Positions 1 to 64,000 of a DNA stretch of 64,000 nucleotides are shown piece by piece (the stretch's first letter is position 1; the number at the start of each line of letters is the position of its first letter). The translations under genes and the position numbers were made by a program. The notes under the pieces were generated by a model, which was not told the DNA's origin, made no database searches, and was given only the letters and a program-made list of their open reading frames with translations. Where the stretch lies: assembly GCF_003841405.1 (NCBI RefSeq), contig NZ_PXYA01000003.1:496001-560000 (forward strand). Direction: 5' to 3'. This DNA is from Tetragenococcus halophilus subsp. halophilus DSM 20339. GTDB lineage: Bacteria > Bacillota > Bacilli > Lactobacillales > Enterococcaceae.

Positions 1-2229
1 AGTTTCTGGTTCTATGCAAGCCATCGTTTCAAAATTGCAAAAGGCAGTCACATAACGCTAGCAGTTTGCTATGCGCTAATGTCTTTTGTTACTGCACAAT
101 CTGAGCTTATTATGTGGTTAGACGCCTATATATACCTACCTTTAATTATTTGGGGAATTGATCGACTCATTCAAAAACATAAACCAAAACTCTTATTTAT
201 TAGCTATTTTATGCTATTTTTCACTAGTTTTTACTTAGGGTTTATGATTGGCGTTTTTTCTTTCCTTTACTTTTTAGTTCAGTTATTTAAAAATTGGAAA
301 GACAATAAAAAAAGTATTTTACCTTACTTTACCACCTCACTATTAGCAGGCGGCGCGTCAATGATCATCATCTTACCGGCGCTATTAGATTTACGTGCCA
401 ATGGAGAAGAATTAACACAAATCACTGACCTTAAAACAGAGGCAACGAGTGCTTTCGACTTTTTTATCAAAAATATGATCGGAGTCTATGATACCACTAA
501 ATATGGCGCCATTCCCTTTATTTATATCGGTCTACTACCTCTTGCTTTTTTTATTTTTTATTTTGTCATTAAGGAAATTCCTTGGAAAGAAAAAATTCTT
601 TACGGACTATTGGTTGCATTACTAATAGGAAGCTTTTATTTTGTTCCTTTAAATTTATTCTGGCACGGGATGCATGCACCAAATATGTTTTTGTTCCGTT
701 ATGCTTTTTTATTATCCTTTACGGTAATCATGTTAGCTGGATTTGCTTGGGAAAAATTAAACGAAACAAATGAGCGAAGGTTATTTTACTCTTTTATCTT
801 TTTAGCTATCGCCTTTGTCTTTACTTATCTTTTAGTCTGCAAAACACGAGAATATCTAGAACCTATTTCATTGATTTTAACTTTATCATTTCTAACCGTC
901 TATTGTGTGATCTTTTTTTCCTTTTATACAAAAAAATTCTCTTTTAAACAAGCTGTGCTATTTTTACTGATATTTGTAACAGCTGAAATGACGATTAATA
1001 CAAATAGCATGCTACGTGGTATCTTAGATGAGTGGAACTACGCTTCCCGGGAATTGTACACAGAACCTTATCCAGCAATCAATGAACTCGTTGAACAAAC
1101 CAAAGAAGAAAATGATAGTTTCTATCGTTTAGAAAATCTTGATCCAGTTTCTGCCAATGATAGCTTTAACTATGGTTATAGTGGAATTAGTATGTTTTCA
1201 TCTATTAGAAACCGAAACACTTCTGGTTATATGAATATGCTGGGGTTCCGCTCGAGGGGAACGAGTCTAAATATTCGCTATCCTAATAACACGCTACTGA
1301 TGGATAGCTTAATGTCAGTCAAATACAATTTAAGTAAACAACCAATTAACAAGTATGGTTTCAGACAAAAAGATACAAGCGATGACTATCAATTATATGA
1401 AAATCAAAATGCATTACCTTTAGGCTTTTTAACCGACCCTTCTATTGACCAACTGACACAGTTTGAAAATGATAATTTGGCCAACCAAACAAACTTAATG
1501 AACCAATTAGCTGATACAAAAGAAAACTTCTTCCAATTTCAGCCAATCACGGTGACTGATTTGAATAATATAAGTATTGAAAATCAAGGAGCACATACAA
1601 AATTTAGTGAACAAGAAGGAAATGTCGCTAAAGAAGTCACTTGGAAAGTCAATGTACCGGCCCACTCTCAAGCCTACTTAAGTCTATTCCCAACAAATTT
1701 TGGAGAATTAGAAAGTTCTACAGCAACAATCACAGTAAATGGGCAACAAAGAGAAAGTAAAATTGACATTAATGGACAATATTATGATTTAGGTTTTTAC
1801 GACCAAGCACAAACCGTCGAATTTACAGCAAGTTTTTATGGTACCGAAGATATTTCTTTCCAAAACCCACAGGTCGTTACCTTAGATACTGATGCTTTTC
1901 AAAAAAGCGTAGGTAAAATTCAAAATAATAGCGTTGAAATGCAAACAGGAAAACGTAGTGCTCAAGCTAAAGTTGACACAAATACAGCACAAAAATTAAT
2001 TACCACTATTCCTTATGATGGCGGTTGGCAAGCAAAAATCGATGGAGAAAAAGTCCCTATTGATTCCTTCCAAGACGCTTTTGTCAGTCTACAAGTCCCA
2101 GAAGGAAAACATACTATAGAGTTTACTTACTGGCCACAAGGATTTCTTTTAGGCCTAGGATTGTTGATCAGCTGTACACTTTTATTTGTTGTCTTTGATT
2201 GGTATTACGAAAGAAGATATGCAAAATAA
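1..2229 (+). CDS. YfhO-family membrane protein, 5' end cut by window
   Basis: The frame is open from base 1, so the start lies outside the window; 742 codons are visible. About the first 330 residues are a run of hydrophobic membrane segments. A long extracytoplasmic C-terminal domain follows, and one more membrane helix sits near the end (GLGLLISCTLLFVVF). This layout matches the YfhO family of large polytopic proteins, which in Gram-positives act in glycosylation of lipoteichoic acid or other cell-envelope polymers. The substrate cannot be read from sequence. A strong terminator follows 12 bases after the stop, so this is the last gene of its unit. Confidence 0.8.
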   Translation, partial: SFWFYASHRFKIAKGSHITLAVCYALMSFVTAQSELIMWLDAYIYLPLIIWGIDRLIQKHKPKLLFISYFMLFFTSFYLGFMIGVFSFLYFLVQLFKNWKDNKKSILPYFTTSLLAGGASMIIILPALLDLRANGEELTQITDLKTEATSAFDFFIKNMIGVYDTTKYGAIPFIYIGLLPLAFFIFYFVIKEIPWKEKILYGLLVALLIGSFYFVPLNLFWHGMHAPNMFLFRYAFLLSFTVIMLAGFAWEKLNETNERRLFYSFIFLAIAFVFTYLLVCKTREYLEPISLILTLSFLTVYCVIFFSFYTKKFSFKQAVLFLLIFVTAEMTINTNSMLRGILDEWNYASRELYTEPYPAINELVEQTKEENDSFYRLENLDPVSANDSFNYGYSGISMFSSIRNRNTSGYMNMLGFRSRGTSLNIRYPNNTLLMDSLMSVKYNLSKQPINKYGFRQKDTSDDYQLYENQNALPLGFLTDPSIDQLTQFENDNLANQTNLMNQLADTKENFFQFQPITVTDLNNISIENQGAHTKFSEQEGNVAKEVTWKVNVPAHSQAYLSLFPTNFGELESSTATITVNGQQRESKIDINGQYYDLGFYDQAQTVEFTASFYGTEDISFQNPQVVTLDTDAFQKSVGKIQNNSVEMQTGKRSAQAKVDTNTAQKLITTIPYDGGWQAKIDGEKVPIDSFQDAFVSLQVPEGKHTIEFTYWPQGFLLGLGLLISCTLLFVVFDWYYERRYAK

Positions 2230-2240
2230 TTTTGTTAATT

Positions 2241-2287
2241 AAGATAGTTTTATGTCATTAAACATTACATAAAACTATCTTTTTTTA
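2241..2287 (+). terminator. Rho-independent terminator of the YfhO gene
   Basis: A perfect 15-bp stem (AAGATAGTTTTATGT at 2241-2255 with its complement at 2267-2281) is followed by a run of six T. It separates the YfhO gene from glnA. Confidence 0.92.
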
Positions 2288-2324
2288 ATTTTTTTATTGA
2301 AATTTTATTATTTCTGGAGATTCG

Positions 2325-2341
2325 TGTTATATTTCCTTACA
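2325..2341. promoter_or_regulatory. GlnR/TnrA box upstream of glnA
   Basis: TGTTATATTTCCTTACA fits the GlnR/TnrA consensus TGTNA-N7-TNACA at every fixed position. It ends 8 bases before the -35 element of the glnA promoter, a usual place for nitrogen control of glnA in Bacilli. No glnR gene lies next to glnA here, so the regulator must be encoded elsewhere. Confidence 0.8.
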
Positions 2342-2349
2342 TATTTTCA

Positions 2350-2378
2350 TTGACAAATAAAAATAAAATTGCTATATT
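2350..2378 (+). promoter_or_regulatory. glnA promoter
   Basis: TTGACA (2350-2355), a 17-base spacer and TATATT (2373-2378) make a near-consensus sigma-A promoter. Transcription should start near 2385. Confidence 0.85.
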
Positions 2379-2383
2379 ACTTC

Positions 2384-2418
2384 TATCAATTATAAAAAAT
2401 ATTTTTTTATAATTGATA
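2384..2418. repeat. 35-bp palindrome at the 5' end of the glnA transcript
   Basis: TATCAATTATAAAAA (2384-2398) is repeated exactly in inverse orientation at 2404-2418. It begins at the predicted transcription start, so it is either a 5'-end mRNA hairpin or a second operator. It does not match the GlnR consensus. Confidence 0.75.
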
Positions 2419-2440
2419 ACTTTAAAAAGGGTGGGATCAC

Positions 2441-3778
2441 ATGGAAAAATCAGAAATAAGTGCAGATGATATAAAAAGGATAGTCAAGGAAGAAAATGTC
2501 CGTTTTTTACGTTTAATGTTTACTGATGTTTCTGGGATTATCAAAAACGTAGAAGTGCCTATCAGTCAATTAGATAAAGTACTAGATAATAAATTAATGT
2601 TTGATGGCTCTTCTATCGAAGGATTTGTGCTTATCGAAGAAAGCGATATGTATCTTTATCCGGATTTATCAACTTGGATGATTTTTCCTTGGGAAAATGA
2701 GTATGGAAAAGTAGCACGTTTAATCTGTGATATTTATAATCCTGATGGAACTCCTTTTGCTGGAGATCCAAGAGGAAATCTTAAAGCTTCATTGGCAGAG
2801 ATGAAAAAGTTAGGTTTTACTTCCTTTAATTTAGGACCAGAGCCAGAATTTTTCTTATTTAAATTAGATAGTAATGAAAATATCACTATGGATTTAAATG
2901 ACACAGGTGGATACTTTGACTTATCCCCAACAGACTTAGGAGAAAATTGTCGTCGAGATATTGTATTAGAATTAGAAAAATTAAATTTTGAAGTTGAAGC
3001 TTCCCACCATGAAGTGGCTTTCGGGCAACATGAAATTGATTTTAAATATGCTGATGCTGTTGAAGCATGCGATAATATTCAAACTTTTAAACTTGTCGTT
3101 AAAACGATCGCGCGAAAACATGGACTACACGCCAGCTTTATGCCTAAGCCTTTATTTGGCATTAATGGTTCAGGGATGCATTGTAATATGTCATTATTTA
3201 AAGACGGTAAAAATGCCTTTTATGATGAAAAGGGCGAGTTACAATTAAGTCGTAACGCCTACCATTTTCTAGCTGGGCTACTAAAACATGCACGATCATT
3301 TACGGCGATCTGCAATCCTACTGTGAATTCCTACAAACGACTTATTCCGGGTTATGAAGCTCCTGTGTACATCGCTTGGTCTGGGAGAAATCGATCCCCT
3401 TTAATCCGTGTACCAGAATCAAAAGGAGCTTCTACACGCTTAGAGCTACGTTCGGTCGATCCTTCAGCTAACCCTTATCTAGCTTTATCTTTACTTTTAC
3501 AAGCCGGGTTAGATGGTATAAAAAACCAACTAATGCCACCTACACCTATCGATCGCAACATTTATCACATGGAAGAAAAAGAGCGCGTAGAAAGCGGCAT
3601 TTATGCTTTACCTTCAACACTAAATGATGCGTTAACGGCTTTATCTGAAGATGAACTACTTAAAAATACACTTGGCAAACATATCTATAATAATTTTGTA
3701 GAAGCTAAAAAGAGTGAATGGACAACTTTTTTGTCCTCTGTTTCCGAATGGGAAAAAGAACAATACTTAACACTATAG
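2441..3778 (+). CDS. glnA: Glutamine synthetase, type I-alpha
   Basis: Makes glutamine from glutamate, ammonia and ATP; cytosolic dodecamer. The 445 residues match the usual Bacillota GSI-alpha length. Signatures present include the beta-grasp N-domain, [18 protein letters not shown] and the Glu-flap segment [17 protein letters not shown]. Two normally conserved sites differ: SSIEGFV is followed by Leu64 where the Bacillus subtilis enzyme has Arg62, and [13 protein letters not shown] has Phe where Pro is usual. Arg62 is the residue linked to glutamine feedback inhibition in B. subtilis, so feedback control may be altered (inference). Start chosen for the AAGGGTGG ribosome site. Monocistronic, with a GlnR box upstream and a terminator downstream. 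Confidence 0.95.
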
Positions 3779-3796
3779 TAAACTAAACAAAGTAAC

Positions 3797-3841
3797 AAAA
3801 ATAAGAGATGTACTATCGCTAAATAGTACATCTCTTATTTT
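3797..3841. terminator. Bidirectional terminator between glnA and truA
   Basis: AAAATAAGAGATGTACTA (3797-3814) pairs perfectly with 3824-3841. The stem is flanked by A and T runs, so it can stop both the plus-strand glnA and the minus-strand truA transcripts. Confidence 0.9.
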
Positions 3842-3875
3842 CATAGACTATTAAATAAAATCTTTACTAACCTTC

Positions 3876-4619
3876 TTATTCGTACTTAACCTCTTTTAAA
3901 TATAAGCCTTCCGGATGAGCCGTAGGACCAGCTAAACTACGATCACATGCAGCAATAATTTGCGGTATTGCGTCTTCAGAAATACGTCCATTGCCAATTT
4001 TTAACAACGTCCCTACCATAATTCGAACCATATTATATAAAAAACCATCTCCACGAAAAGTAAATAACAGTTCATCACCGGTGTCATTAACTTCCATCTT
4101 CGCCTCATAGATAGTGCGTTTTTTATTGTTTACTTCACTTTTTATGGAACAAAAAGAAGTAAAATCATGAGAACCTAAAAAATCAGGAAGAGCTCTTCTT
4201 ATTCGTCCCAAGTCTAATTCATAACGATAATAACTACTATAAAACCGACGAAAAGGGCTACGAGCTTTCCCAATATCTACCCGAAATTCATAAGTCTTTT
4301 CTTTAGCTAGATAACGAGAATGAAAACTATCTTCTACAAGCTCTATCTGTTTTACCGCAATATCTGCAGATGTCTGTGTGTCTAAAGCAAAACGTAATTT
4401 TTCTAATGGACGTTTGACTGGCCAAGCAAAATCAATAACCTGTCCTAAAGCATGTACACCAGCATCTGTACGTCCAGATCCATTGATTTTAATTTTTTGA
4501 TTTGCGATTTTAGATAATGTTTTTTCTAATTCGTCTTGAACCGTACGTCCGTTGATTTGACTTTGAAAACCGCTAAAATTTGTACCATCATAGGCAATAA
4601 TTGCTTTGTAACGAACCAT
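3876..4619 (-). CDS. truA: tRNA pseudouridine(38-40) synthase
   Basis: Isomerises uridines 38-40 of the tRNA anticodon stem. The 247-residue protein has the TruA layout with the catalytic aspartate in GSGRTDAGVHALGQ. An ATG 15 bases upstream lies inside the AAGGAGG ribosome site; that site serves the ATG at 4619, which gives MVRYKAIIAYDG. It follows ecfT, as in many Bacilli, but two hairpins separate the genes. The rplM-rpsI pair that often follows truA is not here. Confidence 0.95.
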   Translation of the reverse strand: MVRYKAIIAYDGTNFSGFQSQINGRTVQDELEKTLSKIANQKIKINGSGRTDAGVHALGQVIDFAWPVKRPLEKLRFALDTQTSADIAVKQIELVEDSFHSRYLAKEKTYEFRVDIGKARSPFRRFYSSYYRYELDLGRIRRALPDFLGSHDFTSFCSIKSEVNNKKRTIYEAKMEVNDTGDELLFTFRGDGFLYNMVRIMVGTLLKIGNGRISEDAIPQIIAACDRSLAGPTAHPEGLYLKEVKYE

Positions 4620-4636
4620 TTTTTCCTCCTTCATAA

Positions 4637-4683
4637 AAAAAGAGACAATAAAAGAATCAATTAACTTTTGTTGTCTCTTTTTC
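4637..4683 (-). terminator. Terminator-like hairpin in the truA leader
   Basis: On the minus strand AAAAAGAGACAACAAAAG pairs with a following arm ending in seven T, about 18 bp with one mismatch. It lies only 18 bases before the truA start, so it may end the ecf transcript or act as an attenuator for truA. Confidence 0.7.
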
Positions 4684-4688
4684 TTAAA

Positions 4689-4723
4689 TTAAGCACGTAA
4701 CTTTAGCAAACTTATGTGCTTAA
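4689..4723 (-). repeat. Second hairpin between ecfT and truA
   Basis: TTAAGCACGTAA (4689-4700) and TTATGTGCTTAA (4712-4723) form a 12-bp stem with one mismatch, placed directly before the terminator-like hairpin of the truA leader. Confidence 0.6.
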
Positions 4724-4762
4724 CCACACTAGTTTAACTTTCTTATGAGGCTATTTCCTTTT

Positions 4763-5560
4763 TTAAGCTCTTAAATAAATTAAAGCGGCCGTTAAAAAAG
4801 CGTAAACACAAACAGAAATGGTATCTTTCTTATGCCAGTGCAATATACGATATTTTGTCCGTCCCTCTCCTCCTTGATAACCACGAGCTTCCATCGCTGT
4901 TGCTAAATCATCCGCACGATTAAAACTAGACACAAATAAGGGAATGAGCAGCGGAATGACAGCTTTCATTTTTTGGATCAAATTTCCTTCACTGAAATCA
5001 ACACCTCGAGCACGCTGTGCGTTCATAATCTTTTCAGTCTCATCCATTAGCGTTGGTACAAAACGTAAAGCAATAGACAGCATCAAAGAAATTTCATGAA
5101 CTGGAAAATGGATTGCATTTAAAGGACGTAAAATGAATTCAATCGCATCTGAAAGTTCCAATGGGGGAGTTGTTAATGTTAGTAGAGTAGACATGAATAT
5201 AATTAACACAAACCGGCAAAAGATAAAAATACCATTTTGAACCCCAAAGGCTGTAATTTGAAAAACGCCCCACTGCCAGTACACTTGTCCACCAGAGGTA
5301 AATAAAACTTGCAAAGCAACAGTAAATAATATCAACCACAATAATGGCCTGACGCCACGTAGAAAAAAACCAAAGTCAACTTTTGATAAATAGATACAAA
5401 AAAGTGTAAACAAACCTAAAAGTAAATAACTTTGCCAATTATTGGCGAAAAAAATGACTCCTATGAAATAAAAACTGGTCAACAATTTTGCCCGAGGATC
5501 TAAACGATGGATCAGTGAATTTCCTGGGATATATCTACCTAAAATCAGCTTATTCATCAT
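4763..5560 (-). CDS. ecfT: ECF transporter transmembrane subunit EcfT
   Basis: Membrane scaffold that couples the two ATPases to interchangeable vitamin-binding S components. 265 residues with several hydrophobic segments. The coupling helix motif appears as AQRARGVDF and a second Ala-Arg-Gly motif as [12 protein letters not shown]; these contact EcfA1 and EcfA2. The start overlaps the end of ecfA2 by 11 bp, which suggests translational coupling. The pyridoxine-type S component near 22 kb would be one client. Confidence 0.95.
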
Positions 5561-6416
5561 TTGCTTGTCCTCCTCTTGCCACTAGTTCATCTGCCAACTC
5601 GCTCGCCGTAAGAGGCAATTTTTCAAAAACCATTCCGGCATTTTCCAAGCGTTTAGCAAATGCAGCCGCAGTAGGAACGCTCAATTGTTTATTTTGCAAC
5701 CACTCTACATTTTGAAAGACTTTTTCTGGTGTTCCATCTTTTACAAGCTGTCCTTTTTCTAAGACATAAACATAATCAGCATAATCAGCAACATCATCCA
5801 TCGAATGTGTAACTAGCACAATAGTCATATGACGAGCCTTATGTAAATGCTCGAATATCGCCATCATTTCTCGACGTCCCTGCGGGTCAAGTCCTGCCGT
5901 GGGTTCATCCAGTACTAAAACTTCTGGTTCCATGGCTAATACACCAGCAATGGCCACTCTACGCATTTGTCCACCTGATAAATCAAACGGAGAACGATCA
6001 AGATAACTTTCATCTAGTCCTACTAATGCTAAATATTCTTTTGCTAATTTTAATGCCTCTTCTTCTGACACACCAAAATTTTTCGGCCCAAAAGCAATAT
6101 CCTTTCCCACCGTTTCTTCAAACAACTGCGATTCAGGAAATTGAAAGACAATCCCCACTTTTTTTCGAATAGGCTTTAAATTTTTATTATTTGTTTCTGG
6201 CGTGATCGTTCGCTCGCCAATCTTTACATTACCTGAAGTCGGCTTCAATAAGGCGTTTAAATGCTGTAAAATAGTTGACTTCCCACTACCTGTATGACCC
6301 ACCAGAGCATTATAAGTTCCTTCTTTAATCGTCATATTGATATCATATAAGACACGCTGTTCAAAAGGTGAGCCCGGTTGAAAAGTAAAATTTACTTGTT
6401 CAAAAACGATGTCCAT
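5550..6416 (-). CDS. ecfA2: ECF transporter ATPase EcfA2
   Basis: Second energising ATPase of the shared ECF module. 288 residues with Walker [10 protein letters not shown], a Q-loop at VFQFPE, signature LSGGQMRR, Walker [14 protein letters not shown] and the switch histidine in VTHSMDD. It overlaps ecfA1 by 25 bp and ecfT by 11 bp, so all three genes are one translationally coupled unit. Confidence 0.95.
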
Positions 6417-7231
6417 AACCAGTCGACCATCCCTTCTTCAGTTAAATATTTTTCAGGCACTGAAACACCACGATCCTTTAATGATTGTTTTAACCTTTCA
6501 GGAAATGGTAAATCTAATCCTTTTTCTATTAAATTTGGTCCTTGAGAAAAAATCTGAGCAGGTGTCCCCTCATCCATCAATTGTCCTTCACGCATCACAA
6601 GAATTCGATTCGCATTGGCTGCTTCATCAATATCATGAGTGATGGATAAAACGGTTAACTGATATTTTTCTTTAACTTCTTTTAGAATTGATATCACTTC
6701 TTGGCGACCTTCAGGATCTAACATACTTGTTGCTTCATCAAGAATAATAATATCGGGGCGTAAAGCTAAAATTCCCGCAATTGCTACTCGTTGTTTTTGT
6801 CCACCAGACAACCGTGCAGGTTCTTTAGCCGCAAAATCCGTTAATTTGACTTGCTCCAAAGCTTCCTTAACTCTAGGGACCATTTCTTCTCGTGGAATAC
6901 CTTGATTTTCCATCCCAAAAGCGACGTCGTCTTCAACCGTAGCACCTACAAATTGATTATCTGGGTTTTGAAAAACCATGCCTACCATCTTACGTATCGT
7001 CCAAATATTCTCTTCATTTAATTCCAATTGACCCACAGAGATATTCCCTTTTTCTGGCAATAATAGTCCATTTATCGTTTTAGCCAGAGTCGATTTGCCT
7101 GAGCCATTATGCCCGATAATCGCTACCCATTCTCCTTTATTTACAGTTAGCGATAAATCTTGCAGCGCAGGTTGTATTTGATCAGCTTGATAGCGAAATG
7201 TGATATTTTTTAAACTTATGATAGGTTCCAT
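6392..7231 (-). CDS. ecfA1: ECF transporter ATPase EcfA1
   Basis: First ATPase of the ECF module. 279 residues with Walker [11 protein letters not shown]-loop VFQNPDNQ, signature LSGGQKQR and Walker [14 protein letters not shown]. The start has the ribosome site AAAGGAG six bases upstream. The gene lies after rplQ, the common Bacilli order, but the L17-downstream RNA with its terminator stands between them, so it probably has its own weak promoter in 7250-7420. Confidence 0.95.
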
Positions 7232-7425
7232 GGTTGCTCCTTTATGTAAAATAGACTAAAAAGTACTTAAGACAAATTCACTATATTCATTCACAAAAAT
7301 TAAAAGCTATCTGATTCTAACTAACACTACCAAAAAAAAGTTACTATTTCAATTACTCTAACAAATAGTCCATAATGTTTTCTTTTACTTTCCATTAGTT
7401 ATAAGATTTATAACAAATCGAAACT
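7232..7425. other. AT-rich gap upstream of ecfA1
   Basis: No coding sequence or strong promoter was seen on either strand. The ecfA1 promoter is probably here, but no match better than a partial -35 and -10 pair was found. Confidence 0.5.
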
Positions 7426-7520
7426 AAAAAAAAAACTTTATGATGAATGCCTGCTCCCTGGTAATTCAGGGAGCAGTGCTGAGCTAGACTCGGAAAAAAA
7501 TATTTCCAACATCATAACAC
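7426..7520 (-). ncRNA. L17 downstream element RNA (L17DE) with terminator
   Basis: Downstream of rplQ on the minus strand, an outer stem (TTATGATG at 7517-7510 with CATCATAA at 7445-7438) encloses a strong 10-bp hairpin (CTGCTCCCTG, 7476-7467 with 7460-7451) and a weaker GGAAA/TTTCC hairpin. The outer stem is followed by AG and ten T. A multi-branched structure in the 3' UTR of rplQ is the known setting of the L17DE motif described in lactic acid bacteria and Listeria. It probably ends the ribosomal transcript. I identified it by position and fold, not by a covariance search. Confidence 0.75.
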
Positions 7521-7585
7521 TCTTAAAATCATCGACAAAGTGATGCTAGCCATTAGTTTAATGACTAATATTGCTTCAGTAGATT

Positions 7586-7966
7586 TTAGACAAGTTCTAG
7601 GATAGCCATTGCTGCAGCGTCTCCGCGTCTTGGTTCAGTCTTCAAGATGCGAGTATAACCACCTTGGCGCTCTTCATAGCGAGGAGCGATATCATTAAAA
7701 AGCTTTTGTAAAGCTGAATCAATAATAATCTCTTCATCCTCTTCACGCACATTAGCTACTTCATTACGTACAAAAGCAGCTGCTTGGCGACGTGCATGCA
7801 AATCACCGCGTTTTCCTAGTGTAATCATTTTTTCTGCTGTAGAACGAACTTCTTTGGCACGAGCTTCTGTTGTTTCAATTCGTTCGTTAATGATTAGATC
7901 AGTTGTTAAATCACGCAACATCGCTTTACGTTGGTTAGATGTGCGTCCTAATTTACGATAACTCAC
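7586..7966 (-). CDS. rplQ: 50S ribosomal protein bL17
   Basis: 126-residue large-subunit protein near the exit tunnel; begins [20 protein letters not shown], diagnostic for L17. A strong GGAGGG site precedes the start. It is the last gene of the alpha operon, 24 bases after rpoA, and is followed by the L17DE RNA. Confidence 0.97.
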
Positions 7967-7989
7967 GTGGTTTCCCTCCTTCGTAAAAA

Positions 7990-8928
7990 TTAATCGTCTT
8001 TACGTAATCCCAGGCCAAGATCACTTAATTTTGATTTTACTTCTTCAAGAGATTTACGGCCCAAATTACGTACTTTGATCATTTCTGGTTCAGATTTATT
8101 TGTTAATTCTTGTACAGTATTAATACCAGCACGTTTTAAACAATTATAAGAACGAACAGATAAGTCCAACTCTTCAATTGTCATTTCTAACATTTTTTCT
8201 TTTTGTGTTTCTTCTTTTTCAACCATGATGTCTGTATTTTTCGCTTCATCGGTCATATTCACAAAAATTTCTAAATGGTCTGTAAGGATTTTCGCTGATA
8301 AACTTAAAGCGTCAAGTGGGTCAATCGAACCATCTGTCCAAAGTTCCATTGTCAGCTTATCATAATCATCCCGGCGACCAACACGTGTATTTTCTACTTG
8401 ATAATTCACACGACGAACGGGTGTATAAATTGAATCAACTGGAAGTACACCAATGGGCATATCTTCTTTTTTGTTTTCGTCAGCTTGAACATACCCACGT
8501 CCAGGTTGCACTGATAAGCGAGCATGAAATCTTGTACCTTCTGCTACCGTACAGATATACATATCTTTATTAAGAATCTCTACATCACTATCAACGATGA
8601 TATCGCCAGCAGTTATTGTAGCCGGTCCAGTAATATCGATTTCAAGTTTTTTTTCTTCTTCGCTATAAAGTTTTAACGCAAGACCTTTAATATTCAAAAC
8701 AATTTGTGCGACATCTTCACGAACGCCTTTGATCGTTGAAAACTCATGTAACACGCCATCAATTTGAATACTTGTGATTGCTGCTCCTGGTAAAGAAGAT
8801 AACAAAATACGACGCAGGGAATTTCCTAATGTAGTTCCATAGCCTCTTTCCAGAGGTTCTACGATAAACTTGCCATAATCTTTCTCTTCATCAATCTTCG
8901 CGATTCTTGGTTTTTCGAATTCAATCAT
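7990..8928 (-). CDS. rpoA: RNA polymerase alpha subunit
   Basis: 312 residues. The N-terminal dimerisation domain (about 1-230, including [20 protein letters not shown]) assembles beta and beta-prime; an acidic linker leads to the C-terminal domain (about 245-312, [17 protein letters not shown]) that binds UP elements and activators. Standard alpha-operon place between rpsK and rplQ. Confidence 0.98.
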
Positions 8929-9007
8929 TCTTATCTCTTACCCCTTTCAAAACGAAAAGTGTCTTGTTCAATGACATAATTTTGAAACTCAAAATGAGCA
9001 GCACTCA

Positions 9008-9397
9008 TTAAACACGACGGCGTTTTGGAGGGCGGCATCCATTATGAGGAACTGGTGTTACGTCACGAATCGCAGCCACTTCCAATCCTGCTGCTTGTAA
9101 TGAACGAATTGCTGCTTCACGTCCTGAACCTGGGCCTTTTACAGTTACTTCTACATTTTTCAATCCGTGTTCCATTCCTGATTTTGCCGCAGTTTCTGCT
9201 GCTAATTGAGCGGCAAATGGTGTTGATTTTCTACTTCCTCTGAATCCTAATGCACCTGCTGAAGACCATGATAACGCGTTACCATGTTGATCAGTGATCA
9301 TCACAATTGTATTATTGAATGTTGAATGAATATGTGCAATTCCAGATTCAATATTCTTTTTCACACGGCGTTTACGATTCACTTTTTTTTGTGCCAT
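9008..9397 (-). CDS. rpsK: 30S ribosomal protein uS11
   Basis: 129 residues; platform protein contacting the 16S rRNA near the E site. The C-terminal [13 protein letters not shown] tail is typical. AGGAGG precedes the ATG. Lies 25 bases after rpsM. Confidence 0.97.
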
Positions 9398-9422
9398 GAA
9401 GTTTAACCTCCTTCATTAGAAA

Positions 9423-9788
9423 TTATTTTTTCTTGCCTGCGATAGTTGTTGCGGGGCCTTTACGTGTACGGGCATTATTTTTAGTATGTTGTCCACGGAC
9501 AGGTAAACCACGACGATGACGCATACCGCGATATGAACCAATCTCCATCAAACGTTTGATGTCTAAGTTCACTTCACGACGAAGGTCACCTTCAACTTTT
9601 AGATTATCAACAGCTGCGCGGATCGCGTCAGTTTGTTCGTTGGTTAAATCACGAACACGAACATCTTCAGCAACGCCTGCTTCTGCTAAAATGCTTTTAG
9701 CAGTTGTATCTCCGACACCAAAAATATAAGTAAGAGAAACAACTACTTGTTTTTCCCGAGGAATATCTACTCCTGCAATACGAGCCAT
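9423..9788 (-). CDS. rpsM: 30S ribosomal protein uS13
   Basis: 121 residues; head protein forming bridges to the 50S subunit. Helix-two-turn-helix core plus a basic C-terminal tail ([15 protein letters not shown]) that reaches toward P-site tRNA. Start [13 protein letters not shown] is the family start. Confidence 0.97.
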
Positions 9789-9806
9789 ATCTTATTACAC
9801 CTCCAA

Positions 9807-9923
9807 TTATCCTTGACGTTGTTTATGTTTTGGATTTGCAGAACAAATCACCATAACGCGTCCTTTACGACGAACGACTTTGCAATTATCACACATTGTT
9901 TTTACTGATGGTCTTACTTTCAT
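9807..9923 (-). CDS. rpmJ: 50S ribosomal protein bL36, zinc form
   Basis: A 38-codon gene between infA and rpsM beginning [17 protein letters not shown]. It carries the zinc ligands Cys11, Cys14, Cys27 and His33, so this is the zinc-binding form. A GGAGG site lies eight bases upstream. Standard alpha-operon place. Confidence 0.96.
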
Positions 9924-9957
9924 AATACTTACCTCCTATGGTTTTACGTAAGTACAA

Positions 9958-10176
9958 TTATTTAAAACGATACGTAATACGACCACGACTCAAGTCATAA
10001 GGCGAAAGTTCAACAGTCACCTTATCGCCCGGTAAAATACGAATATAGTGCATTCGGATTTTGCCAGAAACAGTCGCAAGAATCTCATGGCCATTTTCAA
10101 GTTCGACTTTAAACATTGCATTTGGTAAAGTTTCGACGACTGTACCTTCAATTTCTATCATGTCTTCTTTTGCCAC
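9958..10176 (-). CDS. infA: Translation initiation factor IF-1
   Basis: 72 residues, a single S1/OB fold that occupies the ribosomal A site during initiation. I chose the GTG at 10176, giving [13 protein letters not shown] in register with other IF-1 proteins. A longer upstream in-frame extension has no homologous appearance and its codons include the AAGGGGG ribosome site. A promoter lies about 120 bases upstream. Confidence 0.95.
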
Positions 10177-10298
10177 GCACAGTACCCCCTTGTACTTGTT
10201 TCGCAACTTTACGCGATAAAACGGCGGAAACCTGTGTCGTGTTCCCACCTTAACTTCTTTTCAACAATTTTCTATCAATCTAGAAGTCAGACTGATAT

Positions 10299-10327
10299 AT
10301 TTTAGCATAATGCCTAACTATTTACAA
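10299..10327 (-). promoter_or_regulatory. Internal promoter upstream of infA
   Basis: On the minus strand TTGTAA, a 17-base spacer and TAAAAT lie between adk and infA. It would give extra transcription of infA-rpmJ-rpsM-rpsK-rpoA-rplQ independent of the upstream spc genes. Confidence 0.65.
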
Positions 10328-10361
10328 GAAAAAGTTACTAGAACACGAAAAAGAGCAAGAA

Positions 10362-11012
<651 letters not shown>

Positions 11013-11071
11013 TTATTCCTCCTGCAAGTTTTTCCAGTGTTGAGGAAAAAGCCCCAACACTACATAAAACT

Positions 11072-12364
11072 CTAATTTATGAAACCTGTGTATTGACGTT
11101 TTAGCATTAGACCTTCTATTTGTTTGGCAGTTTCAAGCGCTACACTAATAACAATTAATAAACTTGTCCCCCCCAAACCTATTGATTGTGGAAGATCCCA
11201 TATCATGGATGCGATAATTGGAAGCAATGCGACTGCTCCTAAAAAGAGCGAACCCACTGTACTTAAACGCATCAATAACCTTGAGACGAACTGTTCTGTT
11301 CCTTTTCCCGGACGCACACTTGGAATATAACTTCCTTGCTTTTGCAAGTTTTCCGATAACTTCTCGGGATTTACTTGAACAAAAGCGTAAAAGAAAGTAA
11401 AGCCAACGATCAATGCACCATACAAAATAGCACCAGGTACTGTATTGTAATCAAAAAGTGTTTGAATGACATCAAACCACGTTTCTCCTCTAGCAGATCC
11501 AAAAGCCTGAATGATCGCATTAGGTGTTGTAATCAAGGAACTAGCAAAGATAACAGGAATAACGCCAGCAGCATTCACTTTTAAAGGTAGATAACTACTT
11601 GTTGGTGCTCCTGCTACACGTTTTGTATACTGAATCGGGATCTTTCTCTCTGCTTGTTGAACAAAGGTAACAATCGTTACGACCAACAACATCGCAATAA
11701 CTAAAATAACCACAAATAAAATTGATTTCCAAAGGTCATCTTGGTTAATATTAATAAAATAATCTTCTGCTATTTCTTTGATTGAAACAGGTAAACGAGA
11801 GATAATCCCTGCAAAAATAAGCATGGACACACCGTTTCCGATCCCTTTTTCAGTGATCATTTCCCCCAACCAAGTAACAAACATGGTACCAGTGGTTAAA
11901 ATAACTCCAATAACAACATAAGTTGAGATTGAAGGATTAGGAACAAAGCCGAATTGAGTAAAAACTTGGAAACCAGCCGTTAACGCAATAGATTGTAAAA
12001 AACCTATAAACAAAGTGATATAACGAGTCGCTTGATTCAGCTTTTTACGTCCCACTTCACCCTGTTTTGACCATTCAGTGAATTTCGGAACAATATCCAT
12101 TTGAGCTAATTGAACAATAATAGAAGCAGTAATGTAGGGCGAAACGCCCATCGAAAAAATCGAAAAACGTTGCATCGCACTACCGCTAACCAAATCCAAC
12201 ATATTCATAAAGGGCAATTCAGAAATAGTTTGTAACTCTGCTGCATCGACACCTGGGACAGTAACATGCGTTCCAACACGGAATATAAACAGAATAAATA
12301 TTGTAAACAAGATCCTTGATCTAATATCCTTGACTTTAAAAGCGTCCTTTAAAAGTTTTAACAT
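11072..12364 (-). CDS. secY: Preprotein translocase channel SecY
   Basis: 430 residues and about ten transmembrane helices; forms the protein-export channel with SecE and SecG, powered by SecA. The cytoplasmic loop with RVAGAPTSSYLPLKVN and the conserved start region are present. Its start codon shares a base with the stop of rplO, showing coupling to the ribosomal operon. Confidence 0.97.
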   Translation of the reverse strand: MLKLLKDAFKVKDIRSRILFTIFILFIFRVGTHVTVPGVDAAELQTISELPFMNMLDLVSGSAMQRFSIFSMGVSPYITASIIVQLAQMDIVPKFTEWSKQGEVGRKKLNQATRYITLFIGFLQSIALTAGFQVFTQFGFVPNPSISTYVVIGVILTTGTMFVTWLGEMITEKGIGNGVSMLIFAGIISRLPVSIKEIAEDYFININQDDLWKSILFVVILVIAMLLVVTIVTFVQQAERKIPIQYTKRVAGAPTSSYLPLKVNAAGVIPVIFASSLITTPNAIIQAFGSARGETWFDVIQTLFDYNTVPGAILYGALIVGFTFFYAFVQVNPEKLSENLQKQGSYIPSVRPGKGTEQFVSRLLMRLSTVGSLFLGAVALLPIIASMIWDLPQSIGLGGTSLLIVISVALETAKQIEGLMLKRQYTGFIN

Positions 12365-12804
12365 CAGATCACCTCAATTGACCCACCAGCAGCTTCAATA
12401 GATTCTTGTGCTGCTTTAGAAAACTTCGCTGCTTTCACAGTTAATTTTTTGGTTACTTCTCCATTACCCAACACTTTAATGCCAGCTTTTTGTTTTTTTA
12501 CAAACCCAGCTTCAGCTAAAACAGTGGGAGTAACTTCAGTTCCCTCTTCAAAATTATTCAAAAGGTCAACATTGATAATCGCATATTCTTTACGATTAAC
12601 GTTGGTAAAGCCACGTTTTGGTAAACGGCGGAATAATTCTGTTTGACCACCTTCAAAACCAAGACGAGTTCCACCGCCTGAACGAGCCTTTTGTCCTTTT
12701 TGTCCACGTCCTGCAGTCTTACCATTACCTGATGATGAACCACGTCCCACGCGGTTGCGTACTTGACGTGAACCTTTTGCAGATTCTAGTTCATGAAGTT
12801 TCAT
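12364..12804 (-). CDS. rplO: 50S ribosomal protein uL15
   Basis: 146 residues. The glycine- and basic-rich N-terminal half ([20 protein letters not shown]) threads into 23S rRNA. Begins [13 protein letters not shown]. Overlaps secY by one base. Confidence 0.97.
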
Positions 12805-12848
12805 GTGTTTGGCACCTCCTTAGTTAAAATCGATTCATCGAATCGTTG

Positions 12849-13028
12849 TTACACTTCCTCTACGTCCACTAAGTGTGCAATAGTTGCAACCATGCCTTTG
12901 ACTGCCTCATTCGCAGGTTTAACAACAGTGCTGTTCACTTTTTTTAATCCTAACGCTTTTACTGTATCGCGTTGATTTTGAGGACGTCCAATAATACTGC
13001 TTTTTAATGTGATTTTTAATTCAGCCAT
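12849..13028 (-). CDS. rpmD: 50S ribosomal protein uL30
   Basis: 59 residues beginning [16 protein letters not shown]. An upstream in-frame ATG would add seven residues but lies before the ribosome site; AGGAGG sits nine bases before the chosen ATG. Thirteen bases separate it from rpsE. Confidence 0.95.
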
Positions 13029-13041
13029 TAGAATTGTCCTC

Positions 13042-13542
13042 CTAACCAATAATTTCTTCTACAGATTTGCCGCGAAGTTCAGCAACTTCTTCAGCGCGTT
13101 TTAATTCTGTCAATCCTTTAATTGTTGCACGCACAACATTGATCGGCGTATTAGAGCCTAAAGATTTAGATGTTACATCGGCTACACCGCCAAGTTCTAA
13201 TACCGCACGAACAGGTCCACCTGCAGCAACTCCAGCACCAGCTTCAGCTGGTTTCAATAGAATATATCCACCACTGAATGAGCCAATGACTTCATGCGGG
13301 ATTGTTGAGCCAACCATTGGTACTTCGATTAAGTTTTTCCTTCCGTCGTCAACAGCTTTACGGATTGCTTCTGGTACTTCCTGTGCTTTACCTGTACCAA
13401 ATCCTACGTGCCCGTTTTTATCACCGACAACGACTAAAGCTGCAAAACGCATACGACGACCGCCTTTTACGACCTTTGATACTCGGTTGATCGCAACGAC
13501 ACGGTCTTCTATTTCCAAGTTATTTGGATCAATATAAGCCAT
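13042..13542 (-). CDS. rpsE: 30S ribosomal protein uS5
   Basis: 166 residues; double-stranded RNA-binding N domain followed by the S5 C domain, located at the mRNA entry and decoding region. The loop where spectinomycin-resistance changes arise (around [10 protein letters not shown]) looks wild-type. Confidence 0.97.
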
Positions 13543-13562
13543 GAATGGTGTTCCTCCTTTTT

Positions 13563-13928
13563 TTAAAATTCTAGTCCATTTTCGCGTGCAGCTGTTGCTA
13601 AAGCTGCTATGCGGCCATGGTAAAGGTATCCACCACGGTCAAAGACTACTTTTTTAATACCTTTTTCTGATGCACGGTCAGCAACTAATTTACCGACTGT
13701 TTCTGCTTGCTCAGTTTTTGTTCCACCTGAAATATTTTTATCCAAGGTAGAGGCACTTGCTAGCGTCACACCCGCTACGTCATCAATTACTTGCGCGTAG
13801 ATGTTTTTATTAGAACGGAAAACGTTCAAGCGTGGGCACTCAGCAGTACCAGAGATTTTATTTCTCACACGTTGATGTCTTTTTTGACGTGTTTTATTTT
13901 TGTCTGGTTTTGTAATCACAATTGTCAC
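13563..13928 (-). CDS. rplR: 50S ribosomal protein uL18
   Basis: 121 residues; binds 5S rRNA with L5. Basic N terminus ([18 protein letters not shown]) followed by the compact fold ending [16 protein letters not shown], typical for L18. Confidence 0.97.
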
Positions 13929-13983
13929 CTCTTTAACTGTATTAGTCTAAGCCGCGATTTGTCTTACTCTTTTGCGGACTTGT

Positions 13984-14520
13984 TTATTTACCTGTTTTAC
14001 CTTCTTTGCTGCGCACTTGTTCGCCAGCATAACGAATACCCTTGCCTTTATAAGGCTCTGGTGAACGAATACTACGAATCTTAGCAGCCACTTTACCAAC
14101 AAGTTCTTTATTAGAACCTTTGATTATAATTTGGTTATTGGCTGGAACTTCAATGGTAGTCCCTGCTGGAGTTTCTAACTCAACTGGTTGTGAATAACCA
14201 ACGTTTAAAATAAGTTTTGTCCCTTGTAATTGGGCACGGTATCCAACCCCCACAAGTTCTAATGATTTTTGAAAGCCTTCAGATACACCTACAACCATAT
14301 TATTGAAGTTTGCACGGGTTGTTCCATGAATTGTTTTCATTTTCTGACTTTCGTTTGGACGGGTAAATGTCACTTCATTTCCATCGATATTAAATTTAAT
14401 ATCTGGTGAAAATGCACGAGTTAATTCACCGTTGGGTCCTTTAACTGTTACATCGTTGCCATCCATTTTAACTTCAACGCTTTCTGGCAATACAACAACT
14501 TTATTCCCAATACGACTCAC
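13984..14520 (-). CDS. rplF: 50S ribosomal protein uL6
   Basis: 178 residues with two repeated L6 domains; lies near the GTPase-associated centre where EF-Tu and EF-G act. C-terminal [14 protein letters not shown] is the family signature. Confidence 0.97.
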
Positions 14521-14550
14521 GGAAAGACACCTCCTTGTGTATTTATTAAA

Positions 14551-14949
14551 TTACCATACATAAGCGACAATTTCGCCGCCAACATTTTTTGCTCTAGCTT
14601 CTTTGTCAGTGATCACACCGTCAGAAGTTGAAACAACTGCAATGCCTAAACCATTCAATACTTTAGGTACTTCGTCAGCTTTGACATAAGCACGCAGACC
14701 TGGTCTAGAGATACGTTTCAAGTTAGTGATCACACGTTCACCATCTTTCCCGTATTTAAGGAATAAACGGATTACGCCTTGTTTGTCATCTTCGATATAT
14801 TCAACATTACGAACGAAACCTTCATTTTTAAGGATTTCAGCAATGTCGTGTTTGATTTTTGAAGCAGGAACTTCTAAAACATCATGCCTTGCCATATTGG
14901 CATTACGGATACGTGTTAGAAAATCTGCAATTGGATCTGTCATGACCAT
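14551..14949 (-). CDS. rpsH: 30S ribosomal protein uS8
   Basis: 132 residues; central-domain 16S rRNA binder. GGAGG lies 11 bases before the first ATG ([10 protein letters not shown]) and 17 before the second, so the first is preferred and gives the standard length. C-terminal GGEIVAYVW is typical. Confidence 0.96.
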
Positions 14950-14984
14950 TAGATGATTTACCTCCTTTTTGCGAGTTTACTTTT

Positions 14985-15170
14985 TTACCAGCTAGCTTTC
15001 TTCACGCCGGGAATTTGACCTTTGTAGGCCAGTTCGCGGAAGCAAATACGGCAAAGGTGAAATTTACGATAAACAGAACGTGGACGACCACAGCGTTCAC
15101 AGCGAGTATATTCTTGTACTGAATATTTTGCGGTTTGTTTATTTTTAGCAACTTGTGACTTTTTAGCCAA
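14985..15170 (-). CDS. rpsN: 30S ribosomal protein uS14, zinc (type Z) form
   Basis: 61 residues with two CxxC pairs (CERC and CRIC) that bind zinc. This short form is the normal spc-operon S14 of Bacilli. Sixteen bases after rplE. Confidence 0.97.
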
Positions 15171-15185
15171 TTTCTTCGCCTCCTT

Positions 15186-15725
15186 TTATTTTTGGAATGG
15201 CACTCCTAATTGTGTTAACAATTCAAGAGATTCTTCATCAGTGTTTGCTGTTGTAACAATAACGATATCCATTCCTCGTACCTTGTCAACTGAATCATAG
15301 TCAACTTCAGGAAAGATCAATTGTTCTTTGATACCTAAAGTGTAGTTTCCACGACCATCGAAAGCTTTTTTGCTTACACCATGGAAGTCACGTACACGTG
15401 GTAAGGAAACATTTACTAATTTATCCAAGAAGTCATACATTCTGTCTCCACGTAAAGTAACTTTAGTGCCGATTGGCATTCCTTCACGCAGACGGAAGCC
15501 TGCAACAGATTTTTTAGCTTTTGTCACTAAAGGTTTTTGTCCAGAAATCAATTGTAATTCTTCAACTGCTTTGTCTAGATTCTTAGCATTAGATACTGCA
15601 TCACCAACACCCATATTAATAACGATTTTTTCAACCTTTGGTGTTTGCATAACAGAGCTATAGTCAAATTTTTGTACTAATGATGGAACGATATCTTGTG
15701 TATATTTTTCTTTAAGGCGGTTCAT
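15186..15725 (-). CDS. rplE: 50S ribosomal protein uL5
   Basis: 179 residues beginning [16 protein letters not shown]; binds 5S rRNA and contacts P-site tRNA. Full length, with [15 protein letters not shown] near the end. Confidence 0.97.
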
Positions 15726-15752
15726 TTAGTTGCCCCTCCTTTCTTGATTTGT

Positions 15753-16064
15753 TTATTTATCAATAACTTCACCAGTTTTTTTAGAAACACGGACTTTTGT
15801 ACCGTCCACTGTTTGATAGCCAACTCGGGTTGCTTCACCGCTTGAAGGATCGATCAACATAACATTCGATACATGGATCGGAGCTTCTTGTTCAGAGATC
15901 CCGCCTTGCGGTGCAGTTTGAGAAGGTTTTTGATGTTTTTTCACAACATTAACACCTTCGACGACAACCTTGTCGTTTTTTGGATGAGCTTCTAAAATGA
16001 CGCCCTCTTTATTTTTGTCTTTACCAGTAATAACTTTTACTTTATCGCCTTTTTTAACAAACAT
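15753..16064 (-). CDS. rplX: 50S ribosomal protein uL24
   Basis: 103 residues with a KOW motif at the start ([18 protein letters not shown]). One of the first proteins to bind 23S rRNA during assembly. Full length. Confidence 0.97.
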
Positions 16065-16099
16065 TCTTGTTTCGCACCTCCTTTGATATTAAATAACTG

Positions 16100-16468
16100 C
16101 TATAGTACTTCTGGTGCTAGCGAAACAATCTTCATGTAATTACTTTCTCGTAGTTCGCGAGCAACTGGCCCGAAGATACGAGTTCCGCGTGGGCTTTTAT
16201 CATCACGAATGATCACCGCAGCATTTTCATCAAATTTAATGTAAGAACCGTCAGCACGATGAGCGCCTGATTTTGTACGAACAATAACTGCTTTTACAAC
16301 TTCGCCCTTTTTGACAACCCCACCTGGCGTTGCTTGTTTGACCGTAGCGACGATCACATCACCGATATTCGCAGTTTTTCGACCTGAGCCACCTAGGACT
16401 TTGACCGTTAAAATTTCGCGTGCTCCCGAATTATCAGCAATTTTTAAACGACTTTCTTGTTGGATCAC
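16100..16468 (-). CDS. rplN: 50S ribosomal protein uL14
   Basis: 122 residues beginning [16 protein letters not shown], the family start. Sits at the subunit interface. Complete, ends IVSLAPEVL. Confidence 0.97.
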
Positions 16469-16526
16469 GATGTATATCCTCCTTTCAAATATAGCAATTT
16501 AATCTATATAGGAAAATCTCGTGTAA

Positions 16527-16793
16527 TTAAATAATCACTGCTTTTTCAACGATTTCTACTAAACGAAAACGTTTTGTAGCTGATAATGGACGAGTTTCCA
16601 TAATTCTCACGATATCACCAGTTTTGGCTTCATTGTTTTCATCGTGCACTTTGTATTTTTTCGAATAATTAATCCGTTTGCCGTAAATTGGATGATTTTT
16701 CTTTGTTTCAACGACAACAGAGATTGTTTTATCCATTTTATCAGATACCACGCGCCCTTGATAAACCTTACGGTGATTTCTTTCTTCAGTCAT
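16527..16793 (-). CDS. rpsQ: 30S ribosomal protein uS17
   Basis: 88 residues, OB fold. The upstream in-frame ATG is only two bases from AGGAGG, too close to use; the ATG at 16793 has an 11-base gap and gives the conserved start [16 protein letters not shown]. Confidence 0.95.
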
Positions 16794-16817
16794 ACGATTC
16801 ATGGCCTCCTTCCATTA

Positions 16818-17006
16818 TTACTTTACTTGTTCACGCAACACCGTTTTGATGCGTGCAATCGATTTGCGTACCTCTTTAATACGCGCTGTATTTTCTAATT
16901 GTCCGGTAGCTAATTGGAAACGAAGATTAAACAATTCTTCTTTAAATTGTTTTTCTTGATCTAGCATTTCGGCAGTGGTTAACTCTCTGATATCTTTAAC
17001 CTTCAT
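16818..17006 (-). CDS. rpmC: 50S ribosomal protein uL29
   Basis: 62 residues, two long helices; lines the exit-tunnel rim and docks trigger factor and SRP with L23. Start set at [10 protein letters not shown]; the upstream in-frame ATG lies before the ribosome site GGGTGGTG. Overlaps the end of rplP by 11 bases. Confidence 0.95.
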
Positions 17007-17430
17007 TCGATTCACCACCCATTTCTTCACGTTTTACGATCTTGGTTCTAATTGGCAATTTGTGAGAAGCAAGGCGTAAAGCTTCTTTAGCGACTTCATC
17101 GGAAACTCCGGCGATTTCAAAAAGGATTTTACCACGTTTTGTTGGAGCTACCCAGCCTTCTGGTGCCCCTTTACCTGAACCCATACGCACGCCGATAGCT
17201 TTTGCTGTATAAGATTTGTGAGGGAAAATTTTGATCCATACTTTCCCTCCGCGTTTCATATAACGGTTCATCGCAATACGGGAAGCTTCAATTTGTCGGT
17301 TTGTAATCCAAGAAGATTCAAGAGCTTGCAAACCATATTCGCCAAAAGTAACTTCTTTACCGCCTTTAGCTTCTCCGCGCATTCTTCCGCGGAACTCACG
17401 ACGGTGTTTTACACGTTTAGGTACTAACAT
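16996..17430 (-). CDS. rplP: 50S ribosomal protein uL16
   Basis: 144 residues beginning [15 protein letters not shown]; organises the A-site region of the 50S. Contains [19 protein letters not shown]. Only two bases separate it from rpsC. Confidence 0.97.
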
Positions 17431-17432
17431 GT

Positions 17433-18089
17433 TTATTCCCCTCCCTTCTCAGTGTTATTTTTAGTTGGAAGAATTTCTCCACGATAGATCCACACTTTAA
17501 CTCCTAGTTTTCCGTATGTTGTGTCTGCTTCTTCCCATGCATAGTCAATATCTGCACGAAGTGTGTGCAAAGGAACAGTTCCTTCTGAATAACCTTCCAC
17601 ACGAGCAATATCTGCTCCATTTAAACGACCAGAAACTTGGGTTTTAATACCTTCAGCTCCTGCACGCATTGTACGTTGAATAGATTGTTTTTGTGCGCGA
17701 CGGAACGCAACACGATTTTCAAGTTGACGGGCAATGCCTTCTCCAACTAATTTTGCATCTAAATCAGATTTCTTAACTTCAACGATGTTAATATGAACTC
17801 GTTTGCCTGTTAGTTTATTTAATTGTTTTCTTAAATTTTCGACTTCAGAACCGCCTTTACCGATAACCATACCTGGTCTTGCAGTGTGGATTGAAATATT
17901 CACACGTTTTGCAGCACGTTCAATTTCTACAGTCGATACTGCTGCTTCAGCAAGTTTTTCACCGATAAATTCACGGATCCGTAAATCTTCATGTAATAAA
18001 TCTGCGTATTCTTTTTCAGCATACCATTTTGCTTCCCAATCACGGATAATACCGATACGCATTCCAATTGGATTTATTTTTTGACCCAC
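17433..18089 (-). CDS. rpsC: 30S ribosomal protein uS3
   Basis: 218 residues; KH domain around [15 protein letters not shown] and a C-terminal S3 domain. Helps form the mRNA entry pore and its helicase activity. Start [14 protein letters not shown] is standard. Confidence 0.97.
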
Positions 18090-18102
18090 TGACTATCCCT
18101 CC

Positions 18103-18450
18103 TTATTTTTCTGATACAACAACCGTGATATGACTTGTACGTTTGTTGATTGGAGATGCTGAACCTTTTGCTCGAGGACGGAAACGTTTCATGGTTGGTC
18201 CTTCATCTACAAATGCTTCAGCCACAACTAAATTTTCAACTTCTAAGTCATAGTTGTTTTCTGCATTACTTACAGCTGACATCAATACTTTTTCAATAGC
18301 TCCAGCTGATTTATTTGGCGTAAATTTCAAAGTAGCAATAGCTTCACTGACGCTTTTCCCTCTAATCAAATCAATAACTAAACGTGATTTGCGAGGAGAA
18401 ACGCGAACTGTTTTAGCAGTAGCTTTTGCTGAGGTAATTTGTTCTGCCAT
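18103..18450 (-). CDS. rplV: 50S ribosomal protein uL22
   Basis: 115 residues. The beta hairpin near the C terminus ([20 protein letters not shown]) reaches into the exit-tunnel constriction where macrolides bind; no obvious insertion or deletion is seen in it. Confidence 0.97.
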
Positions 18451-18470
18451 TTCTTTTTCCTCCTCTCAGA

Positions 18471-18752
18471 TTAGCGAGCTGATGTTCTACGATCATCTTT
18501 AGCGTGTCCGCGAAAGTTTCTTGTTGGTGCAAACTCACCTAATTTGTGTCCTACCATGTCTTCTTGGATATAAACAGGAACATGTTTACGTCCGTCATAC
18601 ACGGCGATAGTATATCCGATAAAACTTGGGAAGATCGTTGAACGACGAGACCAAGTCTTAATTACTTTTTTCTTTTCAACACCTTGTTGTGCTTCAATTT
18701 TTTTCATCAAATGATCATCACAAAAAGGTCCTTTTTTAACACTACGACTCAT
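18471..18752 (-). CDS. rpsS: 30S ribosomal protein uS19
   Basis: 93 residues beginning [18 protein letters not shown]; head protein paired with S13. Complete, with [16 protein letters not shown]. Confidence 0.97.
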
Positions 18753-18793
18753 GGTGAACCTCCTTTTAAATTATGTTATAAACAGTTAATAAT

Positions 18794-19627
18794 TTATTTC
18801 TTCTTACGACCACGAACAATATGCTTATTGGATGCTTTGTTCTTCTTACGAGTTTTCAAACCAACAGCTTTTTGTCCCCAAGGAGAAAGTGGCGCTACAC
18901 GTCCTACTGGCGCTCTTCCTTCCCCACCACCATGTGGGTGATCGTTAGGGTTCATAACACTACCACGAACAGTTGGACGTTTATGCATCCAGCGTGAACG
19001 ACCTGCTTTTCCGATATTGATCAATTCATGTTGTTCATTTCCAACTGAACCAACTGTAGCGCGACAAGTCGACAAGGTCATACGAACTTCGCCTGAATTC
19101 AAACGAACCAATACGTATTTTCCTTCATTACCAAGTACTTGGGCTCTAGTTCCTGCAGAACGGACTAATTGTCCACCCTTACCTGGTTTCAATTCAACAT
19201 TATGCACGACAGTACCTACTGGAATATCCTTTAAAGGCAGGCTGTTTCCAAGGTTAATATCAGCTTGGCTTCCTGAAACAACTGTTGCGCCGACTTTTAG
19301 ACCTTTTGGTGCTAAAATGTATGATTTTACTCCGTCTTCATAATGAACTAACGCGATATTTGCGGAACGGTTTGGATCATACTCGATCGATTTAACTGTC
19401 GCTTTAACATCATCTTTATTACGCTTAAAGTCGATCATACGGTATTTCCGTTTATGTCCGCCACCTTGATGACGTACAGTAATGCGACCGTTATTATTAC
19501 GACCTGCATTATTTTTCAATGGCGCCATTAATGTTTTTTCTGGTTTGTTAGTAGTAACTTCAGCAAAGTCAGATGTTGTCATATTACGACGGCCATTAGT
19601 AATTGGTTTATACTTTTTAAGTGCCAC
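18794..19627 (-). CDS. rplB: 50S ribosomal protein uL2
   Basis: 277 residues; needed for subunit joining and peptidyl transfer. OB-fold N half and SH3-like C half with the conserved [14 protein letters not shown] loop near the peptidyl-transferase centre. Complete. Confidence 0.98.
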
Positions 19628-19669
19628 GTCATTTCCCTCCTATTTCGATTTTTATGCAAACAGTTCAGC

Positions 19670-19957
19670 TTATTCCGCTGAGAAAATTTCAATTTCTTTT
19701 GAGTCTTGCGTTAAAGTAACAACTGCTTTGCGACGTTTTCTTGTATATCCTTGATATTGACCCATACGTTTTGGTTTAGGATGTACATTGAGGATATTGA
19801 CATTTGCAACTTTTACATCAAAAGCTGACTCAACAGCTTGTCTTACTAATGTTTTATTTGCGCCAGTGTTAACTTCGAACGTATATTTTTTTTCGTCCAT
19901 ATCAAGCATTGTTTTTTCAGTGACCACTGGACGTTTGATTACATCTAGTAAATTCAT
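19670..19957 (-). CDS. rplW: 50S ribosomal protein uL23
   Basis: 95 residues; exit-tunnel docking site for trigger factor and SRP. Begins [16 protein letters not shown]. Its start codon shares one base with the rplD stop. Confidence 0.97.
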
Positions 19958-20580
19958 TATACAAGCACCTCCTCAATTTGAGTAAGAGCAGTTTGAGTGG
20001 CTAATACTTTATCACTCTTTGCAACATCTAATACAGTAACATTATCAGAAGTAACGACTGTTACGTTTGATAGATTACGTCCAGATAATGATGCAAACTT
20101 ATTTTCTGGTTCTACAACGACCAACACTTTTGAATCGATCGATAAGTTTTCTAATACTTGTTTGAATTCTTTTGTTTTTGGTGCATCAAAATTCAATGCA
20201 TCTACAACAACAAAATTATTTGAAGCAACTTTTTCTGACAATACAGATTTAATTGCTAAGCGACGAACTTTTTTAGGAAGTTTGTAGCTATAAGAACGTG
20301 GAGTTGGGCCAAATACTATACCCCCACCACGCCATTGTGGTGCACGAATAGTTCCTTGACGTGCTCGTCCAGTTCCTTTTTGACGCCATGGTTTTTTACC
20401 GCCACCTGATACTGCACTACGATTTTTCACAGCGTGTGTTCCTTGTCTTAACGAAGCACGTTGCATCGTAATGGCATCAAAAACAACTGATTCATTCGGT
20501 TCAATCCCGAAAATTTCTTCATTTAATGTGACTTCGCCATTTTGGCTACCGTCTTGTTTGAATAATGCTACATTTGGCAT
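19957..20580 (-). CDS. rplD: 50S ribosomal protein uL4
   Basis: 207 residues. The extended loop with [16 protein letters not shown] enters the exit tunnel. In several bacteria L4 also represses the S10 operon through its leader RNA; the long structured leader upstream of rpsJ is a candidate target here (inference). Confidence 0.97.
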
Positions 20581-20609
20581 TCCTTAGTTCCTCCTTTCTT
20601 CCTATCTAA

Positions 20610-21239
20610 TTAGTTAGCTTTTACAGCAGATTTAATAGTAATCAATGATTTTTTCGCGCCGGGGATGTTCCCTTTGATTAAAATGACATTGCGGTCAGTA
20701 TCTACACGTACAACTTCTAAGTTTTGAATTGTTACTCGGTTGCCGCCCATACGACCTGGAAGACTATTGCCTTTTAATACGTGTTTGGGTTCAAGTGGAC
20801 CTAATCCACCGGGATGACGATGAAAGTGAGAACCATGTCCCATTGGGCCGCGAGCTTGTCCATAACGCTTGATAACGCCTTGGAAGCCTTTGCCTTTACT
20901 GGTTCCTGTTACGTCAACAACGTCTCCAGCTTCGAATGTATCAACTTTAATTTCTGTTCCTACTTCTAAGCCCTCAAGCCCTACATTCTTGAACTCGCGA
21001 ATGAAGCGCTTAGGAGCCGTGTTTGCTTTTGCAACATGACCTTTAGCAGGTTTGTTACTCAAAATTTCACGTTTATTTTGAAAACCCAATTGAACAGCTT
21101 CGTAACCATCGTTTTCAACTGTTTTAAGTTGTAAAACAACATTAGGTTCTGCTTCAATAGCTGTTACCGGGATTAATTCGCCAGATTCAGTGAAGATCTG
21201 AGTCATTCCTACTTTTCTTCCTAAGATTCCTTTAGCCAT
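20610..21239 (-). CDS. rplC: 50S ribosomal protein uL3
   Basis: 209 residues beginning [16 protein letters not shown]; reaches the peptidyl-transferase centre through the loop with [14 protein letters not shown]. Second gene of the S10 operon. Confidence 0.97.
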
Positions 21240-21260
21240 GATTACACCTCCAATTTTTAA

Positions 21261-21569
21261 TTATAATTTAATTTCAATATTTACACCTGATGGTAAATCT
21301 AGCTTCATTAAAGCATCAACAGTTTTTGGTGTTGGATTTACAATGTCAATAAGACGTTTGTGCGTACGCATTTCAAACTGTTCACGTGATTGCTTAAATT
21401 TATGTGGTGAACGGATGACGGTGTATACGCTGCGTTGTGTTGGCAATGGGATTGGACCTGAAATAGCCGCCCCTGTCCTTTGTGCAGTTTCTACGATTTT
21501 ATCCGCCGATTGGTCTAAAATACGATGTTCATACGCTTTTAAACGAATACGAATTTGTTGTTTTGCCAT
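21261..21569 (-). CDS. rpsJ: 30S ribosomal protein uS10
   Basis: 102 residues; head protein and partner of NusB in antitermination. First gene of the S10 operon. Start set at [10 protein letters not shown] because AAGGAGGG lies six bases before it; the in-frame codon 36 bases upstream precedes this site. Confidence 0.96.
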
Positions 21570-21732
21570 TATTTTCCCTCCTTCGCCTATTTTAAAAGTA
21601 GACATAGCTCCACGAAAATCTCCGTCACACTCGGCCGTGGCAAAGCGCCCGGGCGTGTCGCAACCTCTCGTTTCCTAGCCGACTGATCCTCTTTCCAATT
21701 GAGAATATTTTTTCCCCTAAGAAAAAAGCACC
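21570..21732 (-). promoter_or_regulatory. GC-rich structured leader of the S10 operon
   Basis: About 160 untranslated bases precede rpsJ. The segment 21625-21690 is far richer in G and C than its surroundings and contains self-complementary pieces (GCCCGGGC, CGGCCG, TCGGCT pairing with GGCCGA), which suggests a folded leader RNA, perhaps an autoregulatory site for a ribosomal protein. Confidence 0.55.
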
Positions 21733-21738
21733 TTTTAC

Positions 21739-21767
21739 ATTATATTATGACAAAGCTTGAATAGCAA
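21739..21767 (-). promoter_or_regulatory. Main promoter of the S10-spc-alpha operons
   Basis: On the minus strand TTGCTA (21767-21762), a 17-base spacer and a perfect TATAAT (21744-21739). It is the only strong promoter seen upstream of rpsJ. Confidence 0.85.
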
Positions 21768-21820
21768 GCTTTTTCTCCTATAAATTTTAACTTTCAAGAA
21801 AAGTTTTCAGTTTAGTTTTC

Positions 21821-21860
21821 AAAAAAATGCAGGAAGCATTCAAGCTCCCTACATTTTTTC
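21821..21860 (-). terminator. Terminator after the pyridoxine S-component gene
   Basis: A 16-bp arm (21859-21844) pairs with 21837-21822 apart from two G-U-type positions, loop ATTCAA in between, followed by a T run on the minus strand. Confidence 0.85.
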
Positions 21861-21871
21861 AGGATTTTTTA

Positions 21872-22399
21872 TTAAAGGATTGTAGCCAACGCTCTTTTTA
21901 AGGGAAAATATAAAAACGAAACTAATATTGCTGTTAACACAACATTAACTACAGTAGCAGGCAGGGAAAAGATTGCAGTAGTGAAAGCTGTCGGAAAATC
22001 CATTCCCAAATAAAGTTGTCGAACCATGTTTTTTATTTGCGTCATGATTAATTTTACTACTCCTGTGCCAGTCGCAATAATAATAATCTGCCAAATATGC
22101 GTGGGTTTTTTGTGATAAAGCAAGAACAAACCATAAGCTGTTGCACCTACAATAAAACTTTCTACTATAAAATAAGGCGCTTCTATAGCATAACCATTTA
22201 ACATATCAAAAATAGCAAAGCCCAATCCTCCAGCAAGCGATCCTTTGAAATAGCCTAAAAATAAAACTGCCAAAAGTAAGACTGCATTACCTAAATGAAC
22301 AAAAGCACCTGTAGGTAAAGGGATCTTAATCATCGTGCCAATAACTGTCAGTGCTGTAAAAAGGGCAATCATTACGACATGTCTAGTCGTTATTCTCAT
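21872..22399 (-). CDS. pdxU: ECF transporter S component, probably for vitamin B6
   Basis: 175 residues, about six membrane segments, a typical small ECF substrate-binding subunit (N-terminal RHVVMIALFTALTVIGT). It has no ATPase of its own and would use the EcfA1-A2-T module encoded at 4.8-7.2 kb. Substrate is inferred from context: it overlaps the pyridoxine kinase gene by 17 bp and lies opposite a MocR regulator of the PdxR type. A different S-component substrate cannot be excluded. Confidence 0.7.
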   Translation of the reverse strand: MRITTRHVVMIALFTALTVIGTMIKIPLPTGAFVHLGNAVLLLAVLFLGYFKGSLAGGLGFAIFDMLNGYAIEAPYFIVESFIVGATAYGLFLLYHKKPTHIWQIIIIATGTGVVKLIMTQIKNMVRQLYLGMDFPTAFTTAIFSLPATVVNVVLTAILVSFLYFPLKRALATIL

Positions 22400-23219
22400 C
22401 TGCTGCTACCATCCTTTTTTCTGCTTCATTATAAGCACCGTGCCAGATATGTCCAACATAGGGGTTGATTGACACCCCATGCTCAATTCCAGCAGCCACA
22501 AATGCCTTAGCTGTTTTACAAGCGTTAAAGACTGAGTAACCTTTAGCGATCCCGGCTGCAATGGCTGCAGCAAAAGTACATCCAGCACCATGGTTAAAAT
22601 CGGTTGCAAATAACGGTCCCTCAAGTACTTGATAATTTTTTCCATCATAGAAAACATCTAAGGCCTTATCAGAAGCCAGACGATGGCCACCTTTAACAAT
22701 AACGTTTTTTGCACCCATTTGATGAATGATTGATGCTGCCTTTTTCATGTCTTCGATATTTTCTAGATCCCCCAAACCAGATAAAATACCTGCTTCTTCT
22801 AAGTTAGGTGTAGCAATTAATGCTTGAGGAAGAAAATATTTTTTTATACCTTCCACACTTTTAGGCTGTAAAATTTGTGCAGTTCCTTTACAAGCAATTA
22901 CTGGGTCAATAACGACATTTTTGATTTGATAGAAATCGATATACCGACTAGCTAATGCTATGTTTTTCTCGTTACCCATCATTCCAGTTTTTATTACATC
23001 CATTGGATCACCGGCAAATACAGAGATTAACTGTTTTTCTAACATTTCTTCAGAAATAGAGGTTACCTCGTGGCTCCAGCCATTATCAGGATCCATGGTC
23101 ACAATAGAGGTTAAACTTGAAAAACCAAAAACGCCATATTCCTCAAATGTTTTCAAGTCAGCTTGAATACCTGCACCACCACTCGAATCAGAGCCAGCAA
23201 TTGTTAATACTTTTTCCAT
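22383..23219 (-). CDS. pdxK: Pyridoxine/pyridoxal kinase (ThiD-like PdxK)
   Basis: 278 residues, ribokinase-like fold. Motifs: TIAGSDSSGGAGIQADLKTF at the start and the anion hole with catalytic aspartate near FNHGAGCTFAAAIAAGIAKG. Gram-positive pyridoxine kinases resemble ThiD (hydroxymethylpyrimidine kinase), so a thiamine role is the alternative; the adjacent PdxR-like regulator favours vitamin B6 salvage. Start set at the ATG at 23219 behind AAGGATGTG; the longer frame lacks a ribosome site. Confidence 0.8.
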   Translation of the reverse strand: MEKVLTIAGSDSSGGAGIQADLKTFEEYGVFGFSSLTSIVTMDPDNGWSHEVTSISEEMLEKQLISVFAGDPMDVIKTGMMGNEKNIALASRYIDFYQIKNVVIDPVIACKGTAQILQPKSVEGIKKYFLPQALIATPNLEEAGILSGLGDLENIEDMKKAASIIHQMGAKNVIVKGGHRLASDKALDVFYDGKNYQVLEGPLFATDFNHGAGCTFAAAIAAGIAKGYSVFNACKTAKAFVAAGIEHGVSINPYVGHIWHGAYNEAEKRMVAADENND

Positions 23220-23312
23220 AATTTCACATCCTTTTTTATTTACCCTCGAGTATAGCATAGTTTCACTTGACGAAAAGAGCCAATTGGACTATTTTTAACT
23301 CATCCAATTTAG
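23220..23312. promoter_or_regulatory. Divergent pdxK/pdxR promoter region
   Basis: For pdxR: TTGACG (23267-23272), 17 bases, TATTTT (23290-23295). For pdxK on the minus strand the best match is TTGGCT with an 18-base spacer to TATGCT. CCAATT occurs twice in direct orientation (23280-23285 and 23304-23309), flanking the pdxR start region; MocR regulators usually bind direct repeats, so these are operator candidates. Confidence 0.55.
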
Positions 23313-23315
23313 AAG

Positions 23316-24776
23316 GTGATTATTATCTGGACAATCGACAAAACAAAAAAAGAGCCCTATTACCAACAACTGCTACGACAAATTATTGCTAGTATTCAGC
23401 AAACTGAGTTAACACCTGGGCAGCGTCTGCCATCTGAACGAAATTTAGCCCAAATTTTACAAGTAAATCGTTCAACAGTAGTACATGCCTTTGAAGAGTT
23501 AACTAGTTTAGGTTGGTTAGAGCGTAAACAAGGTAGTGGTACCCACGTAACGCATGGTCAATGGGGAAACCGACAATTCGCTATTTATCAGTGGAACGCT
23601 TTATTTTCTAGTCCACTATTAAAAGAAGATCCTTATATTACCCAAATCAAAAACCAAAAAGCTGCTAAAAAGAGTTTGGACCTTTACACAGGTGATTTAA
23701 GCAATGACTTGATTCCAGACTTTGAATTTCCCACTATGACATGGGATCAGATCATACACGAAGAAAGACAAATGACGCCTACAGGTTACATTCCTTTAAA
23801 AAAACAAATCACTAAACGCTTTTTTCCAGATGTTACAGGTTATGGACAAGATCTACTGATTACTTCTGGGTCTACCCAAGGTATTTTTTGGCTTATTCAA
23901 GTACTATTAAATCCAGGCGATACCATTGCTACCGAAGACCCTTCATTTTTATTTTCTTTACCTTTATTTGCTGCAAGAGGTGTTCATTTGAAAGGAGTTG
24001 TGCAAAATAAAGAAGGCATTGATTGCCAGGCTCTAGAAGAGTTGATTCAAAAAAAGAAAATAAAACTATTATATTTAAATCCGAATCATCAAAATCCAAC
24101 AGGAAATTCAATGTCTTTGAAGCGACGCAAAGAAGTTTTACAAATTTGCCAGAAATATCATCTACCTATTATTGAAGATGATGTCTTTCGTGAATTAAAT
24201 TTTGGCCAAGCACTTCCTTCTTTAAAATCTTTAGCTCCTAACCAAGTGATTTATTTAGGCTCTTTATCTAAAATTTTCAGTTCTTCAATAAAAATCGGTT
24301 GGTTATTTGCACCAAAGCCCTTGGTTAAAAGTTTAGCTGATGCAAAACAAGTCATGGATAATAAAACGGATTTATTACCACAACTTTTCGCCACAGCTGC
24401 TTTGTCACAATCTAACTATAAAACACAACAGCAACAACTAACGACCAATCTACATGATAGAAGTCAAGCCTTTACAGATACTTTACAAGCTTTTAGTCAA
24501 GACTGGCAATTCTTTCCTGTGAGTGGAGGGCTTTATTATTGGTTAAGTTGGCGACACCAAAAATTAACAAGAAATGACTGGCAAATGTTTCTACGAAATA
24601 ATTTACTCGTTGCCCCTTCTTTTTTATTTAGCAATCATACCTCCTCGATGCGAGTTAACTATACTCCTTTAGATGACAAAGAACGGTTAATTTTTAAACA
24701 AAAACTAACCTTAATTACAGAGCATTTGAAAAAAATGGTTAGAATATTTTATGTATATACTAAGGAATGCTTTTGA
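23316..24776 (+). CDS. pdxR: MocR-family (GntR plus aminotransferase fold) regulator, PdxR-like
   Basis: 486 residues from the first permissible codon. N-terminal GntR winged helix (about 10-80, LPSERNLAQILQVNRSTVV) joined to a fold-type-I aminotransferase domain with the PLP lysine in YLGSLSKIFSS and the NPNHQNPTGN loop. MocR proteins sense PLP; divergent placement to a pyridoxine kinase and S component supports control of vitamin B6 uptake and salvage. The start is odd. The only standard codon is a GTG at 23316 buried in the ribosome site AGAAGGTGAT; alignment with relatives (which begin M-W-T-I-D) would put the start at an ATC at 23325. Confidence 0.85.
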   Translation: MIIIWTIDKTKKEPYYQQLLRQIIASIQQTELTPGQRLPSERNLAQILQVNRSTVVHAFEELTSLGWLERKQGSGTHVTHGQWGNRQFAIYQWNALFSSPLLKEDPYITQIKNQKAAKKSLDLYTGDLSNDLIPDFEFPTMTWDQIIHEERQMTPTGYIPLKKQITKRFFPDVTGYGQDLLITSGSTQGIFWLIQVLLNPGDTIATEDPSFLFSLPLFAARGVHLKGVVQNKEGIDCQALEELIQKKKIKLLYLNPNHQNPTGNSMSLKRRKEVLQICQKYHLPIIEDDVFRELNFGQALPSLKSLAPNQVIYLGSLSKIFSSSIKIGWLFAPKPLVKSLADAKQVMDNKTDLLPQLFATAALSQSNYKTQQQQLTTNLHDRSQAFTDTLQAFSQDWQFFPVSGGLYYWLSWRHQKLTRNDWQMFLRNNLLVAPSFLFSNHTSSMRVNYTPLDDKERLIFKQKLTLITEHLKKMVRIFYVYTKECF

Positions 24777-24931
24777 CCCTTACTTCGTCTGACTCAGGGT
24801 CAATATTTTGCTATTTGGTCCTTACTGTCGCTAAGTTTGGGCCAATAACTTTATTTGTGGTCCTTCTTTTAACTGACGTAAGTCCAATTACCTTGCCAAT
24901 GGCCCTTACTTTGTCTGACTTAGGGCCAACA
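24773..24931. repeat. Four tandem 42-bp repeats, each a hairpin
   Basis: Units start with TGACCC at 24774, TGGTCC at 24816, TGGTCC at 24858 and TGGCCC at 24900: exactly 42 bases apart. Three of the four units read roughly TTGGCCCTTACT, then 10-15 bases, then AGGGCCAA, so they can form hairpins; unit three is decayed. The phase of 14 codons gives a degenerate 14-residue repeat if read in frame from an ATG at 24767, but that ATG has no proper ribosome site. Lies between the pdxR stop and the tuf terminator. Confidence 0.8.
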
Positions 24932-24961
24932 AGCTCCTTTATAACCTTTCTTTTTCATAAC

Positions 24962-25008
24962 AAAAAAACTTCCCAAAAAGCGAATAAACGCTTTTGGGAA
25001 GTTTTTTT
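24962..25008. terminator. Terminator of tuf
   Basis: AAAAAACTTCCCAAAAAGCG pairs with CGCTTTTGGGAAGTTTTTTT with a single bulged A. Symmetric A/T flanks make it usable from both strands. Confidence 0.9.
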
Positions 25009-25027
25009 ATCTCTAAGCTAAATAGAG

Positions 25028-26215
25028 TTATTTTTCAATGTTAGAAACAACGCCTGAACCAACAGTATGTCCGCCTTCACGAATTGAAAAACGAGTGCCG
25101 TTTTCAATAGCAACAGGGTGAATTAATTCAACTTCCATTGCTACGTTATCACCTGGCATAACCATTTCAGTACCTTCTGGCAATTCAATGACACCAGTGA
25201 TGTCAGTTGTACGGAAGTAAAATTGTGGGCGATAGTTTGAGAAGAATGGAGTATGACGTCCGCCTTCTTCTTTTGTTAATACATAAACTTCAGCTGAGAA
25301 TTTTGTATGTGGTGTGATTGTGCCTGGTTTAGCCAACACTTGACCACGTTCGATATCATCACGAGAAACACCACGCAATAATGTACCGATGTTATCGCCA
25401 GCTTCAGCGTAATCCAACAATTTACGGAACATTTCTACACCCGTAACAGTTGTCTTTTTAACATTTTCATGAATACCGATGATATCAACTTCATCACCGA
25501 CTTTAATAGTTCCACGTTCAACACGACCTGTAGCAACAGTTCCACGACCAGTGATTGAGAAAACATCTTCAATCGGCATCATGAACGGTTTGTCATGGTC
25601 ACGTTCAGGAGTTGGGATGAAATCATCTACAGCTGCCATTAAGTCTAAGACTTTTTGTTCATATTCTTCGTCGCCTTCTAAAGCTTTCAAAGCTGAACCA
25701 GAAATAACAGGAGTATCATCACCTGGGAAGTCGTATTCAGTTAATAGATCACGTACTTCCATTTCAACTAATTCAAGTAATTCTTCATCGTCAACCATAT
25801 CCATTTTGTTTAAGAATACAACGATGTATGGTACACCAACGTTACGTGACAATAGGATATGTTCACGAGTTTGTGGCATTGGGCCGTCAGCTGCAGACAC
25901 TACCAAGATAGCGCCGTCCATTTGTGCAGCACCAGTGATCATGTTTTTAACATAGTCCGCGTGTCCTGGTGCGTCAATGTGAGCATAGTGACGGTTTTCT
26001 GTTTCATATTCAACGTGAGATGTATTAATAGTGATTCCACGTTCTTTTTCTTCTGGAGCTCTATCAATTGTATCAAAGCTTGAAGCTTCGCCTAATCCGT
26101 TTTTAGCTAAAACAGTTGTAATTGCAGCTGTTAAAGTTGTTTTACCATGGTCAACGTGGCCGATAGTACCAATGTTAACATGTGGTTTAGAACGATCGTA
26201 TTTTTCTTTTGCCAT
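25028..26215 (-). CDS. tuf: Elongation factor Tu
   Basis: 395 residues; GTPase that brings aminoacyl-tRNA to the ribosome. G1 [10 protein letters not shown]3 DAPGHADY, G4 NKMD and domains 2-3 intact. Last gene of the str operon, 150 bases after fusA, so it may have its own promoter in that gap. Confidence 0.98.
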
Positions 26216-26365
26216 TTTTAAATGTTCCTCCTAAATTACATTTTTTTATATTTGATAGGTAGAAAATCATCACTGAATTTCCACCCACCTTATTGTAACC
26301 AATTGTACACGAAATACAACAAAAAATATAGTATTTGTGGCATTTCATTTCAATATTTATTAAGT

Positions 26366-28450
26366 TTATTCAGCATTTCCGCCGTTTTTCTTAATAATTT
26401 CAGCTTGAATAGATTTTGGTACAGCTTCATAGTGATCAAATGTCATCATGAAAGTACCGCGACCTTGTGTTGCTGAACGTAGCGTTGTTGCATAGCCAAA
26501 CATTTCATCTAATGGAACAAACGCATTTACAGTTTGTGCATTACCGTGAGCATCCATTCCTTCAACACGACCACGACGAGCTGTAACATGTCCCATAATA
26601 TCACCTAGATATTCTTCAGGGATACTAATTGTTACTTTCATCATCGGTTCAAGAATAACTGGATCTGCCTTTTTCGCAGCTTCACGTAGAGACATTGAAG
26701 CCGCAATACGGAAGGCTGTTTCATTAGAGTCGACGTCATGGTAAGAACCATCAAACAGTTCTGCCTTTACGTCAACTAATGGATAACCAGCTAACACACC
26801 ATTTTCCATGGCGTCTTCCAGTCCTTTTTGTACTGCAGGTATATAGTCACGAGGGACAACCCCACCAACAATGGAGTTTTTAAATTCGAATCCTGCTCCT
26901 TCTTCGTTTGGAGTAAATTCAACCCATACGTGACCGTATTGACCTCTACCACCAGATTGGCGGATAAATTTCCCTTCAGCTTTAGTTGATGAACGGAAAG
27001 TTTCACGATAAGAAACTTGTGGTGCACCAATATTGGCATCCACTTTAAATTCAGTCTTCATACGGTCAATAAGAACGTCTAATTGAAGTTCACCCATACC
27101 AGCAATTACAGTTTCGCCAGTTTCAGCGTTGGTTTCCACTTTAAAAGATGGGTCTTCTTCTGCAAGTTTTTGTAGTGCTACGCTCATTTTATCTTGGTCA
27201 GCTTTTGACTTAGGTTCAACAGCAACTTGAATTACTGGTTCAGGGAAGTTGATAGTTTCCAAAATAACTGGATTTTTCTCATCACAAAGGGTATCCCCTG
27301 TTGTAGTGTTCTTCAAGCCTACAGCAGCTGCAATGTCACCTGAATAAACCTTATCGATCTCAGAACGAGAATTGGCATGCATTTGCAAAATACGACCAAT
27401 TCGTTCACGTGAACCCTTAGTAGCATTCAATACATAAGAACCTGTATCCAACACACCTGAATAAACACGGAAGAAAGTTAAGCGGCCAACATAAGGGTCT
27501 GACATAACTTTAAAAGCAAGTGATGAAAAAGGCTCACTATCATCAGCAGGATGTTCAGTTTCTTCATCTGTTTTCGGATCGATCCCTTTAATTGGGGGAA
27601 CGTCGGTTGGAGAAGGCAAGTAATCAATTACTGCATCCAACATCATTTGAACACCTTTGTTTTTAAATGCAGAACCACATAATACTGGGTAAAATTCAAC
27701 AGATAATGTTGCTTTACGAATACCTGCTTGTAACTCTTCAGGTGTAATTTCTTCACCTTCCAAGTATTTCATCATGATATCTTCATCAAAATCAGCTACA
27801 GATTCTACCAAATTATTATGCCATTCTTGAGCTGTTTCTTTATATTCATCTGGGATTTCAGTTTCTTCGAAAGTAGTCCCTAAATCATCTTTATAAAATT
27901 CAGCTTTCATCTTCACAAGGTCGATGATACCTTCAAAGTTATCTTCAGCACCAATTGGCAATTGGATAGGTTGTGCATTAGCTTCTAAACGATCATGCAA
28001 TGATCGGACAGAATATAAGAAATCTGCGCCAACCTTATCCATTTTATTACAGAATACAATACGAGGTACTTGATATTCTGTTGCTTGACGCCAAACTGTT
28101 TCAGTTTGTGGTTCAACACCTGATTGTGAGTCCAAGACAGTAACTGAACCGTCTAGCACACGCAATGAACGTTGCACTTCAATTGTAAAGTCCACGTGTC
28201 CAGGTGTGTCAATGATATTCACACGATGATCTCTCCAGTGTGCTGTGGTAGCAGCAGAGGTAATCGTAATACCACGATCTTGTTCTTGGCTCATCCAGTC
28301 CATTTGAGAAGCACCTTCGTGCGTTTCTCCGATTTTATGGATACGACCTGTATAGTACAAGACACGTTCAGTTGTTGTCGTTTTACCAGCATCGACGTGT
28401 GCTACGATACCGATATTACGAGTTTTTTCTAACGGAAATTCTCTTGCCAT
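26366..28450 (-). CDS. fusA: Elongation factor G
   Basis: 694 residues; translocase GTPase. G1 [10 protein letters not shown]3 DTPGHVDF, G4 NKMDKVGAD, then domains II-V (domain IV contains [13 protein letters not shown]). Regular length; no truncation. Confidence 0.98.
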
Positions 28451-28527
28451 TTCTAGCTTGTTCTCCTCTCAACTTTTAACTTTTTGCTATGGTTATACCT
28501 TTTACCAACAATAAAGAAGCGAGGGAC

Positions 28528-28998
28528 TTACCAGCGATAGTGAGCAAATGCTCGGTTTGATTCTGCCATCTTATGTGTATCTTCACGTCTTTTGACAGAT
28601 CCGCCAGTATTGTTAGCTGCGTCCATGATTTCTTTAGCTAACCGCTCTTCCATAGAGTGTTCTCCACGCAAACGCGCATAATTTACCATCCAGCGAAGAC
28701 CTAAAGTCGTACGACGTTCAGGACGTACTTCAACTGGCACTTGGTAGTTAGAACCTCCTACACGACGAGCTTTCACTTCTAAAACAGGCATAATGTTTTT
28801 CATTGCTTGTTCGAAAACTTCTAATGGTTCATTACCTGTAGTTTCTTTAATATTATCGAATGCGTTATAAATGATATTTGTGGCAGTACCACGTTTACCA
28901 TCGATCATTACTCGGTTGATCAAACGTGTCACTAATTTCGAATTATATATAGGGTCTGGTAAAACGTCACGTTTTGCTACAGCACCTTTACGAGACAT
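28528..28998 (-). CDS. rpsG: 30S ribosomal protein uS7
   Basis: 156 residues beginning [18 protein letters not shown]; nucleates assembly of the 30S head. Complete, ending AFAHYRW. Confidence 0.98.
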
Positions 28999-29039
28999 AC
29001 GTAATTCCTCCTTTCAAAAATTGGTCAGTATATTTATTA

Positions 29040-29453
29040 TTATTCTTTTGGCTTCTTCGTTCCGTATTTAGAACGTGATTTTCTACGGTCGTTAACGCCC
29101 GCAGTATCCAAAGCACCACGTACAATATGATAACGTACCCCTGGCAAGTCTTTTACACGACCACCGCGGATTAATACCACACTGTGTTCTTGCAAGTTAT
29201 GACCCATACCTGGGATATAAGCTGTTACTTCAATTAAGTTTGACAAACGTACACGAGCATATTTACGCAAAGCAGAGTTAGGTTTTTTAGGAGTCATAGT
29301 TCCAACACGCATTGCTACTCCACGTTTTTGCGGAGAATATACAGTCGTCGGTTTCTTTCTTAAACTGTTATATCCTTTATTCAAAGCTGGTGAATCTGTT
29401 TGACTAGTTCTCGATTTACGAGGTTTACGTACTAATTGATTAATTGTAGGCAT
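29040..29453 (-). CDS. rpsL: 30S ribosomal protein uS12
   Basis: 137 residues; decoding-centre protein. The two streptomycin-relevant lysines are present in [11 protein letters not shown] and [11 protein letters not shown], so the protein looks streptomycin-sensitive. First gene of the str operon. Confidence 0.98.
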
Positions 29454-29610
29454 TGTTTATTTTCCCTCCTTTAATTTGCTTTATAGTTCCACACATCCAG
29501 GTGGTTCTTTTTTTGCGATAAAAAAGAATGCACAATTTAATCTGCATACTTTATCAGATGTACTTATACAGTCAGCATGTCTCATCCAAAAGACCTGTTT
29601 ATAAAGCACC
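29454..29610 (-). promoter_or_regulatory. Long 5' leader of the str operon
   Basis: About 155 untranslated bases lie between the promoter and rpsL. They contain a hairpin with TTCTTTTTT and AAAAAAGAA arms (near 29507-29530). No other gene or motif was recognised. Confidence 0.5.
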
Positions 29611-29616
29611 TTTGAA

Positions 29617-29645
29617 AGAATACCACGCATTTCACGGCTTGTCAA
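29617..29645 (-). promoter_or_regulatory. str operon promoter
   Basis: On the minus strand TTGACA, a 17-base spacer and TATTCT. Confidence 0.8.
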
Positions 29646-29705
29646 CATTTTCCATCCTTTTTTATTAGCTATTTTTATAGAACGCTATCATTTTTAAAAT
29701 TTAGG

Positions 29706-29714
29706 TGATATAAT
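29706..29714 (+). promoter_or_regulatory. rpiA extended -10 promoter
   Basis: TGATATAAT: a perfect TATAAT with an extended TG element. The -35 position (TATCAT, 17 bases upstream) is poor, as expected for extended -10 promoters. Confidence 0.65.
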
Positions 29715-29755
29715 GGATAGTAAATGAGCTTACAAAAAATGTGGGAGTGATAAAC

Positions 29756-30430
29756 GTGAACGTAAAAGAAACTGTCGGTATTAAAGCAGCTAGTTATGTT
29801 AAAGATGGGATGATCGTAGGTCTTGGCACTGGATCTACTGCTTATTATATGATCAAAGAGATTGGTCGGAAAGTAAAAGAAGAAAAACTTAATGTTATTG
29901 GCGTTCCCACCTCTACTACTTCAAAAAAACAAGCAGAAGAAATCGGCGTACCCATCAAATCAATCGATGAAGTTGAAAAGGTGGATATAATCATCGATGG
30001 CGCTGACGAAATAAGCGCTGATTATCAGGGGTTAAAAGGCGGAGGCGCTGCCTTACTTTTTGAAAAAATCGTCGCTACTTACACAGAACAAGTCATTTGG
30101 ATCGTTGATGAGTCAAAAATGGTAGATAAATTAGGCAACTTTCCATTACCGGTAGAAGTCATTCCTTATGGTCAGCAGCAACTATTTCATTTGTTCGAAA
30201 AAAAGGGCTATGAACCTAGTTTTCGTATGGACAAAGATCAATTAAAGGTAACCGATAGTGGCCATTCAATCATCGATCTTCATTTAAAAAAAATCGATGA
30301 TCCTGAAAAATTAGCTAAGGAGTTGGACAAAACAGTCGGCGTAGTGGAACATGGTTTATTCTTGAATATGGTAAATACAGTGATTATCGGTAAAGAAGAT
30401 GGTGCAAAGCTTATTTCTGCTATTCGTTAA
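29756..30430 (+). CDS. rpiA: Ribose-5-phosphate isomerase A
   Basis: Interconverts ribose-5-phosphate and ribulose-5-phosphate in the pentose phosphate pathway. 224 residues with GLGTGSTAYYMI, DGADEI and KGGGAALLFEKI motifs. Start set at the GTG at 29756, eight bases behind GGGAG; an earlier in-frame GTG lies within that site's upstream part. Also a sink for ribose-5-phosphate made from nucleosides. Confidence 0.94.
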   Translation: MNVKETVGIKAASYVKDGMIVGLGTGSTAYYMIKEIGRKVKEEKLNVIGVPTSTTSKKQAEEIGVPIKSIDEVEKVDIIIDGADEISADYQGLKGGGAALLFEKIVATYTEQVIWIVDESKMVDKLGNFPLPVEVIPYGQQQLFHLFEKKGYEPSFRMDKDQLKVTDSGHSIIDLHLKKIDDPEKLAKELDKTVGVVEHGLFLNMVNTVIIGKEDGAKLISAIR

Positions 30431-30564
30431 ATATAGAATGTTCACTGTATATTTATTTTGTTTTCATGTGGCTTTGGGAATCTAATGGAAAAAATAACTA
30501 AAAACGTGTATAATGGAATCGGAATGAAAATTTCAGTAATTAAATGATTAAAGGAGATTTTTTT

Positions 30565-31233
30565 ATGCCAAAATTAATTTTTGCACGTCACGGAAAAAGT
30601 GAATGGAATAAAGCAGATAAGTTCACTGGTTGGGTCGACGTAGACTTGGCGCCAGAAGGTGTAGAAGAAGCAAAAGATGCCGGTCAAAAACTTAAAGAAG
30701 CGGGCATTGAATTTGATATTGCTTATACTTCTGTTTTAACTCGCGCAATTAAAACTTGCCACTATATTTTAGAAGAAACCGACCAATTATGGGTACCAGA
30801 AGTAAAATCTTGGCGCTTGAACGAACGTCACTATGGCGCTTTACAAGGTTTAAACAAACAAAATACGCGTGATAAATACGGTGACGAACAAGTCCATATT
30901 TGGCGTCGTTCTTATGATACGTTGCCTCCATTAACAGACCCTGAACCTGATCGTCGTTATGCTGATCTAGACCCAAGAACAATTCCTGGTGGCGAAAACT
31001 TGAAAGTTACGCTTGAACGTGCTTTGCCATTTTGGGAAGATCAAATCGCTCCTGCATTGCGCGAAGGAAAAACTGTTTTAGTTGCAGCACACGGCAATTC
31101 CTTACGGGCTTTAGCAAAACATATCGAAGGAATTTCTGATGATGACATTATGGATCTTGAAATTCCAACCGGAAAACCAAGCGTTTATGAATTAAACGAC
31201 GACCTAACAGTCAAAGAAAAATATTATTTATAA
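30565..31233 (+). CDS. gpmA: 2,3-bisphosphoglycerate-dependent phosphoglycerate mutase
   Basis: Glycolytic interconversion of 3- and 2-phosphoglycerate. 222 residues, phosphohistidine motif ARHGKSEWN (His near residue 9), and the second catalytic histidine in [11 protein letters not shown]. Start set at [10 protein letters not shown] behind AAAGGAG; the ATG 21 bases upstream precedes that site. A TATAAT at 30509-30514 is the probable -10. Confidence 0.96.
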
Positions 31234-31240
31234 TAATATG

Positions 31241-31283
31241 TAAAAAATTTCGCAGGAAACGTCATTTTCCCTGCGAATTTTTT
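31241..31283. terminator. Terminator of gpmA, edge interrupted by an IS insertion
   Basis: AAAAAATTTCGCAGG and CCCTGCGAATTTTTT form a stem with T and A flanks. An ISL3 element is inserted directly behind the final T run, so the stem survives on the gpmA side only. Confidence 0.88.
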
Positions 31284-31284
31284 A

Positions 31285-32811
31285 GGCTCTTTGTCAAATA
31301 GTGTTGTTTAAGCAAAACCTTTATAAAAAGAAGGACTTCGGTTCTTCTTTTTTTGTTATTTTATAAGATCTCAAGAAGCCCTTGTTGAATAAGCACTCGC
31401 TTACGTAGATGATTAAAAGAACGAAAGCCAAAGGCAATCCGTTGAATTACTTTAATCAAGTTGTTTTTCCCTTCAAGTTTGCCGTTGGAATACGGTTGAG
31501 TAAAAGATAAGGTAATTTCTTTACGGTACTTTTGGAGGTGACGTAAGGATTTTTTAAAGGGTTCTTCTAATAAAGGCGACAGTTGATCAATGATAGCGAA
31601 AAATGGTTGCGCTTTGCCGTTTTCAAAAGCGTCAAGCAGATCTTGATAAACATCATAAGAAGCCTTAAGCACGGGATCAATGGTTAATAAGTAATCCACA
31701 ACTTCCGATTCCGTCACATATTTTTGGCGAAAAAGAGGGAACTGTTTCAAATGGTCGTACCCCAAGTTTTTATGCTTTTTTTGGAGCTGTTTCCAGTATT
31801 TTTTTAATTTGCGATAATCCTTCATTTGTTGGGCGCTCTTTTTGTCCAGCTGGTTCATCGACCGAATCCGCTGCTGGTTAAAAGCTCGAGAAATCTGTTG
31901 GATAATGTGGAAATGATCCACAAGAATCTTGGCCTTCGGAAATACTTGAGGGATCATTTTTCCATAAGCCGAATTCATATCCATAACCACATGTTGGACT
32001 CTTTTCCGCGCTTGTTGAGTAAATCGTTGAAAGTAAGCAATCAGTTTGAAATTGCGGCGATCGTCCAAGATATCGATAATTTTTCCTGTCTGAGCGTCAC
32101 TGAAGATAAAACACATGGCTCCTTCACAGTCCTTCGTGCCTTTGAATTCATCGATTAGCAAATGTTTCGGTAAATGGTTGGGATTGAATTTAAGTCCTTG
32201 ATAGAAGGTATCCAATACGCGTTCCACAGTTTTAAATGAGACCCCATAGCGTAAAGCAATATCTTTCATCGATAGTTTTTTCTTCAAGTCTATCGCAATG
32301 GCAAACTTCAAGGCTTGCGAAATATAACAGTCTTTGGCGATATAATAGGTCCTGGCACTAAAAGTATGATGACAGGATTTACAATAAAATCGTTGCTTAA
32401 ATAAGCGTAAAACGCTGGGCACTTCCTGATAAGGAATTAATTGAATATCCGAAGCCTTTGGCGAATGTTTAATAAGAAGATTCTCTTCATTTATGAGGCC
32501 ACAACATTCGCAAGCTTTCGGGGTGTAGGTAAGGACACCGTAAAAGACATTCGTCATTCGATGATGAATGGGTTCTTTTTGAACTGCTTGAGCGGAAAAA
32601 AAGATGTGAGGGTCCTTAATATTGAGTAAGTTTTTAAGGCCTACATCTAGATTTTGATCTTTAATTTTGATATCTTTGTATTGAAGCATTTGTTTTCTCC
32701 TTTTATTTTGGTGTCCAACTTAATTATAAAGGAAACAAATGCTTTTTTGTTATATAAAAAATTAGTGTTATTACTAATTTTTTTAGTAACAACACTAAAT
32801 ATTATAGACCC
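31285..32811 (-). mobile_element. Complete ISL3-family insertion sequence
   Basis: 1527 bp. Imperfect terminal inverted repeats: GGCTCTTTGTCAAATAGTG at the left and, in inverse orientation, GGGTCTATAATATTTAGTG at the right. An identical 8-bp target duplication ATTTTTTA flanks it (31277-31284 and 32812-32819). A subterminal 16-bp inverted repeat (32762-32777 with 32783-32798) lies near the right end. One intact transposase gene inside. Confidence 0.95.
31361..32689 (-). CDS. ISL3-family transposase
   Basis: 442 residues. N-terminal zinc-finger-like cysteines (CECCG, CKSCHHTFSART), a helix-turn-helix (MKDIALRYGVSFKTVERVL), then the DDE catalytic core with candidate residues in LLIDEFKG, VVMDMNSAYG and KLEGKNNLIK. 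No frameshift or stop, so it should be functional. Start has AAAGGAG eight bases upstream. Confidence 0.95.
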   Translation of the reverse strand: MLQYKDIKIKDQNLDVGLKNLLNIKDPHIFFSAQAVQKEPIHHRMTNVFYGVLTYTPKACECCGLINEENLLIKHSPKASDIQLIPYQEVPSVLRLFKQRFYCKSCHHTFSARTYYIAKDCYISQALKFAIAIDLKKKLSMKDIALRYGVSFKTVERVLDTFYQGLKFNPNHLPKHLLIDEFKGTKDCEGAMCFIFSDAQTGKIIDILDDRRNFKLIAYFQRFTQQARKRVQHVVMDMNSAYGKMIPQVFPKAKILVDHFHIIQQISRAFNQQRIRSMNQLDKKSAQQMKDYRKLKKYWKQLQKKHKNLGYDHLKQFPLFRQKYVTESEVVDYLLTIDPVLKASYDVYQDLLDAFENGKAQPFFAIIDQLSPLLEEPFKKSLRHLQKYRKEITLSFTQPYSNGKLEGKNNLIKVIQRIAFGFRSFNHLRKRVLIQQGLLEIL

Positions 32812-32821
32812 ATTTTTTATC

Positions 32822-34015
32822 TTATACAAATGATGATTCAGACATACAATCTCTATAAATAGATACAACGTCGTCTTCATGCAGCGGAACAAATCCCTGA
32901 TTTGAAATTGAACTATGAGCTACAGCACGTTGCCCCATTTCTTCAAAATTTTCTTCCGTTTGAATTCCTACTCCAGAAAGCGTCATCGGGATATTACAAG
33001 AAACAAAGAAATCATACAATTTTTGAATCCCTATCTCAGCTGTTCTTTTTGGCTCTTTCTCTTTCACATTCCAAACTTCTTCAGCAAATCGTTGAAGCTT
33101 TGGTAGCGTATCTTCATCTAAAATATGGGCCATCCATCTAGGTGTAAGCATCGCAAGCCCCACACCATGGGTGATATCATAAAACGCACTTAACTCATGT
33201 TCCATTGCGTGACATGACCAAGAACCTTTCTTTCCTTTGCCAACTAATCCATTTAAAGCCAGGGTACTAGCCCACATCAAATTAGCTCTAGCAATATAAT
33301 TATCCGGCTCGTCTAAGGCAACAGGTAAATACTTGATAACAGTTTTCATGAGCCCTTCAGCAATCTCGTCTTGTACCTCAGTACCCTCTGTAGCGTTAAA
33401 ATAATTTTCCATCAAATGGCTAAGAATATCTGCTGAACCCGCAGCTGTTTGATAGGCACCTACACTGAATGTATTTGTCGGATCAAGAAAGGAAACTTTT
33501 GGGAGTAAATTGGTTGTTCCATGAACACCTAATTTTATTTGAGCATCCATATTTGAAATAACGCAGGTTCCGTTCATTTCACTACCCGTAGCTGCTAATG
33601 TAAGAATAGTCACTATAGGTAACGCAGGTCCTTTATAATTTTTCTGCAAAACAAAATTTTCCCATAAATCACCTGAAACAAAAACACAAGCTGCAACCGC
33701 TTTACTACAATCGATCACTGAACCACCGCCAACAGGCAAAACAACATCGATCGCATGTTCCTTACATAGTTGTACTCCCTTTTGCACCGTTTCAATTCGC
33801 GGATTAGGATCCACACCAGCTAGTTCAACTACGTTATTATCATTTTGGTTGAACAGTTCATATAATTTGTCATATAAACCATTTCTCTTAATACTACCTC
33901 CACCATAAACAAGCAACACATTTTTACCAAAATTATTTAAAACCTGAGGCAATTCACCCAAACGATCTTTACCAAAACGTATATCTGTTGTTACATGAAA
34001 GTCAAAATTTTCCAT
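32822..34015 (-). CDS. Iron-containing alcohol dehydrogenase (butanol dehydrogenase type)
   Basis: 397 residues. NAD(P)-binding GGGS motif in PVGGGSVIDCSKA; metal ligands expected from Asp and His in SADILSHLMENYF and the histidines of SCHAMEHELSAFYDITHG. Closest in layout to YugJ/BdhA-type NADPH-dependent dehydrogenases reducing aldehydes to alcohols; the substrate is unknown. Start set at MENFDFHVTTD behind AAAAGGAGG. The stop lies only two bases from the ISL3 target duplication, so its original terminator is now 1.5 kb away. Confidence 0.9.
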   Translation of the reverse strand: MENFDFHVTTDIRFGKDRLGELPQVLNNFGKNVLLVYGGGSIKRNGLYDKLYELFNQNDNNVVELAGVDPNPRIETVQKGVQLCKEHAIDVVLPVGGGSVIDCSKAVAACVFVSGDLWENFVLQKNYKGPALPIVTILTLAATGSEMNGTCVISNMDAQIKLGVHGTTNLLPKVSFLDPTNTFSVGAYQTAAGSADILSHLMENYFNATEGTEVQDEIAEGLMKTVIKYLPVALDEPDNYIARANLMWASTLALNGLVGKGKKGSWSCHAMEHELSAFYDITHGVGLAMLTPRWMAHILDEDTLPKLQRFAEEVWNVKEKEPKRTAEIGIQKLYDFFVSCNIPMTLSGVGIQTEENFEEMGQRAVAHSSISNQGFVPLHEDDVVSIYRDCMSESSFV

Positions 34016-34036
34016 GAGAAAACCTCCTTTTCGTCT

Positions 34037-34065
34037 ATTATCGCTAGAATTTTGTTTAAAGTCAA
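34037..34065 (-). promoter_or_regulatory. Promoter of the alcohol dehydrogenase gene
   Basis: On the minus strand TTGACT, a 17-base spacer and GATAAT. The -35 box overlaps the T tail of the terminator of the upstream gene, leaving a 5' leader of only about 20 bases. Confidence 0.7.
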
Positions 34066-34110
34066 AAAAGCTATTCATAGCTTCTAAAAATAAGATATGA
34101 ATAGCTTTTG
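34064..34110 (-). terminator. Terminator of the PH-like gene
   Basis: AAAAGCTATTCATA and TATGAATAGCTTTT form a 14-bp stem, followed by a T run on the minus strand. Confidence 0.85.
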
Positions 34111-34140
34111 ATTATACTTTTTTGAAAAATAAATGGTATC

Positions 34141-34506
34141 TTATTTAACTAAACTTCCCAATTTTTCTATCATTTCTTTTTGTGCTTTTTGTATACCCAC
34201 AGCTAAGGTTTTCACAGCTAGCTTGACTTTAGTATCTTTGGTTGTCACCACCACTTTTTTGACTACCGTTCCACTAATTTTAATAGCATCAATGCTACTT
34301 ATGGGAATAGTGTCAATATTTTTTACTTCCATATTCATATTCAATTGAACAAGTTTTAGTTCATTATCATCTAGCAAAATTGCATACATTTTCGGAATAG
34401 GAATTGTTAGCAACTTATGCTCATCAGCATAACCAACAATACTTTGAGCATTCCCGTGCTCTTCTTTTACTCTATCTAAATCTTCCTGCTTTATTACCCA
34501 TCTCAT
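34141..34506 (-). CDS. Small soluble protein with probable bacterial PH-like fold
   Basis: 121 residues, no signal peptide or membrane segment. Alternating short strands and a C-terminal helix (KEMIEKLGSL), with phrases such as MYAILLDDNELKLVQL and IPISSIDAIKISG, resemble bacterial PH-like domains of unknown role. The start is the ATG at 34506, eight bases behind AAAGGAGG. It has its own promoter and terminator, so it is a single-gene unit. Function not known. Confidence 0.7.
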   Translation of the reverse strand: MRWVIKQEDLDRVKEEHGNAQSIVGYADEHKLLTIPIPKMYAILLDDNELKLVQLNMNMEVKNIDTIPISSIDAIKISGTVVKKVVVTTKDTKVKLAVKTLAVGIQKAQKEMIEKLGSLVK

Positions 34507-34541
34507 CAATCATTCCTCCTTTTTATTTATAATAGAGTAAA

Positions 34542-34570
34542 ATAATAAAAAAATAAATTTAACAGCTCAA
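34542..34570 (-). promoter_or_regulatory. Promoter of the PH-like gene
   Basis: On the minus strand TTGAGC, 17 bases, TATTAT, about 35 bases before the start codon. Confidence 0.55.
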
Positions 34571-34614
34571 ATATAAACTAATATATAGACCTTTACTGAC
34601 TAATAAAAATAACA

Positions 34615-34668
34615 TATAAAAAATAAGTTATCTTTTACATTATTGAAAATATAAAAGATAACTTATCT
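34615..34668 (-). terminator. Terminator of the nucleoside operon
   Basis: After deoD, TAAGTTATCTTTTA and its complement form a stem of about 15 bp with a T run on the minus strand. Confidence 0.88.
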
Positions 34669-34686
34669 CAAATGACACTTATTTTT

Positions 34687-35391
34687 CTAACTCAAAGCTG
34701 TATCTAATCCAACTTTGATCATCTCATCAAAAGTCGTTTGTCTTTCAAGTGCTGTCGTTTCCTCGCCTGTAATCATATGATCACTAACGGTACAAATGGC
34801 AAGCGTCTGAACCCCAAATTTTGCTCCCAGATAATATAATGCCGCTGCTTCCATCTCTACACCTTTAATCCCTAATTCAGCTAATTGAAAGGTTTCTGTC
34901 ATATCATCTTTATAAAATGTATCTTCAGATAAAATATTTCCGACATGAGTAGTAAAGCCTTGTTTTTCAGCAATTTCATAGGCCGATTTCAACAAACGAA
35001 AATCAGCGATTGGTGCATAATAAAAATCATGAAAATGTTTTTGAATCATTGCAGAGCTTGTCACTGCCCCTTGAGCTAAAATAAGTTCTCTAACACGGAC
35101 TTCTTCTGAAAGCGCGCCACAGGTACCCACACGAATAATCTTATTAACACCGTAAGATTCAATCAATTCCTGAGCATAAATTGTAGCAGAAGGCATCCCC
35201 ATACCGGTTCCTTGCACTGAAACTCGTTCACCCTTATAAACGCCCGTATAACCTAGCATCCCACGGATTTGGTTATAACAAACTGGATTTTCTAAAAACG
35301 TCTCAGCAATATACTTTGCCCGCAACGGATCACCAGGAAGTAGTATTTTATCTGCGATCTCTCCGGGTTTTGCTTCAATATGAACGCTCAT
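34687..35391 (-). CDS. deoD: Purine nucleoside phosphorylase, DeoD type
   Basis: Phosphorolysis of purine (deoxy)nucleosides to base plus (deoxy)ribose-1-phosphate. 234 residues, hexameric family: [27 protein letters not shown], and the catalytic [13 protein letters not shown] and CTVSDHM segments. Last gene of the operon, 15 bases after punA. Its presence with PunA covers both adenosine-type (DeoD) and guanosine/inosine-type substrates. Confidence 0.95.
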
Positions 35392-35406
35392 GTGATTCCT
35401 CCTTAT

Positions 35407-36225
35407 CTATAAAGCTTTTAATGTTTCTTTCACTAACGTTTTAAAATCAATTTTTACTCGTTCAGTCGTTGCTACAACTTCTTTGTGATCCAAAGTTTTT
35501 TGCATACCAGCCGCTAAATTTGTCACACAAGAAATACCTAATACATTTAAGCCACTGTGACATGCAACGATGACCTCTGGCACTGTTGACATTCCCACAG
35601 CGTCTGCTCCGGCAGTTCGTGCAAAACGAACTTCAGCTGGCGTTTCGTAGGTAGGGCCAGAAAATCCCATGTAGATTCCTTCTTTTAAATGAATATTTTG
35701 CTTTTCTGCCACTTCTTGGGCTTTTGTGCGATAACTTAAACGATAGGCCTCACTCATATCGGGAAAACGTGGCCCTAATTCATCAATATTTTCACCAAAT
35801 AATGGATTGCTTCCCATAAAGTTAATATGATCAGTAATCAGCATTAAATCTCCCGGTGTAAAGTCTAGATTTACGCCACCCGCTGCATTTGTCACAATTA
35901 AAGAATGGGCTTTTAAAGCAGCCATTACTCTTACCGGATAAGTTACGGTCTGCATCGAATAACCTTCATAGTAATGAAAACGCCCTTGCATAGCTAGTAC
36001 TTTTTTTCCAGCTAATGTACCATACACCAATTGGCCAGCATGACCTGTAACAGTAGAAACTGGAAAATGTGGAATTTGGTCATAATTAATCGTTTGTGCA
36101 TCCTCAATTTCTTCAGCTAATTCACCTAAGCCTGAACCTAAAATCAAACCAAATTCAACGTCGCCTACACCTTTATTTTTAATAAATTCCGTAGTTTCCT
36201 TAAGTTTTCCTTGTAACGAATCCAT
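35407..36225 (-). CDS. punA: Purine nucleoside phosphorylase, trimeric (PunA/PupG type)
   Basis: 272 residues: LILGSGLGELAEEI phosphate loop, MQGRFHYYEGYSM, and the base-binding region GPTYETPAEVRFARTAGADAVGMSTVPE. Prefers inosine and guanosine nucleosides. A GC-rich hairpin separates it from the transporter genes, which may lower expression of punA-deoD relative to the transporter. Confidence 0.95.
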   Translation of the reverse strand: MDSLQGKLKETTEFIKNKGVGDVEFGLILGSGLGELAEEIEDAQTINYDQIPHFPVSTVTGHAGQLVYGTLAGKKVLAMQGRFHYYEGYSMQTVTYPVRVMAALKAHSLIVTNAAGGVNLDFTPGDLMLITDHINFMGSNPLFGENIDELGPRFPDMSEAYRLSYRTKAQEVAEKQNIHLKEGIYMGFSGPTYETPAEVRFARTAGADAVGMSTVPEVIVACHSGLNVLGISCVTNLAAGMQKTLDHKEVVATTERVKIDFKTLVKETLKAL

Positions 36226-36257
36226 TTGAACACTCCTACTTTAAATTTTTTATTTAT

Positions 36258-36300
36258 AAAAAGAAGCGGCGCTTATAAAAGCTCCCTAAGCCCGCCCCTT
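36258..36300 (-). terminator. Partial terminator or attenuator between nupC and punA
   Basis: On the minus strand GGCGGGCTTA pairs with TAAGCGCC, then TTCTTTTTAT follows. The stem is imperfect, which fits partial readthrough into punA-deoD. Confidence 0.5.
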
Positions 36301-36312
36301 TAACTAAACTTT

Positions 36313-37269
36313 TTATTTAGATTTTACATAATTTTTTCCACTTGCTTGCGGTCCCGAAGAACGACCCAAAAATAGAACAAGGACAATGACTGTCAATAGA
36401 TACGGGGCGATTTGTAAAAGCACAGGCGGAATAGAAGAAATCACCGGAAGCTGAGCTCCTATGATACTCAAGCTTTGAGCAAAGCCAAAGAAAATCGCGG
36501 CACCCATAGCACCTAATGGATTCCATTTACCAAAAATCATCGCAGCTAAGGAAATATAGCCTTGCCCAACAATAGTTCCTGCAGAAAAGTTCCCTGAAAT
36601 GGATTGTGCAAAGATAGCACCACCCATACCACCTAATAGACCCGAAAGTAGAACTCCAGAATAACGGAACAAATAAACATTTACGCCCAAAGTATCTGCT
36701 GCTTGCGGATGTTCACCCACTGAGCGCAAGCGCAAACCAAAGCGTGTCTTAGAAACTACATACCAAGCAATAATAGCAATAACAATCGCTAAATATGCTG
36801 GCAAAAAGGTGTTTTTAAAGAAAATATCCCCAATAACAGGAATATCTTCTAAGCCGGGAAAGGAAAAATAGCCTAAATTACTATCAATATTATCTGTTTG
36901 TCCTTTGCCATACCAAACTTTGATTAAAAAGACGCCTAAAGCTGGTGCCATTAAGTTAACCACTGTACCACTAATAATATGATCAGCACGAAAACTGACG
37001 GTTGCTACGGCATGTAGTAGTGAAAACAATAATCCTACTATACCGCCAACAATAATTCCTAACCAAGGCGTCCAACCACCGAATCTCCCAGCGTTCTCTA
37101 AATTAAAGACAATCCCACTGAAAGCGCCCATAACCATGATACCTTCTAACCCCACATTGACAACACCGCTTCTTTCAGAAAACGTGCCACCTAGCGCTGT
37201 AAGGATCAAAGGGGTCGAATAGACCAGTGCAGATGTTAAAATTAAAGATATCAATCCAATCGTTGACAT
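36313..37269 (-). CDS. nupC: Nucleoside ABC transporter permease 2
   Basis: 318 residues, about eight to ten membrane segments, BPD_transp_2 family, with the cytoplasmic coupling region RSVGEHPQAADTLGVNVY. Partner of NupB, NupA and the BmpA lipoprotein. Its ATG overlaps the stop of nupB, so the two permeases are made together. Confidence 0.93.
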   Translation of the reverse strand: MSTIGLISLILTSALVYSTPLILTALGGTFSERSGVVNVGLEGIMVMGAFSGIVFNLENAGRFGGWTPWLGIIVGGIVGLLFSLLHAVATVSFRADHIISGTVVNLMAPALGVFLIKVWYGKGQTDNIDSNLGYFSFPGLEDIPVIGDIFFKNTFLPAYLAIVIAIIAWYVVSKTRFGLRLRSVGEHPQAADTLGVNVYLFRYSGVLLSGLLGGMGGAIFAQSISGNFSAGTIVGQGYISLAAMIFGKWNPLGAMGAAIFFGFAQSLSIIGAQLPVISSIPPVLLQIAPYLLTVIVLVLFLGRSSGPQASGKNYVKSK

Positions 37270-38402
37270 TATAGGCCGCCTCCTTTTCCATCCTGATCGT
37301 CTGTTGAAGATTCAATATTATGGACCACTTCTTCCTGCCTTTTATCCGGCATGATTTTAGCAAGTAACACTCTCATAATATAACTAATAGCAACAAAGAA
37401 GATAATTAAGGCAATTACAACATTGACAATTTCAAATGGCACTCCTGCACCAGTTTGCATACCTAAACCACCAATCTGCAAAATACTAAATAATAGTGCC
37501 GAAAGTAAAATTCCAATAGATGTACCTGCACCTAGAAGGGAAACAGCTAATCCATCAAAACCAATTGAAAGTGACTCTGTCTGTACAAAAAAGTTTTGAT
37601 AAGTTCCTAGCCCTTCTACGACACCACCTAAACCGGCAAAAGTCCCAGAAAGTACCATGGATAAAATAATCGTTCTTTTACTACTCATTCCAGCATATTC
37701 TGAGGCGTTTGGGTTTAATCCGACAGCCCGTATTTCATAGCCAAGCGTTGTTTTTTTCATGATAAACCAGACGACAACTAAGCCCAATAAAGCTAGAAAC
37801 AGCCCTGCATTAACCCGTGAACCACCAAAAAGGGTCGAAAGACTTTCCATATTCAAACTAGCATTTTCAGTAATTCGATTTGAGGAATCCAGACTAGAAC
37901 GAAAACTTTCTGGCATCCAATCCTGTAAAATAAAGGTACTTAAGTATAAAACGATATAGTTCATCATAATCGTTACAATTACTTCGCTCGTACCAAAATA
38001 GGCACGTAAAACACCTGGAACTGCAGCTGCTAGCGCGCCAGCTAAAGCCCCCGCAATGATACACAACGGAAGTAAAATAATTTTAGGCAAATCAGGAAAG
38101 ACTAACGCTAAAGAAACACTTGCCACCCAACCGCATAAAGCCTGACCGGAAAGCCCAATATTGAAAAAGCCGGCAGAATTAGCAATTGAAAATCCCAATG
38201 CGGTAAAGATCAGTGGTGTAGCTTGTCGTAAAGTTTCACCGATACTTCTTAAATTCCCTAAAGAAGCATTTATCATCGATTGATAACCAATAACCGGGTT
38301 AAAACCAAAAGCGGCCATGAGAATTGCACCAATGACTAAGCCTAAAATAACCGAAAGGACAGGAACTAAAATATTACGAATTTTTACATTACGATCATTC
38401 AT
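37269..38402 (-). CDS. nupB: Nucleoside ABC transporter permease 1
   Basis: 377 residues with an N-terminal helix and about eight more; coupling region EIRAVGLNPNASEYAGMSS. The C-terminal tail is polar (IESSTDDQDGKGGG). Overlaps nupA by 8 bp and nupC by 1 bp. Confidence 0.93.
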   Translation of the reverse strand: MNDRNVKIRNILVPVLSVILGLVIGAILMAAFGFNPVIGYQSMINASLGNLRSIGETLRQATPLIFTALGFSIANSAGFFNIGLSGQALCGWVASVSLALVFPDLPKIILLPLCIIAGALAGALAAAVPGVLRAYFGTSEVIVTIMMNYIVLYLSTFILQDWMPESFRSSLDSSNRITENASLNMESLSTLFGGSRVNAGLFLALLGLVVVWFIMKKTTLGYEIRAVGLNPNASEYAGMSSKRTIILSMVLSGTFAGLGGVVEGLGTYQNFFVQTESLSIGFDGLAVSLLGAGTSIGILLSALLFSILQIGGLGMQTGAGVPFEIVNVVIALIIFFVAISYIMRVLLAKIMPDKRQEEVVHNIESSTDDQDGKGGGL

Positions 38403-39960
38403 CAGCTGTTACCTCCTGTTGAGCAAGTTCTTGTCTAGCTTTTTCCAAAGAAGAACCGGCCATGAGCAATCCAAGTTCTTGTTCAGAAGTCTCCTCTGGT
38501 TTTACGATACCAACGATTTTCCCATCATAAATAACAGCGATTCGATCTGATACATTTAATATTTCGTCAAGTTCAAAACTTACTAAAAGAACAGCTTTAT
38601 CATTATCTCTTTGGTTAATCAAACGCTTATGAATAAATTCAATCGCGCCTACATCTAAACCACGAGTCGGATTGGCTACTATTAAAAGATCCGGATCACG
38701 GCTCACTTCACGTGCAACTACAGCTTTCTGTTGATTCCCACCAGATAAGGAGCGGGCCGGCACCATTTCATTGACTGTTCGTACGTCATATTCTTCAATC
38801 AATGTTCGTGCATGTTCATGGATACTGCCGTAATCTAATACACCGTTTTTACTAAAAGGATTCAAGTAATAATTTTGTAAAACAAGATTTTCGGCTATCG
38901 ACATATCTAAAATCAAGCCACATCTATGACGATCCTCTGGCACATGACCTACGCCGCTTTCAGTGATTTTCCTTGGCCTGAGGTTAGTGATATCAGTACC
39001 TTTAAATTGAACAGAGCCACCTTCTGCTTTACGTAATCCTGTTAGTGCTTGTACCAATTCAGACTGTCCGTTCCCATCTATACCTGCAATACCAACGATC
39101 TCTCCTGCATGAACATCTAAATTAAGACCTTTTACCGCTTCAACACCACGATTTTCCTTAACAATTAAATCTTTAATCGATAATACCTTTTGTTTCGGGT
39201 CAGCTTTTTTCTTATCCGTCTTAAATAGTACAGAACGTCCTACCATCATATCAGCTAAATCTTGGGAGGAAACATCTTTGACCGTCACGGTGCCAATACC
39301 TTTACCGCGACGAATAACAGTACACTCATCCGCCACCGACTTGATCTCGTCTAATTTATGCGTAATTAAAATAATCGATTTACCTTCTTTTACTAACCCA
39401 CGCATAATTTCGATCAATTCATCGATTTCTTGCGGAGTCAATACTGCAGTTGGTTCATCGAAAATTAATACATCCGCACCACGATATAATGTTTTTAATA
39501 TTTCTACCCTTTGTTGCATTCCTACCGAAATATCTCGCACATAAGCATCAGGATCCACTCGCAAACCATATCGCTTTGAAACTTCCATAATTTCTTGACG
39601 AGCTTTTTTCCGGTCAATTTTTCCTAAATGACTAGGTTCGTTTCCTAAGATAATATTTTCAGTTACCGTAAATGCATCTACTAGCATAAAATGCTGGTGG
39701 ACCATGCCGATTCCTAACTGATTTGCTGTATTCGGGCCAGCGATCGTTACCTCTTTACCATCAATAAGGATCTTTCCGGAAGTTGGCTCCAATAATCCAG
39801 ATAACATATTCATCAGCGTTGATTTACCCGCGCCATTTTCCCCTAGTAAAGCGTGAATCTCACCTTTTTTCAAACGCAAATTTACCCGATCATTTGCCTT
39901 AAAGAGTCCGAACTCTTTTGTAATGTCGCGCATTTCCACTACAACTTGTTCCTCTGACAC
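38395..39960 (-). CDS. nupA: Nucleoside ABC transporter, double ATPase subunit
   Basis: 521 residues, two fused ABC domains. First: Walker A LLGENGAGKST and signature SVGMQQR. Second: degenerate Walker A IAGIDGNGQSE and signature SLSGGNQQK, as usual in sugar and nucleoside importers. I placed the start at the GTG at 39960 behind AAAGGATG, giving MSEEQVVVEMRDI; the longer frame would use a TTG without a ribosome site. Confidence 0.93.
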   Translation of the reverse strand: MSEEQVVVEMRDITKEFGLFKANDRVNLRLKKGEIHALLGENGAGKSTLMNMLSGLLEPTSGKILIDGKEVTIAGPNTANQLGIGMVHQHFMLVDAFTVTENIILGNEPSHLGKIDRKKARQEIMEVSKRYGLRVDPDAYVRDISVGMQQRVEILKTLYRGADVLIFDEPTAVLTPQEIDELIEIMRGLVKEGKSIILITHKLDEIKSVADECTVIRRGKGIGTVTVKDVSSQDLADMMVGRSVLFKTDKKKADPKQKVLSIKDLIVKENRGVEAVKGLNLDVHAGEIVGIAGIDGNGQSELVQALTGLRKAEGGSVQFKGTDITNLRPRKITESGVGHVPEDRHRCGLILDMSIAENLVLQNYYLNPFSKNGVLDYGSIHEHARTLIEEYDVRTVNEMVPARSLSGGNQQKAVVAREVSRDPDLLIVANPTRGLDVGAIEFIHKRLINQRDNDKAVLLVSFELDEILNVSDRIAVIYDGKIVGIVKPEETSEQELGLLMAGSSLEKARQELAQQEVTADE

Positions 39961-40040
39961 ATTTTTCACATCCTTTGGAAGTAATTCTGAAACAAACAAT
40001 CGCGCATCGTAAACTTTTTATAATAGAGATTTTTTCTCTC

Positions 40041-40139
40041 AATAAAAAGGAGCAAGAACACATTAACGTTATCGCTCTTTATTTTTATTGAAAGAAAAAA
40101 TCAATGCGTTGATCGCCGACATTTTGCCGACGATCAACG
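40041..40139 (-). promoter_or_regulatory. Two hairpins between bmpA and nupA
   Basis: First on the minus strand: CGTTGATCG and CGATCAACG with an inner GTCGG/CCGAC-like loop region, then a T-rich stretch. Second: arms AATAAAAATAAAGAGC and GCTCCTTTTTATT. Such structures after a binding-protein gene usually stabilise its mRNA or cut transcription partly so that the lipoprotein is made in excess of the transporter. Confidence 0.6.
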
Positions 40140-40151
40140 AGCCCTATTATT

Positions 40152-41222
40152 TTATGGCTTTTCAGGAACTTCAACATCACCATTTGTAACATCATCTCTA
40201 GCTTCTTCAACAGCTTCTGTTGCTTCATCTGATAAATAACCATCACTTAAGCCAACACCATCTTCATCTAGACCATATTCTAAATGTTCGCCACCCGGAA
40301 AGTCATCGTCTGCAGATCTTTGTGCCAAGTCTTGAACAACAGTTCCTACGCCTTTTAATGTAGAAGTTAGGGTGAAATTATCTTCTTCTCCATCATTGTC
40401 ATAATTTCCTTCATCTTCTTGGTCACGGTCAACACCGATAACCCAAACTTTATCGTCACCAGACTCGTTTCTTGATTTCGCTTCTTGGAATACGCCATTT
40501 CCTGTAGCACCCGAAGCATGATAAATAATATCTGCATCTTGCGAGTACATACCTTGAGCAATCGAGCGTCCTTTATCAGGCGCAGAGAAATCACCGGCAT
40601 ATTGGTTCAACACTTCGATATCTTTATCTAATTTTTCAGCGCCATCTTCTACACCTTTTGTAAAACCAGCATCAAAACGATCAATAACTTCACCTTCAAC
40701 ACCACCTACAAATCCAACTTTATCTGTTTCTGTGGTATATGCAGCTGCAATCCCTGCTAAATAAGCAGCTTCATGGTCTTTAAAGGTTGCCGAAACTACA
40801 TTATCCCCTTCGACAATATCATCAACAATAACAAAATTGGTATCCGGATTATTCTGTGATTGCTCTTCGATCGCTGGTTGCAATTTGTAGCCAATACCAA
40901 AAATTGTCTGGAATCCAGCATTCAGTGCTTGGTCAATATTAGGGATATAATCTGATTCATTGCCTGATTGGAAATATTGGTATCCGTCGTTTCCACGTTC
41001 TACATTATTTTCTTCTCCCCAATCTTGCAATCCTTCCCAAGCAGATTGGTTAAACGAGCGGTCATCAACACCACCTGTATCAGTAATTAAAGCTGCCGGA
41101 GCATTTGATCCCTCTCCATTACCGCCGCCATCGCCGGAACCTCCACCATTACCACACGCACCTAATAGTAAGGCACTAGCCATCGCTATAGTACCGATCC
41201 CAAATAATTTCGCTTTTTTCAT
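40152..41222 (-). CDS. bmpA: BMP-family nucleoside-binding lipoprotein
   Basis: 356 residues. Signal peptide with lipobox LLGAC at residues 19-23, then a glycine-rich linker and a PnrA/BMP fold (NQSAWEGLQDW, KVGFVGGVEG, DIIYHASGATGNGVFQEA). Captures nucleosides outside the membrane for NupABC. The mature protein is strikingly rich in Asp and Glu, consistent with a salt-adapted surface. Confidence 0.93.
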   Translation of the reverse strand: MKKAKLFGIGTIAMASALLLGACGNGGGSGDGGGNGEGSNAPAALITDTGGVDDRSFNQSAWEGLQDWGEENNVERGNDGYQYFQSGNESDYIPNIDQALNAGFQTIFGIGYKLQPAIEEQSQNNPDTNFVIVDDIVEGDNVVSATFKDHEAAYLAGIAAAYTTETDKVGFVGGVEGEVIDRFDAGFTKGVEDGAEKLDKDIEVLNQYAGDFSAPDKGRSIAQGMYSQDADIIYHASGATGNGVFQEAKSRNESGDDKVWVIGVDRDQEDEGNYDNDGEEDNFTLTSTLKGVGTVVQDLAQRSADDDFPGGEHLEYGLDEDGVGLSDGYLSDEATEAVEEARDDVTNGDVEVPEKP

Positions 41223-41285
41223 TTTATTATAAATCCTCCTAAAAAATATTTTTAATTTAAACAGCTTTTAACTGTTTCAAATCCA

Positions 41286-41684
41286 TCATAAATCTTGCCC
41301 AATAAATGAATAGGGAAGTAGTTGTTCCACCGTCATTTCTTTTTTTGCACCATGCTCACCTATAAGCGTTACCGGCATATCCTGTTCAAAAAATTCAACC
41401 ATTACTTGGCGACAAGCACCACAAGGAGAAATCGGTTGTAACGTATTACCAGCTATAACTAAATGCTCAAAATCTCGCTCCCCTTCAGAAACTGCCTTAA
41501 ATATGGCTGTCCGTTCTGCACAATTACTTAAACCATATGAAGCATTTTCAATATTAATACCTTGGTATATGTTCTCCTGCTTAGTCACCAAACAAGCGCC
41601 TACTGGAAAATGTGAATAAGGAACATAAGCTTTTTTCAATGCTTTTTGTGCTACTGCTATCCATTCTTCTTTTGCCTTTGCCAT
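41286..41684 (-). CDS. cdd: Cytidine deaminase
   Basis: 132 residues. Zinc and catalytic motifs CAERTAIFKA and PCGACRQVM; YSHFPVGACL is the usual substrate-side segment. Converts (deoxy)cytidine to (deoxy)uridine, which Pdp can then cleave. Overlaps deoC by 28 bp. Confidence 0.95.
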   Translation of the reverse strand: MAKAKEEWIAVAQKALKKAYVPYSHFPVGACLVTKQENIYQGINIENASYGLSNCAERTAIFKAVSEGERDFEHLVIAGNTLQPISPCGACRQVMVEFFEQDMPVTLIGEHGAKKEMTVEQLLPYSFIGQDL

Positions 41685-42358
41685 CTTCCACCTCCTAATT
41701 TCTTCATTTTATTGTTTTTAGTCATCATGGATACACTAGCACTTATTTCTAACCTGCTAGCACCCGCTTCAAGCATGGCTAATGCTTCATCTTCATCATA
41801 AATACCGCCAGAAACTTTGACGCCCATTTCAGGAGTAACAATTTCTTTTAGCAATTTTACCTCTGCTACTGTAGTATTTACTTTTAACAGTCCAGTAGAA
41901 GCTTTTATAAAATCAGCCCCAGCTGCTCGTGCAAGTTCGCAAGCTTTCAATAATTCTTCTTTGGTTAATAAGTTCATTTCAATAATAACTTTTACTAACG
42001 CTTGATCCTTAGCTACATCAACAACTGCTTGAATATCTGCTTGGACTTTTTCTTCCATACCAGATTTTAGCGCTCCGATATTCATCACCATATCAATTTC
42101 ATCTGCACCATTTTCGATAGCATTTTTTGTCTCAAATGCCTTAGCTTCTGAAGTATTTGTTCCAAAAGGAAATCCAATCACTGTACATACGACTGTTGGG
42201 TCACGTTTTAATTCCTTGGCTGCTAGAAAAACCCAGCTGGGACTGATACAAATAGCATAAAAACGTTGCTTTTTTGCTTCTTCAATCACCTCTAGCACTT
42301 CTTTTCGGGTGGCTTCTGCTTTTAAAAGCGTATAGTCGATTATACGATTTAACTCCAT
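41657..42358 (-). CDS. deoC: Deoxyribose-phosphate aldolase
   Basis: 233 residues, TIM barrel. Schiff-base lysine expected in DFIKASTGL, proton-relay lysine in VKVSGGI. Splits 2-deoxyribose-5-phosphate to glyceraldehyde-3-phosphate and acetaldehyde; the acetaldehyde could feed an alcohol dehydrogenase. The C-terminal tail GGGRWQRQKKNG is basic and comes from the region that overlaps cdd. Confidence 0.95.
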   Translation of the reverse strand: MELNRIIDYTLLKAEATRKEVLEVIEEAKKQRFYAICISPSWVFLAAKELKRDPTVVCTVIGFPFGTNTSEAKAFETKNAIENGADEIDMVMNIGALKSGMEEKVQADIQAVVDVAKDQALVKVIIEMNLLTKEELLKACELARAAGADFIKASTGLLKVNTTVAEVKLLKEIVTPEMGVKVSGGIYDEDEALAMLEAGASRLEISASVSMMTKNNKMKKLGGGRWQRQKKNG

Positions 42359-42369
42359 TTTTCTAACCC

Positions 42370-43671
42370 CTACTCTGTAATGATTTCATGGACTAATATT
42401 GGTTTATCAGCAGCTTCTCCGATCTGAATATTTTGATATAATTTCTCTTTGATTGGTTCAATTTGTTCAGTATTGCTATAAATTGTCACTAAGGATTCTC
42501 CTTTTTCTACTTGTTCGCCAACTTTTTTATGTAACTTTAATCCTACACCATAATCGATCGTTTCTTCTTTGGTTTGACGACCTGCGCCTAACATCATGGC
42601 AGCAATACCAATTTCATTGGCTACAAGTTGTGTAACAACACCCGCTTTTTTAGCAGGTAACTCGATTTTAAAAGGCGCTGTTAATAATTTCTCAGGTTGG
42701 CTACATATAGATTCGTCACCGCCTTGATTTTTGATCATATTTTTAAAAGTTTCAAACGCTGCTCCGGAAGAAACAGCTTCTTCTAACAGGCTTCGAGCTT
42801 CTTCTAAAGTTTCTGCTTTTTCACCTAAGACTAACATTTGGCTACCAAGCACATAACACATCTCTAATAAATCATTAGGGCCTTCTCCTTGCAGGGTTTC
42901 GATGGCTTCTACAACCTCTAAACCATTTCCGATCGCCTTTCCTAAAGGTTGACTCATATCAGAAATGACCGCCATCGTTTTCCGCTTAGCAAGTTCGCCG
43001 ATACGAACCATTGTATGAGACAATCGTCTTGCATCTTCAAGGTTTTTCATAAATGCACCCTCACCTGTTGTAACGTCCAAAACGATCGCATCTGCACCTG
43101 CAGCGATTTTCTTACTCATAATCGAACTTGCAATTAAAGGAATTGAATCAACTGTCGCCGTCACATCACGTAAGGAATATAGTTTTTTATCTGCTGGAGC
43201 TAAGTCACCACTTTGGCCGATCACTGCTACCTTGTTTTTATTTACTTCGTCAATAAACGCACGGTCAGAAAGTTCGATTTTAAACCCTGGTATAGATTCC
43301 AATTTATCCAACGTTCCTCCAGTATAGCCCAAACCACGACCAGACATTTTAGCAACTGGCACACCTACGCTTGCCACTAGAGGAGCTAAAACTAAAGTCG
43401 TTGTGTCTCCAACGCCTCCAGTTGAATGTTTATCAACTTTAATCCCCTCAATCGAAGATAAATCGATCTTTTCTCCTGAATCAGCCATTGCTAAAGTTAA
43501 AGCTGTAATTTCTTCATCAGTCATATCCTCATAAAAGACAGTCATAAGAAAAGCACTCATCTGATAGTCAGGAATCTTATCTTTTGTGTATTCTTGAATT
43601 ATAAATTCAATTTCCTCTTTGGTTAAAGCGTACCCATCCCGCTTTTTTTCAATTAAATCAACCATGCGCAT
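42370..43671 (-). CDS. pdp: Pyrimidine-nucleoside phosphorylase
   Basis: 433 residues. KHSTGGVGD phosphate loop, [17 protein letters not shown] signature, and a C-terminal domain with [14 protein letters not shown]. Cleaves uridine, deoxyuridine and thymidine. First gene of the nucleoside operon. The start [10 protein letters not shown] matches relatives although the ribosome site (AGGAAGCGGGG) is mediocre. Confidence 0.95.
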
Positions 43672-43738
43672 TCAGACAAACCCCGCTTCCTGATTTTTAA
43701 TTTATTATACAATACTTTAAAGGGAGGTAAAACATTTA

Positions 43739-43754
43739 AGTAAAACGGTTTACT
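43739..43754. promoter_or_regulatory. LacI-type operator in the pdp leader
   Basis: AGTAAAACGGTTTACT is a 16-bp near-perfect palindrome with the central CG typical of LacI/GalR-family sites. It lies just after the predicted pdp transcription start, so binding would block the operon. Confidence 0.65.
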
Positions 43755-43769
43755 AAACATACTCATAAA

Positions 43770-43783
43770 TGAAAGCCCTTTCT
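43770..43783. promoter_or_regulatory. cre-like palindrome at the pdp transcription start
   Basis: TGAAAGCCCTTTCT resembles the CcpA cre consensus TGAAAGCGCTTTCA but has CC in the centre. A further half-site, TGAAAGCG, lies in the promoter spacer on the minus strand (43808-43801). Confidence 0.5.
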
Positions 43784-43789
43784 GAATTT

Positions 43790-43818
43790 AGAATACAAGA
43801 CGCTTTCATAATTGTCAA
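43790..43818 (-). promoter_or_regulatory. Promoter of the nucleoside operon
   Basis: On the minus strand TTGACA (43818-43813), a 17-base spacer and TATTCT (43795-43790). Predicted start near 43783, about 110 bases before pdp. Confidence 0.78.
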
Positions 43819-43848
43819 TCCTAAGTTGTAACAATTCAAAAAATTAAA

Positions 43849-44865
43849 TCATTCAGATGCTAAATTTTTTACACTCTCACGAAAAATTAATTTTGTTTCA
43901 AAAATTTTGTTCGGAATTCGCTGTTCCGGAAATTCAATAGCATCTACAATAAATTTAGCTGCAGTAAAACCAATATCAAACACTGGCTGTTTTATAGTAG
44001 TTAATGGCGGATTCATAAATTTAGAAAAGCTCAGCCCATCAAAGCCAATTACCGAAATATCATCAGGTATTTTATAGTTTTGTTCGTAAATAGCGCGGTA
44101 GCAACCCATAGCCATAGCATCATTACTACAAAAAATCGCCGTGAGATGCTTTTGTTTTAGTAATTGTTGAGCAGCATAATATCCACCTTCGACCGTTAAA
44201 TCAGCCGTTACTACATTTTCATGTTTAAACAAAATACCGGCATCTTTTAAAGCTTGGTAATAACCGTTATATCGTTCTTCTAATTGATAGTAATCGGTAT
44301 TTTCTTTAATTAAACCAATATTATAGTGCCCGCTTTTTACTAGATATGAAACAGCTTGATAAGCTCCTTCATATTCCTTAACCATCAAACGCCCATTATC
44401 GCGTTGATTAATACCACGGTCAATCAAACCCAGAGGCATAGTCTGTGAAAATTCACTATCAACACTATATTCTTCCGGCAAAATATTAGGGGTAGCTAAA
44501 ATAACACCTTCAACTGAACGATCTGCTAACTGTTGTAATAATTGAATCTCTTTTTCTAATTCATGATGAGAGTTACAAAGGACTAACATGTAACCTAGAG
44601 GATTGGTATAACGTTCAGCGCCTTCAACAATTTTAGAAAAGAAAGAATCTGTTACATCCGGAACAATCATGCCGATGGTTTTTGAATGACGAGTAATCAA
44701 ATTAGAAGCAAAAAAATCTGGTTTATATTGATATTTTTCAACGATATCATTGACTCGTTGCCGTGTTTCTGCGCTAAAGCGTCTTCCTTTATGATTCAAA
44801 ATCTGAGAAACGGTTGTCACTGAAACGCCTGCCATTTCGGCAATCTGTCGGATAGTCAGCTTCAT
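43849..44865 (-). CDS. LacI-family transcriptional regulator
   Basis: 338 residues. N-terminal helix-turn-helix (RQIAEMAGVSVTTVSQILN) with hinge, then a periplasmic-binding-protein-like sensor (TIGMIVPDVTDSFFSKIV, AIFCSNDAMAMGCYRA, DISVIGFDG). Resembles ribose or nucleoside regulators. It is translationally coupled to the upstream methyltransferase gene (ATGA overlap). No terminator is seen before pdp, and the operator-like palindrome near pdp makes this operon its likely target. Confidence 0.85.
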   Translation of the reverse strand: MKLTIRQIAEMAGVSVTTVSQILNHKGRRFSAETRQRVNDIVEKYQYKPDFFASNLITRHSKTIGMIVPDVTDSFFSKIVEGAERYTNPLGYMLVLCNSHHELEKEIQLLQQLADRSVEGVILATPNILPEEYSVDSEFSQTMPLGLIDRGINQRDNGRLMVKEYEGAYQAVSYLVKSGHYNIGLIKENTDYYQLEERYNGYYQALKDAGILFKHENVVTADLTVEGGYYAAQQLLKQKHLTAIFCSNDAMAMGCYRAIYEQNYKIPDDISVIGFDGLSFSKFMNPPLTTIKQPVFDIGFTAAKFIVDAIEFPEQRIPNKIFETKLIFRESVKNLASE

Positions 44866-45473
44866 TTCTTTTCCTCCTTGTAACTTTGAATAATATAGTA
44901 TCCCTTATCTTTTTTTATGATTGAGGCATTGCCAAATACATCCTGCATTTTCTTTTGCGCACTGGGTGCACCTTGTTTTTTCTGTATAACAATCGTTAAT
45001 GTTCCTGCTTCTTGTAAGTAGTGATAACTATCTGCAATAATCTGATGTACTACTTTTTTCCCAGCACGAATGGGCGGGTTACTTAAAATAGCCGCATAAT
45101 TTTTTTCATAAACAGCGCTATAAATATCAGAAGAATGAATATCTACATTGTCAATTTGGTTTTGTCTAGCATTTTGCTTAGCAAGTTGAATCGCTCGTTC
45201 ATTCACATCTGTCATTTCAATTTGTCGATCACTCGCATGGGCGATTGCCAATCCTATTGGACCATAACCGCAACCAATTTCCAAAATCTTTCCCTCAGGT
45301 AAGTCTTGCCATGAAAAAGTTTGAATAAGCACTCTTGAGCCATAGTCGACTGTACCCTTAGAAAATACGCCGCTATCCGTGATAAAATGGAAATTTTTGT
45401 CTAGTAATTCAAAAGACCAAGTTGAAATATTGTGAGGAGTATCTGAATTTGCTTGATAATAGTGATTAGTCAT
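44862..45473 (-). CDS. Class I SAM methyltransferase, RsmC/YbxB-like
   Basis: 203 residues. SAM-binding ILEIGCGYGPIGLAIA and the catalytic motif SNPPIRAGKK, an NPPI signature typical of 16S rRNA guanine-N2 methyltransferases of the RsmC type, here in the single-domain form common in Gram-positives. Start set at MTNHYYQANS behind AAAGGAAG. Confidence 0.88.
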   Translation of the reverse strand: MTNHYYQANSDTPHNISTWSFELLDKNFHFITDSGVFSKGTVDYGSRVLIQTFSWQDLPEGKILEIGCGYGPIGLAIAHASDRQIEMTDVNERAIQLAKQNARQNQIDNVDIHSSDIYSAVYEKNYAAILSNPPIRAGKKVVHQIIADSYHYLQEAGTLTIVIQKKQGAPSAQKKMQDVFGNASIIKKDKGYYIIQSYKEEKK

Positions 45474-45659
45474 ATTTTTCTTCCTTTTTTGTATTGTTAC
45501 TTTTATCATACCGATTTTTTGCTTAAAGTAAATGAAAGTTCTGCTTTTTTTCTACTGTAACTAGGAGCTATTTTATTTTTGTGTTAAAATATTTATGTTG
45601 ATTTTAGAATTACAGCGATCCAAAAAATAATCTGTTTATTTGTTATGTGAGGAGGAACC

Positions 45660-46583
45660 ATGGAAGAATATATGAATTTCTATCAAATTCCTCGTAGCGA
45701 ATGGCAAGGTTTTTATACACCTAAACATCTGCCATTAACGCAAGAAGAATTAGATAATATTAAAAGTTTGAACGACCGGATTTCAATGCAAGATGTAGAA
45801 GATGTTTTCATTCCGATGTGTCACATGATTCATTTACATATGAAAGAATACGAATCATTAACTTTAAGCAAAGGGCTTTTCTTACATCGTTATATAAAAG
45901 TCCCCCCATTTATTATAGGTATTGCTGGTAGTGTAGCCGTAGGAAAAAGTACGACAGCACGTCTATTACAAACCTTACTATCACGATTGTTTCCTAAACA
46001 AGATGTGCAACTAATTACTACCGATGGCTTTTTGCATCCAAACCGCGTGTTAGAAGAACGTGGTATTATGGATCGCAAAGGTTTTCCTGAAAGCTATGAT
46101 ATGGAAAGACTCATTGAATTTTTAAACAGTGTAAAATCTCGTGAAAAAGATTTGAAAATTCCGCTTTATTCTCATAAAAGCTATGATATCATCGAAGGGG
46201 AATATGAAACAATCTCGCAACCGGATATTTTGATTGTTGAAGGAATTAATGTATTTCAATTGCCCGCAAATCAACAAATCTACGTTAGTGATTTTTTCGA
46301 TTTTTCCATTTATGTCGATGCAGATCCTGCTTTAGTGGAACGTTGGTACTTAGAACGTTTCGAGTCCTTGTTGGACACTGCTTTTCAAGATCCTTCAAAT
46401 TACTATTATGAATACGCTATGGGTGATCGTAAAGAAGCGATTGACATGGCAAAATCCGTATGGAAAAATGTTAATTTGAAAAACTTAAAAGAATTTATCT
46501 TGCCCACACGATCGCGAGCAGATATAATTCTTCATAAAACTGATTACCATAAAATCGATAAAATATTGCTACGCAAATTTTAA
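45660..46583 (+). CDS. coaA: Pantothenate kinase, type I
   Basis: 307 residues. P-loop GIAGSVAVGKSTTARLL, and the feedback and substrate region TTDGFLHPNRVLEERG. First committed step of CoA synthesis. Strong GAGGAGG six bases before the ATG. A TAAAAT with extended TG at 45582-45590 is the probable promoter; guaA follows 40 bases later and may be co-transcribed. Confidence 0.95.
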   Translation: MEEYMNFYQIPRSEWQGFYTPKHLPLTQEELDNIKSLNDRISMQDVEDVFIPMCHMIHLHMKEYESLTLSKGLFLHRYIKVPPFIIGIAGSVAVGKSTTARLLQTLLSRLFPKQDVQLITTDGFLHPNRVLEERGIMDRKGFPESYDMERLIEFLNSVKSREKDLKIPLYSHKSYDIIEGEYETISQPDILIVEGINVFQLPANQQIYVSDFFDFSIYVDADPALVERWYLERFESLLDTAFQDPSNYYYEYAMGDRKEAIDMAKSVWKNVNLKNLKEFILPTRSRADIILHKTDYHKIDKILLRKF

Positions 46584-46623
46584 ATATTTTGCTTAAAACT
46601 AATTAGAATAGAGGGAAATTATC

Positions 46624-48189
46624 GTGAATAACGTTGAACATTTGGCAGATGTAGAAAAAATTATTGTATTGGACTACGGTAGCCAATATAACCAACTCAT
46701 TACCCGACGCATCCGCGATTGTGGCGTTTTTTCTGAGTTGTTAAGTCATAAAACGACAGCTGCGGAAATTAAACAAATGAATGTAAAAGGAATCATCTTA
46801 TCTGGCGGTCCAAACAGTGTCTATGACACCGACTCCTTTGGTATTGATGAAGAAATTTTTGAACTAGGTATCCCAATCCTAGGTATCTGCTACGGCATGC
46901 AGTTAGTAACACATCGTCTCGGCGGTACTGTTGAAAGAGCTCAAAACCGTGAATATGGTAAAGCCGGCATCGAAATCACTGCAGAAAAAGCTAAATTGTT
47001 TAGTTCTACACCTGATAATCAAACCGTTTGGATGAGTCATGGGGATCTAGTCAAAGATCTTCCGACTGACTTTGAAGTAGTAGCGACAAGTAAAGATTGT
47101 CCGATTGCTTCCATTCAAAATGCAGAACGTAAAATTTATGGTGTACAATTTCACCCGGAAGTCCGTCATACCGAATACGGTAATGACTTATTAAAGGAAT
47201 TTGCTTTAGATATTTGCCAATGTAAAGGCGATTGGACGATGGAAAACTTCATCGATATGCAAACTGCTCTTATTCGCGAAAAAGTAGGCGATAAAAAAGT
47301 TTTACTTGCCCTATCAGGTGGCGTAGATTCTAGTGTTGTTGGTGTGCTTTTACATAAAGCCATTGGTGATCAGTTAACTTGTATCTTTGTTGACCATGGC
47401 TTATTGCGTAAAAATGAAGCGGAACAAGTGATGAACAGCTTAGGTGGCAAATTCGGTCTAAACATTATCAAAGTTGATGCCCAAAAACGCTTTTTAGACA
47501 AACTGGCTGGTGTAACGGATCCAGAACAAAAGCGTAAAATCATAGGAAATGAATTTATCTATTTATTTAACGATGAAGCCATCAAATTAGCTGGTGAAGA
47601 AGGTATTGGTTTCTTAGCGCAAGGTACTCTTTATACCGACGTGATCGAATCAGGTACTGAAACAGCGCAAACGATAAAATCTCACCATAACGTGGGTGGG
47701 CTACCAGAAGAAATGAGCTTCCAATTAATTGAACCATTGAATACGTTGTTTAAAGATGAAGTCCGCGCATTAGGTACTGAACTAGGAATGCCGGATGCTA
47801 TCGTTTGGCGTCAACCATTCCCAGGCCCTGGTTTAGGTATCCGTGTGTTAGGTGAACTATCCGAAGAAAAACTAGAAATCGTCCGTGAATCCGATGCGAT
47901 CTTACGTGAAGAAATCGCAAATGCTGGCTTAGACCGCGATATCTGGCAATACTTCACCGTACTACCCGGCATCCGTTCTGTCGGTGTTATGGGCGACGAA
48001 CGAACTTATGATTACACAGTCGGCATCCGCGCCATTACTTCCATTGATGGTATGACCGCTGACTTTGCACGCATCCCGTGGGATGTATTGCAACACATCT
48101 CCGTACGGATTGTAAACGAAGTCGAACATGTAAATCGCATCGTGTATGATGTGACGAGTAAACCACCGGCTACGGTGGAATGGGAGTAG
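46624..48189 (+). CDS. guaA: GMP synthase (glutamine-hydrolysing)
   Basis: 521 residues from a GTG start. Glutaminase domain with the nucleophile in GICYGMQL and [16 protein letters not shown]-pyrophosphatase P-loop [11 protein letters not shown]-terminal dimer domain ending [10 protein letters not shown]. Makes GMP from XMP. Terminator follows at once. Confidence 0.97.
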
Positions 48190-48192
48190 TAA

Positions 48193-48241
48193 GAAAATTC
48201 CTTCAAAGAGCTTTTTTCAAGGCTTTTGGAGGAATTTTTTT
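48193..48241 (+). terminator. Terminator of guaA
   Basis: AAAATTCCTTCAAAGAGC pairs with GCTTTTGGAGGAATTTTTTT with minor mismatches, ending in a T run. Confidence 0.85.
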
Positions 48242-48337
48242 CAAATGATCACAATAACTAAAACACATCATTTTACACAAAGGGATCAATATGTCCTCTT
48301 TTCAAAAAAGCTATCTTTCGTGTATCGTTCAAACAAG

Positions 48338-48754
48338 TCAAAGCATTTCAAGTTGGTTCATAAAGTCCATTACATCAGAGGAAACCCAATAGTCTTTTAT
48401 TTTTCCATCTTTTATAAAGAATATATCTGTCCCTTCAAAAGAAATGCTTGTGCCCTTCTTTGCTCTTGCACCTTGCATTTCCCCGTTGTATCTTCCTTTA
48501 AAATTCCATCTTGCCGAAACATAATTATTTTCTTCAATAGGTGTAACAACTAATGTCATACTTATATCGTTAAAATACGCTGCACTAGATTGTATAACGT
48601 TTTTTACAGCTTCTATACCCTTTAACTCATCTGATTTCTTATTATCGGTTCTAGCTTGGTGAACAACACACTCCTTATCAACTATACCATCAAGTATATT
48701 TATGTCCTCATTCCAAGCTCTAACCCAAGCACTATATATTTCCTTACCATTCAT
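48338..48754 (-). CDS. SnoaL-like (NTF2-fold) protein
   Basis: 138 residues. Small alpha+beta protein with the NTF2/SnoaL layout: N-terminal helices (SAWVRAWNEDINILDGIV), a middle EGTDIFFIKDGKIKDYWV strand pair. Members act as small polyketide cyclases, hydrolases or binding proteins; no catalytic role can be assigned. Start set at MNGKEIYSAW behind AGGGGGA. An extended -10 (TGCTACAAT) lies about 35 bases upstream. Confidence 0.75.
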   Translation of the reverse strand: MNGKEIYSAWVRAWNEDINILDGIVDKECVVHQARTDNKKSDELKGIEAVKNVIQSSAAYFNDISMTLVVTPIEENNYVSARWNFKGRYNGEMQGARAKKGTSISFEGTDIFFIKDGKIKDYWVSSDVMDFMNQLEML

Positions 48755-48918
48755 TTTGGAATCCCCCTTATTATTAAAATTATTGTAGCACAGTGAAAAC
48801 ATATACTTATTTTATCATACTATTAAAATATAAAAACGCTTAATTAATTCAAAGAATAGCTGTTTTTAAAGCTTATATAATATAAATATAATGATCTTTT
48901 GAAAGTAGTTGATATAAA

Positions 48919-49098
48919 ATGGTTACTAAGTTGTCACCTAGTTACAATAAAATAAATACCATAGCAGCAAGTCAACGTCATAGCATGGTATTTAAATCAG
49001 GTGGGACCATTGTTGCTATCGGTTGGAATAAACAAAACCAGTGTAACGTAAACGGTTGGTATGATATTGTAGCAATATCAATGGACAGTACAATATAA
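48919..49098 (+). pseudogene. RCC1-repeat protein fragment
   Basis: A 59-codon frame beginning MVTKLSPSYNKINTIAAS. The core RHSMVFKSGGTIVAIGWN and QCNVNGWYDIVAIS has the spacing of one and a half RCC1 propeller repeats (H-S/T-hydrophobic, DGT/GGT, A-x-G-x-N, Q-C-x-V-x-G-W-x-D-I-V-A-I). Complete RCC1 proteins have several hundred residues, so this is a remnant or a single-repeat relic. No clear ribosome site. Confidence 0.65.
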
Positions 49099-49289
49099 GT
49101 AACTGGGAAAACATCAAAGTCTACAGTCATAATTAAGGAATTCCATAATTACTTCGGTACTTATAGAAAAAATATTAGCTATATACAATTAGAAGAAGCA
49201 AAATTTAAACTGTCATTTATCATGGTGTTAGGTTAAATTCATAGACACATATTTGTAGAATCCAATAATATTCTATGAAAGGATGTCCA

Positions 49290-49460
49290 ATGATAGCTAA
49301 GAAATATAATCAAGAAACAAAAGAATTGAGCCTTCAATTAAATGAACAAGGACAAAGTGTTCCTTCTTTGGCACGTGAATATGGGATTTCAGGAGCAACG
49401 ATATTTAACTGGAAGAAAGAATATACCCCAGATAAAGAAACCGGAAAAATCATTTTTTGA
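49290..49460 (+). pseudogene. IS3-family OrfA remnant
   Basis: 56 residues with the transposase helix-turn-helix AKKYNQETKELSLQLNEQG and VPSLAREYGISGATIFNWK, preceded by a fair AAAGGATG site. The frame stops early; in the next frame EGSPKEMK continues the expected OrfA text before further stops (to about 49600). No OrfB and no inverted repeats were recognised. Confidence 0.75.
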
Positions 49461-49769
49461 GGGATCACCCAAAGAAATGAAATGATTGATAAGGCAGATT
49501 CGTTAACGGCAAAAAGTTTGAGAGCTTCAATGAAGTTTTAATCAAAAGTATATGAACAAAAAAAGTATTGAGGAAAGCGGTTAAAAAGTATTAAACCAGA
49601 TAGAAAGAAATGGAATAAAGAGCTTTCTGATCAATTCATTACATTATATGTAAACAGCGTCAGAAATGGTACTTGTATATTTTAAAGGTGTTCATGGTTA
49701 TTTATAGAATAACGGAGGTTAAAAGTAACGACTACGCACAAACCCAACAAAGCGAAGCGTAGCCAATTT
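49461..49769. other. Degenerate stretch after the IS3 remnant
   Basis: Contains decayed coding text on the plus strand up to about 49600 and a short inverted repeat CTACGC/GCGTAG at 49731-49761. Nothing else recognised. Confidence 0.4.
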
Positions 49770-50056
49770 TTAGTCCATGCTTAGTAAAATAGATTCAATT
49801 GTATATGTGTTATTCGGGTAAATAGACTTTTTAATGACGGTACTCGCTGCTAATTTTTCCGTATTATTTTTAAATGAATAATAGTCTGACTGGTATGAAC
49901 AAGATAATTTAAATTCAAAGTTTATATCGGTTAAGTGGACATAGTTGTAACAAGTTAAGCAAATGCCAGAGAATACCAAAATTATCACCAGGACCGGAAA
50001 TTCTTTGTGTGTGATGAAGTATGAACAGTAGGCCTGCTTGTTTTGGCTCTTTTCAT
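49770..50056 (-). pseudogene. Small membrane-anchored protein, frameshifted
   Basis: An ATG at 50056 (behind AGAAGGA) opens MKRAKTSRPTVHTSS and runs into a stop after 23 codons. The next frame then carries PVLVIILVFSGICLTCY, a clear membrane segment, and a 50-residue polar tail to a stop at 49770. One frameshift near 50000 joins them into a protein of about 95 residues with one membrane helix. Family not recognised. Confidence 0.45.
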
Positions 50057-50058
50057 TT

Positions 50059-50151
50059 TTATTTATCCTTCTTTTTTCTTCTTTTTAATGTTGTTATACT
50101 AGCTATAGCTACACCAAGTACGGATACGAATATAATAATTATAGCTTCCAA
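50059..50151 (-). CDS. Putative 30-residue membrane peptide
   Basis: TTG start at 50151, six bases behind AAGGGGGGAT. The peptide begins MEAIIIIFVSVLGVAIAS and ends in a basic lysine-arginine cluster (KRRKKKDK). The single hydrophobic helix plus charged tail resembles type I toxin or holin-like peptides, but no family was recognised and no antisense RNA can be shown. It stops two bases before the next small gene starts. Confidence 0.4.
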   Translation of the reverse strand: MEAIIIIFVSVLGVAIASITTLKRRKKKDK

Positions 50152-50288
50152 CTGTATCCCCCCTTCATCAAAAAACAAAATTGAATGATTTAAAACGATA
50201 TAGGATTACTCTTAATTTAGCGTATAACAAGCAATTATTTATTACAAGTAGTACAACTTACGAACCCTGATGAAAAAGAGTGTCCATG

Positions 50289-50414
50289 TTATCTTTTTAA
50301 TCTGTTTAAATTTTGTGATATGGTTATTTGTTCTCTTTCGAAGTTGTGAATGATGTCAATCAGTACAGGAACAGCGCCTTCTTTTGAGTATTCTTTTTGT
50401 TCGTTTCTCTCCAT
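50289..50414 (-). CDS. Putative 41-residue protein
   Basis: ATG at 50414 five bases behind AGGAGAGG, a very good ribosome site. Begins MERNEQKEYSKEGAVPVLID and ends ISQNLNRLKR; charged, probably helical. No family recognised. One of four short genes in a row on the minus strand between 50522 and 49770. Confidence 0.5.
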   Translation of the reverse strand: MERNEQKEYSKEGAVPVLIDIIHNFEREQITISQNLNRLKR

Positions 50415-50456
50415 TAAGACCTCTCCTGTTCGGTCGCAGATTTTGATTCAATGCAT

Positions 50457-50522
50457 TTAACGAGCAGTTCTATCGTGAGGATGAAATTGATGGATGACTT
50501 GCTCTATGTTTTTATATTTCAT
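50457..50522 (-). CDS. Putative 21-residue peptide
   Basis: ATG at 50522 behind AAAGGGTACAGTT, giving MKYKNIEQVIHQFHPHDRT plus two residues. Lies just after an extended -10 promoter (TGTTATAAT, minus strand, 50549-50541). It may be a leader peptide or an eroded gene start. Confidence 0.35.
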   Translation of the reverse strand: MKYKNIEQVIHQFHPHDRTAR

Positions 50523-50540
50523 AACTGTACCCTTTGTTTG

Positions 50541-50549
50541 ATTATAACA
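50541..50549 (-). promoter_or_regulatory. Extended -10 promoter of the small-ORF cluster
   Basis: TGTTATAAT on the minus strand, a perfect TATAAT with TG extension, about 20 bases before the first tiny frame. Confidence 0.5.
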
Positions 50550-50580
50550 ATTTTGAATTATTGAGAAGATTAATGGTCTA

Positions 50581-50769
50581 ATGTTCCGATACATTCATCC
50601 ACTCACCCAAAAGGCGAAAGAATTATTGAAGCACACGTCTTATCGTCAAAAAGTTTATCCAAAAGATAGAAACTTACCATTTAAAGTGCATATTGATCAT
50701 CGACAATACAAGCAAATTCCACAACCCACATTTAATAAAAATATGTTGTTCTATAATACACAAAGATAA
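50581..50769 (+). CDS. Unrecognised 62-residue ORF
   Basis: Basic peptide beginning MFRYIHPLTQKAKELLKH. No ribosome site of note, no recognised family. It could be the end of a lost plasmid or mobile-element gene. Included because nothing else explains this stretch. Confidence 0.3.
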   Translation: MFRYIHPLTQKAKELLKHTSYRQKVYPKDRNLPFKVHIDHRQYKQIPQPTFNKNMLFYNTQR

Positions 50770-50859
50770 AAGAACGAGAAAATATTTTATTATTAATTAA
50801 ATCCTTATTTTTGTGTATAAAATGCCCTATATTCTTTAAACTGTGATTGCTACTTTAAA

Positions 50860-51480
50860 TTATGGCGTTTTACCATTTTTATTTGCAGCGTTGTGACTGG
50901 TTAGTTGATGATATGTACTCAAAATATGAAACCCATAGATTATTGTTGCAATGGCACCACCGATACTCGCAATAGCGAAGGCAGATTGCCATGATAAATC
51001 TGAGTTAATCACTAGAATAATAGAAATCAGTGCTGTTGTAATGGGGATTGGCGCGACAAAATAATCTAATGTTCGATTCATAATTTTTGCTTGAGGGATG
51101 AAATGTAATCCAATAATAAGTGTTACTACTGGCATAATCAGTGCATACCAATCAACAATAACTAACAAAATGACGGATAACCATAGAATTCCATAACTGA
51201 CACCACTGAGAATGCCCATGGCTTTACCGATCCGTTTACCTGATTCTGTTTCATGTACTTCAAATAATTTGGAATGTTTAATATTTTGTATACTCTTTAC
51301 AAATAGAATAGTGGATATAAATAAGCTCACAGTAAAAAGAATCCAACCGACTAAGCCCCACGCAAATCCGAACCATATCGTATATGCCAACAGAAAAATA
51401 GCCATCATTAAACTAACTGGCGCCATGCTTTGAAGTGTTTCACCGTTTAAGTCACGGTTATTTTCAACAATAATATCCAC
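50860..51480 (-). CDS. Multi-pass membrane protein of unknown function
   Basis: 206 residues from a GTG start with GGGTGA immediately upstream (tight spacing, so a later start is possible). About six membrane helices, for example VSLMMAIFLLAYTIWFGFAW and a pair in the middle; a short polar C terminus (TSHNAANKNGKTP). The hydrophobic pattern is intact, so the gene is probably real. No family named with confidence. Confidence 0.65.
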   Translation of the reverse strand: MDIIVENNRDLNGETLQSMAPVSLMMAIFLLAYTIWFGFAWGLVGWILFTVSLFISTILFVKSIQNIKHSKLFEVHETESGKRIGKAMGILSGVSYGILWLSVILLVIVDWYALIMPVVTLIIGLHFIPQAKIMNRTLDYFVAPIPITTALISIILVINSDLSWQSAFAIASIGGAIATIIYGFHILSTYHQLTSHNAANKNGKTP

Positions 51481-51675
51481 TCACCCTTTACTTTGGAACA
51501 ACTTTATTTTTCTCTTCAGCTCATCATACCTAAACTGGAGAATAATAACAAATGACTGATTATATCTAGAATAATTGAAGAAGGGTCTGTGTAGAAAAGA
51601 GAATATATACGTTTCTTCCATTATAAAGGCAACCGGATTCACTCCAGTAATCAATCACTCGTCTGCCGATTTGTA

Positions 51676-51921
51676 ATGCTTTCAACTCTTGGTATATTGC
51701 TCCTGACTTTTTTATCGTTTCAGATAAATTTCTTACGTTCAACAAATTGGACAGTGGACGACTTTCAATCCCATTTTGTCAATCCGTATAGACTCATGAC
51801 ACTGTGTATCAACCTAGTGATTGTTGGTATATGCGGGTGTCTATTTTACCGGTTTAGTTCTCAGCATTTTAAATCCCACATTCATCGTCAAAAGCTCGCT
51901 GCATGTCTAGTAACCTTTTAG
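51676..51921 (+). pseudogene. Membrane-protein N-terminal fragment (possible VirD4/TraG-type)
   Basis: The frame opens at 51607 and contains two hydrophobic segments (STLGILLLTFLSF and TLCINLVIVGICGCLFYRF) followed by [15 protein letters not shown], then stops shortly after running into the 3' side of the erm remnant. Two membrane helices followed by a basic stretch resemble the N terminus of conjugation coupling proteins, but this is only a resemblance. The end is a recombination junction near 51893. Confidence 0.35.
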
Positions 51922-52313
51922 CAAATCCGTATTCAACGATAAGATAATTATATTTTGAATGGCTCTCAAAAGTAATTTTTTTGATAATATCTGTGCTTAT
52001 ATTGAAGGGAATATTACCAAAAATCTTTTGAACATCATATTTACGAAAATTAAATTTCAATATATCGTAATTGAGAACTTCAATATTGTCAGAAGTTGAT
52101 GTCATATTCTTAGTAATTTTATATAACCTGTCTTCAATTTCAATTGCAGTTACAAAGCCACTAATTTTTAATAGTTCATTAGTAAAATGGCCTTTCCCTG
52201 AACCTATTTCTAACACATGATCATTTTTATTAATGTTTGTATAACTTAGAATATCTTTATATACCTTTAGATGTTATGAAATTCTGTGCATTTTTTGGAT
52301 TTTTCTTGTCCAT
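51869..52313 (-). pseudogene. erm(A)-like 23S rRNA methyltransferase, frameshifted and 3'-truncated
   Basis: ATG at 52313 behind AAAGGAAG gives [17 protein letters not shown], a typical Erm(A)-class start; a frameshift near residue 18 (about 52259) leads into [17 protein letters not shown] (SAM site), [18 protein letters not shown] (catalytic NIPF) and [18 protein letters not shown]. It then breaks off where Erm proteins continue for about 90 more residues. Intact Erm enzymes dimethylate A2058 and give macrolide-lincosamide-streptogramin B resistance; this copy cannot. Both attenuator leader peptides remain upstream. Confidence 0.88.
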
Positions 52314-52377
52314 TATAATCTTCCTTTTGTTGATTATAATGAACTGCATCTACTACACAAATAGAAAATAATCCCAT
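52267..52377 (-). CDS. erm leader peptide 2 remnant (read-through into erm)
   Basis: ATG at 52377 behind AAAGGAG; begins [14 protein letters not shown], closely resembling the Erm leader MGTFSIFVINKVRY/MGIFSIFVISTVHY. The drug-dependent arrest motif IFVI is changed to ICVV. The usual stop after 19 codons is missing and the frame runs 36 codons, past the erm start. Confidence 0.75.
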
Positions 52378-52400
52378 ACTATATCTCCTTTCAATCGATG

Positions 52401-52448
52401 TTATAGATTAAAAAGAGCTTTTTTCGTCACTGCTATACTAATACACAT
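52401..52448 (-). CDS. erm leader peptide 1
   Basis: ATG at 52448 behind GAGGAGG; encodes MCISIAVTKKALFNL, 15 residues, the same length and start as the first leader of erm(A) (MCTSIAVVEITLSHS as I recall it). The arrest motif IAVV is changed to IAVT. Confidence 0.75.
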   Translation of the reverse strand: MCISIAVTKKALFNL

Positions 52449-52472
52449 AATTTACCTCCTCTATCTACTCGT

Positions 52473-52501
52473 ATTATACATTTTCAATTTATGTGTAACT
52501 A
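52473..52501 (-). promoter_or_regulatory. Promoter of the erm attenuator
   Basis: On the minus strand TAGTTA, 17 bases and TATAAT; it overlaps the last codon of the GrpB gene. Confidence 0.55.
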
Positions 52502-53092
52502 CAAAATATTTGAATTCGCTCGTTTCATAATTTCTTCTACAGTTTCCGTTTTTGCGGCAGCATAATCTTGCACATTTTCCCAAGTATTTTGAGCAAGTTT
52601 ACGTTTTACCTTAGCGTATTTTTCACGATCTTCACGATTTGTACGTAGCCAATTACGAAATCGAAGCATCTTATTAATCTCTAGTGCCCCTTCACTGAAT
52701 ACATGTAAGTTAGTATCTGTATCTGGTCCTTTAAATAAGCGATGTTCATACCACTCTGGTTCTCGTATTCTTAATGTATATCCTACTGCTTCTAAAACAG
52801 GAACGTATGAAGATTCATAGGAAGAATCTTCCACTACCAGTAAAATATCAATAATTGGCTTAGCACATAAATCAGGCACCGATGTAGACCCCACATGTTC
52901 TAATTGTAAAACTTTATTGCCAAGTATTGATTTAATTCTTTTGGCTTCCCTCTCAAATAAATCCACCCAGTTTGGATTATAATCAACTAATTTAATCGGC
53001 GCATTATGAGACTTTCGTTTTCCAACAGTAACTTTTTTTAGATACTTATCATTATCAGTAGATGAAGAATAGCTATTTCTTTTATTATGCAT
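52499..53092 (-). CDS. GrpB/UPF0157-family nucleotidyltransferase-fold protein
   Basis: 197 residues. Nucleotidyltransferase motif around QLEHVGSTSVPDLCAKPIIDI (split here as HVGSTSVPDLCAKP and IIDILLVVED), then EPEWYEHRLFKG and the helical tail. Family members are widely spread and often travel with resistance genes; the biochemical role is unsettled. AAAGGAG lies seven bases before the start. Intact. Confidence 0.88.
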   Translation of the reverse strand: MHNKRNSYSSSTDNDKYLKKVTVGKRKSHNAPIKLVDYNPNWVDLFEREAKRIKSILGNKVLQLEHVGSTSVPDLCAKPIIDILLVVEDSSYESSYVPVLEAVGYTLRIREPEWYEHRLFKGPDTDTNLHVFSEGALEINKMLRFRNWLRTNREDREKYAKVKRKLAQNTWENVQDYAAAKTETVEEIMKRANSNIL

Positions 53093-53342
53093 TAAGTTGC
53101 TCCTTTACACTTAGACTTAATATCTCAGCCATTCAAGCTAAAGAGTTTTTTCTTTGGAACAAACAGTGAATGTTTTAAACGAGTATTCACTTAGATTTAA
53201 ATCAATAAGTAATTCGTTTATTGGAGTGTATGATAAAGTGGCTGGTAGGATAAAAGCAACAATAGTAAAAAATATATTATTTGCTTCAGTATAACTATTA
53301 ATAGATTCGTCTTCATATAATTATATCAAAGTGTTATTTACT
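53093..53342. other. Intergenic region without recognised genes
   Basis: About 250 AT-rich bases. No frame, terminator or repeat that I could support. Confidence 0.5.
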
Positions 53343-53699
53343 CTATACTGTTTTTCGCAAAATTTTCTCCATTGGTTTTCCTTTGGCTAGCTCATCTACA
53401 AGTTTATCCAAATAACGGATTTCTTTCATCGTCGGTTCTTCGATCTCTTCTACTCGAACGCCACAGATGACCCCTGTAATTAAGTTTCTAGACGGGTTCA
53501 TTTCAGGCGCTTGCGCAAAGAAAGTTTCGAAATCTGTGCCATTTTCTAACTGCGCATCTAATTCTTCTTGGCTATAGCCTGTTAACCAGCGAATAATTTC
53601 ATCCACTTCTGCCTTTGTCCGATTCTTTTTCTCGGCTTTTGTAATATAGTGCGGATAAACTTTGGCTACACTCATCGTAAAAATTTTATGTTTTGTCAT
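53343..53699 (-). CDS. DUF2200-family protein
   Basis: 118 residues. Text such as [31 protein letters not shown] and [19 protein letters not shown] fits the DUF2200 family, small cytosolic proteins of unknown function common in Bacillota. Intact, single-gene unit. Confidence 0.8.
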
Positions 53700-53861
53700 T
53701 TATATGTGCCTCATTCCTGTCATTTTTTCTATTTTATCATATGAGAAGCTTTATTCATTATCAAACTCTCTCTTTTTGTTATACTCTAGGTGAAGGGTAA
53801 CGCTTACATATAAAATATCATTCTTGATACATTCGGAAACCATTATAGGAGGCTTCCTTTT

Positions 53862-54641
53862 ATGAAAGAGACAATGACCGCTATTCTTATGTACATGCAA
53901 AAACATGTATCGGATGAAATTACTATTGAGGACATCGCAGTTCACTTCGGCTATAGTAAGTACCATTTTAGTAGAGAATTCAAAAAGTTCACTGGATTTT
54001 CTGCAGCTGATTACCTATCTTCTATAAAAATTGAACAAGCAAAGCAAGACTTTCTAAAAAAGCAACGTTCGATCACAGATTCCAGTTTTGACGCTGGCTT
54101 TTCTAGTCTTGGAACATTTTCTACAATGTTTGCCAAAAAAACGGGACTATCTCCACGTGAGTATAAAAATCAAGTAGAGTCTCTTTATGATTTAGCAAAG
54201 AACTATGATGATACAACGTCCACTTCCTATTATGCTGAAAAAATTCAAGAAGAAGATAGCTATCAATTATCTGTAACGATTCACTATCCTAAAAGCTATC
54301 AAACTAGCATCACTTTTGTTGGTTTATTTAATAGCTCCATCCCCAATCATAAACCAGTTGTTGGCACAGCTTTGCAAAAGAAAGTACAACATACGTTTAC
54401 TCATGTTCCTAAAGGAAAATACTATCTACTCGCTTGTTCAATTGAAAAAACATTCAATCCATTGCGTTACTTTGTACTAGACGACTGCTTACGCGGAAAA
54501 GCAGACTACCCTCTTCAATTTCCCAAAGATTCAAGCAAAGAGATAGATATATATCTAAGAGAAGCGCTTCCCGAAGATCCACCCATTTTGATTAATTTAC
54601 CTAAACTGCTATCGGATACATTTAAATTCCGCAATCCATAA
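53862..54641 (+). CDS. AraC-family regulator with C-terminal sensing domain
   Basis: 259 residues. Two helix-turn-helix motifs lie at the N terminus (DIAVHFGYSKYHFSREFKK and FDAGFSSLGTFSTMFAKKTG); the C-terminal 150 residues look like a GyrI-type ligand-binding domain. This order (DNA binding first) is typical of MarA/Rob-like multidrug sensors with an effector domain. GGAGG precedes the start. The VOC gene 62 bases downstream may be its target. Confidence 0.85.
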   Translation: MKETMTAILMYMQKHVSDEITIEDIAVHFGYSKYHFSREFKKFTGFSAADYLSSIKIEQAKQDFLKKQRSITDSSFDAGFSSLGTFSTMFAKKTGLSPREYKNQVESLYDLAKNYDDTTSTSYYAEKIQEEDSYQLSVTIHYPKSYQTSITFVGLFNSSIPNHKPVVGTALQKKVQHTFTHVPKGKYYLLACSIEKTFNPLRYFVLDDCLRGKADYPLQFPKDSSKEIDIYLREALPEDPPILINLPKLLSDTFKFRNP

Positions 54642-54703
54642 GAAGTATTTTTCTTCCGCATTTGAGATACTGAATATACTAAAAAGTGAAAGGAAGAGTG
54701 GAT

Positions 54704-55141
54704 ATGAATATACAATTTACACCCTATGTATTGTTGAATGGGAAAGCAAATGAAGCAGTTGATTTTTATGCTAAAGTGTTCGATGCAGAAATAGAGACTC
54801 GGGAAGTATTAAAAGATTGGCCGCAAGAATTTGATGGAAAAGTACCTGAGGGCTATGAAAATAATGTTATGCATGCTCATCTAAATATCGGAAACTCCCA
54901 ACTGATGCTTGCAGATCTTTTGCCTGGTCAGTTTCAACAGCCAGGAACAACCGTGACTATTTTGATTGATGTCAAAGAAGTTGCCGATGCTAAAAGAATT
55001 TTCACTGCTTTACTGACAGGCGGCAAAGAAACAATGGCTCTTCAAGAGACCAGTTTCAGTCCAGCAATGGGGCAGGTAAACGACAAATTTGGCGTCGAAT
55101 GGCAAATTATTACCGAACATCCTGACATGCGGAAAGAATAA
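54704..55141 (+). CDS. VOC-family (PhnB-like) protein
   Basis: 145 residues; two beta-alpha-beta-beta-beta modules of the glyoxalase/bleomycin-resistance superfamily, with the PhnB/3-demethylubiquinone-like text FTPYVLLNGKANEAVDFYAK and DKFGVEWQIITE. Ligand unknown. Start set at MNIQFTPY behind AAAGGAAG; the upstream GTG precedes the site. Followed by a terminator. Confidence 0.85.
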   Translation: MNIQFTPYVLLNGKANEAVDFYAKVFDAEIETREVLKDWPQEFDGKVPEGYENNVMHAHLNIGNSQLMLADLLPGQFQQPGTTVTILIDVKEVADAKRIFTALLTGGKETMALQETSFSPAMGQVNDKFGVEWQIITEHPDMRKE

Positions 55142-55222
55142 TACAGAAAAACTGGCACGAAATTACTGTTGGCGAAGAATGTATTTCCGGAATAACGAAT
55201 ATACAATTTAAACCATTTGACT

Positions 55223-55268
55223 GAAAAAGGAACAACATAGCTATTAAAGCTTATACTGTTCCTTTTTC
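55223..55268 (+). terminator. Terminator of the AraC-VOC unit
   Basis: GAAAAAGGAACA pairs with TGTTCCTTTTTC, with an inner AAGCTT-containing loop. Confidence 0.8.
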
Positions 55269-55526
55269 ACACTTTTAAGCAAATTCTCTCATTTCTTACA
55301 AGTGTAATATACAGTAATGTAATTAATTAGCTACGATCTCTATTATTAGTTACCGTTCAATAAGTTATACTTACTAAAATAGAACTCTTTTCATCTAGTT
55401 GAAAAAAATATACTTATTTTAGTTCTCAGCTCTACATATGCCTAGCTTTTGTTTAACCTCTTACACCAAAAATATTGTTAAAGAACCTGAGCTATATTTA
55501 CCTATCGTTAAATCAGTAAATCATTA

Positions 55527-55835
55527 CTAGTCTTCCCACTGAAACTTCTTCAAGTCGACGTGATTTTCATCTTTCAAAGAAACACCTTCTTCGCGAAGAA
55601 AGTCTGCTTGTTCTACCCAACCCGGAGCCAATCTTCCTGCATGATTCACCACACGATGACAAGGATATTTTCCGTAAAATTCAGACATGCTGAGAACTCT
55701 TCCAACAAGTCTTGCATTTTTTTCTCTGCCAATTAATCTGGCAATTTGTCCATATGTAGCAACACAACCTTCTGGTATTTCTTCTACAGCAGAGAGAATC
55801 TCGTAGATCAAATCTTCATCTAAAACACGTTTCAT
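55527..55835 (-). CDS. Single-domain MGMT-family DNA repair protein
   Basis: 102 residues: only the C-terminal DNA-binding and active-site domain of O6-alkylguanine-DNA alkyltransferase. Contains YGQIARLIGREKNARLVGRVLS (helix-turn-helix and arginine finger) and PCHRVV with the acceptor cysteine, whereas alkyltransferase-like ATL proteins have Trp there. It may be a true methyl acceptor or a repair-signalling protein. Confidence 0.85.
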   Translation of the reverse strand: MKRVLDEDLIYEILSAVEEIPEGCVATYGQIARLIGREKNARLVGRVLSMSEFYGKYPCHRVVNHAGRLAPGWVEQADFLREEGVSLKDENHVDLKKFQWED

Positions 55836-56010
55836 AAGAAAATCACACTCGCTTTTCTAACGTAATATAGATCTCCTTGGCATTTTTTCTACAATTTTTT
55901 CATAGTTGAATTTTCCAAGTAAGATCAGTAAAAATTGATATTTATCGTTAAATATTCCAAAACAATTAGTTTTCTTAAACAATTAAATTAATGCCCTACT
56001 TTACTCATCT

Positions 56011-56226
56011 CTATTTATTACATCCTTTATTCTTTGTTCTATCAAGCAAGTAATCTACACTAACATCAAAATAATCAGCTAGTTTAATCAAAGTGCTTGC
56101 TGTCCATTCTATTTTCCCAGTCTCGTATTGTGAATAAGTATTTTGCGAAACATTTAGTAACTCAGCCACTTGCCGTTGTGTTACATCATTATCTTCTCTT
56201 ATGGAACGAATATTTTTATAACTCAT
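56011..56226 (-). CDS. XRE-family transcriptional regulator
   Basis: 71 residues, almost entirely one Cro/C1 helix-turn-helix domain (NIRSIREDNDVTQRQVAELL and NVSQNTYSQYETGK), ending DYLLDRTKNKGCNK. Start set at the ATG at 56226 behind AGAGGTGAT. Divergent from the 100-residue gene and separated by palindromes that overlap the latter's promoter, so it probably represses it and itself. Confidence 0.88.
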   Translation of the reverse strand: MSYKNIRSIREDNDVTQRQVAELLNVSQNTYSQYETGKIEWTASTLIKLADYFDVSVDYLLDRTKNKGCNK

Positions 56227-56250
56227 TTTTATCACCTCTTTTTATTATAA

Positions 56251-56296
56251 ATATCTGTATTAAAGATATTGTTTTCATCTGTAATACAGATATAAT
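56251..56296. promoter_or_regulatory. Palindromic operators and promoter between the XRE gene and the 100-residue gene
   Basis: ATCTGTAATACAGAT (56277-56291) is a perfect 15-bp palindrome; ATATCT and AGATAT flank 56251-56269 as a second inverted repeat containing the half-site CTGTATTA. The plus-strand promoter TTGTTT (56269-56274), 16-base spacer, TATAAT (56291-56296) has the 15-bp palindrome inside its spacer. Confidence 0.7.
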
Positions 56297-56330
56297 TAAA
56301 ATATACAATATTTCAAAAAGGGAGATGGTT

Positions 56331-56633
56331 ATGATGACAGAAAAGAAAGAACTTATAACAAAGAAAAACCAACCTATTAAAGCAATCACTCAGCAAGATC
56401 TCCACAAATTAAAGGAGACCTTGGAAGAACTCCAATCCTGGGTAGTTGTTTTAGAAGTAATTGATAAGTTCTTTAAGCACGAAAAGGAAACACTAAACAA
56501 AAAGAAAATTATTCAAGAATATCATGCTAACGCAAAAATCTTTGAAGTTTTTCTTGATGATTTCCTCGTTAATACCAATGTTTTAGAAAGTCAGTTTGAA
56601 GAATTACGAAGCAGAGAAAAGATACATTTCTAA
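56331..56633 (+). CDS. Unknown 100-residue charged protein
   Basis: Begins MMTEKKELITKKNQ behind AAGGGAGA. Strongly helical and charged, probably a coiled coil (LHKLKETLEELQSWVVVLE), no membrane segment. No family recognised. Divergent to the XRE regulator with an operator across its promoter; the arrangement resembles a self-regulated stress, toxin-antitoxin or immunity switch, but no function can be claimed. Confidence 0.65.
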   Translation: MMTEKKELITKKNQPIKAITQQDLHKLKETLEELQSWVVVLEVIDKFFKHEKETLNKKKIIQEYHANAKIFEVFLDDFLVNTNVLESQFEELRSREKIHF

Positions 56634-56720
56634 GATTTTCCAATTTTTTGTGAATCCCGTATGCGTTAGTAATAAAACAATAAACGTTGCTGCTAATGCC
56701 AAAAATACAACAATATTATG

Positions 56721-56752
56721 AAAGGGCATCCCACTTCAATAGGATGCCTTTT
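56721..56752 (+). terminator. Hairpin downstream of the 100-residue gene
   Basis: AAAGGGCATCC and GGATGCCTTTT form an 11-bp stem with a short T tail, about 90 bases after the stop. Confidence 0.7.
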
Positions 56753-56797
56753 GAGTGAAACAATTTTTGTTTTCTTTCGCGTATTTATTACTGCATG

Positions 56798-58114
56798 TTA
56801 TTTCTTCCATGCAAAAGAAATACCTTTAGCAATAACACCTACTACAACGGCAGGGATAATCCAAGAAAAGCCTAGATCTGAAAAAGGAAGAGTGACAAAA
56901 GGTGTGATATAATCCCAACTTGAATTAAATTCTTTCAATCCAACGTTTAAACTAACAAATAATATGATTCCAACAACACTACGATAAACGATTGTATCGC
57001 AGTTTATATACTTATTAATAAAGCTCAATAAAATTAATGCAATAATTATAGGGTAAACTACGTTTAATACAGGTACAGAAAATTGAATGAGTTTTTCCAA
57101 CCCAATATTAGCTACGGTAGCGCTAAATAAAACAAAAAATAATAAAAACTTTTTATAAGTTATACGTGGAAATCGTTTGTTAAAATACCATGCACATGAA
57201 GATAGCAAACCTACTCCTGTTGGAAGACAAGCAAATATAACAACTAAGCCAAAAAGAAAGTTCCCTGTACTTCCAAAATAATTGTTAGCAACTCCTGCTA
57301 ATATATCTGCTCCAGAAGAAAAACTCAGTGTAGAACTGCTTGCTCCTATATATGCAATTCCTAAGTAAATAAAAGCTAATAAAATCGCAGAAATAGTTCC
57401 TGCTTTTAAAATAACATTTTTTCTAACAGTCTGATTGAACTCTCCTAAGTCTTTAGTGGTATTAACAATAATTGTTGCAAAAACAATCGACACAATAGTA
57501 TCCATTGTTAAGTAACCTTCTTTTACTCCGCTAGAAAAAGGCGCCTGCGCATATTGTCCTTGAGGTAATTGAAAATCATTCATTGGATTAAAGATCGTTG
57601 TCACAATAAAAACACCTAAAATCAATAGCAAAACAGGCGTTACTATTCTGCCAAAGCGATCCATAAATTTACTAGGATATAAGGCTAAGTAATACACCAA
57701 TCCAAAAAAGGCAATACTATAAATTAGTAGTCCTATCTGTGAATTGCTTTGATTTAAAAAAGGAGACACCCCAATTTCAAAGGAAACAAGCCCTGTTCTG
57801 GGAGCCGCCATTAATGGTCCAATCGATAAATAAGTAATAATGGTTAGAACTTTAGCAAAAGTTGGATGAACCTTTGTTGCTAAGCTTTCAGTATTTCCGT
57901 CTTCGCTAACGTTAGCAATGGCTACTAATCCCAAAACTGGTAAAGCTACTCCTGTAATTAAAAAGCCGGCCATAGAACGCCATAAATTTCCCCCTGCTTC
58001 GCTTCCTAATCCTGCGGGAAAGATTAAATTTCCTGCACCAAAGAAAAGAGAAAAGACCATAAGTCCAATGAATAAAATTTGCCTAGAAGTAATTTTATTA
58101 CTTTTATTTGTCAT
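56798..58114 (-). CDS. brnQ: Branched-chain amino acid transporter, LIVCS family
   Basis: 438 residues, about twelve membrane helices, starting with LFIGLMVFSLFFGAGNLIFP, the family signature. Sodium- or proton-driven uptake of leucine, isoleucine and valine. Ribosome site GAAGGTGA upstream. Intact, single-gene unit. Confidence 0.95.
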   Translation of the reverse strand: MTNKSNKITSRQILFIGLMVFSLFFGAGNLIFPAGLGSEAGGNLWRSMAGFLITGVALPVLGLVAIANVSEDGNTESLATKVHPTFAKVLTIITYLSIGPLMAAPRTGLVSFEIGVSPFLNQSNSQIGLLIYSIAFFGLVYYLALYPSKFMDRFGRIVTPVLLLILGVFIVTTIFNPMNDFQLPQGQYAQAPFSSGVKEGYLTMDTIVSIVFATIIVNTTKDLGEFNQTVRKNVILKAGTISAILLAFIYLGIAYIGASSSTLSFSSGADILAGVANNYFGSTGNFLFGLVVIFACLPTGVGLLSSCAWYFNKRFPRITYKKFLLFFVLFSATVANIGLEKLIQFSVPVLNVVYPIIIALILLSFINKYINCDTIVYRSVVGIILFVSLNVGLKEFNSSWDYITPFVTLPFSDLGFSWIIPAVVVGVIAKGISFAWKK

Positions 58115-58188
58115 TTCTTCACCTTCATCTATATATTTCTTTTGAAAAATAAATCCTACTGTTTAATCAATCACTGCGTATTTTATGA

Positions 58189-59070
58189 CTACAACAAATA
58201 ATCGCTTGAAATACGCGTTAAGTCTTCGATGACTTGACTCCCCTCTTCAATCGTTGGATTTTGATCAGATAGAGCCACTGCAAGATAACTATTATCTCCA
58301 CGCGTTACTTTACCAATACTTGTAACAGTCCATTCATCATTTATATCATTAGGTAACCAACCGTTTTTAAAAGTAACATCACTTGACCCGGCATAAATTC
58401 CCCAACTTTGGTCAGGATCAATCTGGTCCATCAAATCAATAATCTGTTTTTGTGAGTCTTCATTTAAATATTGTGAAGGTGTATATAGTTCTTGAAGTAA
58501 CTTTATTTGATCTTTTGTTGTCGTTGTCGTTTTCCCCCATGTTTCTTCATCTGCTTTTGTATCATTCATTTCTAGATCATCAAAAAGTTGCTGTAGCGAA
58601 GAATAACCCCCTAATGAATCTAAAATAGTTGTCGCTGCTTCATTATCACTATGCATAATCATGCTAGATAAAAGATCAGTTTCTTCCTCAGTTAAGTCTT
58701 CTTGTTTTTCTTCTTTTTCATGCAGCAATAACATCGCTATATCTACTTTTGCAATACTTGCTGTCACATACTTTTCTTCTTTTTCATTATTTGTGTAAGT
58801 ATAACTCTCTTCATTTTCCAGATCGTACACTCTAAATTCTAATGAATTGGGATAAATTTCAGCCCACTCATCTCCTTTTTTCTGCAACTCGTTTTCCAGT
58901 TCATTTTTATCTTCTTCTGGTTTTTCAGCTGTCGCTTGCTTTTCCGTCGTATTTTCAGTTACCGCTTTTTCTTCTGGTTTAGTTGTCGTATGCTCACCTA
59001 ACCAAAAGCCTAATACTAAAAAGAAAATCGCTCCTAATAGGAGAGGAAAAATTTTTATAAATGTTTTCAT
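58189..59070 (-). CDS. Anchored beta-lactamase-like serine hydrolase
   Basis: 293 residues. N-terminal membrane anchor (IFPLLLGAIFFLVLGFWLG), then about 50 residues very rich in Glu and Lys, then a class A beta-lactamase fold: SxxK as ASIAK, SDN in MHSDNEAA, and KNG (FKNGW) at the KTG place. Such proteins in lactic acid bacteria are usually not proven beta-lactamases and may be penicillin-binding or esterase-like. The acidic composition fits a salt-adapted exported protein. Confidence 0.85.
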   Translation of the reverse strand: MKTFIKIFPLLLGAIFFLVLGFWLGEHTTTKPEEKAVTENTTEKQATAEKPEEDKNELENELQKKGDEWAEIYPNSLEFRVYDLENEESYTYTNNEKEEKYVTASIAKVDIAMLLLHEKEEKQEDLTEEETDLLSSMIMHSDNEAATTILDSLGGYSSLQQLFDDLEMNDTKADEETWGKTTTTTKDQIKLLQELYTPSQYLNEDSQKQIIDLMDQIDPDQSWGIYAGSSDVTFKNGWLPNDINDEWTVTSIGKVTRGDNSYLAVALSDQNPTIEEGSQVIEDLTRISSDYLL

Positions 59071-59370
59071 TTTTCTATTTACAAGTCCTTTCCCTTTTAT
59101 AATTTTAATAAAAATGGCTTCTAAGAATTATTTTTATTTTCTGAATTTTCACTAACTAAATTAATTCAAAACAATAATACTAACTTATCACATGAAAGAA
59201 TAGAGGCAAAGTCATTATCTTTTAAATAACGAGAAAAAGTATATTTTTAAAATACAAAAACAGGAAAGAACTAATTGCTATATTTAAAAATAAGTTCTAA
59301 ATAAAGCTTAAAAGAAAATAATTTCTTCCTGTTGAACTTGTAAAAAAACAAAAGATTTTTATATAATCGA
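59071..59370. other. Intergenic region, 3' exon side of the group II intron
   Basis: AT-rich. A long imperfect inverted repeat (AACAGGAAAGAA near 59260 with TTTCTTCCTGTT near 59325) is the only structure noticed; TTAGAA with 17 bases and TATAAA (minus strand, near 59125-59100) may be the promoter of the beta-lactamase-like gene. Confidence 0.4.
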
Positions 59371-61240
59371 GTAGGAGACTAACCATTAATTGATTAGTCG
59401 ACCTCTCACACCACCGTACGTACGGTTCCGTATACGGCGGTTCAATAATTTAAGCTTTTATTTCTCAAGGATTTCAATGAAATCCTTGAGTTTCCATTGT
59501 TTGAACTTTTCTTTGCTGAAGATTCTATTTAGAAGTTTTGATTTTGAAATTCGCCAATACTGTTTCCGGCTATTCGCATACGTCATGGCCTCTTTATGAG
59601 AGGCCCCTCTTGCCTTCAGTTGGCGGTATTTCGTATCGACTTTCTTCCATCTTTTCCAAATCAAGGCTCGCAACCTATGTCGTAAGTATTCCATCTGTTT
59701 AGCTAGGAAAGTTTTTAGTTCTCCGTCTTTATAGTATTGAATCCAACCTTGGGTGTACTGATTGATGGTTTTGATCATCTCATCTAGCGTGCCCACCCTT
59801 TTTCGGTTCGTCAATCTTTTCAGCGTTCTTTTGAACTTTTGTTTGGCCGACGCTGTGGGTCGGCTCTTTACTTTCCCTTATCTTTTCTCATACGATAGCT
59901 CAGGTATTCTAATTGATGCGCCTTAATGATTTGGCTCTTTTCTTGATTCACCGTCAATCGTAATTTCTTTTCCAGGAATTGGGTAATACTTTCTTGGACT
60001 CTCTGAGCGGCCCGCTCGCTTTGGACAAAGATAATAAAATCGTCCGCGTATCGAATAAACCGATGGTTTCTTCTTTCGAGTTCCTTGTCCAATTGGTCCA
60101 GATAAACATTGGCTAAAAGAGGAGAAAGCGGGCTCCCTTGGGAGGCTCCTTTTGAAGTTGGACGAAGAATTTCGCCCTCCATTACTCCTGCGTTTAAGAA
60201 ATTCCAAATAAGTTGGAGAGCGGCCTTTTCTTCGATGTACCATTGCATACGATGCATAAGTTTCTGATGGTTAATCGTGTCGAAATAGCTCTTTAAATCA
60301 CAGTCGACAACCACGTCATAGCCTTCTTCATAATATTGGCCTGCCTTCGCTATTGCTTGTTGACAGCTTTTTCCAGGTCTAAACCCATAGCTGTTTTCCG
60401 AAAAGGTCGGGTCGATCAAGGGCGTGATGACTTGTAAAATCATTTGTTGTACTACGCGGTCCCGTACGACGGGGATGCTCAATTTTCGTTTCTTGCCGTT
60501 TCCTTTAGGAATTTCCACACGTTTTGTTGGTTGTGGGCGATAGGTCCCTTCTCTCAGCTTTTGTACAAAGGGACGACGATACTTGTTCAAATGAGATTTG
60601 ATTTCAGATACCGTCATATCATCGATTCCCGGTGCTCCTTTGTTCTTTTTGACTTTCTCGATCGCTCGATCTATATTCATTGAGCTGACGAGTTCGTTCA
60701 TTAATGGAAAGCCACTTTGGTTCATCATCTTATTGTCGTGCTCCCTTACGCGCTCCTCATTTCTTCTTTTGCTTCCAGCTTATCCTTCCACGAGTGAGCT
60801 ACCTATCGGTCTTTACCACGGTATTGGCTGCGGTCCTGGTGAGCACGTCCACCTCCTTGTTTACTTCAAAGTTATTATTGTTCAGTCCTTCATATCCATA
60901 GGATACTACTATGACCTTGGCTGACTTCTGCCTATTCGTTGTTACTACGATTTCTATCGCTAGGCAGACCTCCTCGGGTAAGGTGTGATAACTTTCCACT
61001 CACGTCACCGCCTCATTTACTGTATGGGATTCGGGCAGTATTGGACTTTGCTTTGTTTTGCAAGCTCGTCCGTCCCAATTCAGCCTTCTTATGAGATTCC
61101 TGTTCGTCAGTGCGAGTGTTTGCCTCCAGCTTCCTTCAGATTCCACTTCGCAGTGGACACCCTTGCTTTTGGCTAACAGTTCCTACTGCCAAGCCTGTAG
61201 TGGACTTTCACCACCAAGTTATCGCCCATGCCGAGCGCAC
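59371..61240 (-). mobile_element. Group IIC intron
   Basis: On the minus strand the intron begins GTGCGCTCGGCATGG at 61240 (the GTGCG 5' signature) and ends TCTCCTAC at 59371. Before the end lies a domain V hairpin (CCGCCGTATACG, GAAC loop, CGTACGTACGGTGG; about 59438-59405) with the CGC triad expected of group IIC, then a domain VI stem with GACTAA and TTAGTC arms. It sits seven bases after a terminator stem, the typical target of group IIC introns. The ORF lies in domain IV. Confidence 0.9.
59458..60728 (-). pseudogene. ltrA: Group II intron reverse transcriptase/maturase, frameshifted
   Basis: First part (60728-59868): reverse transcriptase palm and fingers with GFRPGKSCQQAI, DCDLKSYFDTI, GASQGSPLSPLLANVYL and the catalytic RYADDFIIF. 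The frame then stops at MRKDKGK. In the next frame the text continues KVKSRPTASAKQKFKRTLKRL and on to maturase domain X (QYTQGWIQYYKDGELKTF) to 59458. A single missing base in a G run near 59880 explains the break. Without correction the protein lacks domain X. Confidence 0.88.
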
Positions 61241-61247
61241 AAAAGAA

Positions 61248-61283
61248 AAAGAACTACAAATTTCAAAAAATTTATAGTTCTTT
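61248..61283 (-). terminator. Terminator of the glutathionyl-hydroquinone reductase gene, host of the intron
   Basis: AAAGAACTATAAATTT pairs with AAATTTGTAGTTCTTT (one mismatch), followed by TTCTTTT and then the intron. Confidence 0.88.
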
Positions 61284-61296
61284 CTACTATATTCTC

Positions 61297-62262
61297 TTAT
61301 AATTCCTCATCTATACTAAGATTGATTTTCAGACCCTTAGGCACGATACCACTAGGGTTAAGAGAAGTTAAACTAATATAATAGTGTTTTTTAATATGCG
61401 ATATATTTACTGTTTCTTTAATTCCTGGCCAATTATATAATTCGCGAGTATAGCGCCATAAATTTTTGTAATCCATTATTCGTCTAATATTACATTTAAA
61501 AAGTCAGAAGTATACTATATCAAAGCGGATTAAAGTTGCAAATAAGAGCCAGTCTGACTCCGTTGGTTGTTCACCCACTAAGAATCGACTTATTGATAAT
61601 CTTTCTTCAATTTCATCTAATCTATCAAACAACTTAGTAACTTCTTGCTCGTAAAATTCTTGTTCGTTTGCAAGACCTATTTTATATACTGCATTATTAA
61701 TTTCAGGCCCAATGATGTTATTCCAGGCTTCAATTTCGGATAATGATTCTTTTGGCGCATAGTTATCATCATTTGCTCCGGCGTAATTAAAGGCACTGTT
61801 TAGCATACGAATAATATCAGATGATTCATTATTAACAATTTGGTTTGTTTTTTTATCAAATAAAACAGGGACAGACACTTTTCCAGTAAAATTTGGGTCA
61901 GAAAAAGTATAAATTTCTCGTAAATAATTCGCATTGATCACCGGGTCAGGTATTACACCCTCGCCGTCTTCAAAACTCCATCCCTGATCATACATCACAG
62001 GGTTAACTACGGATAAAGAAATGATATCTTGTAATCCTTTTAAACTACGCATCATAAGTGCCCGACTGGCAAAAGGACAAGCATAAGAAACATACAGATG
62101 ATAACGTCCCGCTTCTGCTTTGAAACCGCCTTCTCCTGTTGGACCAGCACTACCGTCCGGTGTAATCCAATGACGAAATTGCCAATTCGTCGTTACGACT
62201 TCTCCATCTGCACTAGCAGGCCTATCTTCTTTATGCCACTCCCCATTTACTAACATTCCCAT
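61297..62262 (-). pseudogene. Glutathionyl-hydroquinone reductase (Xi-class GST) with an in-frame TGA
   Basis: The first 252 codons give a Xi-class glutathione transferase: thioredoxin-like domain with the catalytic cysteine in YVSYACPFASRALM, then the helical domain to FATLIRFDIVYF. A TGA at codon 253 follows, but the same frame continues LFKCNIRRIMDYKNLWRYTR, with HIKKHYY and NPSGIVP, exactly the family's conserved C terminus, to a TAA at 61297. Relatives have Gly or another residue at the TGA position, so one base change (such as GGA to TGA) explains it. A full-length protein would have 321 residues. Confidence 0.85.
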
Positions 62263-62347
62263 TATTTTTACCCCACTTTCTTCAAAATAGCCTTTTCAGT
62301 TTATTATAAATGATCCATAGTTATTTCAATAATAAAGTGTTTTTCAT

Positions 62348-62866
62348 CTACGAAAGCTCTGATATCGTTTGAAAATAACTAATGATTTCTTCATGAAGAA
62401 ACGGTATTAATAATAAAACTAGAGTAATAATGCTTAACACTACAGCTTTTTTTGAAAGTGCTTGGTTGATCTTTTGCCAATCAAGTGAAAAGAGTAAAGC
62501 TATAAAGAAAATCATTCCACCTAGGTGTAATCAAGGCATCATTTCTTGAAAATTGGTATTAAAAACAAATAAAACAGCAAAAATAAGCACGATCATAATG
62601 AGACTTACCCATACAATTTTTTCTACCGGGGTAAACTTTTGAATCGTTTTAAATTTATTCATAAGCTCTTCATCTCCTCTGATAAGTTCGTCCAGTGAAA
62701 TTTCAAAAAGATCACTAATAGCAACAATGTTAGCGAAACTAGGTAACGCAACGTCCTGCTCCCACTTAGAAATAGATTGTCGTGAAATATGCAACTTATC
62801 AGCTAGTTCTTGCTGAGACCAATGTTTCATTTCGCGTTGTTTTTTTATCTGCTCACTTATCTTCAC
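62348..62866 (-). pseudogene. XRE regulator with C-terminal membrane helices, in-frame TGA
   Basis: GTG start at 62866, seven bases behind GAGGAGG. Helix-turn-helix (WSQQELADKLHISRQSISKW), a linker, and one membrane helix, then FQEMMP and TGA at 62531. The same frame continues LHLGGMIFFIALLFSLDWQ and two more membrane segments (VVLSIITLVLLLIPF) to a TAG at 62348. This HTH-plus-three-helix layout is common in lactic acid bacteria, so the TGA probably interrupts a normal 172-residue protein. The first part alone could still bind DNA and sit in the membrane. Confidence 0.8.
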
Positions 62867-62884
62867 AAAAATTCCTCCTCTCAT

Positions 62885-63114
62885 TCTTAGTTAAACATTG
62901 TCCTTTAATAAAGCATAGCACTGCATGGTTGCAAGTAAAAAATTACGAAGAGGAATTCTCATACAATAACTTCTTAAAAAAGTAAGAAGATAAGGGTAAT
63001 ACCTAGGTAAACTAAGGTGTCTTTTTATCTAACTGTTTCATACAGTTAGAAATTTGCTGTTTCTGACCTTCTTCTGCTTTTTTATATGTACGCCTCCTCG
63101 TTTTAGGCATTTTT
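62885..63114. other. Gap with one inverted repeat
   Basis: CTAACTGT and ACAGTTAG (63029-63049) form an 8-bp stem. No intact gene seen. Confidence 0.4.
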
Positions 63115-63198
63115 AAAGTAAATGGACATGCAGTGAATTTTTATAAATATTTGGGATATGAAGAAAAGACTTTTAAAATAATCAAAACACTTAAATAA
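63115..63198 (+). pseudogene. C-terminal fragment of a GNAT acetyltransferase
   Basis: Frame reading KVNGHAVNFYKYLGYEEKTF to a TAA at 63196. N-x-x-A-x-x-F-Y-x-x-L-G-Y is the classic end of GNAT acetyltransferases; the acetyl-CoA-binding body is missing, apart from weak text upstream to about 63080. Confidence 0.6.
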
Positions 63199-63252
63199 AA
63201 CAACTTTTTTAATCTAATAGCAAAATCATAATATAGAATAGGAGATAAGAAG

Positions 63253-64000
63253 TTGAAAGAACCGAAAGAATACACCGAAATAGCCCTAGAAAAACAAGCC
63301 AAACTATTGGACATGAGCTCTTACTTGGAAAACGGAATCTACGTTTTTGATACAGACTTTAGAATGGCTTTTAAAACAACAAGACCCAATCATCCTATGA
63401 TCAATACTCTCAACATGCCAAAAAAAGAGAAACAATTTATCACTGAAATTAAGCATTCTGAAACGAAGTATTTCAATGGGAGTATCTTATGGTTCTGTAT
63501 TAATGGTGATATTAAAATTTTTTCAGATGATAAAGTTCTTACGATCTGTTCGGATAAAGAAAGCTATCAGAGGAAAATAGAGAACTACGCTTATTTTTCT
63601 CCTTTCTTTCGTATTCCTACATTAAGCAAACAAGATACTAAACACAACATGTTGGTCGAAGAATTTATCAACTTCGATGAAAAAACAGCCGACGACGAGC
63701 CCTTCATTTTTAAAAGGATGTATAACAATTACCGTGATTATTTTACCTACTTGACACGTCTTACAAAAATTGGTTATCAAACATTAAATCAATTATGGGA
63801 AATAAGTTCGCACACTGTTTATAGCCCACAATTTGAAAAAATAACGAAAAAAATTGCTCCAGAATTGTTTTCTATGAAGTTTCCATTCATTAACCTACAT
63901 GGAGATATGTGGTCGGATAACATTCTTTTAAGCCATGAACAAAACGGGAAAACATTATGGTACATCGACTGGGAAACCGCAGATAATTATGTTTTCTTCT
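63253..64000 (+). CDS. Phosphotransferase-fold (APH/choline-kinase-like) protein, 3' end cut by window
   Basis: TTG start at 63253, seven bases behind GGAGA; 249 residues visible, still open at the window end. The Brenner-type catalytic motif NLHGDMWSDNILLS (catalytic Asp, metal-binding Asn) is followed by WYIDWETA, in the place of the DFD/DFG metal motif. The N-terminal half has no clear nucleotide loop. Such proteins phosphorylate small molecules (choline, sugars, aminoglycosides); the DMWSDN version is typical of envelope-associated relatives rather than resistance enzymes. Substrate unknown. Confidence 0.75.
   Translation, partial: MKEPKEYTEIALEKQAKLLDMSSYLENGIYVFDTDFRMAFKTTRPNHPMINTLNMPKKEKQFITEIKHSETKYFNGSILWFCINGDIKIFSDDKVLTICSDKESYQRKIENYAYFSPFFRIPTLSKQDTKHNMLVEEFINFDEKTADDEPFIFKRMYNNYRDYFTYLTRLTKIGYQTLNQLWEISSHTVYSPQFEKITKKIAPELFSMKFPFINLHGDMWSDNILLSHEQNGKTLWYIDWETADNYVFF

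Follow-up and report, generated by a model that had tools for sequence, protein, structure and literature searches.

The second glutamine synthetase (GS) gene of Tetragenococcus halophilus subsp. halophilus DSM 20339, glnA2, differs by one base from the codon that four of its sister genes have at position 62, and its product carries leucine in the place of an arginine that every other GlnA in our sample retains. The explanation that we favour, and hold to be reasonably probable, is that glnA2 encodes a conserved second GS under the control of the nitrogen regulator GlnR, in which Leu62 would remove or weaken feedback inhibition by glutamine; expression, activity and binding are here all predicted from sequence. 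The gene lies in a window of 64,000 nucleotides, by which we mean the whole stretch of DNA analysed (Table 1). Positions in the protein are given in Bacillus subtilis numbering unless a codon is named, and residues 64 and 194 of GlnA2 pair with 62 and 192 of a Bacillus GlnA in the alignment.

The second glutamine synthetase

GlnA2 scored 587.9 bits against the NCBIfam profile for GlnA, TIGR00653 (cut-off 429.15), carried the Pfam domains Gln-synt_N and Gln-synt_C, and stayed under the cut-offs of the models for type III GS and gamma-glutamylputrescine synthetase. The criterion separating GSI-beta from GSI-alpha is an insert of about 25 residues, according to the available portion of PMC9249791. 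GlnA2 has no such insert, its residues 7-444 falling on 4-441 of 4lnf_A, and is of the GSI-alpha type. Catalytic Glu304 and Arg316 are kept, as they are in all 198 GlnA rows drawn from the best 80 of at least 593 named loci and from 118 family hits. An earlier note on this DNA had reported leucine at the place of Arg62 and an active-site segment unlike the HHEVAPGQHE of B. subtilis; both readings are correct, codon 64 being CTT and codon 194 TTC, the latter giving phenylalanine where B. subtilis has Pro192. The arginine by which a feedback-inhibited GS is recognised is replaced in GlnA2 by Leu64. Nor does the gene lie directly behind glnR, as in a glnRA operon; it is flanked by a gene for a large membrane protein, which we take to be YfhO-like, and by one for a pseudouridine synthase, presumably TruA-like.

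Two full-length type I GS genes are present in the assembly of this genome, which has 2.6 Mb in five contigs and a listed completeness and contamination of 100% and 1.02%. The suspicion of the same note that the gene might be a second paralogue was borne out, for a separate, glnR-linked glnA with Arg62, here called GlnA1, lies on another contig.

Table 1. Features of the glnA2 region (window positions) and the GlnA1 gene of the same genome
Feature	Position	Strand	Basis or remark
Upstream neighbour, large membrane protein, 3' part; full ORF of 862 aa starts before the window	79..2229	(+)	ORF
Tract 98-100% identical to G002, approximate boundaries	1751..4250		250-base bins
GlnR operator 1 (predicted), TGTCATTAAACATTACA	2253..2269	(+)	exact TGTNAN7TNACA
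GlnR operator 2 (predicted), TGTTATATTTCCTTACA, 8 bp upstream of -35	2325..2341	(+)	exact TGTNAN7TNACA
Promoter-like TTGACA-17-TATATT, 11/12 consensus matches, TG before second hexamer	2350..2378	(+)	promoter scan
glnA2, second type I glutamine synthetase, 445 aa	2441..3778	(+)	ORF without internal stop; TIGR00653, Pfam Gln-synt_N and Gln-synt_C
Codon 64, CTT (Leu), after SSIEGFV, at the place of B. subtilis Arg62	2630..2632	(+)	alignment
Active-site segment, counterpart of HHEVAPGQHE, Phe194 inside	3005..3034	(+)	ORF translation, alignment
Codon 194, TTC (Phe), B. subtilis 192	3020-3022	(+)	alignment
Downstream neighbour, pseudouridine synthase, conserved synteny marker	3876..4634	(-)	ORF
GlnA1, directly behind MerR-type glnR, on another contig	G000:C1:35017-36348		Arg62, HHEAAPGQHE

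A change of one base in one genome

Two sets of GlnA were compared: a named set, the best 80 of at least 593 confirmed loci and as such a sample of close relatives, and a set of 118 hits examined of 119 matches in 105 genomes of Enterococcaceae, a 54-residue contig-edge fragment in G075 being left out. The sets overlap, for over the compared core twelve named rows coincide with rows of the family set, and the two sets together, 198 rows, contain 178 distinct cores. Arg62 was found in all 80 named loci (the best 80 of at least 593) and in 117 of the 118 family hits, the sole exception being the GlnA2 described here. Its six sisters in the genus all retain the arginine, encoded by CGT in four of them (G001, G002, G004 and G007), by CGA in G003 and by CGG in G006, and the CTT of this gene is a single G-to-T difference from CGT. 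The earlier note had allowed that close relatives might share the leucine, and at species level they do not, the six sister copies carrying Arg62. By this comparison Leu62 is a recent change, unique in the sample and known from one base in one assembly.

Against glnA2 of G002 the gene of this genome shows three base differences, in codons 20, 64 and 101, all of them nonsynonymous. Polarised by the other GlnA2 copies, two of these changes fall on the side of G002 and R64L alone on the side of this genome, and three coding changes are too few to separate selection from relaxation. Because the tract around glnA2 is nearly identical to that of G002 while the flanks adjoining it (1-1750 and 4251-5750) show 83-96% identity, the region was probably exchanged recently by recombination; from about 7500 on, where conserved ribosomal genes lie, identity to G002 is once more high. 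The GlnA1 of this genome shows no difference from that of G001 and shares 94% identity with the GlnA1 of G002. The surrounding DNA, about 2.5 kb at glnRA (L003 6501-9000; L101; L213), likewise matches G001 exactly and G002 at about 93-97%. The genome looks mosaic in these alignments, with a G002-like glnA2 tract and G001-like surroundings of glnRA.

Expected effect on glutamine feedback

In feedback-inhibited GS, Glu304 bonds glutamine and the contact is stabilised by Arg62 of the D50 loop, an arginine that also touches an acidic residue of the GlnR C-tail (both from the available portion of PMC9249791). Replacement of this arginine has precedents: the R66A variant of M. mazei GlnA1 had wild-type activity, and 5 mM glutamine had ceased to inhibit it significantly (PMC11957540, in excerpt), and the GS of M. 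thermolithotrophicus, with glycine in the place of Arg62, was unaffected by 20 mM glutamine, whereas an arginine-bearing archaeal GS was inhibited by 97% under glutamine (PMC10799026, in excerpt). Since leucine has no group for the bond that Arg62 makes, and in light of the alanine and glycine precedents, loss of glutamine feedback would be the likeliest effect of Leu62. Leucine is bulkier than the residues of these published variants, and at its place in the D50 loop might disturb catalysis as well. The proposal of feedback resistance in the earlier note is, by the same precedents, plausible for this one protein; as a trait of the GlnA2 class it falls, because the other six GlnA2 keep Arg62.

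Putative control by GlnR

The GlnR operator consensus, TGTNAN7TNACA, comes from the portion of PMC9249791 that was available, and two exact boxes of this kind, the mark of the GlnR regulon, lie upstream of glnA2. The whole window holds three exact boxes where 1.69 would be expected, and 27 of 100 shuffles reached three; by count the boxes are weak evidence, and what speaks for them is their place and conservation. Within 250 bp upstream, at least one exact box occurs in all 12 second-copy loci of this type and two occur in six of them (seven within 330 bp). Of dinucleotide shuffles of each locus, 0.15-1.15% contained one box or more, and 0 of 2000 contained two. The box stands 7-8 bp ahead of TTGACA in eight of the 12; in the remaining four, the promoter-proximal box of G002 has one mismatch and those of G067, G068 and G069 overlap the predicted promoter. 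The promoter-like site ahead of glnA2 is the best of seven, a number in no excess over the 7.7 given by shuffles. The glnRA promoter of this genome also has an exact GlnR box ahead of it, arranged, by eye, like that of glnA2. Because such boxes are conserved in all 12 loci and, in eight of them, placed before the predicted promoter, glnA2 is likely a GlnR target.

Operator 1 covers the loop and the inner arm ends of an inverted repeat that is followed by a T-rich stretch behind the yfhO-like gene, and in G003 and G007 (L103; L105) the GlnR box itself, judged by eye, is the stem of an inverted repeat. The terminator scan did not list the repeat at operator 1, and its reading as a terminator is by eye only.

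Those GlnR tails of Enterococcaceae that were compared (L002 743-1123; L092-L100; L010-L013; L125-L129) end, for example, in NPFQSRGPKL or FDSQRPKL. The GS-binding tail motif XG(E/D)XSRF, which touches Arg62 in published structures of GS with GlnR, was absent from the Enterococcaceae GlnR tails examined, in a scan by a narrow motif that found 41 loci and misses many. Because the tails of the family are without this published motif, GlnR may read GS differently here, and the Bacillus model may be carried over only with change.

Origin of the second copy

GlnA was found in all 105 genomes of the family, and two full copies in 13 of them: seven of this genus, two of genus g8, three of g9, and G072. 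Within the genus, GlnA1 stands directly behind a glnR-like gene in nine of nine genomes, and the second copy is present in seven; of the two genomes without it, G008 is only 88% complete. The order yfhO-glnA2-truA is found on both sides of the gene in four genomes of the genus (this one, G002, G003 and G006) and in three of another (G067, G068 and G069). An extra ORF, which we assume to be group II intron reverse transcriptase-like, separates glnA2 from truA in G002; group II intron signatures also occur in our window, at 59366-61157 (-). A contig end limits the view to the upstream side in G001 and G007. The synteny is not universal: the second copies of G004 and G066 stand among different genes, and that of G065 shares only the truA side. 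The gene on its other side is a divergent glutamate synthase gene (L110 6654-11135), and GlnR boxes precede this second glnA of G065.

The tree, from which one of 48 rows was left out (Liquorilactobacillus, motif unmatched), resolves its deep forks poorly, 13 of its 42 internal branches being drawn as open. That the second copies share an origin is for that reason argued from synteny and operators, and from these we infer that GlnA2 is a long-standing second type I-alpha GS of this branch of Enterococcaceae. Gain from outside the family is unsupported, the syntenic locus of the second genus having both Pro192 and Arg62, and a plasmid origin was set aside, since plasmid matches to GlnA2 reached 71% at best. 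The second GlnA of G072, which groups with rows of Listeria, Bacillus and Staphylococcus, is by its place in the tree a different copy from GlnA2, and probably a foreign one.

We looked in the nine genomes of the genus for the amidotransferase class-II domain that marks glutamate synthase: eight gave no hit and G006 a single one, weak and partial, whereas the domain was detected in 12 of 14 control genomes. Because the genus shows no convincing match to this domain, a GS-GOGAT cycle is not expected there.

Phe192, an older and separate change

Residue 192 is proline in 78 of the 80 named loci (the best 80 of at least 593), the other two having glutamate in Vagococcus elongatus and valine in Floricoccus tropicus. 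Proline is also found in 112 of the 118 family hits, and the six with phenylalanine are all GlnA2 of this genus, in which only the copy of G006, among seven, keeps Pro192. These six copies form one clade with support of 100/100, and the Pro192 copy of G006 joins them at 90/80; most likely the change from proline to phenylalanine was a single event within the genus that followed the split from G006. That Phe192 and Leu62 form a single trait was ruled out, the former occurring in six GlnA2 copies and the latter in one: the two changes arose at different times and are not one trait. Feedback-resistant mutations of B. subtilis are located in the HHEVAPGQHE segment near Pro192. The valine and glutamate of the two other genera, and the glnR-like gene upstream of the Val192 copy of Floricoccus, suggest that Pro192 is not essential.

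Selection and constraint

Pairwise dN/dS was 0.046-0.066 for GlnA2 and 0.025-0.032 for GlnA1, from four pairs each; one pair per gene without synonymous change was left out, and dS exceeded 1 in the wider pairs. On these ratios GlnA2 is a kept gene under purifying selection, with somewhat weaker constraint than GlnA1. Furthermore, we took the 151 columns that are invariant in 191 other GlnA rows (the named rows being the best 80 of at least 593, and the six Phe192 copies and the partial copy of G075 being left out). The GlnA2 of this genome departs from them at five: R62L, R114A, G180N, T230S and R326K. Among the other GlnA2, G002 and G001 depart at four columns, G003 at one, G004 at two and G007 at three. 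G180N is common to all six Phe192 copies, R326K to five, and R114A and T230S to three each. The GlnA1 of this genome, G001 and G002 showed no departure, and five Pro192 second copies showed none or one, when each was left out in turn, a milder test in which relatives stay in the set. Because of the four departures besides R62L, the kinetics of GlnA2 may differ for reasons other than Leu62.

A proposed mechanism and its rivals

Under the favoured reading, GlnA2, which lies away from glnR and yet has predicted GlnR operators, one of them placed as in glnRA, would be made when nitrogen is short. One base, CGT to CTT, would have replaced the arginine that bonds Glu304 and so holds bound glutamine. 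As Glu304 and Arg316 are intact, GlnA2 probably still forms glutamine, and its own response to glutamine would be weak or none. Its control would then be mainly transcriptional, by way of GlnR, which in the Bacillus model is activated by feedback-inhibited GlnA1. The active sites of GS form between two subunits, and the D50 loop with position 62 reaches across the interface. In mixed GlnA1/GlnA2 dodecamers the Leu62 subunits might unlock GlnA1 sites, lower the inhibition of the pool and weaken the signal to GlnR, so that one base would shift the nitrogen set-point of the cell, an extension of the idea that we regard as quite improbable.

Leu62 could instead be an allele without effect or with a slight cost, in a gene that is a spare beside GlnA1, this copy starting to lose function. 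To this we give a minor but real chance. The absence of GlnA2 from two of the nine genomes of the genus (one of them the incomplete G008), a dN/dS about twice that of GlnA1, the four additional departures from invariant columns and the fact that none of the three differences from G002 is synonymous, too few as these are to decide, would all fit a decaying gene. Yet the frame is intact, the promoter-like site and both operators are present, dN/dS is far below 1, and R64L is the only one of the three differences to fall on the side of this genome. A single G-to-T difference seen in one genome only might also be an error of base calling or assembly, the true residue being Arg62, but the remainder of glnA2 is clean and in frame, and the assembly, with its five contigs and listed completeness of 100% at 1.02% contamination, makes an error improbable.

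The earlier note had further proposed that GlnA2 might build up a glutamine pool under salt stress. What favours this is an analogy only, salt and chloride inducing glnA2 of Halobacillus halophilus; in the same source, available in part, deletion of that gene left the pools of glutamine and glutamate unchanged and the purified enzyme was inactive under the conditions tested (PMC3995056). Among the open-licence papers listed for Tetragenococcus, no title or abstract opening reported a second GlnA or such a salt role. With predicted operators of a nitrogen regulator, which indicate nitrogen control, ahead of glnA2, and a negative precedent, albeit from a more distant enzyme, a salt role is unsupported and we think it very unlikely.

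If the reading of a GlnR-controlled GS with impaired feedback is true, this genome would hold a natural bacterial GSI-alpha without a glutamine brake beside a braked copy in the same cell, and the GlnA2 of its sister G002, three residues apart, would be an almost matched control. The pair would allow a test of whether feedback on the enzyme and the signal to GlnR, both tied to Arg62 in the Bacillus structures, are separable. More speculatively, a brake-free GlnA2 may matter for the glutamine and glutamate output of fermentation strains.

Comparison with known systems

Like GlnA2 of H. halophilus, the GlnA2 of this genome is a solitary second GS beside a glnR-linked GlnA1. The two differ in that the Halobacillus enzyme is salt-induced, had no activity found and is 52% identical to B. 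subtilis GS (PMC3995056, in excerpt), whereas GlnA2 is about 70% identical to the Bacillus GlnA loci among the best 80 of at least 593. With GlnA1 of its own genome, to which it is 74% identical, GlnA2 shares its type I class and an exact GlnR box upstream, but GlnA1 has Arg62, Pro192 and, left out in turn, no departure from invariant columns. The structure 4LNF and related PDB entries are of B. subtilis GS (organism as given in the available text of PMC10799026 and PMC11957540). GlnA2 resembles that GSI-alpha enzyme in aligning with it over residues 7-444 (4-441 of 4lnf_A) and in sharing Glu304 and Arg316; it differs in having leucine for Arg62, phenylalanine for Pro192 and asparagine for Gly180, and in lying outside a glnRA operon. 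The GS of Methanothermococcus thermolithotrophicus is, like GlnA2, a natural type I-alpha enzyme without an equivalent of Arg62, Gly67 standing in its place; unlike GlnA2 it is archaeal, responds to 2-oxoglutarate and has been measured as uninhibited by glutamine (PMC10799026, in excerpt).
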